Below, piece after piece: positions 1-64,000 of a DNA stretch of 64,000 bases. The notes below the pieces were generated by a model that saw only the letters and a list, made by a program, of their open reading frames with translations, was not told where the DNA came from and made no database searches. A program made the position numbers and the translations under genes. Position 1 is the stretch's first letter; each line of letters begins with the position of its first letter. The stretch is from Bacteroidota bacterium (GTDB taxonomy: Bacteria > Bacteroidota > Bacteroidia > Chitinophagales > LD1), in NCBI GenBank assembly GCA_026391075.1, contig JAPLES010000081.1:1-64000 (forward strand), read 5' to 3'.

Positions 1-1256
1 CCTACAATTCCGCTGCTCCATGCATAAGTAGAAATTACTCCACTGCCAGCTGTAGCATTTGCGGCAAGTGTTGTGCTACCTCCAACACAAATTGCACTCG
101 GAGTTGCGGTTGGTGCAACTGTTGGTAAGGCATTTATAGTAAGAACAAATGTTGTTGTTGCAACTACGCAAGGCGCGCCTAAGGGATTGTTAGTCGAGAA
201 GGTTAGTGTTACAGTTCCTGCTGCAATATCAATAGCACTTGGAGTATATGTAAAACTGAATGGACTTACGTTTGCTGTATTAGAAACAAAACTACCAGTG
301 CCGCTTGACGATGCAGTAACTTGTGTTGCACTCCCTCCAAAAGTTCCTGTTATAGTTTTTGTTGTGCCGGCACAAATAGAATTTGGACTTGCATTCAATG
401 CAACTGTTGGTGGGTTTGCACAACCGCAAGTATTGTTAGCAATCACTCTTACTGTATCTGTACATCCACCATTCGACCAAATAAAACTATACGTACCAGT
501 AGCAGAAAATCCTGTAACGGTGGTGGTAGGGCTTGCAGTATTTGTTATCGTAGCAGTGCCCGGATTTCCTGCCATCGCAGTCCAGATCCCTACACCCGTT
601 CCTGCAAGTGTAGCGGTGCCGGCAGAGAAACAAGGAACGTTTTGATCAATACCCGCGTTTGGTTTTGGAATAACTGTTACGGTTAAATTATCGCTACCGG
701 TACAACCATTACCATCTGTGGCAGTAAGCGTGTAGATAGTTGTAATTGTTGGGGTAACTGTTGGATTTAGCGTACCCGAGTTAGTCATGTTTACTGTAGG
801 CGACCACGCATAAGAAGCAATGGTAGTTGTATTTGAAAACGAAATAGTCCAGTCAAGAAGAGTTCCTACATCACCACCAACAAAATCGCCAACACGCAAA
901 TTCCAAGTTCCGTTCACATTACAACCATTTAAACCGCTGAACGCATTTTGTGGCGCGAAACTACCAGTGAAAGGGGCAGAACCACCAGTGATGGGTGGGG
1001 CTCCTGTAACAAAACAGGTTCCGGTAAAGTTATCACCTGCACCACCTACTGGACCCGCTAATAAAATTTGGGTTCCACCGGGACATTGTAAATAAACATC
1101 AAGGTCGCTATCAAAAGTATGCGCTATATCTATGCAAACCGAAACAATAGGATTTGCAGCAACAGTTGTAGGTGAAATTCCCGCAACTGTAATTGGACTA
1201 CTAACTAATACACCTGTTCCATCAGCTATTGCGTAATCTGCGGTGTTGCTAAAAGA
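1..1256 (-). pseudogene. Downstream in-frame part of an interrupted P-domain/Ig-like surface protein
   Basis: After the TAA at 1257-1259 the same minus-strand frame stays open to the window edge, 418 codons with no further stop. The first 140 or so residues read as a proprotein-convertase-type P domain: they include a VCIDIAHTFDSDLDVYLQCPGG stretch in family style (here split by wording only), a GSAPFTGSFAPQ segment and NGTWNLRVGDFVGGD. PKD/Ig-like repeats rich in Cys, Thr and Gly follow. No start codon with a plausible signal peptide lies between the stop and this part, so it belongs with the gene upstream (1257-2912). The C terminus, presumably a T9SS sorting domain, lies outside the window. 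Whether the break is biological or a sequence error cannot be decided here. Confidence 0.75.
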
Positions 1257-2912
1257 TTATGTGGTATTAGTTGGATAAGGTGTAATAGTTCCTTGCAGGT
1301 TTGTACTTTGTCCTTGACAAATAGTGACGGGATTGGAAACTACTACTTGAGGACCTGTTATGTTTATTATTTTTTGATCTACACAAGCACCGTTGGTATA
1401 AAACACCGTTACCGTTCCTAAACCTAGCACTGACGGATTAAAAGTTCCGAGTGCTCCGTTGGTAATTCCAGGACCACTCCAAACTCCTCCTGCAGGTGTG
1501 CCTATTAAATTAAAAGCGGCAGTATTTAAACAAACAGTTTGATCAAAACCGGCATTTGCCCCTGCGTTTCCGCTGATTGAAAAATTAAATCCGCAATTAT
1601 CACCCGGCCAATTATCGATTAATACATAATAGGTTCTGCCCGGAGATAAACTTGCCGCAGGTAAGGTAAGATTGCCATTACCGGTAGGACCAAAAGTAGT
1701 GCAACCTACACTCACATCACCTGTTGTAGTAGAGCACATGGTTCCCGCACCGGTATGATCAAATACTTCAAATTGCAAAAGATCGGCATTGCAAAGTGTT
1801 GAAATATTGAATACAATTGGCTGAACAGGATTGGTGGTCACAAACGTGTACCACACCGCATTATCTACAACCGCATTGCAACTCCACTGTGTTATTTCAG
1901 GGTCACCGGTATTGGTTGCATTTAGAGTTGAACCTGTATAGTACCCGTTTGGACATAGCGGTATAGCCCCACTGCATAAATCATTTACGGGGGTAACACT
2001 AGGAGTATAACTGTTTATACACAACTGAAACGCTCCAGTATTTCCACCTACACCATCAACCGCTAAATAGTATGTGGTACCTGGAATTAAATTATTGGCG
2101 TTAATAGTTACACTGTTATTTCCTGCAGTTGCACTTCCGCAATTTGAAGCGCCCAAACTTGACCAACCGGTACCGTTACAATTTCCTGTACTAATAATAG
2201 CAACCTGTGGCTGCACCAAACCAGATGGGCCAGTTCCATTAACTGTTATAGTGTTGTAAGCACCAATTGCAGTAAATCTAAACCAAACAGTATTAAAGGC
2301 CACCGTACTATTCCAACAAGCAGGGAAGGAAACCGAAAAAAGATTATCTGCAGTAGCTCCAGCGTTGGTGTAAGCATTTATTCCTGAGCAAAAATTAGCT
2401 GCCGGTACAACAAAAGGTGTACATGGATTATCGTTTCCAGGTTGCAAAGGAGAGTTTAAACACAACTGAAAAGTTCCTACTTGATTATTTCTTCCATCCA
2501 CATAAACGTAGTAGGTGTTGCCAGGTGTTAACGCGCTATAAGATAATGTTGCGGGGGCAACTGCTACGCTAGAACATCCTAATTCCAAAAAAAGTCCGGT
2601 GCAAGGAAAAGTGGCAGGACTCAAGAGCGAAATTTGAAGCTGTGTAAGTGTGCCGGCATTCACTGTTACATTAACGGTGGGCGAAGAAGCCACGAATGTA
2701 AACCACATCCCGTTGTTATTTCCACCGGTAAAACAAGAAGGTGGTGCCAAAGTTCCAGTAATACCGGTATTATTATAAGCGGTTGCACCTGAACAACCAT
2801 TAGAAGAAACCAAAATAGCAGTGGCACAGTCATCACCGGCAACTGCCCATAAAAATTTTGGCGCACTTAAAATAGCCAGAAGAAAAAGAAACCGAAAAAG
2901 AATTCCTTTCAT
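1257..2912 (-). CDS. Secreted multi-domain surface protein, N-terminal 551 residues before an in-frame TAA
   Basis: The ATG start is followed by a signal peptide (hydrophobic residues about 5-22, ending near LWAVA). Three similar domains of about 140 residues follow, each opening with a DDC/NPC/NDLC motif and containing a MWFTFVA- or VWYTFVT-like strand. This is typical of pre-peptidase-like adhesion domains in Bacteroidota surface proteins. An Ig-like stretch (GANAGFDQTVCLNTAAF) comes next. Translation stops at TAA within a domain, after TPYPTNTT, and the frame continues beyond it into a P domain. The protein is expected to be exported by Sec and then T9SS, but the sorting domain would sit in the interrupted part. 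It follows the small secreted gene at 2928 by 15 bp and is probably cotranscribed with it. Ligand unknown. Confidence 0.8.
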   Translation of the reverse strand: MKGILFRFLFLLAILSAPKFLWAVAGDDCATAILVSSNGCSGATAYNNTGITGTLAPPSCFTGGNNNGMWFTFVASSPTVNVTVNAGTLTQLQISLLSPATFPCTGLFLELGCSSVAVAPATLSYSALTPGNTYYVYVDGRNNQVGTFQLCLNSPLQPGNDNPCTPFVVPAANFCSGINAYTNAGATADNLFSVSFPACWNSTVAFNTVWFRFTAIGAYNTITVNGTGPSGLVQPQVAIISTGNCNGTGWSSLGASNCGSATAGNNSVTINANNLIPGTTYYLAVDGVGGNTGAFQLCINSYTPSVTPVNDLCSGAIPLCPNGYYTGSTLNATNTGDPEITQWSCNAVVDNAVWYTFVTTNPVQPIVFNISTLCNADLLQFEVFDHTGAGTMCSTTTGDVSVGCTTFGPTGNGNLTLPAASLSPGRTYYVLIDNWPGDNCGFNFSISGNAGANAGFDQTVCLNTAAFNLIGTPAGGVWSGPGITNGALGTFNPSVLGLGTVTVFYTNGACVDQKIINITGPQVVVSNPVTICQGQSTNLQGTITPYPTNTT

Positions 2913-2927
2913 GTTTTTATGCTCGCT

Positions 2928-3338
2928 TTAGTTGTATCTTTCACCGTAGGGTTTTGTTACATATCCCATACCGATGTTCAGTTTCAAAATAAGTTCATAC
3001 TTAGCTTTCACTTCTGGCAATTCATTTTTTTTGCGTTCAATAAATTCGGTTTCCACTTTCAATCCTTGTTCTTGCATTTCACACAACGACCAAAGTTCAA
3101 TTAACGGCCCTCTTTCCAACTGAATTTTTATTCTGGACTTATAGTTACGATAAGCATTGAAATTAAATTGGAGCAATAAGGCTTTATCGTTCGTAGAAAT
3201 TTCCGAATCTATTTGCACGGGAATTATTCCTTTTGTTAGCAATTGTTTTGTGTAAGCTTCGGTGGTGTACAAGCTTTGGCCTAATGCCTGCAAATGCAAA
3301 AAACAAATCAATATTGATAAGGAAAAAAATTTGTTCAC
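2928..3338 (-). CDS. Small secreted protein of unknown function
   Basis: 136 residues with a GTG start. A signal peptide is clear (MNKFFSLSILICFLHLQALG, cleavage near residue 20-22). The mature part is charged, mostly helical in character, with no motif I recognise. It contains one Cys in a WSLCEMQEQG stretch. A TACATTTG box at 3371-3378 lies about 33 bp upstream and supports this start. The gene ends 15 bp before the large surface protein gene on the same strand, so the two probably form a transcription unit. A role with that surface protein is inference from position only. Confidence 0.7.
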   Translation of the reverse strand: MNKFFSLSILICFLHLQALGQSLYTTEAYTKQLLTKGIIPVQIDSEISTNDKALLLQFNFNAYRNYKSRIKIQLERGPLIELWSLCEMQEQGLKVETEFIERKKNELPEVKAKYELILKLNIGMGYVTKPYGERYN

Positions 3339-3370
3339 CGGTAGAGTAATTTAGCTGTGTGTGCTGAGTT

Positions 3371-3378
3371 CAAATGTA
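3371..3378 (-). promoter_or_regulatory. -7 promoter box for the 2928-3338 gene
   Basis: The minus strand reads TACATTTG, an exact fit to the Bacteroidota -7 consensus TAnnTTTG, placed about 33 bp before the GTG start. No clear TTG -33 element is seen at the usual distance. Confidence 0.5.
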
Positions 3379-3504
3379 TTTATTATTTGCTCGTAAGTCA
3401 TGAGTAAGAATATTGTTTCTAGGATAATTTCCGCTCTTAAATCAGTTAGGAACTTTGGCTGTTCAAACATTCATTAATTAGGTTGTCAAGCACCTCGCAG
3501 ATCA

Positions 3505-3532
3505 AATAAAAAAACCCCGCTTTCGCAGGGTT
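3505..3532 (-). terminator. Rho-independent terminator after the peroxiredoxin gene
   Basis: On the minus strand AACCCTGC, a GAAA loop and GCGGGGTT form an 8-bp stem with one G-U pair, followed by a run of T. It lies 28 bp after the stop codon of the peroxiredoxin gene. Confidence 0.85.
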
Positions 3533-3559
3533 CAATTCCTTGTTTAATACCGTAGAAAT

Positions 3560-4030
3560 TTATTTCAATTTTTCCACAGCTGCTTTCAACGCTTCGAAGT
3601 TTACTTGCACGCCCGGGTTTTCAGTTACTTCTACATACTGAACCACGCCTGCTTTATCTACCACTACTACTCCCCTTTTGGCCACATCGCGATAACCGGC
3701 CGCAAAAGTAGCCTGAACCATGTCGTATGCCTTAATCATTTCTTTATTGAAATCTGAAAGCAAATCAAAATTGATTTGATTCTGTGTTTTAAAAACACCC
3801 AACGAAAAAAGCATATCAACCGATACACCTACCACCGATGCGTTTAATCCGCCATAGTAAGCCAGGTCATCGCGGTTGCTGCACATCTGAGCCGTGCACA
3901 CACCTGTGAAAGCGGCCGGAAAGAAATGGATAATCAAATTCTTACCCGCAAAGTCAGCCAATGAAATTTCTTTCTTGTCGGTGTTAGGTAATTTAAAATC
4001 GGGAGCTTTGGTTCCTATAGCTAATGCCAT
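3560..4030 (-). CDS. Peroxiredoxin (AhpC/TSA family)
   Basis: 156-residue cytoplasmic thiol peroxidase that reduces hydrogen peroxide and organic hydroperoxides. The thioredoxin-fold signature FFPAAFTGVCTAQMC is present: Cys45 is the expected peroxidatic residue in the PxxxTxxC motif. Cys50 lies five residues on, the same spacing as the resolving Cys of BCP/PrxQ-type enzymes. The overall sequence (ALAIGTKAPDFKLPNTD at the start, NPGVQVNFEALKAAVEKL at the end) also resembles AhpE/Prx5-like members, so the subfamily is left open. It is monocistronic, with a terminator at 3505-3532. A weak TATTATTG box lies at 4070-4077. Confidence 0.92.
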   Translation of the reverse strand: MALAIGTKAPDFKLPNTDKKEISLADFAGKNLIIHFFPAAFTGVCTAQMCSNRDDLAYYGGLNASVVGVSVDMLFSLGVFKTQNQINFDLLSDFNKEMIKAYDMVQATFAAGYRDVAKRGVVVVDKAGVVQYVEVTENPGVQVNFEALKAAVEKLK

Positions 4031-4184
4031 GTTTTTAATTTTTTAAAAGTTTATAAATGTTTGAGGGCGCAATAATAAATGAACTTAACCATTGAGCCGC
4101 AAAATATTTCCACAACCCAAGCAACCTTTTTGTTCAGGTCAAAGTCTATATAGCATTTTTTTAGTTTAAAGGGTTAAACATAAG

Positions 4185-4212
4185 AAGCCTCCTGCTGTGC
4201 AGGGGGTTTTTT
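4185..4212 (+). terminator. Orphan terminator-like hairpin, possible small RNA or leader attenuator
   Basis: CCTCCTGC (4188-4195), a TGT loop and GCAGGGGG (4199-4206) form an 8-bp stem followed by six T on the plus strand. Just upstream, 4164-4179 forms a second perfect hairpin (GTTTAA, AGGG loop, TTAAAC). No plus-strand gene lies upstream, because the peroxiredoxin gene is divergent. It could end a short RNA or act in the leader of the lipoprotein gene at 4277. Confidence 0.6.
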
Positions 4213-4276
4213 ATGTTTCATGCCCTCCTCACCTACCTAACTTTCTTTTTTCATCTTTGCGAAAAATAAAAACAAC

Positions 4277-5212
4277 ATGACTCGCATTTCATACTTCTTT
4301 GTGCTGGTGTTATTACTTACAGGTTTCAACGGTTGCAAAAAAACCGAAACCGCTACGCCTAAACTAATCTTCAAATTTAAGTTCGACCCTGCGCAAGCGC
4401 GCTTTGATAGTTTTGGAAATTTACAAACTACTTTACCGGCCACACATGCAGGACAAAGTCCTTCCTTCAATGCCATGAGCGCACATTACATAGAGTTAGC
4501 ACAGGGCGCTTTAACACAGGTAGGTACAGGTGCAGTTGTATATCATGCACCAGAAGTTACTACCGGTGGCAGTACCGCTATTGACTTTTCACAATCAAGA
4601 TTTGCCAAGGACGGAGAAGTATTTTACGAAGTGAATTTGAAAGATGTGGCACCCGGAGATTATGAATACCTGCGCGTTTCATTGGCTTACCAAAATTATG
4701 ATGTGAATCTGTTTATCGATACCATTTATAATTACCTGGGTGTTAACGTTCCTATACAAGCAGAGTATCCTTGCACCGTAGCAAGTTTCATTGGGTATAA
4801 TACTTACCTCACCAACTATAAAGTTAAAAACCAAAGTTTAACGGTTAACACCAACAAAAAACAAGGTTACTGGGGTTTTGAAATGTCAGCCGATTTTTAC
4901 GGTCAACCTTATAACTTGCTTACTTCAGGCCAGGCACCGGCCGGTGCTACTACAGTTGTAAATCCTATAGCTGCCACCTCACCAATTCCTAACGGTTCTT
5001 GTTTAGTAACGGGCACGTTTGGTAGTGCAAGCAAATTGAAAATCACAGGAACTGAAACTAAAGATATTGTGGTTACTGTTTCACTTTCTACCAATAAAAG
5101 TTTCGAATGGATTGAAGCCAGCGGGCACGAAGATGGTAAATGGGAACCTTCGAAAGGCGAAGTGATTGTAGATATGGGCGTTCGCGGAATGATTCCGAGT
5201 GCGCAGTATTAA
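4277..5212 (+). CDS. Predicted lipoprotein of unknown function
   Basis: 311 residues. The N terminus is a lipoprotein signal with the lipobox ending LTGFNGC (Cys20), followed by KKTE, a typical Bacteroidota lipoprotein start that suggests outer-membrane anchoring. The mature part has a beta-rich composition. Near the middle is an EVFYEVNLKDVAPGDYEYLRV segment like a carbohydrate- or hormone-binding beta-sandwich strand pattern, but I do not recognise a named family. A near-consensus box CATCTTTG at 4252-4259 lies 17 bp before the ATG. It converges with the esterase gene, with a 16-bp gap. Confidence 0.75.
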   Translation: MTRISYFFVLVLLLTGFNGCKKTETATPKLIFKFKFDPAQARFDSFGNLQTTLPATHAGQSPSFNAMSAHYIELAQGALTQVGTGAVVYHAPEVTTGGSTAIDFSQSRFAKDGEVFYEVNLKDVAPGDYEYLRVSLAYQNYDVNLFIDTIYNYLGVNVPIQAEYPCTVASFIGYNTYLTNYKVKNQSLTVNTNKKQGYWGFEMSADFYGQPYNLLTSGQAPAGATTVVNPIAATSPIPNGSCLVTGTFGSASKLKITGTETKDIVVTVSLSTNKSFEWIEASGHEDGKWEPSKGEVIVDMGVRGMIPSAQY

Positions 5213-5228
5213 TTCAAGTGTTTACTTC

Positions 5229-6800
5229 TCAATAATAACACACTCCTTCCCAAGCCTTGCGCTGTTTTGCATCAGGGTCTTGAACAAGTTTTGAGTGCTT
5301 ACTGAAAATCATAGTAGAGCGATCATCAGCTGTGTATTTTTTCCACCACTCTGTTTTTGTGCCATTAGGATTTCCGTAGCGTGCAAAATTTATCCAGGAC
5401 TGTTGCATTTCGCCCGATAAACGGGCAATTAGTTTTTTTGTTGCTATCACACGTAACAATCTCCCTTGGTGGCCTTCATTATTTCCAAACACAAAAGGAA
5501 TTTCTAAACCGTGAAAAGATTTCATACCCGAAAGATTCAGTAAAAAAGAAGACCATTCAAAACGGTACATGTAAACCGAAGAATACATACTTCTGCATTC
5601 AGCCAAACGTATTGCCGGAATTCTGAAAACGGCATCGGTTAGAATATCCAAAACTCCGCTCTTGTGTGGATAGTTTTCATAAGCTGCTATAACCTGTTCC
5701 TTGCTTTGAGGTGAAGTAACCTCATTAAAATATTTACTCAATTCCTGTGAGGTTCTCGGAACCATTCTCAGTTTTTTGCTCGCAAACATAGTTGCTTCGT
5801 TTTTGTTAGTGCCAAGCATAATATCCACTTTGTTAGCCAGATCGGGTTTCATGCATTTGAAAATATCGCTGGTCAACACATTGCCATCTATAGTAGGTGA
5901 AAAGACTTTTTGATTGGTTTCCTTCACCAAGTACGCAAGTAAAATTTCTTCTGCCGCTTTAATCGAATCAAGGGGTATTGCTTTTAACCGACTAACATCA
6001 TTTGGACTTAAACCAAGAATGGAACAAAATTTCTTGGTAACACTCATTGCAATATCCGGAGACCAAATGATTGCCGGTGGACCGCTCTCCGCAATAGCAC
6101 GATGAAATAATCCTTTTGCACTATTAACTGAGAGAAGTGTTTCTACACTTGTTCCTCCAGCCGATTCACCAAAAATGGTAACGTTATCAGGGTCACCACC
6201 AAAGGCTGCAATATTTTCCTTTACCCATTGCAGGGCAGCAATCTGGTCACGAATGCCTAAATTATTTTCAGCTGAATTGTTTCCGTAAATTGAATCTTTA
6301 AAATACAAAAAGCCTAAGGGCCCTAAACGATAATTAATCGTTACTACTACTACATCCCCATTTGTGGCAAGATTATCGCCATGATATAATGGTGCAGATC
6401 CTGCACCTATTACAAAACCTCCACCATGAATCCAGAACATAACAGGACGCTTTTTTCCATCAGGGGCAGGCGACCAAACATTTAAAAACAAACAGTCTTC
6501 GCTTTGCAAACCATCGGGTGTAATACTGCTTTTAGCCTGAGGAGCAATTGCACCAAACTCAACAACATCCTTAACGCCTTCCCAATGTTTAACAGATTTA
6601 GGTACACCAAAACGTTCTGCTTCGGCATATTTAATACCACGCCAAACGCAACTGTTTTTGTCCATTCCGCCTCTTATCTTTCCTTGTTTGGTTTCTACCA
6701 CTAAGGAACTGATGTTATCGTTAGTTGCCTGGCTGTTACCCACACAGCACAACATTAAATACCCAATGAAATATACTTTCACAAACCTAGAAAATTGCAT
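5229..6800 (-). CDS. Secreted carboxylesterase, type B family (para-nitrobenzyl esterase-like)
   Basis: 523 residues, an alpha/beta-hydrolase that cleaves carboxylic esters; the natural substrate is unknown. An N-terminal hydrophobic segment (residues about 8-24, ending SQA) indicates export. Family landmarks occur in order: EDCLFLNVWSP at 101, the oxyanion motif HGGGF at 125-129, nucleophile Ser213 in FGESAGG, Glu335 in TNKNEA, and His430 in SFHGLEIPF. Length fits the family (about 500-550). All three catalytic residues are present, so the enzyme is expected to be active. It converges on the lipoprotein gene at 4277-5212 and is otherwise isolated. Confidence 0.93.
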   Translation of the reverse strand: MQFSRFVKVYFIGYLMLCCVGNSQATNDNISSLVVETKQGKIRGGMDKNSCVWRGIKYAEAERFGVPKSVKHWEGVKDVVEFGAIAPQAKSSITPDGLQSEDCLFLNVWSPAPDGKKRPVMFWIHGGGFVIGAGSAPLYHGDNLATNGDVVVVTINYRLGPLGFLYFKDSIYGNNSAENNLGIRDQIAALQWVKENIAAFGGDPDNVTIFGESAGGTSVETLLSVNSAKGLFHRAIAESGPPAIIWSPDIAMSVTKKFCSILGLSPNDVSRLKAIPLDSIKAAEEILLAYLVKETNQKVFSPTIDGNVLTSDIFKCMKPDLANKVDIMLGTNKNEATMFASKKLRMVPRTSQELSKYFNEVTSPQSKEQVIAAYENYPHKSGVLDILTDAVFRIPAIRLAECRSMYSSVYMYRFEWSSFLLNLSGMKSFHGLEIPFVFGNNEGHQGRLLRVIATKKLIARLSGEMQQSWINFARYGNPNGTKTEWWKKYTADDRSTMIFSKHSKLVQDPDAKQRKAWEGVCYY

Positions 6801-7012
6801 AGTAAATTTGTTTTTAGGAACGTGAAGATATTTGTTTTGAAAATGGTTTAAAGTATAAACCTTAAACTATTTTTTGGGGGAATAGCCATAGGCGTTCAAA
6901 ACCATACAAACCTTTTCTTGTTTTCCACGTAACAAACTTGGTTAAATGAATCACCACCTTAAACAATTACATTTTGGAATTTGTTATTTTAGGCTCTCCA
7001 AGCGCTGCGCAT

Positions 7013-9508
7013 ATGGCTAATAATACATTCAATGATCAACACATTTCTATAGCCGGTTCTAATGGTGCAGAAACGCTTGTTCGCTTTCGCGAAATGGTGG
7101 AATGGATTAACGAAGGAATTTATTGTGTAGATAGTAACGGCATAGTGGTTTATGCGAATGAACAGTTTTGCAAAAGACTAGGCTACGAGATTGGCGAAGT
7201 GGTTGGCTTCGAAATTTTTTCACAGTTATACAACGAAGATAACGTGCGCTTAGCACGTGCAAAACTACAATTGCGAAAGCGAGGCGTTTCTGATAGCTAT
7301 AATATTCAACTCAAAACAAAAACGGGAGCCTCAATGTGGGTTCGAATGAACGGCAAACCCATTATGAATAATGAAGGTGAGTTTATTGGTTCGGTAGTAA
7401 TTAGCACAGACATTAATCAACAACGAAATTTGGAAGAAGAGTTGGTAATGGCTAAAGAAGACTTGGAGTCAAAAGTAATTACACGCACACGACAGTTATC
7501 TGAAGCCAATCAGAAATTATATGAGCAGATTAAAGAAAGAAGACTTGCCGAAATATCGTCCAGAAATAGTGAGAAACGCTTTCAAGACATCTTTGTCAAT
7601 TCTCCCGATGCCATTTATATTGAGAGCCTCGAGGGAATAATTTTGGATGTAAACGAAGCCACTTGCAAATTACACGAAACCACAGAAGAGGAACTTTTAG
7701 GAAAAAGTATTTTCGATGTATCACCTGCACGGGACCATGAAGCAATAAGAGACCGACAACCGAGAATAATAAGCGGTGAAATAAAAAAATTTGAAAGCGA
7801 ATGTTTAACCAAAGACGGAAAGATAATACCCATTGAAATTAGTGTAGCACCTATAAGTTTCAAAGGTGAAGCTGCTATGCTAATGCACGTGCGCGATATT
7901 ACCGACCGCAGGCAAAATCAACAGCTATTACAAGAATTAAATTCGGAGCTGGAACAAAAAGTGAAGGAGCGAACCAGTGAACTGGAAGAAGTGAATGCTC
8001 GTATGCGCCACGAAATTTACACACGTGAAAAAATTCAGAACGAATTGTTACGGCAAAAGGATTTTTTGCGATTGATTATTGACTCCACTCCTACTTTAAT
8101 ATTTGTGAAAGATCAGGATGGTAAATTTCTATTGGCTAATAAATCGACCGCTACTTTTTACAACATGACCACCGAAGAAATGGAAGGTCATTTTGATACC
8201 GATCATAATTTTGACGAAAAAGAAATTAGCGATTTCAAAAATCAGGATGAAGAAATTTTATCGGGTGGGAGGGAAATCAGTTTCCCAATTCAAAGTTTTG
8301 TGAATAAGAAAAACGGCAAGGTAACCTGGCTTCAAACAATTAAGAAACCTATCCCTTCCATTAGCGGCAATGAAATAAATGTGCTGGGTGTTTCGACCGA
8401 TGTAACCGACATTAAACTAACCAAAGAAAATTTAAAAACTACTGAATTACTCTATCGCGAAATTGCGCGCAACCTTCCCAAGGCAGGCATGTTTATTTTC
8501 GATAATAAACTTCAATACATTCTTGCAGAAGGTCCATTGATTGGAGTTATTAGCAAACCTAAAATAGAAATTGAAGGACACAGTGTTACCGACACTATCA
8601 ATGAAAAAGAACGCGAACGAGTAGAAAAAATTTATCGCGATATCCTTTTGGGAAAATCAAGTGAATCGGAACAAGTATTTTTTGGAAGACAATTGAAAGT
8701 GTATCACATTCCTATTTACAACGATGCAGGTGAGGTTATTTACGGAATGGTCATGGTGTTCGATATTTCTGATTTGAAAGAAACTCAGGTTGAACTTGAA
8801 AAGCGTGCTACACAATTGCAACGGTCCAACGATGAATTGGAAAGATTTGCTTACGTAGCATCACACGATTTGCAAGGACCGCTTCGTACTATTGCCAGTT
8901 ATTTACAGTTGCTGGAGATGCGTTACAAAGACAAATTAGATAAAGAGGCACTTGAGTTTATTGATTTTTCTGTAAACGGAGCTAAAAGAATGCAAACGCT
9001 TATACTCGACTTGCTGAACTACTCTCGTATTTCATCGGCACCAAAACCGTTTGTAAAAACAAATACAAATGAAATTGTTGAGGGAGTAATTCAAACTTTG
9101 CAGAGTTCAATTAAAACTGGTAACGCTACAATCAAATTAGAAACACTTCCTGTTTTAATAGCAGAACCCAATCAATTGTTTTTGTTGTTTCAAAATTTAA
9201 TTGACAACGCTATTAAGTTTATCAAAGACAAAAAACCTGTTGTTACTATAAGTTGCACAGAGAAAACAACTGAATGGAAGTTTGAAGTGGCTGATAACGG
9301 AATTGGAATAAGAGCAGATTTTAAAGAAAAGGTGTTTCAGATTTTCCAACGCTTACATGCTGACACGGAATACCCGGGAACTGGTGTTGGTTTGGCTATT
9401 TGCAAAAAAATTGTTGACTTGCACAATGGCAGAATTTGGTTTGAATCAAATGCCGATGGCGGAACTACTTTCTGTTTTACCGTAAGTAAAAACTTAGAAA
9501 CGAACTAA
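7013..9508 (+). CDS. Multi-PAS sensor histidine kinase
   Basis: 831 residues from the ATG at 7013. A TTG 39 bp upstream is in frame, but a near-consensus -7 box (TATTTTAG, 6985-6992) lies between them, so the ATG is preferred. No membrane segment is evident, suggesting a cytoplasmic sensor. Four PAS domains (about 22-140, 186-310, 344-470, 476-590) are linked by coiled coils with LEQKVKERTSELEEVN-type repeats. The HisKA domain carries the phospho-acceptor His618 in ASHDLQGPL. The HATPase domain has an N box (NLIDNAIKF), VADNGIGI near 758 and GTGVGLAICKK near 788. No response regulator is adjacent, so its partner and signal are unknown. Its stop overlaps the stop of the HMG-CoA reductase gene. 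Confidence 0.92.
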   Translation: MANNTFNDQHISIAGSNGAETLVRFREMVEWINEGIYCVDSNGIVVYANEQFCKRLGYEIGEVVGFEIFSQLYNEDNVRLARAKLQLRKRGVSDSYNIQLKTKTGASMWVRMNGKPIMNNEGEFIGSVVISTDINQQRNLEEELVMAKEDLESKVITRTRQLSEANQKLYEQIKERRLAEISSRNSEKRFQDIFVNSPDAIYIESLEGIILDVNEATCKLHETTEEELLGKSIFDVSPARDHEAIRDRQPRIISGEIKKFESECLTKDGKIIPIEISVAPISFKGEAAMLMHVRDITDRRQNQQLLQELNSELEQKVKERTSELEEVNARMRHEIYTREKIQNELLRQKDFLRLIIDSTPTLIFVKDQDGKFLLANKSTATFYNMTTEEMEGHFDTDHNFDEKEISDFKNQDEEILSGGREISFPIQSFVNKKNGKVTWLQTIKKPIPSISGNEINVLGVSTDVTDIKLTKENLKTTELLYREIARNLPKAGMFIFDNKLQYILAEGPLIGVISKPKIEIEGHSVTDTINEKERERVEKIYRDILLGKSSESEQVFFGRQLKVYHIPIYNDAGEVIYGMVMVFDISDLKETQVELEKRATQLQRSNDELERFAYVASHDLQGPLRTIASYLQLLEMRYKDKLDKEALEFIDFSVNGAKRMQTLILDLLNYSRISSAPKPFVKTNTNEIVEGVIQTLQSSIKTGNATIKLETLPVLIAEPNQLFLLFQNLIDNAIKFIKDKKPVVTISCTEKTTEWKFEVADNGIGIRADFKEKVFQIFQRLHADTEYPGTGVGLAICKKIVDLHNGRIWFESNADGGTTFCFTVSKNLETN

Positions 9509-10839
9509 CTTCTCAATTTCTCTAAAAATTCGCGGGCTGCAGATACGCTCACTAATTTTTCTTCGAAATGGATTTTTGCTTTCGCAACTTCTTCATATGT
9601 TGCCTGCATAGAAGCAAGAATATTTGTGAGATGCATTTTCATATGCCCCGCTTGAATTCCCACAGTTGTAAGCGAGCGCAGAGCACCAAAATTTTGCGCC
9701 AAGCCAACGCAAACAATAATTTCCATCAACTGTTTTGCATTTGGATTGCCGAGCAATTCAAGTGAACGTTTAGCAAGAGGATGTAGTGAAGTTAATCCTC
9801 CCACTGTTCCTATTGCAATTGGAAAATTCATCCAAAAACGAAACATACCATTCTCCACTTTACATTCGCTCAAACTGCGATAGATGCCATCTCTACATGC
9901 ATACGTATGTGCACAAGCCTCTACGGCACGAAAATCATTTCCTGTGGCTAATACAACTGCATCAATACCGTTCATGATTCCTTTGTTGTGCGTGGTGGCA
10001 CGATAAGGATCAATGCGTGCAATGTTTACTGCGCGTTCAAACTTGTAAGCAAATTCTTCTGCGGTTACGGTTTCATTATCAAAACTCCCGAGTTCACTCA
10101 CTTTGCAACTTACTTCGGCATGCACTAAACATTCAGGTGTGTAATTCGAAAGAATACACATTACAATTTCAATTTCCTTTTCAGTTTCAGTAAAAGAAGA
10201 ACTTAACGCAATCTTAGTTCTAAGTAGTGAACCGAATTCTTCCAAACACGAATTGATAAAATTCGCACCCATTGAATCTACTGTTTCAAAGTGCGCTCGT
10301 AGTTGAAAGTAATCTGGTTCAAGATTGGTAAAATCAATCAGTTCCATATCTACTACTCCTCCTCCTCTTTCTTCCATATTAGTGGTAATATGTTTTACTC
10401 CTTGTTTTAATTCTTCTTTTATTGAAGTGAAAAACAAAATGAGTTTTTGCTTATCACCACGATAAGTGAAATGCACCTGACCAACCTTTCTTGTAGAAAT
10501 AACTTCGGCTTTAAATCCACCGCGGCTCAACCAAAATTTTGCAGCGTTAGAGGCAGCCGCCACAACAGAACTTTCTTCAATAACCATAGGCACTGCATAA
10601 ACTCTATCGTTAATTTTAAAGTTAGGTGCTATACCAAAAGGAACAGGAAAGTTAGTGAGTGTGTTTTCGCTGAAGCCATCTAATAATTTTTGCGCTTCAA
10701 TGTTATCGTGCCAGTATTCGGCAAATTCTTTAACTACTTCAACCGGACTTGCATAGAGAAAATTCTTCGCTAGCCAGGCAATCTTTTCACGCTTGCCCAT
10801 TTTCGAAAAACCCGTAATCTCTTTTTCATTTTTCTCCAT
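9505..10839 (-). CDS. mvaA: Hydroxymethylglutaryl-CoA reductase, class II
   Basis: 444 residues. It interconverts HMG-CoA and mevalonate, in Bacteroidota probably in the synthetic direction for isoprenoids. The class II signature EESSVVAAAS is present. Residues aligning with the four catalytic residues of the Pseudomonas mevalonii enzyme are Glu88, Lys286 (THNKGIMNG), Asp302 (ATGNDFRAVEA) and His399 (AGHMKMH). IGTVGGLTSLHP is also conserved. An upstream in-frame TTG at 10848 falls inside a perfect -7 box (10846-10853), so the ATG at 10839 is the start and the mRNA may be nearly leaderless. Other mevalonate genes are not in the window. Confidence 0.93.
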   Translation of the reverse strand: MEKNEKEITGFSKMGKREKIAWLAKNFLYASPVEVVKEFAEYWHDNIEAQKLLDGFSENTLTNFPVPFGIAPNFKINDRVYAVPMVIEESSVVAAASNAAKFWLSRGGFKAEVISTRKVGQVHFTYRGDKQKLILFFTSIKEELKQGVKHITTNMEERGGGVVDMELIDFTNLEPDYFQLRAHFETVDSMGANFINSCLEEFGSLLRTKIALSSSFTETEKEIEIVMCILSNYTPECLVHAEVSCKVSELGSFDNETVTAEEFAYKFERAVNIARIDPYRATTHNKGIMNGIDAVVLATGNDFRAVEACAHTYACRDGIYRSLSECKVENGMFRFWMNFPIAIGTVGGLTSLHPLAKRSLELLGNPNAKQLMEIIVCVGLAQNFGALRSLTTVGIQAGHMKMHLTNILASMQATYEEVAKAKIHFEEKLVSVSAAREFLEKLRS

Positions 10840-10845
10840 CAGCGT

Positions 10846-10853
10846 CAAAAATA
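10846..10853 (-). promoter_or_regulatory. -7 promoter box for HMG-CoA reductase
   Basis: The minus strand reads TATTTTTG, an exact TAnnTTTG match ending 7 bp before the ATG. It shows that the gene can be transcribed separately from the cysQ operon and rules out the TTG at 10848 as a start. Confidence 0.55.
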
Positions 10854-10924
10854 ATTTATCGTGATAAACATGAACGATTTGAATCTTATAAAGAATTGTT
10901 GATTCAGAAAAAAAACAAAAAGGA

Positions 10925-11704
10925 TTACTCTACCATAAACCAGGGATTGAGTAGGTTTTCTTTATTGTAAACAAGCGGTTGCTTTGTTTCGTAATTGATA
11001 ACGTTTTTACCTGCGTAAAGTGCCACTGCATGTGCAGCCGAAGTATCCCATTCCATCGTAGGTCCAAAGCGCGGATATACATCTGCATCGCCTTCTGCCA
11101 CCAAACAAAGTTTCAATGAACTGCCCGAAGAACGAAACTCCACGTCCTTTCCTTGCGCTTTTAAATCTTCTACAAATTGAAGTGTTTCGGGGCTGAGGTG
11201 TGAACGACTGCCAACGACAACAACTTTATCCTTGGCTGAATAATGCATTTCATTTCTGATTTCTGATTTCTGATTTCTGTCTTCCGACTTAAATGAACCT
11301 ACACCTTTTACTCCATAGTACGTTTTGTTCTGCGCGGGCACATGAACAATCCCAACAACAGGAATACCTTCTTCAACCAAAGCAATGTTCACAGTGAACT
11401 CTCCGTTCTTTTTAATGAATTCTTTGGTTCCGTCAATAGGGTCAATGAGCCAAAAACGTTTCCAGTGTTTTCTTTCTTCGTAAGAAGTTTGTTTTGTTTC
11501 TTCAGATATGAAAGGAATATCGGGATACAGGTTTTTCAATCCTTCGAGAATAATCGCATTTGATTTTTTATCGGCTTCGGTTAAAGGCGATTTATCTTCC
11601 TTGATTTCTACTTCAAAATCGCGCGCATAAATTTCCATGATAGCGTCACCTGCTTTTTGTGCAATGGAAATAAGTTGGTCAACATCAATCTCTTTAAAGT
11701 TCAT
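10925..11704 (-). CDS. cysQ: 3'(2'),5'-bisphosphate nucleotidase
   Basis: 259 residues of the inositol-monophosphatase fold. It removes a phosphate from 3'-phosphoadenosine 5'-phosphate, a by-product of sulfate assimilation or sulfation. Metal-site motifs are EEDKSPLTEADKKSN-like near the start (residues 34-48), DPIDGTKEF (about 90-98) and WDTSAAHAV near 220. An unusual loop, FKSEDRNQKSEIRNEMHY, is encoded by a heptad array (11252-11290) and sits in the variable loop before VVVVGSRSH. The start is 1 bp after the rfbD stop, making it the last gene of the nucleotide-sugar operon. Sulfated glycans are one possible reason for this placement, but that is only inference. Confidence 0.92.
   Translation of the reverse strand: MNFKEIDVDQLISIAQKAGDAIMEIYARDFEVEIKEDKSPLTEADKKSNAIILEGLKNLYPDIPFISEETKQTSYEERKHWKRFWLIDPIDGTKEFIKKNGEFTVNIALVEEGIPVVGIVHVPAQNKTYYGVKGVGSFKSEDRNQKSEIRNEMHYSAKDKVVVVGSRSHLSPETLQFVEDLKAQGKDVEFRSSGSSLKLCLVAEGDADVYPRFGPTMEWDTSAAHAVALYAGKNVINYETKQPLVYNKENLLNPWFMVE
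11252..11290 (+). repeat. Heptad array inside cysQ
   Basis: Four perfect tandem copies of ATTTCTG (11252-11279) followed by TCTTCCGACTT. The array stays in frame in cysQ and encodes a polar loop. It belongs to the degenerate 7-bp word arrays seen across this window. Confidence 0.9.
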
Positions 11705-11705
11705 T

Positions 11706-12563
11706 TCAATTATTCAATAAGTGAATGCAATCTTCTAAGCTTTTTCTCCAATATGGAATTTCTAATCCAAAGGTTTCTTTGATTTTCTTTTTGTTCAACA
11801 CGCTGTATTTAGGGCGAACTGCTGGAGTTGGATACTGTTGAGTTTCTATTGGAGAAAGTTTTGTTTTTAATTCAGCAATGTCGCGAATGGCCACTGCAAA
11901 ATCGTACCAACTCGCCACGCCTTCATTGCTGTAATTATAAACTCCAGGCTTCCACGTTTCCTGTTGAACAATGTTCAGAATAACAGCAGCTAAATCGCGC
12001 GCATAAGTAGGTGTACCTATCTGGTCGTAAATTACGTTCAGCGTTTCGCGCTCTTTGCACAACTTCAAAATAGTTTTCACAAAGTTATTTCCGAAAGAAG
12101 AATACACCCAACTAGTTCGAATCATTAAAGTATCAGGATTGCTTTGCAGCACCTGCTTCTCTCCTTCTAATTTGCTTGCACCGTAAACTGAAAGCGGGTT
12201 TGGTTTTTCATCTTCCAAAAGCGGAACTGATTTAGTTCCATCAAAAATAAAATCGGTGCTGATGTGAACGAACCTGCAATTATTTGCTGTTGCTGCTTTT
12301 GCCAGAATTCCTGCACCCGTTGCATTAATTTGATGCGCCATTTCTTTTTCTGATTCTGCTTTGTCAACTGCTGTATACGCTGCGCAATTGATAAGCGCAA
12401 AATAATTTCCGTTGCTAAGAAATTGATTCACCGCCTCTTCATCGGTAATATCTAAACCATCGCGGTCTACAAAAGTAAAGGAATGAGTTTCGAGAAGAGA
12501 AGAAAGGAAATTAAGTTCTGTTCCTACTTGTCCGTGTGCACCGGTTACGAGAATTTTATGCAT
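11706..12563 (-). CDS. rfbD: dTDP-4-dehydrorhamnose reductase
   Basis: 285 residues, extended SDR family. It catalyses the last step of dTDP-L-rhamnose synthesis, the NAD(P)H reduction of dTDP-4-dehydro-L-rhamnose. The N-terminal Rossmann motif ILVTGAHGQVGTEL, the substrate loop STDFIFDGTK, the catalytic YGASKLEGE (Tyr-x3-Lys) and RTSWVYSSFGNNFVKT are all present. Length is normal (about 280-300). The start codon overlaps the rfbC stop (TGATG), and cysQ follows after 1 bp, indicating translational coupling in the operon. Confidence 0.95.
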   Translation of the reverse strand: MHKILVTGAHGQVGTELNFLSSLLETHSFTFVDRDGLDITDEEAVNQFLSNGNYFALINCAAYTAVDKAESEKEMAHQINATGAGILAKAATANNCRFVHISTDFIFDGTKSVPLLEDEKPNPLSVYGASKLEGEKQVLQSNPDTLMIRTSWVYSSFGNNFVKTILKLCKERETLNVIYDQIGTPTYARDLAAVILNIVQQETWKPGVYNYSNEGVASWYDFAVAIRDIAELKTKLSPIETQQYPTPAVRPKYSVLNKKKIKETFGLEIPYWRKSLEDCIHLLNN

Positions 12564-13117
12564 CAGAATTCGAAATTGTTTATGCAGTTTTTAAACGCAG
12601 GAAGTGTTTTGTCTTTATCGGAAACAATAGCTTCGTCTGTTTTTATTTTCCAGTCAATATTCAAATCGGCATCGTTGAATAATATTCCGCCTTCGCTTTC
12701 TTTTGAATAGTAGTTATCGCATTTGTATTGAAAGATACAGGTTTCGCTTACCACTGAAAAACCATGTGCAAATCCCCGTGGAATAAAAAGTTGCTTTTTG
12801 TTTTCGGCTGAAAGCAGAATATCAAAATGTTTTCCGAAAGTAGCTGAACCTTTACGAATATCTACCACCACATCAAGCACTTCACCTTCAACTACACGAA
12901 CTAGTTTTGCCTGCGCGTTAGGATTCAACTGATAATGCAAACCGCGTAATACCCCACGTTGAGATTTTGATTCGTTATCCTGCACAAATTCCCCTTCAAT
13001 TCCGGCTTCGCTAAAAATATTTTTGTTGAAACTTTCGAAAAAATAGCCGCGACTATCGGCAAACACTCGAGGTTCAAAAACTTTAAGTCCGGCAAATCCT
13101 GTTTCTATAAAAGGCAT
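12563..13117 (-). CDS. rfbC: dTDP-4-dehydrorhamnose 3,5-epimerase
   Basis: 184-residue cupin-fold epimerase acting before RfbD. Family motifs are RGYFFESFN, QDNESKSQRGVLRGLHYQ (with the active-site His), VVEGEVLDVVVDIRKGS and FIPRGFAHGFSV. Length is normal (about 180). It overlaps rfbD by one base and lies 51 bp after the CpsB-like phosphatase gene. The operon lacks rfbA, which must lie elsewhere in the genome if rhamnose is made. Confidence 0.96.
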   Translation of the reverse strand: MPFIETGFAGLKVFEPRVFADSRGYFFESFNKNIFSEAGIEGEFVQDNESKSQRGVLRGLHYQLNPNAQAKLVRVVEGEVLDVVVDIRKGSATFGKHFDILLSAENKKQLFIPRGFAHGFSVVSETCIFQYKCDNYYSKESEGGILFNDADLNIDWKIKTDEAIVSDKDKTLPAFKNCINNFEF

Positions 13118-13168
13118 GATTATTTGTTGGTTATAAATTCAGCGGACGAATGTAAAGTTTTGGGTTAA

Positions 13169-13936
13169 TCAAACTAAGATTCGGTTGAGCAACTTATCGT
13201 AAGTGAGAATTTTTTCGAGATACTTTTCTTGCAAGCACGATTTAATTACTTCCAAACTGTTTTCGTTGTGCAAATCGGTTCCTACAAAGTTCACCATCTT
13301 TTCATCAATCATTTTTTCAGCTACTGCTTTTGCACCTTTACCGTATTTACCTACGAGCGACATCAAATTAATTTGAAAATAAACGCTGCGGTCTTTCAGC
13401 TCGGTGTATTCTTTAAAATCCTTTTCATAGAAATAAGGATAGCGTTCAGGATGTGCAAGAATAACTCTGTAACCAGCCACCTGAAGTTTATAAATCAAAT
13501 CGCGGATGTTGTTTGTTTTAGTGAGATACGAAAGTTCCACCAACACAAAATTATTTCCGAGCGTGAGTAAATCTTTTTTCTCAATCTTCTCATTGATAGA
13601 ATCATCTAAATAATATTCCGCCACCGCATCAAATTCAATAGGAATATTACTCTCCTTTATAGCTGCGCGCACTTTATCTCTGCCGCTTAAAATAATTTCA
13701 GTGGTGTTATTATATCCATCACTTACCACGTGTGGCGAAGTGATAATTTTTTTAAAACCCATTTCAGAGAACTTGCGCAAAATGGAAATGGAATCTTCCA
13801 TTGTTTTTACACCATCATCTATACCGGGAATCAAATGCGAGTGAATATCCACCGCCATTAAACTGAAATCGGTGAGTGAAGAACTTGGCTCTTCCTGATT
13901 CTTACCACCGAAAAATTGTTTGAGTTGATTGAACAC
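13169..13936 (-). CDS. PHP-family tyrosine-protein phosphatase, CpsB/YwqE type
   Basis: 255 residues with a GTG start. The metal-dependent PHP domain begins with MAVDIHSHLIPGIDDG and has SPHV, AHPERYP and a late GTDLHNE, which supply the His/Asp metal ligands. In capsule systems such enzymes dephosphorylate the tyrosine autokinase that controls chain length and export. No Wzc-like kinase is in the window, so the partner is elsewhere. About 28 polar residues (MFNQLKQFFGGKNQEE onward) precede the domain. It sits between rfbC and the WbpP-like epimerase gene, which supports a role in exopolysaccharide control. Confidence 0.88.
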   Translation of the reverse strand: MFNQLKQFFGGKNQEEPSSSLTDFSLMAVDIHSHLIPGIDDGVKTMEDSISILRKFSEMGFKKIITSPHVVSDGYNNTTEIILSGRDKVRAAIKESNIPIEFDAVAEYYLDDSINEKIEKKDLLTLGNNFVLVELSYLTKTNNIRDLIYKLQVAGYRVILAHPERYPYFYEKDFKEYTELKDRSVYFQINLMSLVGKYGKGAKAVAEKMIDEKMVNFVGTDLHNENSLEVIKSCLQEKYLEKILTYDKLLNRILV

Positions 13937-13971
13937 AGTAACCTTATTGTAAACGAATTTACTTAGTTCTT

Positions 13972-14955
13972 CTAAAGATGTTTGAAGTATTCCACTGTAA
14001 TCGCAATTCCCGCTTTAAAATCAAACTCAGGTTTGTAGCCCAAAAGGTTTTCTGCTTTCGAAATATCAGCTAATGAATTGCGCACATCACCCGCGCGCGT
14101 AGCGCGGTAAGTTGCAGCATGATTGCTGTTTAATAATTGTTGAATAGAAGTGTAGAGTTGGTTAACCGAGAAGTTCTCTCCTACCGCAATATTGAACACC
14201 TGACCAAAAGCCTCTTTTTTTTCGCAAAGCATAGCGCGCACATTTGCCTGCACAGCATTTTCTACAAAAGTAAAATCGCGGGTTTGTTCGCCATCGCCAT
14301 CAATAAACACATCTTCGCGATTCATGATTTTTGAAACAAACAAAGGAATCACTGCCGCATACTGCCCTTGCGGGTCTTGTTTGGGTCCAAAGATGTTGAA
14401 GTAGCGCAGACCAATCAAGTTCATGCCATACACTTTCTTAAAAACATCGGCATAAATTTCATTGGTGTATTTGCTCACCGCATAAGGCGAAAGTTGTTTG
14501 CCTATTTTCTCTTCCACTTTCGGCAGGCTTTGTTCATCGCCATACACCGAAGAAGAAGATGCGTAAACAAAATTCTTTACGCCTGCATCTTTAGCCGCAG
14601 AAATCATATTGACAAAGCCGCCCACATTTACATCGTTAGTGTTCCATGGTTCATTAATAGAGCGCGGCACAGAACCCAACGCGGCTTGATGCGAAACAAA
14701 ATCAATTCCTTCACAGGCCTTGCGGCAATCGTTTAAGTTGCGCAAATCGCCTTCTATAAATTCAAAAGCCGAATTGGTTTTAAATGCTTCAATATTCGAA
14801 AGCCGACCGGTAGCGAGATTATCAAACACACGAACTTTTTTAGCCCCATACTTCAATAAATACTCTACAATATTTGAACCGATGAAGCCCGAACCTCCGG
14901 TAACGAGGAAGGAGTGTTGAGATAGGTCGTGGGTGTGATATTTTGTGTTATACAT
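13972..14955 (-). CDS. NAD-dependent epimerase, WbpP/TviC-like (UDP-GlcNAc(A) C4-epimerase)
   Basis: 327-residue extended SDR. Landmarks are LVTGGSGFIGSNIVEYLL, the WbpP/TviC-typical HQAALGSVPRSINEP, ASSSSVYG, SPYAVSKYTNE (Tyr-x3-Lys) and GLRYFNIFGPKQDP. It is expected to interconvert UDP-GlcNAc/UDP-GalNAc or their uronic acids. The TviB/WbpA-like dehydrogenase two genes upstream makes the uronate version (UDP-GlcNAcA to UDP-GalNAcA, as in Vi antigen) plausible, but specificity cannot be read from sequence alone. The gap upstream to rfbB is wholly occupied by a heptad element. Confidence 0.87.
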   Translation of the reverse strand: MYNTKYHTHDLSQHSFLVTGGSGFIGSNIVEYLLKYGAKKVRVFDNLATGRLSNIEAFKTNSAFEFIEGDLRNLNDCRKACEGIDFVSHQAALGSVPRSINEPWNTNDVNVGGFVNMISAAKDAGVKNFVYASSSSVYGDEQSLPKVEEKIGKQLSPYAVSKYTNEIYADVFKKVYGMNLIGLRYFNIFGPKQDPQGQYAAVIPLFVSKIMNREDVFIDGDGEQTRDFTFVENAVQANVRAMLCEKKEAFGQVFNIAVGENFSVNQLYTSIQQLLNSNHAATYRATRAGDVRNSLADISKAENLLGYKPEFDFKAGIAITVEYFKHL

Positions 14956-15026
14956 TTTTCGGTTTTCGGTTAACGGTTTACAGTTAAACAGCCGCCAACA
15001 GGAAACTGAAAACTGAAAACTGAAAA
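14956..15026. repeat. Two-armed heptad element filling the rfbB/epimerase gap
   Basis: The left arm has units TTTTCGG, TTTTCGG, TTAACGG and TTTACAG (14956-14983). The right arm has three copies of CTGAAAA (15006-15026). The arms are inversely related, with G-U pairs if read as plus-strand RNA. The element starts at the base next to the rfbB stop and ends at the base next to the epimerase ATG. Confidence 0.85.
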
Positions 15027-16100
15027 CTATCTTGCTACATATTGCTGTTCATAATACTTTTGATAATTGCCTGAAGTAACTTGCGTAAGCCATTCTTCAT
15101 TGGCTAAATACCAATCCACAGTTTTAGCTAATCCTTCTTCAAATTGTAAAGATGGTTTCCACCCTAATTCATTTTGAAGTTTAGTAGAATCAATTGCATA
15201 ACGCAAATCATGTCCAGCTCTGTCTTTTACAAAAGTGATTAGCTTTTCGTTTTCGCCTTCTGCTCTTCCCAATTTTTTATCCATGATTTTGCAGAGTAGA
15301 CGAATGACATCAATGTTTGTCCATTCATTATGTCCGCCAATGTTATAAGTACTTCCGAGTTTTGCGTTATGAAAAATAACATCAATAGCATTGGCGTGGT
15401 CTTCTACAAACAACCAGTCGCGCACGTTTTCACCTTTGCCGTAAATTGGAAGCGGCTTGTTGTTTTTAATATTGTGGATACAAAGCGGAATCAACTTCTC
15501 CGGAAAGTGATTGGGTCCGTAATTGTTACTGCAATTAGAAATTACTACTGGTAAATTATACGTATCAAAATACGCTCGAACAAAATGGTCGCTCGCTGCT
15601 TTGCTTGCCGAATAAGGACTATGCGGGTCGTAAGAAGTTTCTTCAGTAAACAATCCTTCATCACCCAAACTTCCGTAAACTTCATCGGTAGAAACGTGGT
15701 AGAAAAGATGCGGTCGGATGTCCGATGTCGGAAGTCCGATGTTGCCCATCCAAATTTCCTTTGCTGCATTGAGAAGGTTGACTGTTCCAATCACATTGGT
15801 TTGAACAAACTCCAATGGATTTGAAATACTTCTGTCCACATGACTTTCAGCAGCGAGGTGGATGACCGAATCAAATTTTTCCTCTTGAAATAAATTATTG
15901 ATGAAGTGGGCATCGGTAATGTCGCCTTTTACAAATTTGTAATTGGATTTGCTTTCAATGTCCTTCAGATTTTCAAGATTGCCTGCGTAAGTCAGTTTAT
16001 CGAGATTGAAAATTTTGTAGTCGGGATATTTATTGACAAACAACCTTACTACATGCGAGCCAATGAAACCTGCTCCTCCGGTGATTAAAATCTTTTTCAT
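15027..16100 (-). CDS. rfbB: dTDP-glucose 4,6-dehydratase
   Basis: 357-residue extended SDR that converts dTDP-glucose to dTDP-4-dehydro-6-deoxyglucose, the second step of the rhamnose pathway. Motifs are ILITGGAGFIGSHVVR, the family-specific STDEVYGSLG, SPYSASKAASDHFVRAY (Tyr-x3-Lys) and NCSNNYGPNHFPEKLIPL. A 28-bp heptad array (15714-15741) encodes GLPTSDIRPH in the loop just before FYHVSTDEVYG, where E. coli RfbB has a shorter unrelated loop, so it is probably tolerated. It is separated from rfbC/rfbD by two genes. Both flanking gaps are filled by heptad elements. Confidence 0.95.
   Translation of the reverse strand: MKKILITGGAGFIGSHVVRLFVNKYPDYKIFNLDKLTYAGNLENLKDIESKSNYKFVKGDITDAHFINNLFQEEKFDSVIHLAAESHVDRSISNPLEFVQTNVIGTVNLLNAAKEIWMGNIGLPTSDIRPHLFYHVSTDEVYGSLGDEGLFTEETSYDPHSPYSASKAASDHFVRAYFDTYNLPVVISNCSNNYGPNHFPEKLIPLCIHNIKNNKPLPIYGKGENVRDWLFVEDHANAIDVIFHNAKLGSTYNIGGHNEWTNIDVIRLLCKIMDKKLGRAEGENEKLITFVKDRAGHDLRYAIDSTKLQNELGWKPSLQFEEGLAKTVDWYLANEEWLTQVTSGNYQKYYEQQYVAR
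15714..15741 (+). repeat. Heptad array inside rfbB
   Basis: Four contiguous 7-bp units: TCGGATG, TCCGATG, TCGGAAG, TCCGATG. The array is in frame and lies in a predicted surface loop before the catalytic TDEVYG motif. Confidence 0.85.
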
Positions 16101-16102
16101 TT

Positions 16103-16177
16103 TCTATAGTTAATAGTTGACGGTTCGAAGTTCGCGGTAAATGCATTTTCCCTAAACTGTGAACTGCGAACTGTTTT
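16103..16177. repeat. Two-armed heptad element between tviB-like gene and rfbB
   Basis: The left arm is TCTATAG, TTAATAG, TTGACGG, TTCGAAG, TTCGCGG (16103-16137). The right arm is CCCTAAA, CTGTGAA, CTGCGAA, CTGTTTT (16150-16177). The arms are imperfect inverse copies. The right arm runs into the stop codon of the dehydrogenase gene. Confidence 0.85.
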
Positions 16178-17468
16178 ATAAACTCCAATATTTAAACTCC
16201 TTAATTTTGTTTCTTAAATCGCCTTTTACATCCACTACAATTCCATCAGCCTTCAAAAACTTTTTAAAGAAGTCATCATTCAAATCAGTAAACTGTTCGT
16301 GGTTTACCGCAACAATTACGGCATCATAATCTTTACCGTATTCTTTCTGCAAATGAATGCCGTATTCTTCATGAAATTCCTCTGCATCCGCCAGCGGGTC
16401 CACAACTTCAGTATTTACTGAATAATGTTTTAGCTCTTTAATAACATCTACCACTTTACTGTTTCGAATATCGCTTACGTTTTCTTTGAACGTTGACCCC
16501 ATAACCAACACACGCGTAGCATCAATCTGTTTGTGCGCTTTAATCAACTGCTGAACTAGTTTGCGCGCAACGTGTGCACCCATATCATCATTAATTCTTC
16601 TACCGGCTAAAATTACTTCGGGATTGTAGCCAAGCGAATTTGATTTATAAGTTAAGTAGTAAGGGTCAACACCAATGCAATGTCCGCCAACAAGACCGGG
16701 GAAGAATTTTAAGAAATTCCATTTTGTTCCTGCCGCTTCGAGAACTTCATATGTATTGATGCCCATCAAATCAAAAATTCTTGAAAGCTCATTCATCAAA
16801 GCAATATTCAAATCGCGCTGCGTGTTCTCAATAATTTTTGCTGCCTCTGCTACTTTGATTGAAGAAGCACGATGCGTTCCTGCGGTTACAATTATCTCGT
16901 AAGTGCGGGCAATTGCATCTAATGCTTCTGCATCACTTCCCGAAACTACTTTCATAATTTTTGTGATCGTATGTTCTTTATCACCTGGATTAATTCTCTC
17001 AGGTGAATAACCCAATTTGAAATCTTCATTCTTCAAACTTAAACCCGAAATTTTTTCCATCACGGGCAAACAATCTTCTTCTGTGCAACCCGGGTAAACG
17101 GTAGATTCGAAAACAACATAGTCTCCTTTTTTCAACGCCTTACCTATAGTTGTAGACGCTGCTAACACAGGTTTCAAATCAGGAACATTGTGTTTGTCTA
17201 CCGGAGTAGGAACAGCTACTATGAAAAAATTTGCCTGTTTTAATTCATCAATGTTTGCCGTAAACAAAATATCAGTTCCATCAAAAGCCGATGAATTCAA
17301 TTCATTGCTCGGATCTATTTTGTTTTTCATGAGTTCAACACGTTTTTGATTGATATCAAAACCGATAACCGAAATTTTCTTTGCAAACTCTAAGGCAATT
17401 GGTAAGCCTACATAGCCAAGACCGATGACAGCGAGTTTTTTTTTCTTGTTCAATAATTCTTCAACCAT
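16176..17468 (-). CDS. Nucleotide-sugar dehydrogenase, TviB/WbpA-like (UDP-GlcNAc 6-dehydrogenase)
   Basis: 430 residues. It oxidises the C6 hydroxyl of a UDP-HexNAc to a carboxylate with two NAD+. The NAD-binding start is LAVIGLGYVGLPIALEFAKK. It also has VAVPTPVD, ESTVYPGCTEE, GYSPERINPGD, and GGHCIGVDPYYLTYK with the catalytic Cys near residue 264. The C-terminal domain has GSTFKENVSDIRNSKV. These read as the UDP-N-acetyl-sugar branch rather than UDP-glucose dehydrogenase, a second copy of which (ugd) is nearby. It probably feeds both the WbpP/TviC-like epimerase and the WbpE/WbpD pair. Confidence 0.9.
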   Translation of the reverse strand: MVEELLNKKKKLAVIGLGYVGLPIALEFAKKISVIGFDINQKRVELMKNKIDPSNELNSSAFDGTDILFTANIDELKQANFFIVAVPTPVDKHNVPDLKPVLAASTTIGKALKKGDYVVFESTVYPGCTEEDCLPVMEKISGLSLKNEDFKLGYSPERINPGDKEHTITKIMKVVSGSDAEALDAIARTYEIIVTAGTHRASSIKVAEAAKIIENTQRDLNIALMNELSRIFDLMGINTYEVLEAAGTKWNFLKFFPGLVGGHCIGVDPYYLTYKSNSLGYNPEVILAGRRINDDMGAHVARKLVQQLIKAHKQIDATRVLVMGSTFKENVSDIRNSKVVDVIKELKHYSVNTEVVDPLADAEEFHEEYGIHLQKEYGKDYDAVIVAVNHEQFTDLNDDFFKKFLKADGIVVDVKGDLRNKIKEFKYWSL

Positions 17469-17496
17469 ATATTTTGTTTTATCTCTTTAGTATTAT

Positions 17497-17576
17497 CATT
17501 GGAATAATGGAATGTTGGAATAATGAAAATACCAAGGGGAGTATTTCTTTTCATCCATTCTTCCATCATTCCATTA
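17497..17576. repeat. Two-armed octad element between wbpD-like and tviB-like genes
   Basis: 8-bp words GGAATAAT, GGAATGTT, GGAATAAT form the left arm (within 17497-17535). The right arm (17549-17576), read on the minus strand, gives GGATTAAT, GGAATGAT, GGAAGAAT. A 20-bp core matches in inverse orientation with few changes. The stop codon of the upstream gene lies inside the right arm. Confidence 0.85.
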
Positions 17577-18155
17577 ATCCATTTTTCTAACCATTCCATT
17601 CTTCAATTCATACTTCTCGTTACTCTCTTCGCAAATGGCAATGCCATCTTTATCAAAACTTAATCGGTGTCCAAACTCGCTCATCCAACCAATTTGTTTA
17701 GAAGGATTGCCAACTACCAGCGCATAAGCAGGAATATTTTTTGTAACCACTGCACCTGCACCAATAAATGCAAACTCACCTATATCATGCCCGCAAACAA
17801 TAGTTGCGTTGGCTCCAATACTTGCACCATGCTTTACAGTTGTTTTTGAATATTGCCCTCTTCTGTTCACTCCACTTCTTGGATTGGTTACGTTAGTAAA
17901 AACACAACTTGGTCCAAGAAAAACATCGTCCTCACAAACTACTCCAGTATAGATAGAAACGTTGTTCTGCACCTTTACATTATTACCCAAAACAACTTCG
18001 GGACTCACGACTACGTTCTGACCAAAATTGCAATTCTCACCAATCACACAATTGCTCATGATATGGCTGAAGTGCCAAATCTTTGTGCCCTTACCAATCT
18101 TACAGCCTTCATCCACAATAGCAGTTTCGTGCGCGAAATATTCTTGGTCAGCCAT
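17574..18155 (-). CDS. Left-handed beta-helix N-acetyltransferase, WbpD/WlbB-like
   Basis: 193 residues built of hexapeptide repeats (for example IGKGTKIWHFSHI, IGENCNFGQNVVV, LGNNVKVQNNVSI). The C-terminal VVGNPSKQIGWMSEFGHRL is characteristic of the WbpD/WlbB group. That group acetylates the 3-amino group of UDP-2-acetamido-3-amino-2,3-dideoxyglucuronate using acetyl-CoA. The putative aminotransferase of the same path (WbpE-like) is in this operon, but the oxidoreductase WbpB is not. ATG overlaps the UDP-xylose synthase stop (TAATG). The final Met-Asp and stop lie in a repeat array, so the C terminus may have been trimmed or replaced by it. Confidence 0.88.
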   Translation of the reverse strand: MADQEYFAHETAIVDEGCKIGKGTKIWHFSHIMSNCVIGENCNFGQNVVVSPEVVLGNNVKVQNNVSIYTGVVCEDDVFLGPSCVFTNVTNPRSGVNRRGQYSKTTVKHGASIGANATIVCGHDIGEFAFIGAGAVVTKNIPAYALVVGNPSKQIGWMSEFGHRLSFDKDGIAICEESNEKYELKNGMVRKMD

Positions 18156-19123
18156 TATTCAAACCGATGTTTTGATTTATACAATTCCTCCTGGCTCAAA
18201 CTTCTGAAATAATCGTAAGTAATTTTCAATCCTTCCTCTCTCGAAACTTTCGGTTCCCAATTGAGAATTTCTCTTGCTCTTGTAATATCGGGCTGACGTT
18301 GCTTAGGGTCGTCAACGGGCAAGTCTTTATAAATCACCTTTTGATTAGTGCCTGTAAGTTTGATTATCTCTTCTGCAAACTGCGAAATAGTTATTTCACT
18401 TGGGTTGCCGATGTTCACCGGCTGATGATAATCGCTTAATAGCAAACGATAGATTCCTTCCACTAAATCATCTACATAACAGAACGAACGAGTTTGTGAA
18501 CCATCACCGAAGATTGTCAAATCTTCTCCACGTAAAGCCTGACCAATAAACGCAGGAAGAACACGACCATCATTCAGTCGCATACGTGGACCATATGTGT
18601 TGAAGATGCGTACAATCTTTGTATCCAATCCATGAAAAGTATGATACGCCATTGTAATCGCTTCCTGAAAACGTTTTGCTTCATCATATACACCGCGAGG
18701 ACCAACAGGATTTACATTTCCCCAATAAGTTTCGGGTTGCGGATGAACGTTAGGGTCGCCATAAACTTCGCTTGTAGATGCAATCAACATGCACGCTTTT
18801 TTTGCTTTCGCTAAACCGAGAAGATTGTGTGTTCCAAGCGAACCAACTTTCAAGGTCTGAATAGGAATTTTCAAATAATCAATTGGCGAAGCAGGAGAAG
18901 CAAAGTGAAGTATGTAATCTAAATCACCGGGCACATGCACAAACTTTGAAACATCGTGATTGTAAAATTCAAAATTTTCGAGTTTGAAAAGATGTTCTAT
19001 ATTTTTCAAATCTCCGGTAATGAGATTATCCATGCCCACTACTTTGAAACCTTCTTTTATAAAGCGGTCGCAAAGATGTGAGCCCAAAAAACCTGCTGCA
19101 CCTGTTATTAGAATTCTCTTCAT
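18155..19123 (-). CDS. UDP-glucuronate decarboxylase (UDP-xylose synthase)
   Basis: 322-residue extended SDR that oxidises and decarboxylates UDP-glucuronate to UDP-xylose. Family-specific stretches are [52 protein letters not shown] (Tyr-x3-Lys) and [10 protein letters not shown]. It overlaps ugd (its substrate source) by 4 bp at the start and the acetyltransferase gene by 1 bp at the end, which indicates tight coupling. UDP-xylose implies that the exported glycan may contain xylose. Confident family call. Confidence 0.93.
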
Positions 19124-20433
19124 GGTTTTACAATTTCTCTCCCTATTGAATAATAAGTGTAGCCCAAATCTTTCATGCTGTTGAGCGAATACAAATTTCT
19201 CCCGTCAAAAATTAATTTCTGTTTCAATGCAGTAGTAATTTTGTCAAAGTCTGGTGAGCGAAACTCATTCCATTCGGTTACAATAACTAAAAAATTTGCT
19301 TCGGTTAAAGTATCGTCCTTGTCTTTTGCGAAAAAAACTTTGTCACCAAAAATTTGCTTCACATTATTAATTGCTTCTGGGTCGTAAGCACGTACCTCTG
19401 CTCCTGCTTCCAAAAATTTTTCTATCAAATAAAGAGCAGGTGCTTCGCGAATATCATCGGTGTTTGGCTTAAATGCCAATCCCCAAACAGCAATTGTTTT
19501 GCCTTTTAAATCTCCTTTAAAATGATTCGAAATTGTTTGAAAAAAATTCTCGCGCTGTAATTGATTCACATTCATTACGGCATCCAGAATTTGGAAATTG
19601 TAATCGTATTGTTTAGCTGTGTGATAAAGTGCCTGCACATCTTTCGGGAAACAACTGCCACCATAACCCACTCCAGGGAACAAAAATCTTTTTCCAATAC
19701 GAGAGTCAGTTCCAATTCCTTTGCGAACGTTATCTACATCTGCTCCCACGAGTTCGCATAAGTTTGCAATTTCATTCATGAAAGAAATCTTGGTGGCCAA
19801 GAAAGCATTAGCTGCATACTTGCTAACCTCTGCACTGCGTTCATCCATAAACAACACCGGATTGCCCTGACGAACAAACGGCTCATACAATTCTTCCATC
19901 AACTTCTTTGCGCGTTCGCTTTTTGTTCCTACAACAACGCGTTCAGGTTTCATGAAATCTTCTACCGCCACACCTTCGCGCAAAAATTCAGGATTAGAAA
20001 CCACATCGAAAGGGACTTTTGCATTCGGAGCAATTCTATCGCGCACTTTATCTGCAGTTCCAACAGGAACAGTACTTTTATTTACTACTACAACGTACTC
20101 CTTGATAATCTTTCCGAGGTCTTCGGCAACACCGAGAACATATTTCAAATCTGCACTGCCATCTTCTCCCGGTGGTGTTGGCAAGGCAAGGAAAATAATT
20201 TTTGCTCCTTCAATTCCTTCGGCAAGATTGGTGGTGAACTTTAATCTTCCAGCCTTAGTATTTCGTTCAAACAAAATATCTAAGTCCGGTTCGTAAATGG
20301 GTATTACTCCTGCTAAAAGTGATTTCACTTTTTCAGCATTTACATCGACACACACTACTTCATTTCCAGTTTCAGCAAAACAAGTTCCTGTTACTAAGCC
20401 CACATATCCGGTTCCTACAACTGCTATTTTCAT
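19120..20433 (-). CDS. ugd: UDP-glucose 6-dehydrogenase
   Basis: 437 residues. It makes UDP-glucuronate from UDP-glucose with two NAD+. Motifs are [58 protein letters not shown] and [14 protein letters not shown] with catalytic Cys near residue 261. The C-terminal domain has [17 protein letters not shown]. Its product is the substrate of the overlapping UDP-xylose synthase gene. The 5' gap to the aminotransferase gene contains a heptad array that ends 3 bp from the ATG. Confidence 0.95.
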
Positions 20434-20436
20434 TTA

Positions 20437-20478
20437 TTTAGACTTTAGATTTTAGACATTAGATGATAGACTTTAAAC
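20437..20478 (+). repeat. Single-arm heptad array upstream of ugd
   Basis: Six contiguous 7-bp units: TTTAGAC, TTTAGAT, TTTAGAC, ATTAGAT, GATAGAC, TTTAAAC. No inverse partner is seen nearby. It lies in the untranslated gap between the aminotransferase gene and ugd. Confidence 0.85.
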
Positions 20479-20491
20479 TTCCCTTTTATCG

Positions 20492-21622
20492 TTACAACTT
20501 AACTGCGTTTGTAAACTCTTCTGCAATAAACGCTAACCCTTCTTTTTCGAATTCAGTATGAATAGGTAAACTCAAAACATTCCTGCACAATTCTTCGGTA
20601 ATAGGAAAACTTCCTTCTGTCAAATACGCTTTTTGTTTGTGCAATGGAATGGGGTAATAAATCATACTTGGAATCCCTTTGGCTTCTAATTTTTTGCGCA
20701 CTTCATCTCTGTCCCCGTTTTTCAACAACAAGGTGTATTGATGAAAAACATGCGTTGAGTATTTGGCGCGAACTGGTGTTTGCACATTTTGCAAACCTGC
20801 AAAAGCATTATCATAAAAATTAGCAACGGCTCTTCTTCGCTCGGCAAAGTCATCCAAGTATTTCAACTTCACATCGAGTACTGCCGCTTGCAAAGTATCT
20901 AAACGCGAGTTCACACCAATTTCATCATGCACATATTGCACACTTTGCCCGTGATTAGCAACCATACGCATTTTCTTCGCTAGTTCATCATCATTGGTAT
21001 TCAGTGCACCGCCATCACCATAACAACCTAAATTTTTAGAAGGGAAAAAAGAAGTAGAACCAACAGTTCCTATAGTTCCCGATTTTTTCTTTTCGCCATT
21101 GGTAAAAAAATAATCTGCACCAATTGCCTGCGCGTTATCTTCTATCACAAACAAACTATGCTTCAAAGCAATTTTCATTATCGCTTCCATATCGGCACAT
21201 TGTCCAAAGAGATGAACGGGAACAATAGCTTTTGTTTTTGGGGTAATAGCCGCTTCAATAGCCGCAGGGTCAATGGTAAATGAATCGGGATTAACTTCTA
21301 CTAAAACAGGTTTCAATTTCAAAAGGGCTATAACTTCGGCAGTTGCCACATAAGTAAAACTTGCAGTAATCACTTCATCGCCTTCTTGTAAACCTAAAGC
21401 CATCATAGCTATTTGCAACGAGTCGGTTCCGTTAGCGCAACCTATTACGTGTTTGCAGGAAAGATATTTTGCCAAATTATTCTCAAACAATTTTACTTGA
21501 GGCCCTTTTATAAACTGAGTAGAGTTCACGACTTCAGCCATTGCAGCATCTATTTCGTTTTTCAAACGCAGATACTGCAACTTCAAATCTACCATGCGAA
21601 TTTCCTTCACTACCTGATTCAT
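20492..21622 (-). CDS. DegT/DnrJ/EryC1-family PLP aminotransferase, WbpE-like
   Basis: 376 residues. Motifs are GCANGTDSLQIAMMALGL (PLP phosphate site), SFTYVATAEV, VHLFGQCADME, EDNAQAIGADY (Asp of the PLP ring site), and SFFPSKNLGCYGDGGA with the Schiff-base Lys. They match the WbpE group, which transaminates UDP-2-acetamido-3-keto-glucuronate with glutamate. With the WbpD-like acetyltransferase and a 6-dehydrogenase it suggests a 2,3-diacetamido-uronic acid sugar. First gene of the minus-strand operon, diverging from the barrel gene at 21674. A Met at residue 10 is an alternative start. Confidence 0.88.
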   Translation of the reverse strand: MNQVVKEIRMVDLKLQYLRLKNEIDAAMAEVVNSTQFIKGPQVKLFENNLAKYLSCKHVIGCANGTDSLQIAMMALGLQEGDEVITASFTYVATAEVIALLKLKPVLVEVNPDSFTIDPAAIEAAITPKTKAIVPVHLFGQCADMEAIMKIALKHSLFVIEDNAQAIGADYFFTNGEKKKSGTIGTVGSTSFFPSKNLGCYGDGGALNTNDDELAKKMRMVANHGQSVQYVHDEIGVNSRLDTLQAAVLDVKLKYLDDFAERRRAVANFYDNAFAGLQNVQTPVRAKYSTHVFHQYTLLLKNGDRDEVRKKLEAKGIPSMIYYPIPLHKQKAYLTEGSFPITEELCRNVLSLPIHTEFEKEGLAFIAEEFTNAVKL

Positions 21623-21643
21623 TTTTTGAGCGCGTGAAAATAA

Positions 21644-21651
21644 TACTTTTG
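21644..21651 (+). promoter_or_regulatory. -7 promoter box for the barrel gene at 21674
   Basis: TACTTTTG, an exact TAnnTTTG match 22 bp before the ATG at 21674. It places the transcript start near 21658 and argues against an in-frame TTG at 21659. Confidence 0.55.
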
Positions 21652-21673
21652 CGTTCTCTTGGTAAAGCAGAAT

Positions 21674-22474
21674 ATGAATTCAAAAAACACATACACATCT
21701 CTTTTTTCGCTCATTTTTATTGTAGTTTTTTCTTTTACATTGCAAGCACAGGAAATAGAAAAGGAACAGAAAAAAAAGAAGGAAAAAAAGTTTGATGCCA
21801 GCAGCGCCTGGTTACTTGCTCCGGTTTTTACAGCACAGTTCCCCTACGGCAATATGCGCGACCGGTTTGGTTATAATTCCTTGTTTGGCTTGCACATTAG
21901 TTACAAAACAGATAGAAACTGGCTGTGTGGCGTTGAAGGGAATTTTTTGTTTGGAACACAAGTGAAGGAAAGTTATGTCATAACCGGTATAGCTACTTCC
22001 TCTAATCAGTACATTGGTCAAAACAACAATTTAATTGGGGTAACTCCGCAAGAACAGGGGTTCAACGTCAAGTTTACCGCTGGCAAAATTTTTCCGGTTC
22101 ATAAAAATTTTCCTGATGCCGGAATTTTAATCATGACTAGTGTTGGATTTTTGCTGCATAAGATTGCCATAAATGTGCGCGAAACTTCGCTGCCTCAACT
22201 AAGCAAAATTTATAGACAAGGTTATGACCGAATGACTAATGGCCCTGTGTTTTCTCAATTTGTAGGTGGCACTTTTATGATGCGCAGAAGGTATGCAAGT
22301 GCTTATTTAGGGGTGACCTTTGATGTAGCTTTTACACAAGGTAGACGAGCATACGATTTCTACTCCCATGCTCCGTTGCAGGATAAACGAATTGACATGT
22401 TCGTAGGGTTAAAATTTGCCTGGATAATTCCGGTATTTACACAAAGCAGCGAGAAGGAATTTTTTTATTACTAA
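21674..22474 (+). CDS. Predicted outer-membrane beta-barrel protein
   Basis: 266 residues from the ATG at 21674. A signal peptide (TSLFSLIFIVVFSFTLQAQ) is followed by a short lysine-rich segment and alternating beta strands such as NSLFGLHISYKTDRNWLCGVEGNFLFG. The protein ends in aromatic residues (EFFYY), as usual for barrels. No named family is recognised; position next to two T9SS cargo genes allows but does not show a link to surface export. The gene is on its own promoter (21644-21651) and diverges from the nucleotide-sugar operon. Confidence 0.75.
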   Translation: MNSKNTYTSLFSLIFIVVFSFTLQAQEIEKEQKKKKEKKFDASSAWLLAPVFTAQFPYGNMRDRFGYNSLFGLHISYKTDRNWLCGVEGNFLFGTQVKESYVITGIATSSNQYIGQNNNLIGVTPQEQGFNVKFTAGKIFPVHKNFPDAGILIMTSVGFLLHKIAINVRETSLPQLSKIYRQGYDRMTNGPVFSQFVGGTFMMRRRYASAYLGVTFDVAFTQGRRAYDFYSHAPLQDKRIDMFVGLKFAWIIPVFTQSSEKEFFYY

Positions 22475-22558
22475 TGGTTATTTAATCGTCATTTGGCCGC
22501 ATCATTTAATTGCTAAATCATCCTTCAAAAAAAGTTAAGCTAAATTAAATTTATCTTT

Positions 22559-22566
22559 TATCTTCG
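22559..22566 (+). promoter_or_regulatory. Probable -7 promoter box for the 22593 gene
   Basis: TATCTTCG differs from TAnnTTTG at one base and lies 26 bp before the ATG. No TTG -33 element is evident. Confidence 0.35.
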
Positions 22567-22592
22567 AGCACTGTTTTCCCAAAACACACAAC

Positions 22593-25500
22593 ATGAAATC
22601 TTTTCTAACCACTGTTGCCAAAACAGTTTTAGTAATTACGCTTTTTTTAGTGACTACTATTTCAATTGCTCAAACTTCAAACAACGGTTGGAAAGCAAAG
22701 TTCGAAACACAAAAAGTGTTTATCGAAAACAAAGGACAATTCAATCATTTTAATAGCGAAGCCAAAAGCCCAATTCTTTATGGAACAGAATATGCCAATG
22801 CGCAATTTTTGTTTACAAAAACCGGATTGACTTACCGCTTAACAAAAAAAGAATTTCCATCTGCCGAAGAAAAAGGAGAGCGCGAGAACGACATGCTTCA
22901 AGAACTGAGAAAAGGCAAAACCATGAGCCATGATGAAATGGAGGAAGAAGAGAATAGAGTTGAAACAAGAATTGAAAAGGTAACCATGCGCTGGGTGAAC
23001 GCTAACCCACAAGTTGAAATAGAAGCTATAGATGCCGTTGAAAATTATTTCAATTTTGGTTTAGGTAACACAAGCATCAATGAAGTAAAAGGCTATAAGA
23101 AATTGGTTTATAAAAATCTTTACCCAAAAATTGATGTGGTGTATGTGTTTCATCCTGATAATGGAATTGAGTATTCTTTTATTCTACATCCAGGAGCCGA
23201 TGCCTCGCAAATTAAAATGAATTATGCAGGAGCCGAAAAAATTACAATGGATGCTAAAAACAACATTCATTTAAAAACAGACTTAGGCGATATCGTGGAC
23301 CACGCTCCACAAAGTTTTTACTCAGCCAACAATCAACAAAAAATTAGTTCACAATTTATTCGCAATGGGAATGTGGTTTCGTTTGTGTTAGGTAATTATA
23401 ACCACCACCAAGAAATAACAATTGATCCTTGGACTGTTACGCCTAATTTTCCAACTACACAATGGGATTGCGTTTGGGAGTGTGAAAAAGATGCAGCAGG
23501 AAATGCTTATTTGATTGGTGGCACTTCGCCCATGCAATTATTAAAATACAATGCAGCAGGCGCATTACAATGGACTTACAACACGCCTTACGACACTACT
23601 TCATGGCTAGGAACTTTTGCCGTGGACAATGCAGGTAATTCTTACGTAACTCAAGGCTCTATAGCGGCTATTCAAAAAATAAGTCCCGCTGGTGCTATGA
23701 TTTGGAGTAATCCAAATCCGGGAGGTATTTTTGCCTCAACTGAATTTTGGAGCATCTCTTTTAATTGCGATCAAACTAAATTGGTGATAGGTGGAACAGG
23801 TAACACCCTTCCTCCACAGCCCTATGTTTATCAAGTAGACATGAGTAACGGAAATGTTACAGCTAACATTCGCGTTACAGACGGAGCTTTATTCCCTACT
23901 GAAGAAGTTCGCTCGATTACCGCCTGCGGAAACGGGAAATATTATTTTATGACACACGATTCAATTGGTTACTTGAATCAAAATTTTAGTCTTTGCGGTA
24001 CCCCAGCACAAGCCAAACAATATTTCGATAACACGTATCATTTGGGTTACAAATGCGAAAACTTTCGCTACAACAACACCGGCATTGAAGCAATAAAAAC
24101 CTACGGAGGGTTTGTTTATGTGAACAGAGGTAACCGTTTAGATAAACGTAATTTTACTACAGGAGCAATTATTGCGAGTGTGGCAATTCCTGGTGGCGCC
24201 TTCACCACCCAATTTGGAAGTAGTTTTAACGAGAACAGTGGAATTGATATTGATGACTGCGGAAATATTTACGTTGGCTCGAAAGGACAAGTAGTAAAAT
24301 ACAATCAGAGTTTAACGCAGTTAGCTACTTATCCTGCAACTACCAACGGTTCCACTATTTACAATGTTTATGATGTAGAAGTTAGCACGGGTGGAAATAT
24401 TATTGTAGCAGGTTCTACCGGCACTTCCGGTTCAGGCGCAAGAACAGGAGCTATGCAACAAATTGCAGTGGGTGCTTGTGGCATTGTTGCCATTACTTGC
24501 TGCGATGCAAGCGTTTGTCAAATGGGACCTTATTGCACTACCGATGGTGCGGTTACTCTAACGGCATCAACGCCTGGTGGTACTTGGAGCGGTGTAGGAA
24601 TTACAAATACATCAACCGGTGTTTTTAATCCTACTACGGCAGGTCAAGGCACACATTATATTGTAAATACAATTGGGTGCGGAAGTGATTCAATAGCTAT
24701 CACAGTAAATATTTGTGCTTCACTTTCTGCGTGTTTAGAACAGAATGGAAACATTACTGCTACAGGCGGAGCCGGACCTTACACTTGGTATGAACAAGAT
24801 ACTACGCAAGATTGCAGTGCTTGTCTTTTAGGTATTTGCAATTTTCCTCCCGGTTGCTCACCAGCTACCTATACATGGAATCAATTTGCCAGCGGTAATA
24901 CCGAAGCCGTGCCTGAATATCCTGTTCGAATAGTTGATATCAACAACAATCAATTAATTATTACCAGCACTACTGTTTTACCTAATTGCACAGCATGTTC
25001 CATAACAGCAAGTGCATCTACTACCGGAACCACTTGTGGAAGTAGTAACGGAAGCGCAACAGTAAATCCAAGTGGAGCTACACCAACAGGCTATAACTGG
25101 AGCAACGGTGCAACCACCGCTACAGCTTCTAATCTTGCTGCAGGAAATTATACGGTAACCGTTACCGCCAGCGGTTGTTCAGTAACTGCAGCTGCTACTG
25201 TGGCATCGTCAACAGGCATTACTGTAAACGCAACAACTACAAATGCCGGATGTACAGCAACAGGTTCGGCTACAGCAAATGTAACAGCAGGTACTGGGCC
25301 TTTCACATATACGTGGACAGGCGGAGCGAATACACAAACTGCATCTAATCTTTCAGCAGGAAATTATACGGTAACTGTAAGCGGTGCGGGAAATTGCACA
25401 GCAACTGCTACTGCAATTGTTGGTGCATCGGGTAGCGGTGTCGGTCTTTCTTCATCGGCTACTCCAGCATCATGTGGTAATAGTAATGGCACTGCAAGCG

Positions 25501-26777
25501 TTACTACTACTAGCGGAACAGGACCATTTACTTATTTGTGGAGCACGGGTGGAACCACTTCCTCTTTACTAAATCTTGCATCGGCAACTTATACTGTTAC
25601 AGTAACCGGAAGTGGAAACTGTACTGCTACAGCAAGCATCAATGTGAGTTCAACTGCAGGAGTTTCTCTTACTACATCAGGAACAAATACAGGTTGCACA
25701 TCTACAGGTTCTGTAACCGCAACAGTTACAGCGGGCACAGGTCCTTACACTTACATTTGGAGTAATGGAGCTACTACACAAACAGCAAGCAACCTTGCCG
25801 CAGGAACTTACAATGTTACGGTAACAGGCGCAGGAAACTGCACAGCTACTGCTACTATGAGCATAATTTCATCAGGAGGAATTACACTTACGCCAACTTT
25901 TGTAAATACGAGTTGCGGAAACAATAACGGTTCTGCAAGTGTAACTGCAACAGGCGGAAGTGGTACTTATACTTACAGTTGGAGCGGTGGCGGAAGTGGT
26001 TCTTCGCTCTCAAATTTAGCGGCAGGAACTTATACCGTAACAGTGAATGATAACGTGGGGTGCAGCTCCACCGCAAGCATGATTATTAGCCCTAGCGGAA
26101 ACGGAAGCGTGCATATTACCGCAGCCAATCCTATTATGTGCGCAGGTGATAGCATTCAGGTTTGTGCCGATAATACCTACAATTCTTATTTATGGAATAA
26201 CGGTGCTACTACACAGTGCATTTATGCACACCAGGCAGGAAACTACTATGTAACTGTTACGGATGCAGGAAGCTGCACCGCCTCCTCTAATCACGTACCT
26301 GTTCAAGTATATCCATTGCCACCGGTTTCTATCAGCGTAAATGGCGATACACTTACCGCATACAATGCGGTAACTTATCAGTGGTATTTAAATGGTGGAG
26401 CCATCAACGGAGCTACTAATCATATTTACATTGTTACACAAAATGGAACGTACACACTTGCAATTACAGATACTAATGGTTGTCGTGTAAGTTCAAATCC
26501 TATTTTGATAAATACTGTTGGTATTGCTTCGTTATTCGAAGGCGAACAATTGAAAGTTTATCCTAACCCGCTTGAAAATGGAAACTGGACTTTGGAAACA
26601 GGCGTTAATGCTATTGGAAGTAAAGTCGAAATATTTGACGACAATGGCAGATTGGTTTATCGCGCGGATATTGCAAATGCTAAATCTGAAATTGAATTGA
26701 AGGTGGCTAGTGGCGTTTACATGATGCGCGTATCGAGTGCTAAACATGAAATTACGCTGAAGTTAATTAAGTTGTAG
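22593..26777 (+). CDS. Large T9SS-sorted surface protein with SprB-like repeats (type A sorting domain)
   Basis: 1394 residues. A signal peptide (to about IAQ, residue 27) is followed by a domain opening KVFIENKGQFNHF (about 42-280), a fold often found at the start of Bacteroidota gliding-type surface proteins. A region of propeller-like repeats follows (about 285-620). A series of 60-75-residue SprB-like repeats (about 800-1170) has the motif YxWSNGATTxTASNLAAGxYTVTV. Then come Ig-like segments, and a type A sorting domain starts near LKVYPNPLENGNW and ends VYMMRVSSAKHEITLKLIKL. It is expected to be exported by T9SS and anchored or released. Binding partner unknown. A two-armed repeat element begins right after its stop. 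Confidence 0.88.
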   Translation: MKSFLTTVAKTVLVITLFLVTTISIAQTSNNGWKAKFETQKVFIENKGQFNHFNSEAKSPILYGTEYANAQFLFTKTGLTYRLTKKEFPSAEEKGERENDMLQELRKGKTMSHDEMEEEENRVETRIEKVTMRWVNANPQVEIEAIDAVENYFNFGLGNTSINEVKGYKKLVYKNLYPKIDVVYVFHPDNGIEYSFILHPGADASQIKMNYAGAEKITMDAKNNIHLKTDLGDIVDHAPQSFYSANNQQKISSQFIRNGNVVSFVLGNYNHHQEITIDPWTVTPNFPTTQWDCVWECEKDAAGNAYLIGGTSPMQLLKYNAAGALQWTYNTPYDTTSWLGTFAVDNAGNSYVTQGSIAAIQKISPAGAMIWSNPNPGGIFASTEFWSISFNCDQTKLVIGGTGNTLPPQPYVYQVDMSNGNVTANIRVTDGALFPTEEVRSITACGNGKYYFMTHDSIGYLNQNFSLCGTPAQAKQYFDNTYHLGYKCENFRYNNTGIEAIKTYGGFVYVNRGNRLDKRNFTTGAIIASVAIPGGAFTTQFGSSFNENSGIDIDDCGNIYVGSKGQVVKYNQSLTQLATYPATTNGSTIYNVYDVEVSTGGNIIVAGSTGTSGSGARTGAMQQIAVGACGIVAITCCDASVCQMGPYCTTDGAVTLTASTPGGTWSGVGITNTSTGVFNPTTAGQGTHYIVNTIGCGSDSIAITVNICASLSACLEQNGNITATGGAGPYTWYEQDTTQDCSACLLGICNFPPGCSPATYTWNQFASGNTEAVPEYPVRIVDINNNQLIITSTTVLPNCTACSITASASTTGTTCGSSNGSATVNPSGATPTGYNWSNGATTATASNLAAGNYTVTVTASGCSVTAAATVASSTGITVNATTTNAGCTATGSATANVTAGTGPFTYTWTGGANTQTASNLSAGNYTVTVSGAGNCTATATAIVGASGSGVGLSSSATPASCGNSNGTASVTTTSGTGPFTYLWSTGGTTSSLLNLASATYTVTVTGSGNCTATASINVSSTAGVSLTTSGTNTGCTSTGSVTATVTAGTGPYTYIWSNGATTQTASNLAAGTYNVTVTGAGNCTATATMSIISSGGITLTPTFVNTSCGNNNGSASVTATGGSGTYTYSWSGGGSGSSLSNLAAGTYTVTVNDNVGCSSTASMIISPSGNGSVHITAANPIMCAGDSIQVCADNTYNSYLWNNGATTQCIYAHQAGNYYVTVTDAGSCTASSNHVPVQVYPLPPVSISVNGDTLTAYNAVTYQWYLNGGAINGATNHIYIVTQNGTYTLAITDTNGCRVSSNPILINTVGIASLFEGEQLKVYPNPLENGNWTLETGVNAIGSKVEIFDDNGRLVYRADIANAKSEIELKVASGVYMMRVSSAKHEITLKLIKL

Positions 26778-26842
26778 ATAGATGAATGGGTAATTGGATG
26801 AATGGATTTAAAACATCCAACCTTCCAGTTATCCATCTATCC
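26774..26842. repeat. Two-armed octad element after the 22593-26777 gene
   Basis: The left arm carries words like GATAGATG, GGGTAATT, GGATGAAT, GGAT (to 26807). The right arm (26814-26842), read in reverse, gives GGATAGAT, GGATAACT, GGAAGGTT, GGAT. The arms form an imperfect inverted repeat starting immediately at the TAG stop codon. Confidence 0.8.
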
Positions 26843-26914
26843 GTTACTTGCCTGTTACATCCTTTTTGAATTATTTATCGTCTTTAAAATATCACTAACC
26901 CAAACCCCTGACCA

Positions 26915-27325
26915 GTGAAATTATTTTTAACGGCAATTACTTGCCTACTCTCCTCTTCGGTTTTCTCTACTGATTGGACCACGTACTTCAAAAATGAGAA
27001 AGTAGAAATTCAATATCAATATGCCGATTGCCATGATGAGCACAATGGCATTCATCAGCAAAAAATATTTCTACGCTTTGTAAATCTATCGAACCAAAAA
27101 GAAGAAGTTTCTTTTACCAAAGAACTCACCTTCAGCAATGGAAAAACAAGTAATGCAGATGCAAGAATATTTACAGTTCAACTAAATGCTAACGAAGCAA
27201 AAACCGGAGATTGTTCAAACAAAGAGGACAAAGCGTTGTTTCTTTTTTCTAAACAGTTGAACTTTACTTCAACTGAGTTGAGAAAATTTGAATTGAAAAA
27301 TATTTCTGTAAAAACAATTCAATAA
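26915..27325 (+). CDS. Small secreted protein of unknown function
   Basis: 136 residues with a GTG start followed at once by a signal peptide (KLFLTAITCLLSSSVFS). The mature part looks like one small beta-sandwich, with two Cys (YADCHDEHNG and TGDCSNKED) that might form a disulfide. No family is recognised. It ends 9 bp before the 27335 gene and is probably cotranscribed with it. A role as a partner of that protein is only positional inference. Confidence 0.72.
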   Translation: MKLFLTAITCLLSSSVFSTDWTTYFKNEKVEIQYQYADCHDEHNGIHQQKIFLRFVNLSNQKEEVSFTKELTFSNGKTSNADARIFTVQLNANEAKTGDCSNKEDKALFLFSKQLNFTSTELRKFELKNISVKTIQ

Positions 27326-27334
27326 ACAGAAACA

Positions 27335-30300
27335 ATGAAAAAGATTTTACCCATCCTTCTCAGTCTTTTCATTACCCAAAATATTTTTTCACAAGGTTGT
27401 ACGGTTACCGGTTCATCACCTTCCGATACTATCGTTTGCGGTGAAAGAATTCTACTTTCTGCATTCGGGCAAGCGCAAGGAACCGCTTTACTTTCCGAAA
27501 ATTTTAATACGGGTTCTTATGGCCCGGGCTGGACATCTACCCAACAAGCCATGTGGAATAATCCATGCAGCCCCGGTGGAGCGGATGGTACTACGCATAT
27601 TTGGATGGGTAATTCAGGACCTGTTCCAAGAGTTTTGACAACAACTTCGTTTAACTTAAGCAGTTGTGCAGTGACGGGTGTTACTATTTGTTTTGATATG
27701 CTCTTTGCCACTCAAGGTAATTCAGCACCATGCGAAGGACCCGATGAACCACAAGAAGGCGTATTTCTTCAATACTCTATTGACAACGGAGCTACCTGGA
27801 TTGACATACATTACTTTGACCCTAATGGAGGAAATGATGCTTCGCTAATAAATTGGAACAATTGGTGTTTCCCTGTTCCAGCTGCTGCACTTACAGCTAA
27901 TACAAGGTTTCGTTGGTTTCAAGATGCCGATTCAGGAGCTGACTATGACCACTGGGGAATTGACAACGTAGTAATTTATTGCAATGACCCGAGTTATAAT
28001 ATTATGTGGCAGCATGATGGTTATAATTTAGGCCCTGTAGGAGGAACCGATCCAAATGCCGTAGCACCTCATACTACTACAAGCTATGTAGTAACCATGA
28101 GTAATGGAACTTTAACCTGCAGAGATACTATTACAATCGTTGTTGTAAATCCAACAATAGTGGTGAATGCCGGAAACGATACAGTGGTGTGCAACGGACA
28201 ATGCGCAACGTTAAATGCTATTGCAAAAATTATTCAGAAGCCTGCTAAAACACCCACGTATCGTAATCAAGAAACTGCAACAATAACCGGCACACCTGGC
28301 TTTCCTGGTTTCCCTCCTTTTATTCCGGCTACACCAGGCACTGCTTTTTTGAACATGGATATAAATATCACCAACCTTAATTTATCTACCGTTCCCAATA
28401 ATTATATCACCAGTGTTTGCATAGGTTCGTTGAGTATGTTTTTGTTTTCAGGAATCGAGATTTTTGATATTTGGTTGGTGTGCCCAAGTGGCGATTCTAT
28501 TTTACTGGTAAAAGACAGCACCTTAACCGGAAACAATTTAACCAACACTTGCTTTGTTCCTGCCGGAAGTAATATCACTTCTGCCTCTTCACCTTACACA
28601 GGAAGTTTTGCCCCTAATCAATCTTTCAATAATTTAAGTGGTTGCGATGCAAATGGAGTTTGGTCACTTCACTTTCAAGCAATTTTTAATGGATTCACTT
28701 TACCCACTGGAAATTTTAATAGTTGGTCAATTTCTTTTAACGATCCTGAAATTTCATACGTTGGAAATTTTAGTTGGAACCCTACCGCGGGTATGTCGAA
28801 TCCTTTGACACTTACACCAACGGTCTGTCCACCACCTACGGCTTACACACTTACCGTTTCAGATACAGCAGGCTGTGTTACACAAAACGATGTTATCAAT
28901 GTAACCACACAAGCTTGCTGCGGATTAAGTGCAACCGTTACACAAGTGCAACCAACATGTGGTGGCACTAATGGAAATATAAGCGTAACTCCAGTACCTG
29001 CGGGAACATATTCGTATGCATGGAGCGATGGACCTTCTGTTTTACAAAACAGAACCGGATTAGGTGCTGGAACATACACCGTAAATATAACAGATGTAAA
29101 TATTCCTACTTGCACATTTGATACAACTATTACACTGAATTCAAATAGCACGTTGAACGTATCGTTTACTAATCCAATCAATCCTACATGTGCCGGTAGC
29201 GATGGCTCTATTACTTTTAGTTTAAGCGGTGGCACTGCGCCTTACGCAATAACTATTGATACCAACGGAACTTCGTTCACTATCAATTCGCCTTTTCCAA
29301 TTCCTTCTACTACTATCAGTACAGTTCCGGCAGGTGCTGTAAACATTTCGGTGACCGATGCTTTAGGATGCACAGCAACAGTAAGTGCAGTTTTAACTGC
29401 GCCTGTTAATTGTTGCGGATTTACAGTAAGTGCCGTTCTTGTTCAACCAACTTGCGGACAAAACAACGGAAGTGTTTCGCTTGCTCCGGCAGGTGGCTCC
29501 GGTAATTATACTTACGCGTGGGGCGGTGGACAAAATACTTCATCCGTTACAAGTGTAGGTGCGGCAACTTATTCAGTTACCATTACAGATAACGGTTTCG
29601 TAAATTGTTTCATTGATACCACTTTCACGTTGAATTCAAACAGCACCTTGAATGTTTCATTGACGAATCCTGTGAATCCGACCTGTGCAGGAAGCGATGG
29701 CTCCATCACTTTTAGTTTAGGCGGTGGAACTGCTCCTTATGCCATCACCATTGATACCAACGGAACTTCGTTCACTATTAATTCACCTGTGCCTATTCCT
29801 TCAACAACCATCAATACAGTTCCGGCAGGTGCTGTAAATATTTCGGTGACAGATGCAGTTGGCTGTGTGGCTACTGCAAATGCTGCTTTAGTTGCGCCTG
29901 CAAATTGTTGCACGTTTACTATTAGTGCCATGCTTGCACAGCCAGCATGCGCGCAAACAAACGGAAGCATTGCTATCACTTCAGCGAATGGCTCAGGAAA
30001 TTATACTTACGCATGGGGTGGCGGGCAAAATACTTCCACTGTTACAACACTTGGCGCAGGAAATTATTTAGTAACCATTACCGATAATGCTTTCGCCAAT
30101 TGTTTTATTGATACCTCTTTTTCATTGAGCAATCCGAATGCACCGGTTATAAATAATATTGCTGTAGTTGATGAAACCTGTAATGGAAACGATGGCTCTG
30201 TTACTGTAACTGCAAATGGCGGCACTGGAGCGCTGAGTATTTTGTGGAGTAATTCGGCTGTAACATTTACGCTGTTAAACATGGCGGCAGGCAGTTATGG

Positions 30301-31564
30301 TTTCACGGTTACTGATGCTTCGGGGTGTGCCTCTGCTGGAACTGCAACAGTGAATCCCGCAACAGGTTGTTGCTTTTTACAAACTGCTGTTACACTTATT
30401 CCACCAACATGCGGATTGAACAATGCAACACTTACGGTAAACATTTCTATTGCCGGAGTTCCGCCTTACACTTATTCTATTGATGGAATAAATTATCAAG
30501 GACAAAATATTTTCAACAACGTAGCTACAGGAAATTACAATGTGATAACTCGTGACGTAAACGGATGTAGTGATACTGTGGCTTCTATTGTTCCTGCTTC
30601 AAGCAACAATTTGAATGTAACTACTGTTGCTACCAACGTTACCTGCTTTGGTGCAGGAGATGGAACAGCAACGGTAAATCCTTTAGGTGGAAATCCTCCG
30701 TATAGTTTTGTTTGGAGTAATGCGGGAAACACTGCAACTGTTTCAAATCTCTCTACGGGAAATTATGATGTAACAGTAAGCGACCTTACTAACTGTACTG
30801 GAACTGCCACGGCAAATATTACTGAACCACAAGCACTAGCCGTTTCGCTTGGTAACGACACCACACTCTGTATTGGCTTGCCTGTAATGCTTAATGCAGG
30901 AAGCGGCTATTCAACTTACTTGTGGAGCACCAATGAAATTACCCAAACCATTGTTCCTACTATTGCAGGAATTTATTCTGTTGTGGTTACCGATGTAAAC
31001 GGATGTTCTGCTACTGATGCTGTGAATGTGAATTTTGTTGCACTGCCGCTTCTTGATTTAGGCGAAGACAAAATTGCTTATGAAGGAACATACGTTGGTT
31101 TGATTTCGCTGGTAAATGATGGAGCTACAACTGCAGGAACTTACAACTGGCAACCAGATACTTTGCTCAGTTGTATAGCTTGTCAAAATACAGTAGCGTA
31201 TACTTCCGATACGATTTCTTACACACTTACTTTCACCGATAATTATGGTTGCGCAGCAACCGATAACATCAATTTGTTTGTGATTCCTCTTGGAAATGTT
31301 TACTGGCCCAACGCATTTACACCAACAGGTGATGGCAACAACGATGTGTATCTGCCATTCGGTAGCGGTGTGAAACAAATCAACTGGTCAATATTCAATC
31401 GTTGGGGCGAAAAGGTTTTTGAAAGCGATAATTTCTTTAGCGGCTGGGATGGAAATTACAAAGGTGCCCCATTGCCAGTGGGCGTTTATGTTTACTCAGC
31501 CACCGCTGTAAAAATGGATAACAACACCAAGAAGTTTAAAGGAAGCGTGACCTTGATTCGTTGA
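27335..31564 (+). CDS. Large T9SS-sorted surface protein with P-like domain and SprB-like repeats (type B sorting domain)
   Basis: 1409 residues. Signal peptide (MKKILPILLSLFITQNIFSQ). A domain rich in Trp and acidic residues (about 50-215, DADSGADYDHWGIDNVVIY) resembles lectin/MAM-like domains. A P-domain-like region (about 310-470) has IFDIWLVCPSGDSILLV and GVWSLHF. SprB-like repeats with paired Cys at CCGF/CCTF follow (about 530-1100). The C terminus is a gliding-type CHU_C (type B) domain with PNAFTPTGDGNND, FNRWGEKVFES and GVYVYSATAV. Two 160-residue units (about 600-760 and 765-925) are near copies. The gene is followed directly by a two-armed repeat element. Confidence 0.88.
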   Translation: MKKILPILLSLFITQNIFSQGCTVTGSSPSDTIVCGERILLSAFGQAQGTALLSENFNTGSYGPGWTSTQQAMWNNPCSPGGADGTTHIWMGNSGPVPRVLTTTSFNLSSCAVTGVTICFDMLFATQGNSAPCEGPDEPQEGVFLQYSIDNGATWIDIHYFDPNGGNDASLINWNNWCFPVPAAALTANTRFRWFQDADSGADYDHWGIDNVVIYCNDPSYNIMWQHDGYNLGPVGGTDPNAVAPHTTTSYVVTMSNGTLTCRDTITIVVVNPTIVVNAGNDTVVCNGQCATLNAIAKIIQKPAKTPTYRNQETATITGTPGFPGFPPFIPATPGTAFLNMDINITNLNLSTVPNNYITSVCIGSLSMFLFSGIEIFDIWLVCPSGDSILLVKDSTLTGNNLTNTCFVPAGSNITSASSPYTGSFAPNQSFNNLSGCDANGVWSLHFQAIFNGFTLPTGNFNSWSISFNDPEISYVGNFSWNPTAGMSNPLTLTPTVCPPPTAYTLTVSDTAGCVTQNDVINVTTQACCGLSATVTQVQPTCGGTNGNISVTPVPAGTYSYAWSDGPSVLQNRTGLGAGTYTVNITDVNIPTCTFDTTITLNSNSTLNVSFTNPINPTCAGSDGSITFSLSGGTAPYAITIDTNGTSFTINSPFPIPSTTISTVPAGAVNISVTDALGCTATVSAVLTAPVNCCGFTVSAVLVQPTCGQNNGSVSLAPAGGSGNYTYAWGGGQNTSSVTSVGAATYSVTITDNGFVNCFIDTTFTLNSNSTLNVSLTNPVNPTCAGSDGSITFSLGGGTAPYAITIDTNGTSFTINSPVPIPSTTINTVPAGAVNISVTDAVGCVATANAALVAPANCCTFTISAMLAQPACAQTNGSIAITSANGSGNYTYAWGGGQNTSTVTTLGAGNYLVTITDNAFANCFIDTSFSLSNPNAPVINNIAVVDETCNGNDGSVTVTANGGTGALSILWSNSAVTFTLLNMAAGSYGFTVTDASGCASAGTATVNPATGCCFLQTAVTLIPPTCGLNNATLTVNISIAGVPPYTYSIDGINYQGQNIFNNVATGNYNVITRDVNGCSDTVASIVPASSNNLNVTTVATNVTCFGAGDGTATVNPLGGNPPYSFVWSNAGNTATVSNLSTGNYDVTVSDLTNCTGTATANITEPQALAVSLGNDTTLCIGLPVMLNAGSGYSTYLWSTNEITQTIVPTIAGIYSVVVTDVNGCSATDAVNVNFVALPLLDLGEDKIAYEGTYVGLISLVNDGATTAGTYNWQPDTLLSCIACQNTVAYTSDTISYTLTFTDNYGCAATDNINLFVIPLGNVYWPNAFTPTGDGNNDVYLPFGSGVKQINWSIFNRWGEKVFESDNFFSGWDGNYKGAPLPVGVYVYSATAVKMDNNTKKFKGSVTLIR
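29137..29880 (+). repeat. Internal tandem duplication in the 27335 gene
   Basis: The segment near 29146-29391 is repeated near 29634-29879 (period about 488 bp). Both copies encode PTCAGSDGSITFSL, TAPYAITIDTNGTSF and TVPAGAVNISVTDA. Many differences between copies are synonymous, so the protein is more conserved than the DNA. Confidence 0.8.
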
Positions 31565-31634
31565 TGTTGAAAACTGAATATTGGAAGAATGGCTGTTTGT
31601 ATTTCAACCATTCTTCCAACATTCCACCACTCCG
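31562..31634. repeat. Two-armed octad element after the 27335-31564 gene
   Basis: The left arm includes ATTGGAAGAATGG (31580-31592). The right arm starts CCATTCTTCCAAC (31608-31620) and continues with similar words to 31634. Fourteen of 15 positions pair around the loop. The element starts at the TGA stop codon and may also act as a 3' hairpin. Confidence 0.85.
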
Positions 31635-31709
31635 TTCCTTATCTGTTTTTCCCTACCGTATGTTTTTCTATTTTTACAACGCAAAATTTAAAACCAAACA
31701 AAAAAGCAT

Positions 31710-32279
31710 TTGAGTACAATTCAACGCCCTTCCTATCCACGCGGACCGCGTGCACCATTTAAAAAAGAAGCTGAGCACAACATCAACGAAAAAATTCGTC
31801 ACACTGAAATTCGTTTAGTGGGCGAAAACATCACTCCTGGAATTTTCACTATTAAACAAGCGCTTGATAAAGCTATTGAGTTAGGACTCGACCTGGTTGA
31901 GATTTCTCCTAATGCAGTGCCGCCTGTTTGTAAATTAGTTGACTACAATAAATTCCTTTACGAAAAGAAGAGAAAGGAAAAAGAAATAAAAGCTCACGCT
32001 AAAAAAGTTGAAGTAAAAGAAATTCGTTTTACTCCGAATACAGATGATCATGATGTGGAGTTCAAAGCAAAACATGCCGAAGCATTTCTTAAAGACGGTA
32101 ACAAGGTTCGTACGTTTGTAATGTTCAAAGGTCGTTCTATTGTGTTCAAAGAGCGCGGTGAGTTATTGTTGCTTCAATTTGCAGACCGCTTAAAAGATTC
32201 GGCAATCGTAGAACAACTACCAGCACTGGAAGGAAAGAAAATGTTTATGACCTTAGCTCCTAAGAGCAAGAAGAAATAA
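31710..32279 (+). CDS. infC: Translation initiation factor IF-3, non-AUG start
   Basis: 189 residues. IF-3 binds the 30S subunit, blocks premature joining of subunits and checks the initiator codon. The N domain has NINEKIRHTEIRLVGEN and DLVEISPNAVPPVCKLVDY; a Lys-rich linker and the C domain (KEIRFTPNTDDHDVEFKAKHAEAFL, FKGRSIVFKERG) follow. There is no ATG in frame before the first domain. The frame opens after a TAA at 31689-31691, and the only usual start is TTG at 31710, with ATT at 31719 an E. coli-like alternative. A weak TATTTTTA box lies at 31669-31676. The normal downstream genes rpmI and rplT are 6.5 kb away. Its last 27 bp overlap the convergent GSCFA gene. Confidence 0.94.
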   Translation: MSTIQRPSYPRGPRAPFKKEAEHNINEKIRHTEIRLVGENITPGIFTIKQALDKAIELGLDLVEISPNAVPPVCKLVDYNKFLYEKKRKEKEIKAHAKKVEVKEIRFTPNTDDHDVEFKAKHAEAFLKDGNKVRTFVMFKGRSIVFKERGELLLLQFADRLKDSAIVEQLPALEGKKMFMTLAPKSKKK

Positions 32280-33233
32280 TTTCTGCTCCTCGGTAAAATC
32301 AAGTTTCTGTTTTTGTAACTCTCCCGCCTTCTTCAAATATTTTTCTACAAATTTTTTGTGCGCTTCGCTTTTCGCATTTCTCGGGCGGTGCTTTACTGCT
32401 GCAATAATCTCTTCCACTTCTTTGACTAAACCAATAGTTGCTTTACTAAAAAATGTATCAGCAAAACTTTGCCATACATAATCGGTTGCCTGATAGTTGG
32501 GATGCAACATATCTTCAGAAAAAAAACGGTAATCGCGCAAATCGTCCATTACCAATTCGTAAGCCGGGAAATAATACAAATCAGGAAATTGATTTCGGAG
32601 TTCGTGAATTGCTGTGAAGAGATGCGCTTTACTCACTGAGTTTTCATAATGACCAAAAGCGAAATAACGAACAGGGCTTATGGTCAAAATAATTCGCAGT
32701 TCACGGTTAACGGTTCGCAGTTTAGAAATTGCTTCAGCTAATACTTCTACAATTTCGTTTGGCTTCATCAGTCGTTTGTCAAAATTATTTCCAGAAAGTT
32801 TGTGACAATTCGAAACTATCTGCCCTTCTTTTAAACTAAAAACATGCGATGTGCCGAAGGTTAGAAAAAGAACAGTCGCGCTTTTTAAAGCAGCAGACGC
32901 ATCTTTCAAATTCATGTTGATGACTTCTAAAGTTTCTCCTTTGGTGCTGCGCGAAAAACTTCCGTGGTGGTCGTAGCTGTGATAAAGTTCATCGTGATAA
33001 ACTAAATCAGTTTCAGCGTAGGGTTTGCCATTTAGTAAACGTTGAATGGAATTAGCAATGGAATATGGATTGTATTGCTGACCAAAAGGATTGATGCAGC
33101 TATTGAATTTGCGGTCCTGAAATTTCTTGCCTATGTTTTCGGAGAAACAAGAACCAATACTAATCAAACTATCTGCGTGTGAAATGTGAAACGAAGGTGA
33201 TGTAGGCTTTACTACCGTTCTGAAATTATTCAT
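32253..33233 (-). CDS. GSCFA-family protein (SGNH-like hydrolase fold)
   Basis: 326 residues. The name-giving motif SIGSCFSENIG lies near residues 24-34 with the likely nucleophile Ser. NPFGQQYNP, TFGTSHVF, TISPVRY and a C-terminal DMLHPN (Asp and His) follow, consistent with an SGNH-type serine hydrolase or acyl/acetyl esterase. The substrate of the family is not known to me. The stretch SKLRTVNRELRI is encoded by a heptad array (32693-32720) yet aligns with what the family usually has there. It diverges from the YciI gene, with 38 bp between start codons. Confidence 0.85.
   Translation of the reverse strand: MNNFRTVVKPTSPSFHISHADSLISIGSCFSENIGKKFQDRKFNSCINPFGQQYNPYSIANSIQRLLNGKPYAETDLVYHDELYHSYDHHGSFSRSTKGETLEVINMNLKDASAALKSATVLFLTFGTSHVFSLKEGQIVSNCHKLSGNNFDKRLMKPNEIVEVLAEAISKLRTVNRELRIILTISPVRYFAFGHYENSVSKAHLFTAIHELRNQFPDLYYFPAYELVMDDLRDYRFFSEDMLHPNYQATDYVWQSFADTFFSKATIGLVKEVEEIIAAVKHRPRNAKSEAHKKFVEKYLKKAGELQKQKLDFTEEQKLFLLALRS
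32693..32720 (+). repeat. Heptad array inside the GSCFA gene
   Basis: Four 7-bp units: TTCGCAG, TTCACGG, TTAACGG, TTCGCAG. The same word (CTGCGAA on the other strand) occurs in the intergenic element at 16164-16170. The array is in frame. Confidence 0.8.
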
Positions 33234-33271
33234 TGCACAAAGAAAATTATCTTGCCCGAAAAATTCTGTTT

Positions 33272-33574
33272 ATGCAATTCATTTACATACTCACACTCAA
33301 TAAAAAATATCATCAGCAACAAAACTGGACGGAAGAAACCAACCAAACGATGAGTGCTCATTTCAATTACCTCAAAAATTTGTTTGAGCAAGGTGTAACT
33401 AAGCACGTAGGCAGAACAGATATGCCTTTTGAAAGCGAAGATTTAAATGGCTATTCCATTTTTGAAACAGATTCGCAAGAATCTGCGGATAGTATTATGA
33501 AGAATGACCCGGCAGTACGCGATGGATTGATGAGCGCAAAACTTCTGCCTTACATTATTGTGTTTCAGAAATAG
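33272..33574 (+). CDS. YciI-like (YCII-related) domain protein
   Basis: 100 residues from the ATG at 33272; an upstream TTG at 33233 gives a poor, non-conserved extension. The fold is the ferredoxin-like YCII domain: a first strand MQFIYILTLN, then FNYLKNLFEQGV, NGYSIFETDSQESADSIMKNDPAVRDGL and a last strand PYIIVFQK. The conserved Asp of the NDPAV motif is present. Function of this family is mostly unknown. A hairpin repeat (33585-33597) follows directly after the stop. Confidence 0.82.
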   Translation: MQFIYILTLNKKYHQQQNWTEETNQTMSAHFNYLKNLFEQGVTKHVGRTDMPFESEDLNGYSIFETDSQESADSIMKNDPAVRDGLMSAKLLPYIIVFQK

Positions 33575-33584
33575 TAAAGGTGTC

Positions 33585-33645
33585 GCCCCGCTGGGGCTTT
33601 ATAAATTCGCGTTTTATTTTCTACCATAATATCGTGCCTACGGGA
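33585..33645. repeat. GC-rich hairpin repeat after the YciI gene
   Basis: A perfect hairpin GCCCCGCTGGGGC (33585-33597) is followed by an AT-rich spacer and a second G+C-rich piece (CGTGCCTACGGG, 33633-33644). The layout resembles interspersed hairpin repeats I associate with Bacteroidota intergenic regions. It might also serve as a weak terminator. Confidence 0.5.
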
Positions 33646-33673
33646 ATTTAGAAAAGTGACCGCTTATATTCCA

Positions 33674-33715
33674 TAAAACAAAAAACCCTCTGCAATAAAT
33701 TGCAAAGGGTTTTTA
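33674..33715 (-). terminator. Terminator after rpsA (also works toward the YciI gene)
   Basis: An 11-bp stem ACCCTCTGCAA / TTGCAAAGGGT with a TAAA loop (33685-33710) has T runs on both sides. Pairing is slightly better on the minus strand (G-U instead of A-C), which fits rpsA as the main user. Confidence 0.85.
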
Positions 33716-33732
33716 TTTCTATTCAACTGAAA

Positions 33733-35724
33733 TTATTCAGGTGATTTTTCATCTGTGCTTTCAGTAGCATCTTCCGATGAAGTTGTTTCAACTTTTACTT
33801 CTTCTGCTTTTGCTTCTTCCACTACAGGTTTCACCTCTTCAGTTTCTACCTTTACTTCTTCTTTAGCAACAGCTTTTGCATCGTTAGCAGATTTGTTATC
33901 CATCTTTTCTTTCAGTTCAGAAAGTGCGCTCAAATCGCCAAGGGTAGTTTTTTCTACATTCTTCTGTAGATTCTTCACTACTTTCTTTTCCTTTTCGCGT
34001 TCAACTTTCTTCTCTTTCACTTCTGCATCAAAGGCTTCGTTTTTCACTTCTTCCCAAATGCGTGCATGTGAAACAAGAATACGTTTGTCGTTGCGGTTGA
34101 ACTCAAGAACCTTGAAAGGTGCTTTCTCATCAGCAGCTAAAAATCCGCCAGCTTCTTTCGACAAATGTTTCTTAGGAGCAAATGCTTCTAAACCATAAGG
34201 GAGAAGAATTGTTGCACCTTTATCATCTGCATGAAGAACGGTAGCTTCATGAACTGAACCGATAGGGAAAACATTTTCAAAAGAATCCCATGGATCTTCT
34301 TCAATTTGTTTATGACCTAAAGTAAGTTTACGGCTGTCGTTGTCAATGTCAAGAACTACTACATCTAATTCGCTACCTACTTTGGTAAACTCAGTTGGAT
34401 GATTGTATCTTTTAGTCCATGACAAGTCGCTGATGTGAACCATGCCGCCAATTCCTTCGGTCAATTCAACAAATACACCGTAAGGTGTAATGTTCTTCAC
34501 TAATCCTTTAGCTTTGGTTCCAACAGGGAATTTTTCGGCAATCTTAATCCAAGGGTCTTCGGTCAATCTCTTTAATGAAAGTGACATCTTTCTTTCTTCA
34601 CGGTCAAGCGTCATCACAATTGCTTCGTGCACATCTCCGCTATGGAAATATTCGCGGCTGTTAATTGGTGTATTGCTCCATGAAACTTCGCTCACGTGAA
34701 CAAGACCTTCAACACCCGGAGTGATTTCGATGAATGCACCGTAGTCTTCTATGTTTACGACTTTACCTTTCACCTTGCTACCCAATTCTATCTCTTTATC
34801 TAAAGTATCCCATGGATGCGATTGCAATTGTTTCAAGCCTAGAGAAATTCTCTTCTTGTTATCATCGTAATCCAAAACCACCACGTTCAGTTTCTGGTTG
34901 AGTTCAAGCACTTCCTTAGGATGTGCAATTCTGCCCCACGAAATATCAGTGATGTAAAGCAATCCGTCAACACCACCCAGGTCAATGAATGCACCGAAGT
35001 CTGTAATGTTCTTGATAGTTCCTTCCAATACCTGACCTTTTTCCAATTTACCAATGATAGCTTCGCGTTGCGATTCGATATCTGATTCGATAAGTGCTTT
35101 ATGCGATACCACTGCGTTCTTGATGGCTTCGTTAATCTTCACCACTTTCAACTCCATAGTTTTGCCTACATACACATCGTAATCAGTAATTGGTTTCACA
35201 TCAATTTGAGAACCCGGTAAGAACGTTTCTAAACCAAATACATTGGCGATAAGACCGCCCTTAGTTTTAGAAGTAATTTTACCGGTAACCACGATGCCTG
35301 TTTTGTGTGCATCCATAATTTCCTCCCATGCTTTAAGCATGCGCGCATTTTTGCGGCTCAATTGTAGAATACCTTTACGGTCTTCTTTGTTTACCACATA
35401 CACATCATACTCTCCGCCTATTAGCAATTCTTCAATGTCGCGGAACTCAGAAAGCGGAACTAGACCGTCTGATTTAAATCCGATGTTCAACACTACATCT
35501 GTGTTCGTAATTGCCACTACGGTGCCTTTTACAATCTCATCATTTTCGATTGTTTTAAGTGTTGATGAATATTGCACATCATACATTTTGCGATCAGCGT
35601 CATTATAGGTAACTACATTTCGCTTGTCTACATTCCAATCAAAATCGTCATGAGCAGTGCTCACTTCAACGGTTGTTTTTTCAATTGGGTTTTCTACTGT
35701 GTTTTCTAAAATTTCTTCTGCCAT
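33733..35724 (-). CDS. rpsA: 30S ribosomal protein S1
   Basis: 663 residues from the ATG at 35724 (MAEEILEN). An in-frame GTG ten codons upstream is less likely. S1 binds mRNA on the small subunit and matters especially where Shine-Dalgarno sites are rare, as in Bacteroidota. Six S1 domains are visible, for example GQVLEGTIKNITDFGAFIDL, GSKVKGKVVNIEDYGAFIEI and GTKAKGLVKNITPYGVFVEL. The last 100 or so residues are an acidic Glu/Lys/Val-rich tail. A perfect -7 box lies about 70 bp upstream, and a terminator follows at 33674-33715. It sits between infC and rpmI-rplT. Confidence 0.96.
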   Translation of the reverse strand: MAEEILENTVENPIEKTTVEVSTAHDDFDWNVDKRNVVTYNDADRKMYDVQYSSTLKTIENDEIVKGTVVAITNTDVVLNIGFKSDGLVPLSEFRDIEELLIGGEYDVYVVNKEDRKGILQLSRKNARMLKAWEEIMDAHKTGIVVTGKITSKTKGGLIANVFGLETFLPGSQIDVKPITDYDVYVGKTMELKVVKINEAIKNAVVSHKALIESDIESQREAIIGKLEKGQVLEGTIKNITDFGAFIDLGGVDGLLYITDISWGRIAHPKEVLELNQKLNVVVLDYDDNKKRISLGLKQLQSHPWDTLDKEIELGSKVKGKVVNIEDYGAFIEITPGVEGLVHVSEVSWSNTPINSREYFHSGDVHEAIVMTLDREERKMSLSLKRLTEDPWIKIAEKFPVGTKAKGLVKNITPYGVFVELTEGIGGMVHISDLSWTKRYNHPTEFTKVGSELDVVVLDIDNDSRKLTLGHKQIEEDPWDSFENVFPIGSVHEATVLHADDKGATILLPYGLEAFAPKKHLSKEAGGFLAADEKAPFKVLEFNRNDKRILVSHARIWEEVKNEAFDAEVKEKKVEREKEKKVVKNLQKNVEKTTLGDLSALSELKEKMDNKSANDAKAVAKEEVKVETEEVKPVVEEAKAEEVKVETTSSEDATESTDEKSPE

Positions 35725-35792
35725 TTTAGGGAAGCGGTTATTGTTTATTCTCACCCCGCCAACGTGAGTTTTGTTATTGATTAAAAGGGCGG

Positions 35793-35800
35793 CAAAAATA
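35793..35800 (-). promoter_or_regulatory. -7 promoter box for rpsA
   Basis: The minus strand reads TATTTTTG followed by CC, an exact TAnnTTTG match. It gives a leader of about 60 nt before the rpsA ATG, room for the autoregulation known for S1 in other bacteria. Confidence 0.55.
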
Positions 35801-35899
35801 ACCGAATTTTCTAAACGAAAAAGCGGTGCAATTAGAATGAAATTTGCGGAACGCCAAGGGGTGGAAGTTACACGCTAAATAAAGAAGTGTTCAATAGTT

Positions 35900-38584
35900 T
35901 TAATGCGGAAACTTAAACAAGTCCTTCGCTTTGTTTCCTGCTTCCTTTGCGGCTTTATCGGCAGCATCCTTAGCGGCTTTGTCAGCTGCATCTTTAATAG
36001 CTTTTTGGGCAGCGTCTTTGGCCTGTTGTTCCAATTGTGCCTTCTGCTTTTGCAATTCTTCTTCTGCCTTTTGCTTCAACACATCCACCTGTTTCTTGGC
36101 TTCCTCTTCGGCTTTCTTCTTTAAATCATCAACCACATTGGTAACTATGTCCTTTGCCGAATTTCCATTGGCAGAAATTTTAGAAAGCGTTACGGTTGGT
36201 TTTGTGGTAGTGCCGGTTACCTTAAATAAAAAACCAATCACATCAGGCATCTTGGCACCTAAGCCCGGTATTTTCGAAAGCAATCCTTGCGCATAAGCAG
36301 TAGCTCCACCCAAATCTTTGCTCGGCACATCAAGGCGCATATCATAATTAATACTTTGGTCAAAACCATTCGAGCCTGCCACATTCATACTATATCCGTT
36401 TCCGAATTTCAAATCGGTTGGATCAACAAAAACTTTTCCGTCTTTAAATTTCAAAATCGTCCATGCATTTTTCAATTCCAAATTTTGCAAGGCCGGAATT
36501 TTAGAAAGAGCAGTAACCTTTTCCAGAATAGGAAGACCAACAATCTTTGCCGATGGAATTTCTACTCTACCATCACCGGTAAGCGAGTTATAATCTACAC
36601 TCATATCCTTATTCAGTTTTCCTGAACCTTTCAAATTGCTTGAAAAACTTCCTTGGATATACTTCATCACCGGAGCCATTTTTTCACTCATGCCCACTTG
36701 CGCATAAGTTTTCTGCACATCAAAGTTCTTGATGTCGTAAGTAAAACTTACATCAGGGTGAGTGAGATTTTTTGTGTTGTATTTCGCGCTAATATTCGCG
36801 CTGCCGTCAAGTAAATTTGCAAAGAGATTGTTAAGGTTAATGGCTTCATCTTTTATAATTACCTGTCCTTTCACATTCTCTAAAGTCAGTTTTTCATAAA
36901 GTATTTTACCAAACGAAGAGTTAGCTGTAAAATCAATATGGGCAGGCACTTTAAAATATTCTGACTTGGCAGTGTCAGCAGCTTTGGTTGAAGCAGCAGA
37001 TGATTCAGCCTTTTCATCTTTCTTCAGCCATTCATTAGCATCAAAGTGCGATGAGCGAAGATTAATAACACCTGCTAAATCTCCTTTGCCAAAAGCGTAA
37101 TCCATAAAATTATCGAGCGTGCCGCTGGCATTAAAATCGCTTTTACCAATTGCCGAAGAGAAACTATTCAAAGTTACATTCTGAGGATTGAAAGTCATTT
37201 GCATATCTATTACGCGCACGGGCATTGGTGTTTCTTTGCTGTCGTAAACCAAATTTGTCACTTTCAATTTTCCTGCCGCGCGAATAGCAGTGTAATTCTT
37301 CTTATCTACATCACTTTTCTTTCCCGCAAAATCAAGATTTAGATTTAGCAATCCCGAAATGGTTTTCAAACCTTCCATTGGATAAAACTTCGGCACGGTA
37401 GATAAATCAACCTTACCCGAAACATTAGCCACAACATTCGGATCGTTCATCGGTGTTCTCACATTCACCTTCGCATCAATAGGGTCGGTGCCCGCTTCTA
37501 AATGCAATTTCGAAATATCAATCACTAACAAATCCAAATCGCCTTGCGGTTTCGAAATATTGGTAGCAATAAAAATATTCTTCACCGCCACCGGCAACGA
37601 TGGATATTGGAACATTCCATTATTCACTTTCAAATTCAGATTGATGGCAGGATATGTTTTGTCTTTGTATAATCCTTTCACTTCGCCATTGAGGGCAAGC
37701 GAGCCGCTTGTTTTTATCTGAGCAAAATCTTTTTTATAAACCGCAGGAATAAGTGAAAGAATGCTCTTAAACTCCGTTTGTTTCGATTTGAAATTTATAT
37801 CCAAATTCATTTCATCTTTTTTGTTTTTCACAAAACCGTCAAACTGCAAACCAAGGTCATTCAATGAAATCGAATTCTCCTTAAACGTGTATTTGCTTTC
37901 GGCATTATCTACCGAAATATTGATTTCGGCATTCAATTTTGTCTTACTCAAATATGGCACAGCACCGCTGCGGTAGCTCAATTCAGCAATACTTGTTTTG
38001 GTAGCAAAGTCATACAAATCGCTAGTTACATCTCCGCTTCCTTCAAAATCTAAATCGGTAATTTGCGCAAATGAATTTCCCTTTTTGTCATCGTAAGTAA
38101 TGTTGCCGTTTTCAATTTTGTATTTCTTAATCTGTAAAGAGAAAGCAGAAGAAGAGGAAGAACCTGCTTCGGTTTTTGAAGCAGACGGTTTCATAATATC
38201 CCAGTTCGCTTTGCCATCGGAATTGACTTTGGCATTAATCGTTGGATCCACCATATTAAGAGCCAGTAATTTGTATTGTTCACCTTTAATCACACTCATC
38301 AGGTCAACAGTAAAGTTGAAGTTCTTCATAAACAAAAGTGTATCATCTTTAAACGAATCAACACCCACAACTGACAAATCGTTCAATGAAAAACTAAAGT
38401 TCGGAAAGCTACGAATGAGCGACAAACTGAAATCGCCATAATCTACTTTAGCATTGAGTCGGTTATTGATTTCTTCTTTCACGCGCGTGTTTATTTTGTC
38501 TTTAAACAAAAACGGCACAGCTACAATGGCACCCATAAGCAACAAAACAAACACCAGTAAACCGAGAAGAATTTTCTTTAGCAT
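35900..38584 (-). CDS. AsmA-family protein with C-terminal coiled coil
   Basis: 894 residues. One N-terminal membrane anchor (ILLGLLVFVLLLMGAIVAVPF) is followed by a long, beta-strand-rich periplasmic region with repeated DxNLKVNNGMFQYP-like strands, as in AsmA/TamB-like bridge proteins that are thought to move lipids between the membranes. The AsmA_2-like C-terminal part has DMRLDVPSKDLGGA and PDVIGFLFKVTGTTTKPTV. It ends in an unusual coiled coil of about 80 residues rich in Ala, Lys, Gln and Glu. A perfect -7 box is 17 bp from the start. Function here is inferred from family only. Confidence 0.85.
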   Translation of the reverse strand: MLKKILLGLLVFVLLLMGAIVAVPFLFKDKINTRVKEEINNRLNAKVDYGDFSLSLIRSFPNFSFSLNDLSVVGVDSFKDDTLLFMKNFNFTVDLMSVIKGEQYKLLALNMVDPTINAKVNSDGKANWDIMKPSASKTEAGSSSSSAFSLQIKKYKIENGNITYDDKKGNSFAQITDLDFEGSGDVTSDLYDFATKTSIAELSYRSGAVPYLSKTKLNAEINISVDNAESKYTFKENSISLNDLGLQFDGFVKNKKDEMNLDINFKSKQTEFKSILSLIPAVYKKDFAQIKTSGSLALNGEVKGLYKDKTYPAINLNLKVNNGMFQYPSLPVAVKNIFIATNISKPQGDLDLLVIDISKLHLEAGTDPIDAKVNVRTPMNDPNVVANVSGKVDLSTVPKFYPMEGLKTISGLLNLNLDFAGKKSDVDKKNYTAIRAAGKLKVTNLVYDSKETPMPVRVIDMQMTFNPQNVTLNSFSSAIGKSDFNASGTLDNFMDYAFGKGDLAGVINLRSSHFDANEWLKKDEKAESSAASTKAADTAKSEYFKVPAHIDFTANSSFGKILYEKLTLENVKGQVIIKDEAINLNNLFANLLDGSANISAKYNTKNLTHPDVSFTYDIKNFDVQKTYAQVGMSEKMAPVMKYIQGSFSSNLKGSGKLNKDMSVDYNSLTGDGRVEIPSAKIVGLPILEKVTALSKIPALQNLELKNAWTILKFKDGKVFVDPTDLKFGNGYSMNVAGSNGFDQSINYDMRLDVPSKDLGGATAYAQGLLSKIPGLGAKMPDVIGFLFKVTGTTTKPTVTLSKISANGNSAKDIVTNVVDDLKKKAEEEAKKQVDVLKQKAEEELQKQKAQLEQQAKDAAQKAIKDAADKAAKDAADKAAKEAGNKAKDLFKFPH

Positions 38585-38600
38585 ATGAATATGTTTTGGT

Positions 38601-38608
38601 CAAAAATA
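38601..38608 (-). promoter_or_regulatory. -7 promoter box for the AsmA-family gene
   Basis: The minus strand reads TATTTTTG, an exact TAnnTTTG match. The implied leader is about 10 nt. Confidence 0.5.
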
Positions 38609-38735
38609 AATTATCAGCGTTAAGGAGCGTGGCATTTGAGAGAATTTGTGTGTTTCGTTGATTCCCCTATTGGTACTTTAGTTAATCAGAAAACGCCTTC
38701 GGTAATTCGACATTGAATTATTGCTATTAGCTCGC

Positions 38736-38765
38736 TTGGTTTTGTAGAAACTATAAATATATTTG
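38736..38765 (+). promoter_or_regulatory. Promoter of rpmI-rplT
   Basis: A TTG -33 element (38736-38738), a 19-bp spacer and TATATTTG (38758-38765) match the Bacteroidota sigma-A consensus fully. It lies 24 bp before the rpmI ATG, so this pair is transcribed on its own rather than from infC. Confidence 0.75.
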
Positions 38766-38789
38766 CGCTCCCAAAATTGAAACGATTAT

Positions 38790-38987
38790 ATGCCAAAGCA
38801 AAAAACAAATTCCGGAGCTAAGAAGAGATTCAAAGTTACCGGCTCAGGAAAAATAAAACGTGGAAAAGCCTTCAAGCGTCACTTGTTAGGTCGTAAAACC
38901 AAGAAAAGAAAAGAAGAACTTGCCAAGTCAGGTATTGTTCATAAAAGCGATATGCCGAGAGTGAAGATGATGCTCGGTTTGTGCTAA
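38790..38987 (+). CDS. rpmI: 50S ribosomal protein L35
   Basis: 65 residues, basic, starting [24 protein letters not shown], with [14 protein letters not shown] and the C-terminal VKMMLGLC-type end. Length is normal. It has its own promoter (38736-38765) and is followed by rplT after 42 bp. In most bacteria infC is directly upstream; here the two are split by three minus-strand genes and a YciI gene. Confidence 0.98.
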
Positions 38988-39029
38988 TATTATTAACTGA
39001 ATTTTTGTAACCGAAAAACCTAAACCAAA

Positions 39030-39374
39030 ATGCCACGTTCAGTCAACGCAGTTGCCTCAAGAGCAAGAAGAAAAAAGATACTTGATAAAGCTAAAGGATA
39101 TTTCCTTAGCCGTAGTAAAGTTTATACCGTAGCTAAAAACGCTGTTGAAAAAGCAGGTGTTTATGCTTACGTAGGTCGTAAACTTAAGAAGAGAGATTAC
39201 AGAGGTATTTGGATTACCCGTATTAACGCAGCAGTGCGTGAAGAAGGTTTGACCTATTCTCGATTTATTTCTAAGTTAGCTTCTGCTAACGTTGAGTTAA
39301 ACAGAAAAGTACTTGCTGATTTAGCTCTCAACAATCCCGCAGCGTTTAAAGCGGTGGTTGAAAAAGTAAAATAG
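39030..39374 (+). CDS. rplT: 50S ribosomal protein L20
   Basis: 114 residues. L20 binds 23S rRNA early in assembly and represses its own operon in several bacteria. Motifs are [48 protein letters not shown] and [24 protein letters not shown]. Length is normal. A GNRA-loop terminator follows at 39412. Confidence 0.98.
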
Positions 39375-39411
39375 AACTCCTAACTTTTAGTGTTTTCATA
39401 GGTTCAAAGTT

Positions 39412-39441
39412 GGTCGTCTGCAAAGACGACCTTCTTTGTTT
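39412..39441 (+). terminator. Terminator after rplT
   Basis: GGTCGTCT (39412-39419), a GCAA tetraloop and AGACGACC (39424-39431) form a perfect 8-bp stem, followed by a T-rich run (TTCTTTG then seven T). Flanking CAAAG/CTTTG can extend the stem. Confidence 0.92.
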
Positions 39442-39443
39442 TT

Positions 39444-41894
39444 TTATTTAGTAAGTAACCCATCCAAATCAATTCCGTTCTTCACTTTGTTTTTAAGCAG
39501 AGCCAGTTCTACTACTTCATCCATGTTCTTCACGAAATGGAATTTCATGCCTTTGATATAGTCCTGATTGATTTGCTCCACATCTTTGCGATTTCTTTCG
39601 CACATGATTATTTCTTTCAATCCTGCGCGTTTAGCGGCAAGAATTTTTTCTTTGATTCCACCAACGGGCATAACCTTTCCGCGTAAGGTTATTTCACCTG
39701 TCATTGCCAAAAAAGGTTTTACTCTGCGTTGAGTAAACAATGAAGCAAGCGAAGTGAGAATTGTAATTCCCGCGCTTGGTCCATCCTTCGGCACTGCTCC
39801 TTCAGGAAAGTGTATGTGTACATTTACCTTCGAAAATATATCGTGATTGATTCCGATTTTTTCTGCGTTGGCTTTTAAGAAAGTTACTGCTGTTGTTGCT
39901 GATTCTTTCATTACATCACCAAGGTTTCCGGTAATAGTTAATACTCCAGTTCCTTTACTCAATGTTGATTCAATAAACAGAATATCTCCGCCAACGGAAG
40001 TCCACGCTAAACCAACAGATACACCCGGAATATTTTCTTCTGTGTAAATACTCTTGTCGAATTTTTCCGGTCCGAGAATTTTACTGAGATCTTCTTCTTT
40101 AATATTCGGATTATATTTTTCAGCACCGGCAACTTTCTTAGCTGTGTTGCGCATGACTGAAGCCAATTGTCTGTCTAATTCGCGCACACCACTTTCTTTG
40201 GTGTAGTCTTCAATCAAACGTTCAAGTACTTTATCGTTCAATAAAACTTGTTTCTTCTTCAAGCCGTGATTCGCAACCTGCTTAGGCAGTAAGTGCTTTT
40301 TAGCAATCTGCAATTTCTCTTCTATCGAATATCCTTCAATCGGAATTATTTCCATTCTATCGCGCAGCGCAGGCTGAATTGTTTGCAATGAATTTGCAGT
40401 AGCAATGAATAGCACTTTACTCAAATCGTATTCTAACTCCAAATAGTTATCGTAGAATGCATTGTTTTGTTCGGGGTCTAGAACTTCGAGCAAAGCTGAG
40501 CTCGGGTCACCTTTGTAATCATTTCCTACTTTATCTATTTCATCCAAAATAAAAACAGGATTTGAACTCTGCGCCTTTTTTAAACTCTGAACAATTCTTC
40601 CGGGCATTGCACCTATATAAGTTTTGCGATGACCGCGAATCTCTGCTTCGTCATGCAAACCACCGAGCGCAATACGAATGTATTTTCTTCCGAGTGCGCG
40701 CGCTATAGATTGACCAAGCGAAGTTTTACCTACACCCGGAGGACCAACCAAGCAAAGTATCGGGCTCTTCATATCCCCTTTCAGTTTTAATACTGCTAGG
40801 TATTCGAGAATACGCTCTTTCACTTTATCAATTCCATATTGGTCGTTATCAAGAACTTTCTTTGCGTGCTTGATGTTGAAATTATCCTGCGTGTAAACAC
40901 CCCAAGGCAAATCGAGAATAACATCCACGTAATTCAATATCACCGAATATTCAGCAGCAGCAGGATTCATTCGTTGCACCCGCTCAAATTCTTTTTCTAC
41001 TTGCTCTTTTACTTTCAACGGCAAATTCAACTTTGCCATTTTCTCGCGCATGCGCTGAATATCTTTATCAGCGGAGTTAACTCCCAACTCATCCTGAATA
41101 GTTTTAAGCTGCTGCGAAAGAAAATAATCGCGTTGTTGTTTATCAATTTCCACGCGAACCTTTCCTTGAATCTGATTTTTCATTTCAAGCATTTGCAATT
41201 CTTTGTTCAGGTGTTCAAGCACAAATTGCACGCGTTCTTTCATATCTGCTATCTCCAACAACTTCTGTTTTTCAGAAACAGGAATTTGTAAATTGGAAGA
41301 GATAAAGTGAGTGAGTGTAACCGGATTCGAAATGTTTTTAAGCATAATAGCTGCTTCACTCGGAATTTGCGGATTGAGTTTAATGATGTTTCCCGCCAAC
41401 TCTTTAATACTCATCATCACCGCATCAAATTCTTTATCGTTCACCGGAATAATATCATCAAGCACTTCAATAGTTGCTTTTATAAACGGTTCCGATGAAA
41501 TCAATTCTTTCGTTAAAAAACGACTTCTCCCCTGTATAATCGCAGTAGTAGAACCATCGGGCATTTTAATCATGCGCATGATATGCGCCACCGTTCCTAC
41601 TTTGTATAGGTCGTTGAATTCGGGTTCTTCAATATTTCCGTCAAGCTGACCAACTACGCCAATAAGTTTATTCTGTTTGTATGCCTCTTTGACAGCTACA
41701 ATACTTTTATCGCGACCAATAGTAATAGGCAAAACAACTCCGGGAAACAAAATTGTGTTTCGTAAAGGGAGTATAGGAAGCGTATTTGGTATAACTATTT
41801 TTTTTCCATCAGCGGTCTCTTCATCAGGGAGAATAGGAAGAAAGTCAACTTCATCATCGCTAATAGGGTGTTGTAAAAAATCCATTGCATCCAT
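39444..41894 (-). CDS. lon: ATP-dependent protease La
   Basis: 816 residues. A cytoplasmic hexameric AAA+ protease that removes damaged and regulatory proteins. The N-terminal substrate domain contains LPILPLRNTILFPGVVLPI. The AAA+ module has GPPGVGKTS near residue 385 and FILDEIDKVG. The protease domain carries Ser707 in KDGPSAGIT and Lys near 750 in GGIKEKILAAK, spaced 43 apart as in E. coli Lon. All parts are intact. It converges with rplT and diverges from the acyl-CoA dehydrogenase gene. Confidence 0.97.
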   Translation of the reverse strand: MDAMDFLQHPISDDEVDFLPILPDEETADGKKIVIPNTLPILPLRNTILFPGVVLPITIGRDKSIVAVKEAYKQNKLIGVVGQLDGNIEEPEFNDLYKVGTVAHIMRMIKMPDGSTTAIIQGRSRFLTKELISSEPFIKATIEVLDDIIPVNDKEFDAVMMSIKELAGNIIKLNPQIPSEAAIMLKNISNPVTLTHFISSNLQIPVSEKQKLLEIADMKERVQFVLEHLNKELQMLEMKNQIQGKVRVEIDKQQRDYFLSQQLKTIQDELGVNSADKDIQRMREKMAKLNLPLKVKEQVEKEFERVQRMNPAAAEYSVILNYVDVILDLPWGVYTQDNFNIKHAKKVLDNDQYGIDKVKERILEYLAVLKLKGDMKSPILCLVGPPGVGKTSLGQSIARALGRKYIRIALGGLHDEAEIRGHRKTYIGAMPGRIVQSLKKAQSSNPVFILDEIDKVGNDYKGDPSSALLEVLDPEQNNAFYDNYLELEYDLSKVLFIATANSLQTIQPALRDRMEIIPIEGYSIEEKLQIAKKHLLPKQVANHGLKKKQVLLNDKVLERLIEDYTKESGVRELDRQLASVMRNTAKKVAGAEKYNPNIKEEDLSKILGPEKFDKSIYTEENIPGVSVGLAWTSVGGDILFIESTLSKGTGVLTITGNLGDVMKESATTAVTFLKANAEKIGINHDIFSKVNVHIHFPEGAVPKDGPSAGITILTSLASLFTQRRVKPFLAMTGEITLRGKVMPVGGIKEKILAAKRAGLKEIIMCERNRKDVEQINQDYIKGMKFHFVKNMDEVVELALLKNKVKNGIDLDGLLTK

Positions 41895-41911
41895 TGTAAA
41901 ATTTTAAGTGC

Positions 41912-41938
41912 CGAAAATAAGAGATTCGTTTAAGGCAA
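41912..41938 (-). promoter_or_regulatory. Probable promoter of lon
   Basis: On the minus strand a TTG (41936-41938) and TATTTTCG (41912-41919, one base off consensus) are 16 bp apart. The spacing is short, so confidence is moderate. Confidence 0.4.
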
Positions 41939-42023
41939 TGAACATGCCAATGGCAGAGTGGCAGATAAATTCAAACATCCTTCTAAATTCGCTGCGCATT
42001 CAACCCAAAACCAAAATCATTCA

Positions 42024-43829
42024 ATGGCTGCAAAATCAAAATTAACTGGCGGTGCTTTTTTATTTAAGAACGCAGATATAGCCGATGTTTTTATTCCTGA
42101 AGAATTTACCGAAGACCAGAAAATGGTTTTGCAATCGGTAAAAGATTTTATGCTGAAGGAAGTTCATGGACTTGGCATAGCGCGAGTAGCCAGTTTGGAT
42201 GCTGAGAAGGATAAAGAATTGGTGATGGAAATTTTCAAAAAAGCAGCGGCACTTGGTTTTTGTGGAGTTTCAGTAGAAGAAAAATATGGTGGCGGAGGAT
42301 TAGATTTTAATACTGCTCTCCTATTTACCGAAGGTCTTGCCGGTGGTTTTTCATTTGCCACTACAATCGGTTGCCAAACTTCAATTGGTTCGTTGCCTAT
42401 TGCCTGGTATGGTACCGAAGAACAAAAAACCAAATACTTACCGGGCATTGTGAGTGGAGAAAAAGGTTGTTCGTATTGTTTGACCGAACCTAGTGCAGGC
42501 TCTGATGCCAACAGCGGAAAAACGCAAGCGGTATTGAATGCAGAAGGCACACACTACATCATGAACGGACAAAAGATGTGGATTACCAATGGTGGCTTTG
42601 CCGAAATATTTACCGTGTTCGCTAAAATTGATAACGATGAAAAGCTTTCAGCATTCATCGTGGAAAAAGATTTTGGTGGAATTTCATTAGGGAAAGAAGA
42701 AAAGAAAATGGGTATCAAAGCTTCTTCAACGGTGCAAGTGTTCTTCAACAACGTAAAAATTCCGAAAGAGAATTTGTTAGGCGAAAGAGGAAAGGGATTT
42801 AATATGGCGCTGAATATTTTGAATAGCGGAAGAATAAAAATTGCGGCAGGCGGAGTGGGCGGAATGAAATTTGGCTTAGATAAAACGGTTGAGTATTGCA
42901 AAACTCGAGTGCAGTTCAATAAACCTATTGCTGAATTCGGAGCCATGAAACAAAAGCTTGGGATAATTGCAACTAATCTTTTTGCTATTGAGTCGGGGGT
43001 TTACCGCATAGGTGCTGATGTAGATAAAAAGCGCGAAGAATTATTGAAGAGCGGAAGCAGTGGAAATGACGCTGAAATTAATTCGATGCGCGAATACGCC
43101 ATTGAGTGCGCTATCTTAAAAGTACTGGGCAGCGAAGCTATGTGCAATACCGGTGATGAAGCAATTCAGATTTTTGGCGGTATGGGGTATAGTATGGAAA
43201 CAGGTGTAGAAATGGCTTATCGCGATGCCCGCATCACTAAAATTTACGAAGGCACCAACGAAATTAACCGCATGCTTACGTTGGCCGAATTTTATAAGCG
43301 CGCTTTTGTAACTAAAGAATTAAAATTAAAAGATGCGCAGTCGTTTGTGCCAGCGGCTATTCTTAAAAACTACATACCGTTTACGGGTGGCGGTTTTTTA
43401 GGAACTGAATTTGAATTTGTAAATAATTTGAAAAGCATCTTCCTGATTATTACCGGAGCCGCAGGAGCTAAACTGAAAGAGAAATTAGTTGACGAGCAGG
43501 AAATAGTCATGAACCTTGCCGATATTCTTTCGATGGCTTTCGTAACTGAATCAGCTCTTCTGCGGGTGAAAAAATTAAGCGAAAACCCAAACACTAACAA
43601 AGCTGAACTTGAAGTAAAAACCAAAATGGCGCAGTTGTATTTGTATGATGCGCTTGATACAGTTCGAAAATCTGCTAACAATGCTATTGACAGTTATGCC
43701 AAAGGCGCAGAGAAAATTTTATTGAAAGGCTTAATGCGCAGAATGCTTCGTACTTATCATATCAACCCAAAAGATGTTCGCAGGCAAGTAGCTGATTTTA
43801 TGTTGAAGCAGAACGGTTATAATTTCTAG
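42024..43829 (+). CDS. Acyl-CoA dehydrogenase
   Basis: 601 residues from the ATG at 42024 (MAAKSKLTGGAFLF). An in-frame GTG at 41958 gives a longer, less typical start. The flavoenzyme introduces the trans-2 double bond in fatty-acid beta-oxidation. The N-terminal part has CSYCLTEPSAGSDANS and MWITNGGFAEIFTVFAK; the central part GERGKGFNMALNILNSGR; then QIFGGMGYSMETGVEMAYRD and ITKIYEGTNEINRM with the catalytic Glu. A C-terminal extension of about 150 residues marks the long VLCAD-like class. Electron-transfer partners and other beta-oxidation genes are not nearby. Confidence 0.93.
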   Translation: MAAKSKLTGGAFLFKNADIADVFIPEEFTEDQKMVLQSVKDFMLKEVHGLGIARVASLDAEKDKELVMEIFKKAAALGFCGVSVEEKYGGGGLDFNTALLFTEGLAGGFSFATTIGCQTSIGSLPIAWYGTEEQKTKYLPGIVSGEKGCSYCLTEPSAGSDANSGKTQAVLNAEGTHYIMNGQKMWITNGGFAEIFTVFAKIDNDEKLSAFIVEKDFGGISLGKEEKKMGIKASSTVQVFFNNVKIPKENLLGERGKGFNMALNILNSGRIKIAAGGVGGMKFGLDKTVEYCKTRVQFNKPIAEFGAMKQKLGIIATNLFAIESGVYRIGADVDKKREELLKSGSSGNDAEINSMREYAIECAILKVLGSEAMCNTGDEAIQIFGGMGYSMETGVEMAYRDARITKIYEGTNEINRMLTLAEFYKRAFVTKELKLKDAQSFVPAAILKNYIPFTGGGFLGTEFEFVNNLKSIFLIITGAAGAKLKEKLVDEQEIVMNLADILSMAFVTESALLRVKKLSENPNTNKAELEVKTKMAQLYLYDALDTVRKSANNAIDSYAKGAEKILLKGLMRRMLRTYHINPKDVRRQVADFMLKQNGYNF

Positions 43830-43840
43830 CCACATAGATT

Positions 43841-43867
43841 TCCGAAGTTTTTAGAAATCCGAAGTTT
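43841..43867 (+). repeat. Short direct repeat after the acyl-CoA dehydrogenase gene
   Basis: TCCGAAGTTT occurs at 43841-43850 and 43858-43867 (period 17) with similar flanks, starting 12 bp after the stop codon. It uses words like those of the heptad arrays but is not a clean 7-bp array. Confidence 0.5.
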
Positions 43868-43875
43868 CAAAAACA

Positions 43876-43915
43876 AAAAAAACGCGCCCCGCAATTCTGC
43901 GGGACGCGTTTTGTA
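43876..43915. terminator. Bidirectional terminator between acyl-CoA dehydrogenase and secDF
   Basis: A 12-bp stem AACGCGCCCCGC / GCGGGACGCGTT around AATTCT (43881-43910) has one mispair on the plus strand that becomes G-U on the minus strand. The long T run on the minus strand suggests secDF as main user. Confidence 0.9.
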
Positions 43916-43956
43916 TTTTGTTTTAGCTATTAACTGCTACTGCCTCGTGCCGCTGA

Positions 43957-46900
43957 TTAAACTTTCTTCTTTCTGTTGCTCAAATCAACCATGATAGGCG
44001 ATGCTACGAAAATAGAAGAGTATGTTCCTATCAGCAAGCCGATAATCAACGCAAAAGCAAATCCTTTGATTGGGCTTCCGCCAAACAAGAAGAGGATAAG
44101 CGCTACTAAGAACACCGTAACCACTGTCATAATTGTTCTGCTCAATGTTTGGTTGATAGAATCGTTTACATTTTGAGTCAAGGTGCGCGTAGGATGCAAG
44201 CCAACCGACTCACGAATACGGTCAAACACCACCACGGTGTCATTCACCGAGTAACCAATCAAGGTAAGCACAGCGGCTACAATATTCTGGTCAATCTCTA
44301 ATGAGAACGGAAGAATGTGACGGAACAATGAGAACACACCTAATACCAAAACCGGGTCGTGAATCAACGCCACAATAGCGCCTGTTGCATACTCCCACTT
44401 TCTGAATCGAACAAATATGTATAAGAACACACCACCCAAACTGAACAAGATTGCCCACAAGGCACTCTTGCGAATATCATCGGCAATGGTAGCTTCAATC
44501 TTCACCGAACTCTTCACGTTCTTTACTCTGAAAACTTCGAGTGCCGGTTGTTCTGCAAACAAAGGTTTAACGCCTTCGTAAATTCTTGCTTCAACAATAC
44601 TATCCGTTACAGGACCTGCGCTGTCAATCATAAACGCAGTAGTTACCGAAACCTGATTGTTGCTTCCGTATGTTTTTACCTGTGGTGTAGTTCCTAATGT
44701 TGTTTCTAACGATTTAGAAACAGCTTCCGTAGTTACGTCCTTATCAAACTGAATCACATAACTTCTTCCACCTTTAAAATCTACGCCTAAATCAAAGCCG
44801 TAGAAAATGATAGCAGCAAAACTCACTACAAAAATTGTAGTTGACAAAGCATACGTAATTTTTCTTTTGCCCATAAAATCGAAACTTGTGTTCTTGAACA
44901 AATTGTTAGTGAACTTGTTACCGAAAGTGATATTCCAATTGCGGTTAAAAGCTGAATCAAAAAACACTCGCGACACCAACACCGCAGTAAACATAGAGGT
45001 AATCAATCCCCAAACCAACACATAACCAAAGCCCTGAACCGCACCAATTCCGAAAATAGTTAAGGCAATACCAATTACCATAGTAGTTAAGTTACCGTCA
45101 ATAATCGCATTGTATGAATGGCTGAATCCTTCATCAACTGCAAGGCGTAAGCCTTTACCTCGAGCTACCTCTTCGCGCACACGCTCGTTAATAATTACGT
45201 TAGCATCTACCGCCATGGCAAGCGTTAACAAGATACCTGCCATTGCAGGTAAGGTGAACGATGCACCATGTGCCACCATGTAGCTAACCAGGAAGAATAA
45301 GTTGAGGAACATGGCAATGTTTGCAATGAATCCCGAACTGCTGTAATACATAACCATGAACAAGAACACTAACAAGAATCCAAGCAAGAGAGAAATTAAA
45401 CCTGCGCGGATAGATTCTTTACCCAATGACGGTCCTATCACCTGCTCTTCAATCACCACAGTTTTTGCTTCGAGTTTACCGCTCTTCAAAATGTTTGCTA
45501 AGTCAACCGCTTCTTCTAAGCTTTCAATTCCTGTAATGTTCGAGTGACCACCGGCAATTTTCTGTTGCACACGAGGTGCTGAGAATACGCGGTTATCCAA
45601 AACGATAGCAATACATTTCTTCACCACCTTTCCGCCTACGTTTCCATTTACTGCGGCTTCGGTCATCTTCTCCCATTTAGCTGCGCCAAGTGCATTCATA
45701 GCAATGTCTGCTTCAGGTGTTCCGAACTGATCAAACGATTGATAAGCATCCGTAATTACATCTCCGCCCAGTGGTGCTTCAGGTGTTGAAGGATTTTGCT
45801 GTATAGCATACAATCCATAAACGTTTCCGTCTTTAACCAATGAGTGTGCACTCCAAAGTAATTTCAAATTACGTGGCAATACAGAGCGAACAATATCCCT
45901 AGCCAATAAGCGATTAATTTTTGCAGTGTCCTTTCCAAGTGCACGACCAACCATTGGTCCATCACCGGCATCTTTTCCATCTTGAGTTAAATTAGGATAC
46001 AATAGTTCCCAAAGTGGATTTGAATTTTTGTTCGAAGTATCTTTTGCAGCAGTTGATTTACCCGAAGAATCTTTTCCTGCGGTAAGTGTTGAATCACCAA
46101 ACAAAACCGATTCGTTAGCCGAAGAATCTACAGTTGTTGTAGTGGAAGAAGAATCGGCTAATTCTTTTTGAGCAGCCAAAGCATCGCGCAAAGCGGTGTT
46201 CGCATCGCCCAGATAGTTCAACACTTCTTTGGTTTCGTAAGTATCCCAAAATTCTAACTGTGCTGTTTGTTGTAAAAGTTTGCGCACACGAGCTGGGTCA
46301 TCTACACCCGGCAATTCCAACATAATACGTCCTGTGTTTTCCTGCAATGAAATATTTGGCGAAGCCACACCAAACTGATCAATACGTGTTTTCAATACGT
46401 TGAAAGTATTGTGAATAGCGCCATCAAAATCTTTGCGCAATACCACCACCACTGCATCGTTCGAAAAATTGATATTGATTTTGCCTTGATAAGATTCAAT
46501 TGAAGCAAATACAGCCGCCAGTTTTGCATCCTTGTTCAGTTTTTCAAATTCTTCTTTGAAAATAGTTAAGAAATCGCGCTGGTCATCCTTCTGTTTTTCT
46601 TTCGCGTTTTCCAATGCTTTGTTGAATTGCGCATTGTGACTGTTGTAAGATAATCTGCGAAGCACATCATCTTCTGAAATTTCCATAATCAAACTCATAC
46701 CGCCTTTCAAGTCAAGCCCTAAAGAAAGTGCATGGTCGCGGCAAAATTTGTACGTAAAAAAGTCTTTCAAACCGGGAAAATTCACCACCGGAATTCCAGA
46801 AACTGAATCGAGATAATTTCTGCGGTATTGTTTCGTAACCATATCCAGCGAATCGCGGTAAGCCACCTCCTGTGCAGGTGTTAAACCTGAAGGCAAACTG

Positions 46901-47037
46901 CTCTTCACAATTCCCGCAGCATACGCATCTGCTCTTTTTTCTACCATACTTGCAAGACCGGTATACGACAACTGGTAAATACAAGCAATCACCAAAATAA
47001 TAGTCAATGCCTTAATTACGCCTCTTAAATTCTGCAT
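43957..47037 (-). CDS. secDF: Fused protein translocase subunit SecDF
   Basis: 1026 residues. It uses the proton gradient to pull proteins through SecYEG into the periplasm. The SecD half has a first membrane segment at residues 8-26 and LGLDLKGGMSLIMEIS near 95. It also has LELPGVDDPARV, and membrane helices from about 560. The SecF half has FDLGVDFKGGRSYVIQF and DTVVVFDRIRE. The SecD periplasmic region holds a low-complexity insert (about 290-337) of Ser, Thr, Asp and Lys. Single-gene SecDF fusions are usual in Bacteroidota. A perfect -7 box lies at 47091-47098. Confidence 0.96.
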   Translation of the reverse strand: MQNLRGVIKALTIILVIACIYQLSYTGLASMVEKRADAYAAGIVKSSLPSGLTPAQEVAYRDSLDMVTKQYRRNYLDSVSGIPVVNFPGLKDFFTYKFCRDHALSLGLDLKGGMSLIMEISEDDVLRRLSYNSHNAQFNKALENAKEKQKDDQRDFLTIFKEEFEKLNKDAKLAAVFASIESYQGKININFSNDAVVVVLRKDFDGAIHNTFNVLKTRIDQFGVASPNISLQENTGRIMLELPGVDDPARVRKLLQQTAQLEFWDTYETKEVLNYLGDANTALRDALAAQKELADSSSTTTTVDSSANESVLFGDSTLTAGKDSSGKSTAAKDTSNKNSNPLWELLYPNLTQDGKDAGDGPMVGRALGKDTAKINRLLARDIVRSVLPRNLKLLWSAHSLVKDGNVYGLYAIQQNPSTPEAPLGGDVITDAYQSFDQFGTPEADIAMNALGAAKWEKMTEAAVNGNVGGKVVKKCIAIVLDNRVFSAPRVQQKIAGGHSNITGIESLEEAVDLANILKSGKLEAKTVVIEEQVIGPSLGKESIRAGLISLLLGFLLVFLFMVMYYSSSGFIANIAMFLNLFFLVSYMVAHGASFTLPAMAGILLTLAMAVDANVIINERVREEVARGKGLRLAVDEGFSHSYNAIIDGNLTTMVIGIALTIFGIGAVQGFGYVLVWGLITSMFTAVLVSRVFFDSAFNRNWNITFGNKFTNNLFKNTSFDFMGKRKITYALSTTIFVVSFAAIIFYGFDLGVDFKGGRSYVIQFDKDVTTEAVSKSLETTLGTTPQVKTYGSNNQVSVTTAFMIDSAGPVTDSIVEARIYEGVKPLFAEQPALEVFRVKNVKSSVKIEATIADDIRKSALWAILFSLGGVFLYIFVRFRKWEYATGAIVALIHDPVLVLGVFSLFRHILPFSLEIDQNIVAAVLTLIGYSVNDTVVVFDRIRESVGLHPTRTLTQNVNDSINQTLSRTIMTVVTVFLVALILFLFGGSPIKGFAFALIIGLLIGTYSSIFVASPIMVDLSNRKKKV

Positions 47038-47090
47038 GTGAAATTTGTTTTTTTACTAAAAAATAAGCCCTGCTTTTTGGCAAGAGCGCG

Positions 47091-47098
47091 CAAATATA
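47091..47098 (-). promoter_or_regulatory. -7 promoter box for secDF
   Basis: The minus strand reads TATATTTG followed by CG, an exact TAnnTTTG match about 54 bp before the ATG. No TTG is seen at the right spacing. Confidence 0.5.
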
Positions 47099-47216
47099 GA
47101 AGAATGGAGAGAATATGAAAGTGATTGGAGAAATTCAAAAATGTGAGAATTCGGAATTTAGAACGAGGCTGTGAACATCTGTCAAAACATGGAAAAATCA
47201 TCTTCTGCGCTTAATC

Positions 47217-47250
47217 AAAAAAAGCGTTCCGATACCGGAAACGCTTTTTT
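47217..47250 (-). terminator. Terminator after the XRE-family gene
   Basis: AAAGCGTTCCG and CGGAAACGCTTT form a stem with one bulged base around ATAC, with A and T runs on both sides. It lies 60 bp past the stop of the XRE gene on the minus strand. Confidence 0.85.
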
Positions 47251-47310
47251 AGTTTTTACTTCAGCCCCGAACAAATTCGGGATTTCGCTTTTGCTCTAAT
47301 TGTGGTTCAA

Positions 47311-47691
47311 TCAGGCGCGCTGTGCTACAAATTGAGTTGTTCCAACTTGTTTGGTAAAAGTCATTTTGTGTTCATTGTTCGAAAGCAGTTCTTCATAAAT
47401 TTCTAACTTCTGTTCCATTTTACGAAAACCGTTTAAAAACTCGTAGAAGCTTTTAGAGGCAAACTGCTCCATCGTTTCTTCGGTTACCGGAACATCGGTA
47501 GCAATTAAAAAAGGTAATTCTACTTTCATTACATCGCAGAAACGTTTCAGCGTTTCAAGGCGGGCGTTACCTGCTCCTTGTTCGAGGCAACTGTAAGCCT
47601 GTTGAGTAATGTTCATTGAAGAGGCTACTGCAGCTTGTTTCCAGCCGCGGATTTCGCGCACTTTGCGGATTCTTGATTCGATGGTTGTCAT
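47311..47691 (-). CDS. XRE-family helix-turn-helix regulator
   Basis: 126 residues from the ATG at 47691 (MTTIESRIRKVREIRGW). A longer frame upstream would run through the inverted repeats and is rejected. The HTH_3 domain covers about 5-62, with KQAAVASSMNITQQAYSCLEQGAG as the helix-turn-helix. The C-terminal half is a short coiled coil, perhaps for dimer formation. Inverted repeats 55-83 bp upstream (47746-47773) may be its own operator. Targets are unknown. Confidence 0.88.
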   Translation of the reverse strand: MTTIESRIRKVREIRGWKQAAVASSMNITQQAYSCLEQGAGNARLETLKRFCDVMKVELPFLIATDVPVTEETMEQFASKSFYEFLNGFRKMEQKLEIYEELLSNNEHKMTFTKQVGTTQFVAQRA

Positions 47692-47745
47692 GATAAATTG
47701 GTTTTGTTGTTTAATAAATACTTCTGCTTGTGTATTACCAACCAA

Positions 47746-47773
47746 GTGCCGAACTTTGGCACGCCATGCCAAA
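47746..47773. promoter_or_regulatory. Overlapping inverted repeats, candidate operator of the XRE gene
   Basis: GTGCC..GGCAC (47746-47762, 7-bp spacer) overlaps TTTGGCA..TGCCAAA (47755-47773, 5-bp spacer). Both are perfect dyads. They lie upstream of the XRE start and would suit binding of a dimeric regulator. Confidence 0.5.
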
Positions 47774-47781
47774 ACAGCCTG

Positions 47782-47804
47782 AAACCCTTTACAGTAAAGG
47801 GTTT
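47782..47804. repeat. Perfect inverted repeat upstream of the XRE gene
   Basis: AAACCCTTTAC and GTAAAGGGTTT (11 bp each) around a single A. It may be a second terminator behind cinA or a further binding site. Confidence 0.5.
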
Positions 47805-47845
47805 TGCCATGTTGTGTTAAACAAGCTCCAGTATGTAGTAACTTT

Positions 47846-47870
47846 AAAAACCCTTCCGAAATGGAAAGGG
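47846..47870 (-). terminator. Terminator after cinA
   Basis: On the minus strand CCCTTTCC, loop ATTTC and GGAAGGG precede five T, 41 bp after the cinA stop codon. Confidence 0.75.
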
Positions 47871-47911
47871 TGGGTTTTCAAAATGGGAATTTGGAAGGTT
47901 TAAACCTGTGA

Positions 47912-49156
47912 TTAACTCAGTTTGCCTTGTATAAACAACCGCAACATATTCAATGCGGCATTTGAAAACACGCGTATATTCTCCATGCGCGATGGAAAGA
48001 ATTGAAATTTGCGTGCTAACATATTAGTAGAGGAACCAACGGCAATCCAAACTGTTCCTACAGGTTTATCGGTTGTGCCGCCATCGGGTCCGGCAATGCC
48101 GCTTACGGCAATACCATAAGTAGTTGAAGTAGTTTTAAGTAAGCCGGCTAGCATTTCGCGCACACATTCTTCGCTTACTGCGCCTACCTTGTTTAAAGTA
48201 GAATTGCTTACACCCAAAAGTTTTTCTTTCACATCATACGAATACGAAACAATTCCGCCTTTAAAGTATTTCGAACTCCCGGGAACCGAGGTAAACAAAT
48301 GCGCGATATATCCTCCGGTGCAACTCTCCGAACAGCTAACGGTTTCGTTTCTTTCTATAAGCATTCGGCCAATTACCTTTTCTAACTTCTCCTCTCCTTC
48401 TGCATACACATAGTTACCCAGAATGGCTTTCATTTTTTCTTTTTGCGAAACGGCTTCATCGTTTAATTCTTTTGTATCACCGCTGGCAGTTAGCCGAAGT
48501 TTCACCGTTCCTAAATCGGGCAGATAAGCGAGTTTGAAGTTTGATGGCAGTTGGTTTTCAAAATCAGAAAGCATATTCGCAATAACCGATTCACCCGCAC
48601 CGGCTGTCATTATAGTAGAGTGAATAATTTGAGGAAATAAAAATTTTTCTCTGAGTTTTGGTAACACTTGCGTTTCCATGAGGTGTTTCATTTCGTGCGG
48701 AACGCCCGGCACGGAAATAAATACCACCTTGTCTTTTTCGAACCACATGCCTTGTGCAGTGCCGCGTTGGTTAGCTAGCATGGTGCAGTCTTTGGGAATC
48801 ATAGCTTGAGAACGATTCATTTCTAAAACTTTCAATCCTCGTTTTTCAAAAATCTGTTTCATGCGTTCCCACACTTCTTCATTCAGCACCAATTCTGAAT
48901 TGAAATATTCAACTAAGGTTTTTTTTGTGATGTCATCCTTGGTTGGTCCTAAACCACCTGTCATAATAACAATGGAGGAAGAAAGTTTTGCGCGGTCTAG
49001 TGCCTCTTTAATTTGCGTAGCATCGTCACCTACCGAAATAATTTCGTAGAGTTTCACCCCGAGTTCAGAAAATTTTTGCCCAATCCAGGCACTATTGGTA
49101 TCTATAATTTGCCCGATTAAAATTTCATCGCCAATGGTTATTACAGTTGCATTCAT
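47912..49156 (-). CDS. cinA: CinA-family protein, nicotinamide-nucleotide amidase
   Basis: 414 residues. The N-terminal COG1058 (MoCF-like) domain has ATVITIGDEILIGQIIDTNSAW and TGGLGPTKDDITKK. The C-terminal PncC domain has SCSESCTGGYIAHLFTSVPGSS, GIVSYSYDVKEKLLGVS and SGIAGPDGGT. Such two-domain proteins deamidate nicotinamide mononucleotide and hydrolyse ADP-ribose in pyridine-nucleotide salvage. Length is normal (about 410-430). It diverges from the acyltransferase gene at 49229. Confidence 0.95.
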   Translation of the reverse strand: MNATVITIGDEILIGQIIDTNSAWIGQKFSELGVKLYEIISVGDDATQIKEALDRAKLSSSIVIMTGGLGPTKDDITKKTLVEYFNSELVLNEEVWERMKQIFEKRGLKVLEMNRSQAMIPKDCTMLANQRGTAQGMWFEKDKVVFISVPGVPHEMKHLMETQVLPKLREKFLFPQIIHSTIMTAGAGESVIANMLSDFENQLPSNFKLAYLPDLGTVKLRLTASGDTKELNDEAVSQKEKMKAILGNYVYAEGEEKLEKVIGRMLIERNETVSCSESCTGGYIAHLFTSVPGSSKYFKGGIVSYSYDVKEKLLGVSNSTLNKVGAVSEECVREMLAGLLKTTSTTYGIAVSGIAGPDGGTTDKPVGTVWIAVGSSTNMLARKFQFFPSRMENIRVFSNAALNMLRLFIQGKLS

Positions 49157-49228
49157 ATCTAAATATTGAAGTGTGAAAGTAGAAATGCAGTTTATAAAAA
49201 GAACCTGTTTTAATTAAGTTCGCAGTGA

Positions 49229-50521
49229 ATGTTGTATCAAATCCTTAAACCCATCGTGTCTGTCGCTATTCGCGTTTTTTACAAACGCATACAAATAGAA
49301 AATGCAGAAAGACTAAATGAAGATGTACCTACTCTTTTAATTGCTAATCACAGCAATTCATTTATGGATGCCTTGGTGGTGGGCATATTTTCAAAGCGCA
49401 ATATTTATTCGCTGGCGCGGGGCGATGCTTTTAAAAAGAAATTTGTTGCACGCATTTTCGATGGTATGCAAATCATACCAATTTATAGAAAAGAAGAAGG
49501 CAAACAGGAACTGGCAAAAAACGATGCCACCTTTGAACGCTGTGTGAAATTATTGGAAGCAAAAGAAGTGGTCACCATTTACCCTGAAAGTATTTCGGTA
49601 ACAGAAAAACGTTTGCGCAAATTGCGCAAAGGTGCTGCGCGAATTGCATTTCGTGCTGAAGAAAAAAATAATTTTGAATTGAACCTGCGAGTGTTGCCCA
49701 TTGGAATTAATTATTCAAACGCCAAAAATTTTAGAAGCGATGTATTTATAAAAGTAGGAGAACCAATTTTACTTAAAGAGAATAAGGGTTTGTATAAAAC
49801 AGATAGTGTCAAAGCAATTATTGCGCTTACGCAAAAAATGGAAACGGCATTAATGGAAGTAATGGTGAATATACCTGTTGGAATGGATGATGTTTATGAA
49901 AACGCGGTGGACATTCTGCACGAAAAATACAGCGCTGAAAAAAGTTTGAAGGAAGAACATGAATCGAATATGCGGGTAGCAATGCAATTGAATACTCTTC
50001 AAAAAAATGATTCAGCAAAATTCCAATTGCTAAAAGAAAGTTCTTTGCAACACCGTGAGATTTTAAAAATGTGTGAGATTCCTTTAAAGGGATTTACGAA
50101 AAAGAATATTGAAAAGGCTTCTATGCTTTCGCTGTTTTTGCAATTCATTTTGTTGCAAGTTGGTTTGCCACTTCATTTAGCCGGTTTAGTTTTCAATTAT
50201 TTGCCGTACCGTTTGGCTTATAAGACTGCGAACAAAGTGAAGCAGATTCATTTTCATGCTTCGGTGAATTTTGCGATAGGAATGTTTGGTTGGTTATTTT
50301 ATTATTTTATTCAATTGATTTTGATTGTACTGATTTCGAAAAGCGTTTTGATAACCGCTGTGTTTGCGTTGTTTATTCCGTTGTTGGGAGCATTCAGCAT
50401 TCATTATTATTCTTTCCTCAAAACAGTTTTGTTGCGTTATGAGATTTTTAAACTTAAATACAGCAATAGCCCACTTTGGGAAAAATTGCTGGAGCAACGC
50501 GATGCACTTTCTTTTGCGTAG
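49229..50521 (+). CDS. PlsC-like acyltransferase with C-terminal membrane segments
   Basis: 430 residues. The acyltransferase domain fills the first 210 residues: motif I NHSNSFMD (His-x4-Asp), a GDAFKKKFVARIF segment, and YPESIS in place of the more common PEGTRS. The family moves acyl groups to lysophospholipids or glycerol phosphate. The second half has two hydrophobic stretches (about 295-330 and 345-390). This layout (PlsC domain then membrane helices) is common in Bacteroidota. Acyl acceptor unknown. Confidence 0.88.
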   Translation: MLYQILKPIVSVAIRVFYKRIQIENAERLNEDVPTLLIANHSNSFMDALVVGIFSKRNIYSLARGDAFKKKFVARIFDGMQIIPIYRKEEGKQELAKNDATFERCVKLLEAKEVVTIYPESISVTEKRLRKLRKGAARIAFRAEEKNNFELNLRVLPIGINYSNAKNFRSDVFIKVGEPILLKENKGLYKTDSVKAIIALTQKMETALMEVMVNIPVGMDDVYENAVDILHEKYSAEKSLKEEHESNMRVAMQLNTLQKNDSAKFQLLKESSLQHREILKMCEIPLKGFTKKNIEKASMLSLFLQFILLQVGLPLHLAGLVFNYLPYRLAYKTANKVKQIHFHASVNFAIGMFGWLFYYFIQLILIVLISKSVLITAVFALFIPLLGAFSIHYYSFLKTVLLRYEIFKLKYSNSPLWEKLLEQRDALSFA

Positions 50522-50570
50522 TTATTTCGCTTCTGCTTTTGATTCATTAAACTCGCGTAAAATTTATTCT

Positions 50571-52091
50571 ATGAAAAACTCTTTAATCCTTTTGCTTTTG
50601 TTGACTGGTCAAATTTCATTTGCGCAATACTGCGGTAACTCAGGCCCTGCACAGTGCACGCCTAGCGGTACTTTTATTACGCCAGGGTTTTATCCTGTTC
50701 CCTCGCAATTACCTTCTTTTGTAAATGGTCAGGCGTCTACTACTGTTTTGGAATTTAAAAATTTCAACGTGGTTAATTTCCAAGGAAATTTTTACACGGT
50801 TAATTCGCTACGCATTGATTCAGTAGGAAATTTACCTGCCGGTTTATGTTGGGCTACGAACAAAGTGAACAACACGTTTATTAATCAAGAACAAGGTTGT
50901 GTGCGAATAAACGGAACACCGAGTGGCCCTGCGGGTGAATACAAATTGAAAATATTGGTAACCGTAGATGTAGGAGTTTCGCTGCAAGTAGATGCAGCTG
51001 CAGCAGGAGTAAATTATTACGTGCGTTTAATTGACAGTTGCTCAACTGCACCTGCGGTGGATACTTTGCAGATAGCCGATTTTGTTGGTTACAATATTCC
51101 CGGTTGTTTGTATGTAAGCTTAGGTGCCGACCAAACAGCCTGCAATGGAACAAACATAAACTTGAGTTCAACCATTACAGCCGGCAAAGCTCCGTTTACT
51201 TACATGTGGCAAAGTTTAAGTGGCGATGCCGTTGTGTGCGACACGTGTGCAAGTCCTTCGGTATTGCTCACACAAAATTCAAGCTTCGCGGTTTCCATTA
51301 CCGATAGCACCAATGCTGTAGCTACTGATACAGTGAACTATTCCCCTATTGGAAGCGCAATTAACTTTGCCGTTGTTTCTGCCGGTGCCGATACGTTTTG
51401 CATAGGTGGTTCTGTAAGTTTAATAGCTGCTTATAGCGACTCTGTAACTTATCAATGGCAATGGAATACAAATGATATTGTAAATGCCAACGACACAAAT
51501 TTTGTTGCACTGAATACTGGTTTGTATACTGTTTTTTTTACTCATGCAAATGGATGCACCGCTACCAGCAATGTTATTAGTGTAGTAGTAAATCCTTTGC
51601 CGGTGGTTACTTTTCAATTACCGAGCGATACGGTTTGTGTGAACGCAAGTGCGTTTGCATTAAGTGGTGAAAATCCTACCGGTGGAAATTTTGCCGGGAT
51701 AGGAGTGAGTGCAAATATGTTTACTCCAGCCACCGCAGGAACAGGACCCAGAGTATTGCTTTACACTTTTACCGATTCAAACAATTGTGTCAACAGTGCA
51801 AAGGATACCATACTAGTAGAAGTATGCACTGGGCTCGAAGAAATTACAGCTAATGATTTATTACAGCTTTACCCGAACCCCACTAACGGAAGCCGTGTGG
51901 AGGTGACGGTGAATAGTGCATTAGCAGGAAGCAAGATGAAAGTGTATGACGCAAACGGGCGACTGCTTAAAGAAATTGTGCTAACTAATGAGAAGTGCGC
52001 TTTAAACATTTCGAACATGGAAGCGGGAGTTTATATGGTGAAAGTGGAAAACGGAGCCAAGATAATTCAGAGAAAGTTTGTGAAGGAATAG
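50571..52091 (+). CDS. T9SS-sorted secreted protein (type A sorting domain)
   Basis: 506 residues from the ATG at 50571, which is followed at once by a signal peptide (KNSLILLLLLTGQISFAQ). A longer frame overlapping the acyltransferase gene is rejected. An N-terminal domain (about 20-170, CGNSGPAQCTPSGTFITPGF) is followed by Ig-like/PKD-like repeats with LGADQTACNGTNINL and SAGADTFCIGGSVSL. The type A sorting domain starts near LLQLYPNPTNGSRVEV and ends GVYMVKVENGAKIIQRKFVKE-like. Function unknown. A bidirectional terminator follows. Confidence 0.87.
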   Translation: MKNSLILLLLLTGQISFAQYCGNSGPAQCTPSGTFITPGFYPVPSQLPSFVNGQASTTVLEFKNFNVVNFQGNFYTVNSLRIDSVGNLPAGLCWATNKVNNTFINQEQGCVRINGTPSGPAGEYKLKILVTVDVGVSLQVDAAAAGVNYYVRLIDSCSTAPAVDTLQIADFVGYNIPGCLYVSLGADQTACNGTNINLSSTITAGKAPFTYMWQSLSGDAVVCDTCASPSVLLTQNSSFAVSITDSTNAVATDTVNYSPIGSAINFAVVSAGADTFCIGGSVSLIAAYSDSVTYQWQWNTNDIVNANDTNFVALNTGLYTVFFTHANGCTATSNVISVVVNPLPVVTFQLPSDTVCVNASAFALSGENPTGGNFAGIGVSANMFTPATAGTGPRVLLYTFTDSNNCVNSAKDTILVEVCTGLEEITANDLLQLYPNPTNGSRVEVTVNSALAGSKMKVYDANGRLLKEIVLTNEKCALNISNMEAGVYMVKVENGAKIIQRKFVKE

Positions 52092-52154
52092 AAAACCCAA
52101 AAATCCTCTTCTCGCAATAAGCGGCCTGAAACAATATGGGGAATATGCTGCCAA

Positions 52155-52192
52155 AACAAAAAAGCACTTCGAGTTTCGAAGTGCTTTTTTGT
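52155..52192. terminator. Bidirectional terminator
   Basis: AAAAAAGCACTTCG and CGAAGTGCTTTTTT (perfect, 14 bp) around a short loop. It serves the T9SS gene at 50571-52091 (+) and the five-gene operon ending at 52208 (-). Confidence 0.92.
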
Positions 52193-52207
52193 TTTCCTAT
52201 CGCTTTA

Positions 52208-52924
52208 CTACTTCTTTTTCATCTTCTTAAAACTATCGGGAATATCCCAGCAGTAAACCACAGCAAGGGCGTGCACTGCATCGGGATACTTGGAGCTGAA
52301 ATCGGGCTGCGCCATGTAGTAGATATTGATGCTGTGCATTTTTTTGAAACCGTATTCAATGCCGCCAATGAAAGCTACTCTGCGCACGTTTATGCCGCGG
52401 TATTCAAACAAAGTGTAAGCTTCGGCAGTTACATAAGCGCCCCAGTTCTTTTTAAAATCCCAACGAAACTCCAGACGGTTTCGCCAGTAGTTGGTAGGGA
52501 AATGACCGTGCTCGTAACTGCGCGCAAAGTATTCGTTCTCGTGAAAGTAAGCGGTGCGGTAGGCGAAGGTCCAGTCTTTGTATTTGTAACGCGCCTTAAC
52601 GCCAAACTCGAAACGGTAAAGATTTTTTTGCGGTGTGTTTACTCCGCGAAACTGAAAATCGGGTTGAAGAAATTTGAAGGCTTTATACTTTACGCTGAAG
52701 TAGAAGTAGTGCCCTTCTATACTTGGGTTGATAACATCGGCACGCATAACGTATTGCGCATTTGCAGAAACACCGTGTTTAAAATCTTTACTGATTTTTA
52801 CGCTCGGCCAAAGCTGAAAAGTGCTATGATAGTTGTTATAGCCCAGGTCGGCATTGTCCTGCGCACGTAGTGCATACTGCGTGAATAAAAAAATAAGCAG
52901 AAAAATAATTCGCGACAACTTCAT
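52208..52924 (-). CDS. DUF2490-like outer-membrane beta-barrel
   Basis: 238 residues. A signal peptide (SRIIFLLIFLFTQYALRAQ) precedes amphipathic strands such as YFYFSVKYKAFKFLQPDFQFRGV and RNRLEFRWDFKKNWGAYVTAEAY, the pattern of DUF2490 proteins. An equally long open frame on the other strand (52136-52870) is judged a shadow. It is the last gene of the VTC/DUF4956 unit, 46 bp after DUF4956 and just before the terminator. A role as an outer-membrane exit or anchor for the unit is inference. Confidence 0.8.
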   Translation of the reverse strand: MKLSRIIFLLIFLFTQYALRAQDNADLGYNNYHSTFQLWPSVKISKDFKHGVSANAQYVMRADVINPSIEGHYFYFSVKYKAFKFLQPDFQFRGVNTPQKNLYRFEFGVKARYKYKDWTFAYRTAYFHENEYFARSYEHGHFPTNYWRNRLEFRWDFKKNWGAYVTAEAYTLFEYRGINVRRVAFIGGIEYGFKKMHSINIYYMAQPDFSSKYPDAVHALAVVYCWDIPDSFKKMKKK

Positions 52925-52970
52925 TTTTGCATTTGGTATTTACTTTGGACTTCCGTCTTCCAACTCCTTT

Positions 52971-53705
52971 TCAATCATCATCCGCTCCGGTTCCCAATGA
53001 ACTTGTTTCGTTTTCGGCAGAAAGATAGAAGGCACGTATGCGGGCAATGTCGCGCAGGAAATCAATTTTCATAATTTCTACACGGTGAATAGGCAAGCCC
53101 GTTCTGTTTTTTAAATCGTCAATCATTTGTTCGCGCGTGTCGGGTTTAATTAAATCAATACGCTCGTAAACAATCTCTTTCCAGTTTTCGTGTTCAAGCG
53201 AAAGCTGACGGTCGAGTACGATTATCATTCCAAGAATCATGGCATCGGCAATAAGAAGAACAAAGAGGCTGTGTTCCATATTGTAGATAGCACTGAAAAA
53301 TCCTTTTTCAGGCAGTATGGCTACGAAATCGTTTAAACTGGTGTTGATGTCGGCAAGGGCATTGATGATACCAATGGTAACACAGATGAAGAAGTAACCC
53401 ATTTCGCGAATAGGCACCGCAACCGTACGGTAACGCAGAATGGAGAAGATGGCAAAGAGACCAAAAGCAAAACCGAGTTTCAGTTTCAAACTGCTCAACA
53501 AAAAGCAGATAAGAAAGTTGACGGTATTGAAAAGGAAGAAGGTGAACAGGAAGTCTTTGTTTTTGTGGCGCGGGTAATAAATGAAGCGCACGAGCACTAC
53601 AATCATAATGAGATTGAGCCCGTAACGCAATAAGAAATCGGCAAGATTGCCGCTGGCAAAAATTCCTGATGCTACTACCTCAGCTACTGTATCGGTTGTT
53701 TCCAT
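52971..53705 (-). CDS. DUF4956 membrane protein
   Basis: 244 residues with several hydrophobic segments (about 29-43, 53-70, 73-90, 103-120, 145-165). A cytoplasmic C-terminal part has IHRVEIMKIDFLRDIARI, typical of DUF4956. The family is usually found next to VTC-domain proteins, as here, where the two genes overlap by 26 bp. The family role is unclear; it may handle the product of the VTC enzyme or anchor it at the membrane. Confidence 0.87.
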   Translation of the reverse strand: METTDTVAEVVASGIFASGNLADFLLRYGLNLIMIVVLVRFIYYPRHKNKDFLFTFFLFNTVNFLICFLLSSLKLKLGFAFGLFAIFSILRYRTVAVPIREMGYFFICVTIGIINALADINTSLNDFVAILPEKGFFSAIYNMEHSLFVLLIADAMILGMIIVLDRQLSLEHENWKEIVYERIDLIKPDTREQMIDDLKNRTGLPIHRVEIMKIDFLRDIARIRAFYLSAENETSSLGTGADDD

Positions 53706-54471
53706 TCTTAATTATTTTTTCGATTTTGATAAAATTGGGTTTAAAGGCGTTGTTCTTAATATCTTCCATCATGGCTACTGCCGTTGAGTATTTGCTGAAG
53801 CCCACTTCTTCAAAATTTCGTTGGTTGAAAATTTTAATAATGGGACTTCCCGTGGCACTCTTTTCTGTTTTTACTTCGGCAATAACGAGTTCGGGAAATT
53901 CTTTTTTGTTTTTAAAGTTGTCGAAGGTTACATGCAGGTCGAGCGTCAAGCGCTCGTTCATTTTTTTACTTGCCAGCGTAATGCGGTTGAAATAAATCCA
54001 CATCTTTTTTTTCAGTTGTGTTTCGTCTAACTGATGATGCGTTACCAATTTCAATTCTTCATCGGTCAATGTCAATTTCAAATCTTCCTGCTTCAGTCGT
54101 TTCTTATCGGTGCGGTTACCTTTTACTTTGTATTTAACTTCAAAAAACACGAGACCCGAATCGGAATATCTGCGATAGCGAACTTTTAAACGATTCAGCT
54201 TTCCGTTGTGATGAAATTTGTAAAGCTGGTAATCATCGGTATCAAAATACAACGACTCATAGCGAAACATCCTTCCTCCGTCAATTTCCAAAGCGTAGTA
54301 GTCTTCTTTTATCTCTTTTAAAATTTCGGCAAACTGTTCGATGTGAAAAACATACTTGGTGTCGATGCGGTTAAGCATACGCACTTCGTCTAATCCCTTT
54401 AAAGTGATTGGCGAAAAAGTGCTCAGCACGTCTTCAATCTTCTTCTCTTCTGCCTGATAATTAAACTGCAT
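53680..54471 (-). CDS. VTC-domain (polyphosphate polymerase-like) protein
   Basis: 263 residues. The domain is the catalytic tunnel fold of yeast Vtc4, which makes polyphosphate from ATP. Basic and acidic tunnel positions are visible: NRIDTKYVF (about 34-42), YESLYFDTDDY, KLNRLKVRYRRYSD, FFEVKYKVKGNRTDKKR and a late VIAEVKTE, followed by the terminal KYSTAV motif. No membrane helices or N-terminal SPX domain. Whether this bacterial member makes polyphosphate or another phosphate product is not known from sequence. It overlaps DUF4956 by 26 bp and is 1 bp from the lipoprotein gene. Confidence 0.88.
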   Translation of the reverse strand: MQFNYQAEEKKIEDVLSTFSPITLKGLDEVRMLNRIDTKYVFHIEQFAEILKEIKEDYYALEIDGGRMFRYESLYFDTDDYQLYKFHHNGKLNRLKVRYRRYSDSGLVFFEVKYKVKGNRTDKKRLKQEDLKLTLTDEELKLVTHHQLDETQLKKKMWIYFNRITLASKKMNERLTLDLHVTFDNFKNKKEFPELVIAEVKTEKSATGSPIIKIFNQRNFEEVGFSKYSTAVAMMEDIKNNAFKPNFIKIEKIIKNGNNRYSS

Positions 54472-54472
54472 T

Positions 54473-54859
54473 TCAATAGTAGTTTATCAGGTCGCGCACT
54501 TCAACAGTTTCTTTCGGCTTGTCAATAGTTACATGCACCACATCATAAGTTTGCTTGAGCGGGCAGGTATCGCATTTGCTCAACACCCAAACCGTGTAAT
54601 CGCCCGTGTGCAGATAAGGGAAAGCGTATTCGCCTGTATAGGATGAATTAGCATTCTGGTCTTCCCAGGTATTGCTGCCATACGACAGATAAACGTTCAC
54701 ACCCGATTTATAACCTGAGTCGGTGCCCGTAGTTTTGTAAGCATAAACTTTGCCGTGTATAGTTGCTTGTCCTCCATCGCCCGGTTCTTTTTTGCACGAA
54801 CTGAGCACCACAAAAAACAAAGCCGCGAGTAGAATTGAAATCTTAATTCCGTTTTTCAT
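54473..54859 (-). CDS. Small lipoprotein with a carboxypeptidase-regulatory/CnaB-like fold
   Basis: 128 residues. Lipobox FVVLSSC (Cys22) after a hydrophobic signal; the mature part starts KKEPGDGG. The remaining 100 residues look like a beta-sandwich: ATIHGKVYAYK, GVNVYLSYGS, YTGEYAFPYLHTGDYTVWV, and a last strand VEVRDLINYY. A CDTC pair (residues 95-98 or so) is notable. It is 12 bp downstream of the propeller gene and 1 bp upstream of the VTC gene, so it belongs to the operon. Function unknown. Confidence 0.8.
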   Translation of the reverse strand: MKNGIKISILLAALFFVVLSSCKKEPGDGGQATIHGKVYAYKTTGTDSGYKSGVNVYLSYGSNTWEDQNANSSYTGEYAFPYLHTGDYTVWVLSKCDTCPLKQTYDVVHVTIDKPKETVEVRDLINYY

Positions 54860-54871
54860 AAATCAGTTTTG

Positions 54872-57775
54872 TTATTGAACAATAAGTTTCGATTCAAAAA
54901 TATGATTGTCGTTTACTACTCGCAGAAAATAAATACCGTGCTGCCAGATTGAAGATTGAAGATTGAAGATTGAAGATTGGGGAATTGCAGAATAGATTTC
55001 CTTACCTAATACATCATACACTTTCAATTCGCTCTTTGTGTTTTGTGTAAACATCGAGCTGCTAACTCTGAACTCATCTCGCGAAGGATTAGGATAAACA
55101 CTTACGTTCATTTCGCTTTGTAAATCATTTATACCCGAAACGAGATTGTATTTAATCGTTAGAAAATCTTTTTGATTCGGCACATCGAAAGTTCCCCAGC
55201 CCGTTACATAAATACTTCCGTTATCGTTTAGCACCGCATTGCTTCCATCACTTGAAGTTGAGAAACCATTGAAAGAAATATGACTGAGTTCCACTCCTGC
55301 CGCTGAATATTCAACGGAGGTTCCATCTAAGTTTCTGTCGCCCAAAGTTCCGTTATCGGTTTGCCCCGTTACATAAACCACACCTGTAGCATCTACACTT
55401 ACATCGTAAGCGGCATCAAATGAATTTGCAGTGCCGTTAAAAGTTTTATCCCAATCTTTGTTTCCTGTGGTGCTGTATTTAACGGTAACATAATCTTCAT
55501 TCACTGCAGAAGTAGCATCCACATCTACCGAGCCCGCGATATAAATATTTCCTAAAGCATCAACAGTCATGTTGTTTACATCATCATCGCCATTTCCTGA
55601 ACCGTTATACAATTGCAACCACTGTTGTGTGCCCGCGCTGTTGTATTGAATAGTAAGTAAATCAATATTAGTAGCACTCGTTCCATCGCGGTCGCTTTTT
55701 GCCGCGACAATTACATTGCTGTTGTTATCTACTTTAATTTTCACCAGCACATCATCACCAAGATTTGAAACGTAAGTAGCAAATGAAGTAGCAGCCCCAT
55801 TAGCCGAAACATATTTCATTACCTGAATATCATAGTCGGTTCCGTTCCATGTTTTACCCGCAACAAATGCATTGCCCGCGTTATCAAGTGCAATGGAAGC
55901 GGCTTTGTCATCGGCATTACTTGTGCCGTTAAAAAATTTTACCCATTGCAGTGCACCTGCTGCGCTATACTTCAGGGTTATAAAATCGTTGTTGGTTAAG
56001 AGCGTAGCATCGTTATCGGCAACTCCTGTTACATAAATATTTCCCGAAGCATCAACGGCTAAATCGCTCGCGGTTTCATCGGTGGTAAGTCCTGCATCGT
56101 AGTTTCTTGTCCAGATGGTATCGCCTGCAGGATTGTATTTAATAATGAAGATATCGTAGTTGTTTGCAGCGTTTTTACTTCTGCCCGCTACATAAATATT
56201 TCCTGAGCCATCTGGCGCAATACCTATAGGTTCATCGGTATCGCTGTTAGGGCCATTCAATGTTTTTGTCCAGACTTTATTTCCGGCAACATCATATTTA
56301 ATGGTGCAGAAATTTCGGTCTTCGCCATATACATAAGTATAGCCCGTGCTGTAAAGCACACCACTGCTCATGCAAAGAGCAACTCCTTTCTCAGTAAATT
56401 CTCCACTGCCGTTATAAGTTTTGTTGAACTGCAATGTGCCTGTATTATCGTGTTCAACCAATGCCGCATCTTTCATACCCGTTGAATTTACCAGTGCGCC
56501 AACGGTGTAAATATTTCCCGAAGCATCAAACAGACTCGCAGAACCGTTATCATCAACATTTGAATTGCCGCCAATGATTTTTACAAATTGTTCGGCACCA
56601 AGTCCGTTGTATTTCAAAATCAGCATATCGTTGTTCGTAGTTACAGAAGCTGAAACGTTTACAGTTCCGGTAACAATAGTTACATCACTTGCATTTACGG
56701 TAATATGATTTGCGCTTTCATTCTTTCCATTCGCATTGGCATAAGCCGTTGACCAAAGCTGCGCACCGTTTGATGGCGCATAAGCCACGGTTTGAATATC
56801 GGTTTGAAAGCCGTTGTTCTTGGTTCCTGTTACTACAACTTCATTTTCGTTACCCGCAATATCTGTTGCCTGGTCATCACCATTCGAATCAAAAATTTTG
56901 TAAGTACTCCATCCGTTTGCGCCATTCGCTGCAAGATATTTCATGGTCAAATAATCATCATCGTTTCCATTATTTGAGCGACCCGTTACATACACATCGC
57001 CTGTAGCATCTACATAAACACCTGTGGCGCGGTCGGTCTTTCCTGCCTGGTCGAGTGTTATTGTCCATTGCGCCACCAGCGAAGAATTGTATTTAATGGT
57101 AGCGTAATCATCTTTATTAGAAGTAGTTTTCGATTTGCCCGTAACCACAACATTTCCCGAAACATCAATTGCCACATCGGCCAGCACATCATCTAAACTA
57201 TTTGCACCGTTGAAAAAAGCAGTGGCTTGTTGTGCGCCTGCCGAAGAATATTTTACCACGATGTAATCGTTATTCAAATTGGTATTGTATCCGTATCCGG
57301 CAATGAACACATTGCCCGAAGCATCGGCAACCACAGCTACACCATAGTCATCTAGGTGAGCGGTGTAATCAAAAGATTGTAACCACAATGAATCTCCATT
57401 CGCGTTATACTCCGCTACTGTAAGGTCTTTACCGTTTAATGTTTTACTCGTTCCACCAACAACAATATGACCGCTGTTATCGAAACAAAGCGAACTGATT
57501 TCATCGTTACCATTACCTGTGCCGTCATACGTTCTTGTCCAAAGCGTATCGCCTGATAAATTGTATTTAATCAGCAAAAAATCTTTTCCGTTTCCGGCAT
57601 TCATAGTATAACCGCCTGCATAAAAATTTCCTGCGCCATCAGTAATTACTGCGTTCAGTTTATCAGAGTTATCGCCTGTGCCAGCAAGCGATGTAGCCCA
57701 CTGCTGGGTTAGGTTTTGTGAATGCGCAAAAATACATGTAAGAACTGCGAAGCAGAAGAGTAATGATTTTTTCAT
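54872..57775 (-). CDS. T9SS-sorted protein with SBBP-like propeller repeats
   Basis: 967 residues. Signal peptide (KSLLFCFAVLTCIFAHS). About 15 repeats of roughly 50 residues (20-880) share the pattern DGAGNFYAGGYT, KYNxxGDTLWTRTYDGTGNGNDE, as in SBBP repeats that fold as beta-propellers. The type A sorting domain starts near NVSVYPNPSRDEFRV and ends with KLIVQ. Within it, the stretch IFNLQSSIW is encoded by a heptad array (54946-54980). First gene of the VTC/DUF4956 operon, with a good promoter 33 bp upstream. How a surface protein serves this unit is not known. Confidence 0.88.
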   Translation of the reverse strand: MKKSLLFCFAVLTCIFAHSQNLTQQWATSLAGTGDNSDKLNAVITDGAGNFYAGGYTMNAGNGKDFLLIKYNLSGDTLWTRTYDGTGNGNDEISSLCFDNSGHIVVGGTSKTLNGKDLTVAEYNANGDSLWLQSFDYTAHLDDYGVAVVADASGNVFIAGYGYNTNLNNDYIVVKYSSAGAQQATAFFNGANSLDDVLADVAIDVSGNVVVTGKSKTTSNKDDYATIKYNSSLVAQWTITLDQAGKTDRATGVYVDATGDVYVTGRSNNGNDDDYLTMKYLAANGANGWSTYKIFDSNGDDQATDIAGNENEVVVTGTKNNGFQTDIQTVAYAPSNGAQLWSTAYANANGKNESANHITVNASDVTIVTGTVNVSASVTTNNDMLILKYNGLGAEQFVKIIGGNSNVDDNGSASLFDASGNIYTVGALVNSTGMKDAALVEHDNTGTLQFNKTYNGSGEFTEKGVALCMSSGVLYSTGYTYVYGEDRNFCTIKYDVAGNKVWTKTLNGPNSDTDEPIGIAPDGSGNIYVAGRSKNAANNYDIFIIKYNPAGDTIWTRNYDAGLTTDETASDLAVDASGNIYVTGVADNDATLLTNNDFITLKYSAAGALQWVKFFNGTSNADDKAASIALDNAGNAFVAGKTWNGTDYDIQVMKYVSANGAATSFATYVSNLGDDVLVKIKVDNNSNVIVAAKSDRDGTSATNIDLLTIQYNSAGTQQWLQLYNGSGNGDDDVNNMTVDALGNIYIAGSVDVDATSAVNEDYVTVKYSTTGNKDWDKTFNGTANSFDAAYDVSVDATGVVYVTGQTDNGTLGDRNLDGTSVEYSAAGVELSHISFNGFSTSSDGSNAVLNDNGSIYVTGWGTFDVPNQKDFLTIKYNLVSGINDLQSEMNVSVYPNPSRDEFRVSSSMFTQNTKSELKVYDVLGKEIYSAIPQSSIFNLQSSIWQHGIYFLRVVNDNHIFESKLIVQ
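54946..54980 (+). repeat. Heptad array inside a T9SS sorting domain
   Basis: Four perfect copies of AGATTGA and a fifth AGATTGG. The array is in frame and codes for part of the sorting domain. Confidence 0.9.
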
Positions 57776-57807
57776 AGCGATTTAATATTCGTGTAACAGA
57801 TACGTTT

Positions 57808-57836
57808 CGAAAATAGTAATTGTTCAAGGCGGGCAA
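57808..57836 (-). promoter_or_regulatory. Promoter of the VTC/DUF4956 operon
   Basis: On the minus strand TTG (57834-57836), an 18-bp spacer and TATTTTCG (57808-57815, one base from consensus), 32 bp before the ATG of the propeller gene. Confidence 0.55.
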
Positions 57837-57912
57837 AACCATTACACTTCTGTGCGAATGATTTCAAACTGTTCATGAGATTAAGATTTTTCTATCTTGC
57901 TTTTAGTTCCCT

Positions 57913-58470
57913 ATGGAAAACAATTCGAAAGCATATACCGATAACCAAAAAGATGTGGCGAAGTTTTTTGCGAAGCTGCTCGTTATTTGGGTTTCGTGGA
58001 AAGTAATTCTGTTTGCGTTGGGTGTAGAAAGCAAACCAATCAGCGAAAGATTTTTTCCGCGGGTAAGCACCGAGTGGGAATACCTCAATAATGAAGTTCG
58101 TTGGATTGTATTAGATGGTGCCGAAACAGTACTTAATGCATTAGGTTACTCCACCGAAAACAGCGGCTACCTCCTCAACATAAAAGATAAACAAGGCATT
58201 GCACTTGGCAATTACTGCCTCGGCTTTCAACTGATGTATTATTTCATTATGCTAGTAATTATTGCGCCATTCGGTTTCATCAAAAAAATTCTTGCATCTG
58301 TTTCGGGTATTTTCATCACCATCTTTTTAAACATCTTTCGCATAGCTGCGCTTTGCTGGTTAGTGGTTTTTCATCCCTCCTTAATGGCTATCAGCCACGA
58401 TTATATTTTCAATATAGTTGTGCTGGGTGTACTGATGGTGTTTTATTTTTTTCTGGTTCGTAAAAAGTAA
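57913..58470 (+). CDS. Exosortase/archaeosortase-family protein
   Basis: 185 residues with several membrane segments (about 20-38, 104-120, 124-152, 165-181). Catalytic residues of the family are in place: Cys102 in GNYCLGFQL, Arg143 in NIFRIAALC and His162 in SHDYIFN. Exosortases cut and transfer proteins that carry a C-terminal tripartite signal. The short form suits the Bacteroidota XrtF/XrtN-like groups; the exact group is not certain. No matching substrate or XrtF-associated gene is visible nearby. It is 50 bp upstream of mtgA on the same strand. Confidence 0.87.
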   Translation: MENNSKAYTDNQKDVAKFFAKLLVIWVSWKVILFALGVESKPISERFFPRVSTEWEYLNNEVRWIVLDGAETVLNALGYSTENSGYLLNIKDKQGIALGNYCLGFQLMYYFIMLVIIAPFGFIKKILASVSGIFITIFLNIFRIAALCWLVVFHPSLMAISHDYIFNIVVLGVLMVFYFFLVRKK

Positions 58471-58520
58471 AACCGTTTCTTCCTTTCGCTGCTTTGTTAT
58501 TTTAGCCGCAACAGAATTTC

Positions 58521-59237
58521 ATGCTCAAAAAAATTCGTCAGTTCCTTTTCAAAGCCATGTTATGGTTCTTGGGTATTACCATAGGCGCGGTTATTCTGTT
58601 TCGTTTTGTTCCCGTGCCGTTTACGCTTTTAATGGTACAGCGCTGTGTGGAGCAGAAATTTGATTCCAAAGATTTGAAGTTGAAAAAAGACTGGGTTGAC
58701 CTCAAAGACATTTCTAACAAAATGCAGTTAGCGGTGGTTTGCAGCGAAGACCAAAACTTTCTTTTCCACCACGGTTTCGATTTCAATGCGATTGAGAAGG
58801 CGATGAAGTACAACGAGAAGCAACAGAAAAGAAAGAAGCACCGCACCAACGGAGCTTCCACCATTTCGCAGCAAACTGCCAAGAATGCTTTTCTATTTCC
58901 CGCCCGAAATTTTATTCGCAAAGGTTTGGAAGTTTACTTCACCGCACTTATCGAAATTTTTTGGAGCAAACAGCGCATCATGGAAGTTTACCTAAACGTA
59001 ATTGAAATGGGTGATGGCATTTACGGAGTAGAAGCCGCCTCGCAAAATTATTTTCATAATCACGCCAAAAATTTATCGCAGGGTGAAGCAGCTTTGATTG
59101 CCGCTTGCCTACCTAATCCTGTTAAGTTTAACGCAGGCGCACCAACCGCATTCGTTTTAAAACGTCAGGCATTTATTAGCAACCAAATGAATTTGTGGGG
59201 CGGTGTATTGAATTACGATATGGGGGAGGACGATTGA
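58521..59237 (+). CDS. mtgA: Monofunctional peptidoglycan glycosyltransferase
   Basis: 238 residues of glycosyltransferase family 51. It polymerises lipid II into glycan strands. One N-terminal membrane segment (about 12-32). Family motifs are SEDQNFLFHHGFDF with the catalytic Glu (EDQNF), GASTISQQTAKNAFL, RKGLEVYFTALIEIFWSKQRIMEVYLNV and GVEAASQNYF. No transpeptidase domain follows. A TATTTTAG box precedes the start. Confidence 0.95.
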   Translation: MLKKIRQFLFKAMLWFLGITIGAVILFRFVPVPFTLLMVQRCVEQKFDSKDLKLKKDWVDLKDISNKMQLAVVCSEDQNFLFHHGFDFNAIEKAMKYNEKQQKRKKHRTNGASTISQQTAKNAFLFPARNFIRKGLEVYFTALIEIFWSKQRIMEVYLNVIEMGDGIYGVEAASQNYFHNHAKNLSQGEAALIAACLPNPVKFNAGAPTAFVLKRQAFISNQMNLWGGVLNYDMGEDD

Positions 59238-59260
59238 GAAAATGAACTGACGTTAAATTA

Positions 59261-59268
59261 TATTTTTG
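59261..59268 (+). promoter_or_regulatory. -7 promoter box for the S41 peptidase gene
   Basis: TATTTTTG followed by CC, an exact TAnnTTTG match 17 bp before the ATG. A TTG lies 24 bp upstream (59234), farther than usual. Confidence 0.55.
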
Positions 59269-59285
59269 CCGCCTCAAATTTACTA

Positions 59286-60917
59286 ATGAACCAAGCTGAC
59301 GAACAACTACCGCCTAACTCTTTCCGCAAACAAGTTTCTTCGAACCCCTACACTCCTTTTATATATGCTCTCATTTTGGCCTTTGGCGTAATGCTGGGTT
59401 TTGTGGTTAACACCATTACCAACGGCAAACAAACCATTGCCCGTGGCAGTTACGATAAAATTTTAGACATACTCAACTACATTGATGTAAAGTATGTAGA
59501 TACCACCAACCGCACGCAGTTAATGGATAAAACCATTGACAAAATACTCTCGAACCTCGACCCGCATTCGGTTTACATTCCTGCAAGCGACCTTATCGAA
59601 ACCAACGAATCGCTCGAAGGAAATTTTGAGGGTGTGGGAATCGAATTTTTTATTGTGCAGGATACAATCACCGTAGTTACTGCCATTTCCGGTGGGCCTT
59701 CAGAAACCGTGGGCATAAAAGCGGGTGACCGAATAATTAAAATTAACGACAGCATTGTTGCCGGAATAAAAATAAAAGACACGGAAGTAAAACATCGACT
59801 GCGCGGGCCAAAAGCTACCAAGGTAAGAGTTGCTATTCTTAGAAGCGGCATGAGTAAGTTGCTCGATTTTGAAATTACCCGCGCGCAAATTCCTCTCTAT
59901 AGTATTGAAGCTGCATTTATGTTGAATGCAGAAGTAGGATACATCCGTATCAATACTTTCAGTTCTACCACACACAAAGAATTTGTGCAGAAATTTTCTG
60001 AACTCAAAGAGAAAGGTTTGAAAAAATTAGTGCTCGACCTGCGCGATAACCCCGGTGGATATTTACAAGCAGCCACCATGCTTGCCGATGAATTTATTTC
60101 GGGCGAAAAATTATTGGTGTACACGAAAGGCAAAGCATATGAACGTCAGGATTATTTAGCCAACAAGGAAGGCTTGTTCGAAAAAGGCGATTTAGTGGTG
60201 CTCATCAATCAGGGCTCGGCAAGTGCCAGTGAAATTCTTGCGGGTGCTGTGCAGGATTGGGATAGAGGGACTATCATCGGCAGAACATCTTTCGGCAAAG
60301 GTTTGGTGCAGGAGCAATATGAATTGCGCGATGGCTCGGCTATTCGCTTAACCATTGCACGCTACTACACACCTTCGGGTCGTAGCATTCAGCGTTCTTA
60401 TGAAAAAGGAAATGAAGAATACTACAACGATATTTACGAGCGTTACATGCGTGGCGAATTTGTGCATGAAGATTCTATTCATTCAAAAGATACTACGGTT
60501 TACAAAACTGCGAAAGGCAGAAGAGTATTTGGCGGTGGCGGAATTCGTCCTGATATTTTTGTGCCTATTGATACATCAGGCGAAAACGAAGGATTCTACA
60601 CACTTCTTTCTTCTGCCCGCGAATTCGTTTACAAATATTTTTCGCAGCATGCCGAAAAGTTGAGTAGCTACAAAACCAAAGAAAATTTCAGTAACCAATT
60701 TGAAGTAACCAGCGAAATGATGAATGATTTTTATGCTTTTGCCGAAGCCAAAGGCTTAAAACGCGATGCTGCAAAAGAGAAGAAATACGAAGCCAAACTA
60801 AAGTTGAACCTCAAAGCTTTCATAGCTAAACAACTCTGGAAAATGGATGGCTATTACTACATAGCCAATACAGATGACAAAGTGCTGAAAGTGGCTATGG
60901 AAAAATTAACGAACTGA
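59286..60917 (+). CDS. Carboxyl-terminal processing peptidase, S41 family
   Basis: 543 residues. A membrane anchor or signal at about 20-42 (FIYALILAFGVMLGFVVNTI). An N-terminal helical part is followed by a PDZ domain (about 85-180; GVGIEFFIVQDTITVV, AGDRIIKINDS). The protease core has TFSSTTHKEF, LDLRDNPGGYLQAA, the Ser in NQGSASASEILAGA and the Lys in TSFGKGLVQ, all catalytic in CtpA/CtpB. The C-terminal extension of about 150 residues is usual for Bacteroidota. It probably trims periplasmic proteins. Its 3' end overlaps coaE by 12 bp in convergent orientation. Confidence 0.93.
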   Translation: MNQADEQLPPNSFRKQVSSNPYTPFIYALILAFGVMLGFVVNTITNGKQTIARGSYDKILDILNYIDVKYVDTTNRTQLMDKTIDKILSNLDPHSVYIPASDLIETNESLEGNFEGVGIEFFIVQDTITVVTAISGGPSETVGIKAGDRIIKINDSIVAGIKIKDTEVKHRLRGPKATKVRVAILRSGMSKLLDFEITRAQIPLYSIEAAFMLNAEVGYIRINTFSSTTHKEFVQKFSELKEKGLKKLVLDLRDNPGGYLQAATMLADEFISGEKLLVYTKGKAYERQDYLANKEGLFEKGDLVVLINQGSASASEILAGAVQDWDRGTIIGRTSFGKGLVQEQYELRDGSAIRLTIARYYTPSGRSIQRSYEKGNEEYYNDIYERYMRGEFVHEDSIHSKDTTVYKTAKGRRVFGGGGIRPDIFVPIDTSGENEGFYTLLSSAREFVYKYFSQHAEKLSSYKTKENFSNQFEVTSEMMNDFYAFAEAKGLKRDAAKEKKYEAKLKLNLKAFIAKQLWKMDGYYYIANTDDKVLKVAMEKLTN

Positions 60918-61505
60918 TTCTAACAAGCTTTGATGAATCTTCTCCACCTGTTTTTGTAAATAGGCAGTGTCCTTGTTGTTACGAATAACAAAATCGGCCA
61001 ACCTAATTTTTTTCGCTTCAGAAATTTGATTACGCACCCGCGCCATTACTTCCTCGGTAGAAACTTGGTCCCGCTCACTCACGCGCTTCATGCGCAAATC
61101 TAAAGGCGCAGTCACCACAATAAGTTTATCGAGCTTCTTGCTTGAACCGCTTTCAATCAACAGAGCAGCTTCTTTCAAAATATACGGAACCAGTTTCACG
61201 CGCTGCTCTTCTGCCCATCGTTCATTATCATGAAACACCGCAGGATGCACCAGCGAGTTTAAAATCATCAAGAGCGGTTTATTATTAAACACCTTATCGG
61301 CTAAAATTTTGCGGTTCAGCTTTCCGTTTTCATAAACATCCTCTCCAAAATTTTTCTTGATTTCATCAATCAGATAATGCTCGTGCTGCATTAAAAACTT
61401 CGCGCGTTCATCGGCATAGTAAACCGGAATGCCCAACTGCTCAAACATTTTACAGGCAGTAGTTTTGCCGCTGCCTATTCCTCCGGTAATTCCAACTTTA
61501 AGCAC
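60906..61505 (-). CDS. coaE: Dephospho-CoA kinase
   Basis: 199 residues from the GTG at 61505, which gives the usual start LKVGITGGIGSGKTTACKMF. A TTG at 61532 would add nine residues (KRKIIHHQV) not usual in the family. It phosphorylates the 3'-OH of the ribose in dephospho-CoA, the last step of CoA synthesis. P-loop GGIGSGKT, YYADERAKFLM, HPAVF and the lid region RVSERDQVSTEEVMARVRNQI are present. In Bacteroidota coaE often follows yajC in one operon; here an inverted repeat element lies between them. Confidence 0.94.
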   Translation of the reverse strand: MLKVGITGGIGSGKTTACKMFEQLGIPVYYADERAKFLMQHEHYLIDEIKKNFGEDVYENGKLNRKILADKVFNNKPLLMILNSLVHPAVFHDNERWAEEQRVKLVPYILKEAALLIESGSSKKLDKLIVVTAPLDLRMKRVSERDQVSTEEVMARVRNQISEAKKIRLADFVIRNNKDTAYLQKQVEKIHQSLLESVR

Positions 61506-61611
61506 TTGATGGTGTATTATTTTGCGTTTCAAAGGAAGGTGGTTTTTCTTTAAACGAAAAACAGTCCTTTAAAATTGTGCGAAAGAGAGTTATAATGAGA
61601 AAGGGGTGTGT

Positions 61612-61675
61612 TGTCACCCTGAGCTTGTCGAAGGGTTTTGAAAGAGAACGATGCTTCGACAAGCTCAGCATGACA
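61612..61675. repeat. Inverted repeat element with SLSKG-type words
   Basis: The left arm (61612-61634) and right arm (61653-61675) are inverse copies with two mismatches in 22, each built on GAGCTTGTCGAAG. Frames through it read VTLSLSKGF and FDKLSM, peptides I know as a signature of this interspersed repeat in many bacterial genomes. It sits between yajC and coaE. Confidence 0.85.
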
Positions 61676-61700
61676 TTCTCTTATCGCAAATCAAATTGTA

Positions 61701-62000
61701 TTACGCCTTTACCTCTTCTTTCTTCTCGGCTGGATATGCCTGCAAGGTCATTTCCATGCTTATGCCCGATTTCTCGATGCGGATTTTAACGTTGTTGTCA
61801 ACTTCAAGCAGCACGCTGCCGTTGTCTTCTACTTTTATGATTTTACCATGAATGCCTCCTGTAGTAACCACACGTGCACCTTTTTCAATAGCCACTACAA
61901 AAGCTGCTTGCTCCTTGGCTTTTTTCGCCTGCGGACGAATGAAGAAAAACCAGATAACGACTAAAAGTGCTCCGTAAAATACAATGATAATTGGGTCCAT
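61701..62000 (-). CDS. yajC: Preprotein translocase subunit YajC
   Basis: 99 residues. One membrane helix at about 4-22 (IIIVFYGALLVVIWFFFI) is followed by RPQAKKAKEQ and a small cytoplasmic domain with RVVTTGGIHGKIIKVEDN, the family core. It associates with SecDF. The gene is 33 bp downstream of the DUF1573 lipoprotein gene on the same strand, a common Bacteroidota order. The C-terminal KKEEVKA tail ends 25 bp from the inverted repeat element. Confidence 0.95.
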   Translation of the reverse strand: MDPIIIVFYGALLVVIWFFFIRPQAKKAKEQAAFVVAIEKGARVVTTGGIHGKIIKVEDNGSVLLEVDNNVKIRIEKSGISMEMTLQAYPAEKKEEVKA

Positions 62001-62033
62001 TTCTTAAAGATTGATGAATGATTAATGCAAATA

Positions 62034-62471
62034 TTATTCTTTGGCTTTTACAAAACCTTCCAGGTAAAGCATTTCGTTTCGCTTAACCGTGTTGCAAACA
62101 AGCGTAACTGTTTTGTGTTGCTCATCGTGTTTACCGGTTGAGTTGAACGTCACTTTAATTGTAGCCGTGTCGCCAGGCTTTACTGGGTCCTTGGGATATT
62201 CAGGAACAGTGCAACCACAAGAGCCAAATGCATTGGCAATAAGTAAGTTTTTAGTTCCTGTATTTTTCAAACGAAAATCGTGATGAATTTTATCGCCTTC
62301 GTTAATTGTATCGAAACCAAATGAAGTGGAATCAATAAAAGTAATTTCTGTAGTGTCTTTCAATAATTCAGCTTCCAGTTTAGCTGTTGGAGGAAGTTCT
62401 CCTTTTTTGCGGCACGAGAAAACTGCAAGAACAAACACGAGTGACAGAGCAATCGCAAATATTTTTTTCAT
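62034..62471 (-). CDS. DUF1573 lipoprotein
   Basis: 145 residues from the ATG at 62471. The promoter's -7 box at 62480-62487 rules out the longer frame that starts at 62501. The lipobox ends LAVFSC (Cys20). The mature part has the DUF1573 beta-sandwich: a DTINEGDKIHHDFRLKNTG strand pair and the family's FGSCGCTVPEYP with paired Cys, then KPGDTATIKVTFNSTGK. Length fits. The family role is unknown. It is first in an operon with yajC and probably coaE. Confidence 0.92.
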   Translation of the reverse strand: MKKIFAIALSLVFVLAVFSCRKKGELPPTAKLEAELLKDTTEITFIDSTSFGFDTINEGDKIHHDFRLKNTGTKNLLIANAFGSCGCTVPEYPKDPVKPGDTATIKVTFNSTGKHDEQHKTVTLVCNTVKRNEMLYLEGFVKAKE

Positions 62472-62479
62472 AGCGGGGT

Positions 62480-62508
62480 CAAAAGTAATTTCAATCTTCA
62501 AACTACAA
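62480..62508 (-). promoter_or_regulatory. Promoter of the DUF1573-yajC operon, overlapping a heptad array
   Basis: On the minus strand TTG (62506-62508), an 18-bp spacer and TACTTTTG (62480-62487), a full consensus match. The transcript start would fall within a few bases of the ATG. The -33 end overlaps three 7-bp units GTTTGTA, GTTTGAA, GATTGAA (62490-62510). Confidence 0.7.
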
Positions 62509-62603
62509 ACTTTTGTTCCTTTCTATCGTTTCGATTTAACGTTGATTTTGTTTTCTGTTTTTGTTCCATGAAATTCATTTCCCTTTTCCGTATTTTGCCC
62601 CCG

Positions 62604-64000
62604 ATGAATTTCTCCCGAAAATATTTTCTCTTTTTCTTTTTCGTCATTCTCGCTTTCGGCAAATCTGCTTATGCTACGCACTACCGCGCTGGTGAAGTCA
62701 TTTACAAACTCATTGGCAATTTTCAGTACGAGGTAACCATTATTACTTACACCAAAAATGATGGACAAAGTATTTTAGCGGACCGCGACACTGTAAAAGT
62801 GGGCTGGGGCGATGGCACTTCACAAGTATTGGAAAGAACAAATGGTTTTGATGGAGACGGAAATGGATTTTTAGATGGCGTAATTATAGCTGCTAATCCG
62901 GTTACAATTAAGAAGAGCGAATATAAGGGTACGCATACTTATCCCGGTGTTCCTCCACCGCCAAATCGTTTTTACATTATTCAGTTTTACGACCAAAACA
63001 GAATTGATGGCATCAACAATATTGATAATGGCAACTCGGTTGACATTGCTTTTTTTGTAGAAGACACTTTAAAATTTCCAACTGATTTAGCCAATATAGG
63101 ATTCAACGCTTCTCCTATTCTTTTATATCCGCCAATAGATTACGCCAACTTAAACGATACCTTTTACCACAATCCTTTAGCTTACGATCCTGATGGTGAT
63201 AGTTTAGATTTTCAACTCGTTGCTTGCCTTCAAGACCATAACCAGCAAGTACCAGTTTATTCATTTCCTGACCAATACTGCACCGCCCAAGGTGTTCCTA
63301 ATAATACATTCACTATTGACCATCGCACGGGGCAAATTGTTTGGGCGGTACCTTGCCGTGTAGGTATTTACAACATCGCTATTCTCATTCGCGAATTCAG
63401 AAACGGAATTAATCTAGGCACTTTGATTCGCGATATGCAAATTATTGTAGATAATCAACCAAACGACCCGCCGCAAATAAGCGAGGTAGACGATACCTGT
63501 GTGCGTGCCGGTGAAAAACTAATTATTCGCGCCATTGCCCGGGACCCTAACATCGGTCAGCAAGTAACTATGACCGCAGATGGTGCGCCATTTCATTTAA
63601 ACAGTTCGCCTGCTGTTTATAGCCCGGGTGTAAGCGGCAACCCCACCAGCGGTACATTTACTTGGCAAACCGATTGCAGTCATATTCAAAGTCAGAATTA
63701 CATCACAGCTTTTAGAGCCATTGATAATTATCAGTTGCCTCCGTTGGTTGATTTACAAACCTGGCAGATACATGTTATTGCTCCTCCACCTTTAAACCTA
63801 ACCGCTGTTGCTACTTCGCAAAAAGTGGTGCTCAATTGGCAGAATCCTTATTTGTGCGCATCCTCTTCTAACTTCCGTGGCTTTTCGGTTTGGCGCAAAA
63901 TAGGTTGCGATAGTTTTACTTCTGAATATTGCGAAACAGGTTTAGCAGGACATGGCTATACCAAAATCACGGGAGCAAATATTTTTACTTACACCTATAC
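62604..64000 (+). CDS. N-terminal part of a large secreted (gliding-type) surface protein
   Basis: 465 codons from the ATG at 62604, open to the window edge. Signal peptide (SRKYFLFFFVILAFGKSAYA) followed by THYRAGEVIYKLIGNFQYEVTI, a start I associate with large Bacteroidota proteins that end in a gliding-motility/T9SS domain. Acidic, beta-rich segments follow: VGWGDGTSQVLERTNGFDGDGNG, NPLAYDPDGDSLDF (a cadherin-like strand) and a fibronectin-like piece near 410 (PPPLNLTAVATSQKVVLNWQ). The sorting domain lies beyond the window. It diverges from the DUF1573 gene. Confidence 0.85.
   Translation, partial: MNFSRKYFLFFFFVILAFGKSAYATHYRAGEVIYKLIGNFQYEVTIITYTKNDGQSILADRDTVKVGWGDGTSQVLERTNGFDGDGNGFLDGVIIAANPVTIKKSEYKGTHTYPGVPPPPNRFYIIQFYDQNRIDGINNIDNGNSVDIAFFVEDTLKFPTDLANIGFNASPILLYPPIDYANLNDTFYHNPLAYDPDGDSLDFQLVACLQDHNQQVPVYSFPDQYCTAQGVPNNTFTIDHRTGQIVWAVPCRVGIYNIAILIREFRNGINLGTLIRDMQIIVDNQPNDPPQISEVDDTCVRAGEKLIIRAIARDPNIGQQVTMTADGAPFHLNSSPAVYSPGVSGNPTSGTFTWQTDCSHIQSQNYITAFRAIDNYQLPPLVDLQTWQIHVIAPPPLNLTAVATSQKVVLNWQNPYLCASSSNFRGFSVWRKIGCDSFTSEYCETGLAGHGYTKITGANIFTYTY

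Follow-up and report, generated by a model that had tools for sequence, protein, structure and literature searches.

A conserved gene unit associating a VTC-domain protein and DUF4956 with predicted outer-membrane and T9SS-tailed proteins in Bacteroidota

What could a VTC-domain protein, the relative of a yeast polyphosphate polymerase, be doing in a bacterial gene cluster that otherwise encodes proteins of the cell envelope and surface? Five ORFs, all on the minus strand, occupy positions 57775 to 52208 of the window, i.e., the whole stretch of 64,000 nucleotides of a Bacteroidota genome that was analysed, and encode in this order proteins of 967, 128, 263, 244 and 238 aa. The head gene (54872..57775) encodes a SBBP beta-propeller protein with a signal peptide and a C-terminal type A sorting domain of the type IX secretion system (T9SS; residues 893-967). 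It is followed by the genes for a beta-sandwich-like lipoprotein, hereafter LIPO (54473..54859, lipobox Cys22), a VTC-domain (triphosphate tunnel) protein, which its residues and model suggest to be a probable polyphosphate polymerase (53680..54471), a DUF4956 membrane protein (52971..53705) and a DUF2490-like outer-membrane beta-barrel (52208..52924). Successive genes are spaced by 12, 1, -26 (the overlap of VTC and DUF4956) and 46 bp, a tight arrangement from which co-transcription of the five genes as one unit is likely. These five genes are those of the preliminary description, and the domain matches, together with the alignment and model of the DUF2490-like protein, agree with its assignments.

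The unit is bounded at both ends, since the gene upstream of it, at 57913, is divergently oriented and a terminator lies at the other end. This bidirectional intrinsic terminator (52156..52195), a strong hairpin of 20 bp flanked by tracts of A and of T (-26.3 kcal/mol, z -7.1), is located between the unit and a convergent T9SS gene ending at 52091 and is common to both, which bears out the terminator initially proposed. The promoter proposed with it did not fare as well: a single possible, weak Bacteroidota-type promoter was detected by pattern match only on the minus strand (57808..57837, TTTG-N18-TATTTTCG), and this pattern is not above chance in the window (5 matches versus 9.5 expected from shuffles). 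A sigma-70 scan was uninformative, giving fewer matches than in shuffles, and neither the Rfam scan nor the tRNA scan produced a match.

The VTC protein is recognized by the Pfam profile PF09359 (E=1e-25), and its structure model (pLDDT 90) has yeast Vtc4 structures as best Foldseek matches, ahead of hydrolases and cyclases; profile, model and structural search thus identify a TTM tunnel fold nearest to Vtc4. A phmmer search of the PDB with the single protein found no real relative, and a profile was required to align it to the Vtc4 structure 3g3q. In this profile alignment, K39, R98, R100, K113 and K123 of the window protein correspond to Vtc4 K200, R264, R266, K281 and K294, and R163, E199, K201 and K227 to R361, E426, K428 and K458, the Vtc4 numbering relying on an inferred offset (the 295-residue chain of 3g3q taken as three extra residues plus 189-480) that puts K200, R264, R266, K281, R361, E426, K428 and K458 on the right kinds of residue. 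All nine active-site residues are 94-100% conserved in 120 sequences, and R264, R266 and E426 are the residues that were mutated to inactivate yeast VTC (PMC9911596). Vtc4 K455 is not conserved, and the window protein has the acidic D37 where Vtc4 has a threonine.

TTM enzymes also include hydrolases and cyclases, and tripolyphosphatases carry four glutamates where basic residues of Vtc4 lead the chain away (PMC4641920). At the tripolyphosphatase-acidic positions, which are partly inferred, the window protein has the basic residues R35, K123 and K201 and the acidic D37. With K123 and K201 basic at positions described as acidic in tripolyphosphatases, a TTM enzyme of that type is disfavoured, though D37 is acidic. 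The best reading is a polymerase-type tunnel, an enzyme type that the residues and the model support well, and the protein probably has polymerase activity. Neither a SPX domain nor a VTC1-type (DUF202) membrane domain was detected by Pfam in any of the five proteins. The genome also encodes PPK1, a further candidate for polyphosphate synthesis, and we therefore rejected the notion that the VTC protein is the sole source of this polymer.

The neighbouring membrane protein scores above the cut-off of DUF4956 (PF16316, E=1e-47, 162 bits versus 30.6). In this family, a GLFAxFSILRYRT motif is near-invariant and several segments are hydrophobic. A Streptococcus homologue is described as having four membrane segments of MgtC type and a cytoplasmic ACT domain (PMC12345266), so that DUF4956 may be either a conduit or a regulator.

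The DUF2490-like protein scores below the family cut-off (PF10677, E=1e-5, 25.9 bits versus 29.8). Its assignment is supported by an alignment of 60 sequences, in which it is 36-95% identical to the proteins occupying the same slot in loci of the same genus, and by a structure model (pLDDT 90) that predicts a signal helix and 11 long antiparallel strands. The lowest Foldseek E-values were obtained for VDAC and TOM, with TM-scores near 0.2 that have little meaning. The better-superposed solved structures are FapF, PgaA (as we take the entry titled bacterial polysaccharide outer membrane secretin to be), AlgE, NanC and KdgM, such that the model resembles conduits of acidic sugars or of polymers; the basic lumen residues are in common, whereas sequence identity is low and TM-scores are moderate. 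The most conserved residues of the alignment are arginines (columns 61, 93, 104, 123, 148 and 184), and strand parity in the model places all six columns on the lumen side, the window protein having an alanine at 184. Inward arginines are common in small barrels, where they form salt bridges. DUF2490 had been listed earlier as a putative porin family (TC 1.B.81; PMC4827864). In LIPO, the lipobox Cys22 and the glycines G27, G29, G30 and G36 are invariant in 42 homologues; the protein gives weak Pfam matches to SdrD_B and CarboxypepD_reg, and its profile weakly resembles domains of NOMO2 and SdrD.

We examined 114 VTC loci, nearly all belonging to one class and most of them drawn from a set of 61 genomes (the window's own genome and 60 relatives) and from an even sample of the class; many come from metagenome assemblies, and genes were called by our own ORF selection. 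Within the same-strand run around the VTC gene, DUF4956 is present at 96% of the 114 loci, DUF2490 at 65% and LIPO at 61%, these percentages being lower bounds because short contigs end inside some units and profiles miss diverged members. Many of the loci are without one or more parts of the unit. In the set of 61 genomes, VTC and DUF4956 occur in the identical 31 genomes (Fisher p=4e-18), and strong LIPO matches (E<1e-30) occur in 24 genomes, every one of them VTC-positive. An opposite-strand 2448-aa LIPO match in L046 and two-domain LIPO ORFs of ~240-255 aa were set aside as profile artefacts. The VTC profile matches 145 of the 296 genomes in the even sample of the class, a few of these matches being weak or partial.

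Four close relatives (L057, L061, L062 and L064) have the five genes in the identical order, a recurrence that the preliminary description had suggested looking for, and the core of the unit is found across the class. The opposite outcome that it had envisaged, a VTC-DUF4956 pair standing elsewhere always without the other three genes, does not correspond to what we observed, given the frequencies of LIPO (61%) and of the barrel (65%) and the presence of a T9SS-tailed head gene in 19 families. Both the gene order and the core are found again in independent families, on which ground chance adjacency was rejected. The five genes are a real, conserved unit, and we consider it very probable that this unit is a functional one.

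The SBBP protein that heads the unit in the window (PF06739, E=2e-18) carries a T9SS tail detected by both PF18962 (E=3e-11, 44 bits versus a cut-off of 27) and TIGR04183 (E=1e-11, 44.5 bits versus 23), which identifies a type A sorting domain. The window's genome encodes at least 150 such tails, so that tailed neighbours are common. One could thus imagine that VTC, DUF4956, LIPO and DUF2490 constitute the unit and that the SBBP gene is an unrelated neighbour sharing their transcript by accident, as could be suggested by the two loci of the same genus (L066 and L067) that have the core without SBBP. Against this, T9SS cargo is strongly enriched at this position. With our own profile, a T9SS tail was found in 27 of the 42 genes located directly upstream of LIPO on the same strand within 150 bp (29/43 by Pfam, window included), versus 1/24 of the genes at this position that lie at a greater distance or on the opposite strand (p=1e-6) and 6/179 among the upstream partners of comparable close same-strand pairs of the same loci (p=2e-18), these p-values being optimistic because loci within one family are not independent. 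Only 4/41 genes just after the core are tailed. By hand count, the 27 tailed genes fall under 19 family labels.

The cargo slot is constant and its occupant is variable: among the 43 slot proteins, Pfam detected lamin-tail domains in 16, CotH in 15, SBBP in 5 and Kelch in 1, some proteins having both lamin-tail and CotH domains. As the cargo domain varies between lineages, SBBP is a local version. It occupies the head position in the window and in the four relatives with the same gene order, and is located instead after DUF4956 in three genomes of the same genus (L051, L055 and L056), at whose loci DUF2490 was not found, the L056 locus being truncated at the edge of its contig. In L051 and L055, the SBBP proteins can be aligned to that of the window over nearly their full length (31-33% identity), and full-length relatives are present in L061, L064, L055 and L051, whereas other SBBP proteins of the window's genome align only partially. 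The unit thus seems to be accompanied by one particular family of long SBBP proteins, encoded before or after the core in members of a single genus, which also argues against an accidental neighbour, and we regard that explanation as improbable. A fixed place of SBBP in the core was rejected in turn: it marks one genus, and other lineages have other T9SS cargo in the slot. The link to T9SS display made in the preliminary description is thus real as a genomic association, in view of the tailed head genes of 19 families and the recurrence of LIPO and the barrel; the particular gene for SBBP is lineage-specific.

The pairing of VTC with DUF4956, which was presented from the outset as known, has indeed been described: a VTC-type polymerase, DUF4956 and CotH adjoin Gram-positive pel genes (PMC7112168), and VTC and CotH genes lie within one locus of C. 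perfringens (PMC2879425). The Bacteroidota unit is a variant of this pair. As in the Gram-positive sets (PMC7112168, PMC12345266), VTC adjoins DUF4956 and many loci add a secreted CotH protein; unlike them, the Bacteroidota unit includes LIPO and the DUF2490 barrel, its cargo is T9SS-tailed and variable in domain, and no annotated pel context was seen at the unit. A 2025 study reported that the genes for CotH, the polymerase and DUF4956 were not found together outside pel loci (PMC12345266). We found a Deinococcus locus that has CotH-VTC-DUF4956 without annotated pel genes in its vicinity, and T9SS-tailed CotH proteins head the unit in Bacteroidota loci; both look like counter-examples. In Aminobacter, DUF4956-VTC is followed by a phytase-like protein. 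In Bacteroides thetaiotaomicron, DUF4956 and DUF2490 are listed as adjacent (BT3498-BT3499), as in the unit, in a table of one paper (PMC10434189). The yeast VTC complex (Vtc4 polymerase with Vtc1/Vtc3) shares with the unit the TTM tunnel fold, the catalytic and phosphate-guiding residues and a membrane-protein partner; by contrast, the window protein is without SPX and without a fused membrane domain, has DUF4956 as putative partner and is encoded alongside LIPO, the barrel and T9SS cargo. A literature search by the joint term VTC and DUF4956 returned nothing, and we found no paper describing the Bacteroidota unit in a search that covered subscription journals poorly, so novelty is not proven.

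Taken together, the most likely function, which we propose tentatively, appears to be the synthesis of polyphosphate in the cytoplasm and its coupling to the envelope and to a T9SS surface protein. The VTC enzyme would sit with DUF4956 on the cytoplasmic face of the inner membrane and would polymerise phosphate from ATP through its Vtc4-like tunnel, while DUF4956 would anchor the enzyme, or gate or conduct its product. In the periplasm and at the outer membrane, LIPO and the DUF2490 barrel could handle this anionic product, and the T9SS-secreted head-gene protein, SBBP in the lineage of the window and in many other cases a protein of CotH kinase-like or lamin-tail type, would be a surface partner that binds the polymer, is modified by it or uses it. 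That the polymer is exported and used at the surface, as the preliminary description had guessed, is a reasonable hypothesis, possible rather than probable. A fully spelled-out route, in which polyphosphate would pass through DUF4956 and an arginine-lined DUF2490 pore to interchangeable T9SS surface proteins and would serve CotH-type ones as a phosphate donor outside the cell, is speculative and rather unlikely. Points against an envelope polyphosphate module are the presence of PPK1, the phenotype of the VTC deletion in S. intermedius, the incomplete loci, the frequency of inward arginines in small barrels in general, D37 and K455.

In S. intermedius, the mutant deleted for the VTC homologue still aggregated and still made Pel, while deletions of DUF4956 and CotH altered both Pel and aggregation, that of DUF4956 raising Pel (PMC12345266). 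This phenotype common to CotH and DUF4956 would fit an alternative in which exported polyphosphate, or another phosphate compound, is a putative donor for extracytoplasmic phosphorylation by CotH-type kinases or onto the cargo, and not a surface polymer. Among the enzymes in the cargo slot, CotH is the most frequent (15/43), and it accompanies VTC in Deinococcus (with DUF4956), beside Gram-positive pel genes and in C. perfringens. Pfam detected no CotH in the window operon, however, where the cargo is a SBBP protein without a kinase domain, and the three CotH copies of the genome lie on other contigs; we consider this donor role unlikely. The raised Pel and the MgtC-type and ACT domains of the DUF4956 homologue (PMC12345266) could also suggest an envelope stress or regulatory unit without export of a phosphate polymer, in which VTC would be a triphosphatase or a phosphate or nucleotide sensor and DUF4956 would control the synthesis or secretion of envelope polymers or proteins. 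The hydrolases and cyclases among TTM enzymes (PMC4641920) and the PPK1 already encoded in the genome point in the same direction, whereas the nearest structures are those of Vtc4, before hydrolases and cyclases, and K201 and K123 are basic where tripolyphosphatases are described as acidic, at positions partly inferred. Such a regulatory role seems doubtful, if somewhat less so than that of a phosphate donor.

If coupling of polyphosphate synthesis to the envelope is the correct reading, the unit would represent a second, envelope-directed bacterial polyphosphate pathway besides PPK1. It would provide a genetic handle on polyphosphate reaching the bacterial surface, possibly as a phosphate donor for secreted kinases, and it offers a candidate function for three uncharacterised families (DUF4956, DUF2490 and LIPO) in roughly half of the genomes sampled from the class.

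Many lineages encode an additional secreted family of ~130–205 aa between the lipoprotein and VTC genes, the latter specifying a probable polyphosphate polymerase. This family, found at ~30 loci in total (e.g., at L035:9385–9975, L100:7348–7941 and L105:6417–6986, in VTC loci of other genomes), presents the pattern AQSKKxxKKxKIKS and has weak RHS/MORN-like matches; it is absent between the lipoprotein and VTC genes of the window unit. In the diverged VTC loci L041 (4712–8540) and L058, a protein of 830–970 aa, corresponding to a beta-helix in L041, lies between VTC and the gene for the membrane protein DUF4956. On an Aminobacter plasmid (L181:5418–7730), DUF4956 and VTC are followed by a phytase-family esterase-like gene, which is a further secreted-type partner of the pair. 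A second strong copy of the lipoprotein family (E = 2e-43) was detected on another contig of the related, VTC-positive genome G031 (C3:530114–530497).

Divergently from the five-gene unit, the region 57913–58470 (+) encodes an exosortase-like protein, which scored 61.6 bits against the XrtY model, below the 160-bit cut-off of this model. Transglycosylase-like and PDZ-protease-like genes adjoin this gene.

The SBBP gene of the unit (54872–57775, minus strand) contains a short tandem repeat of ATTGAAG-type units (54950–54980) within the region coding for its T9SS tail. Elsewhere in the window (22593–31564, plus strand), two adjacent proteins of ~1400 aa both combine SprB repeats with T9SS tails, one of type A and one of the CHU_C type. 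The genome carrying the window is unusually cargo-rich: its 3.6 Mb encode at least 150 T9SS tails of type A.
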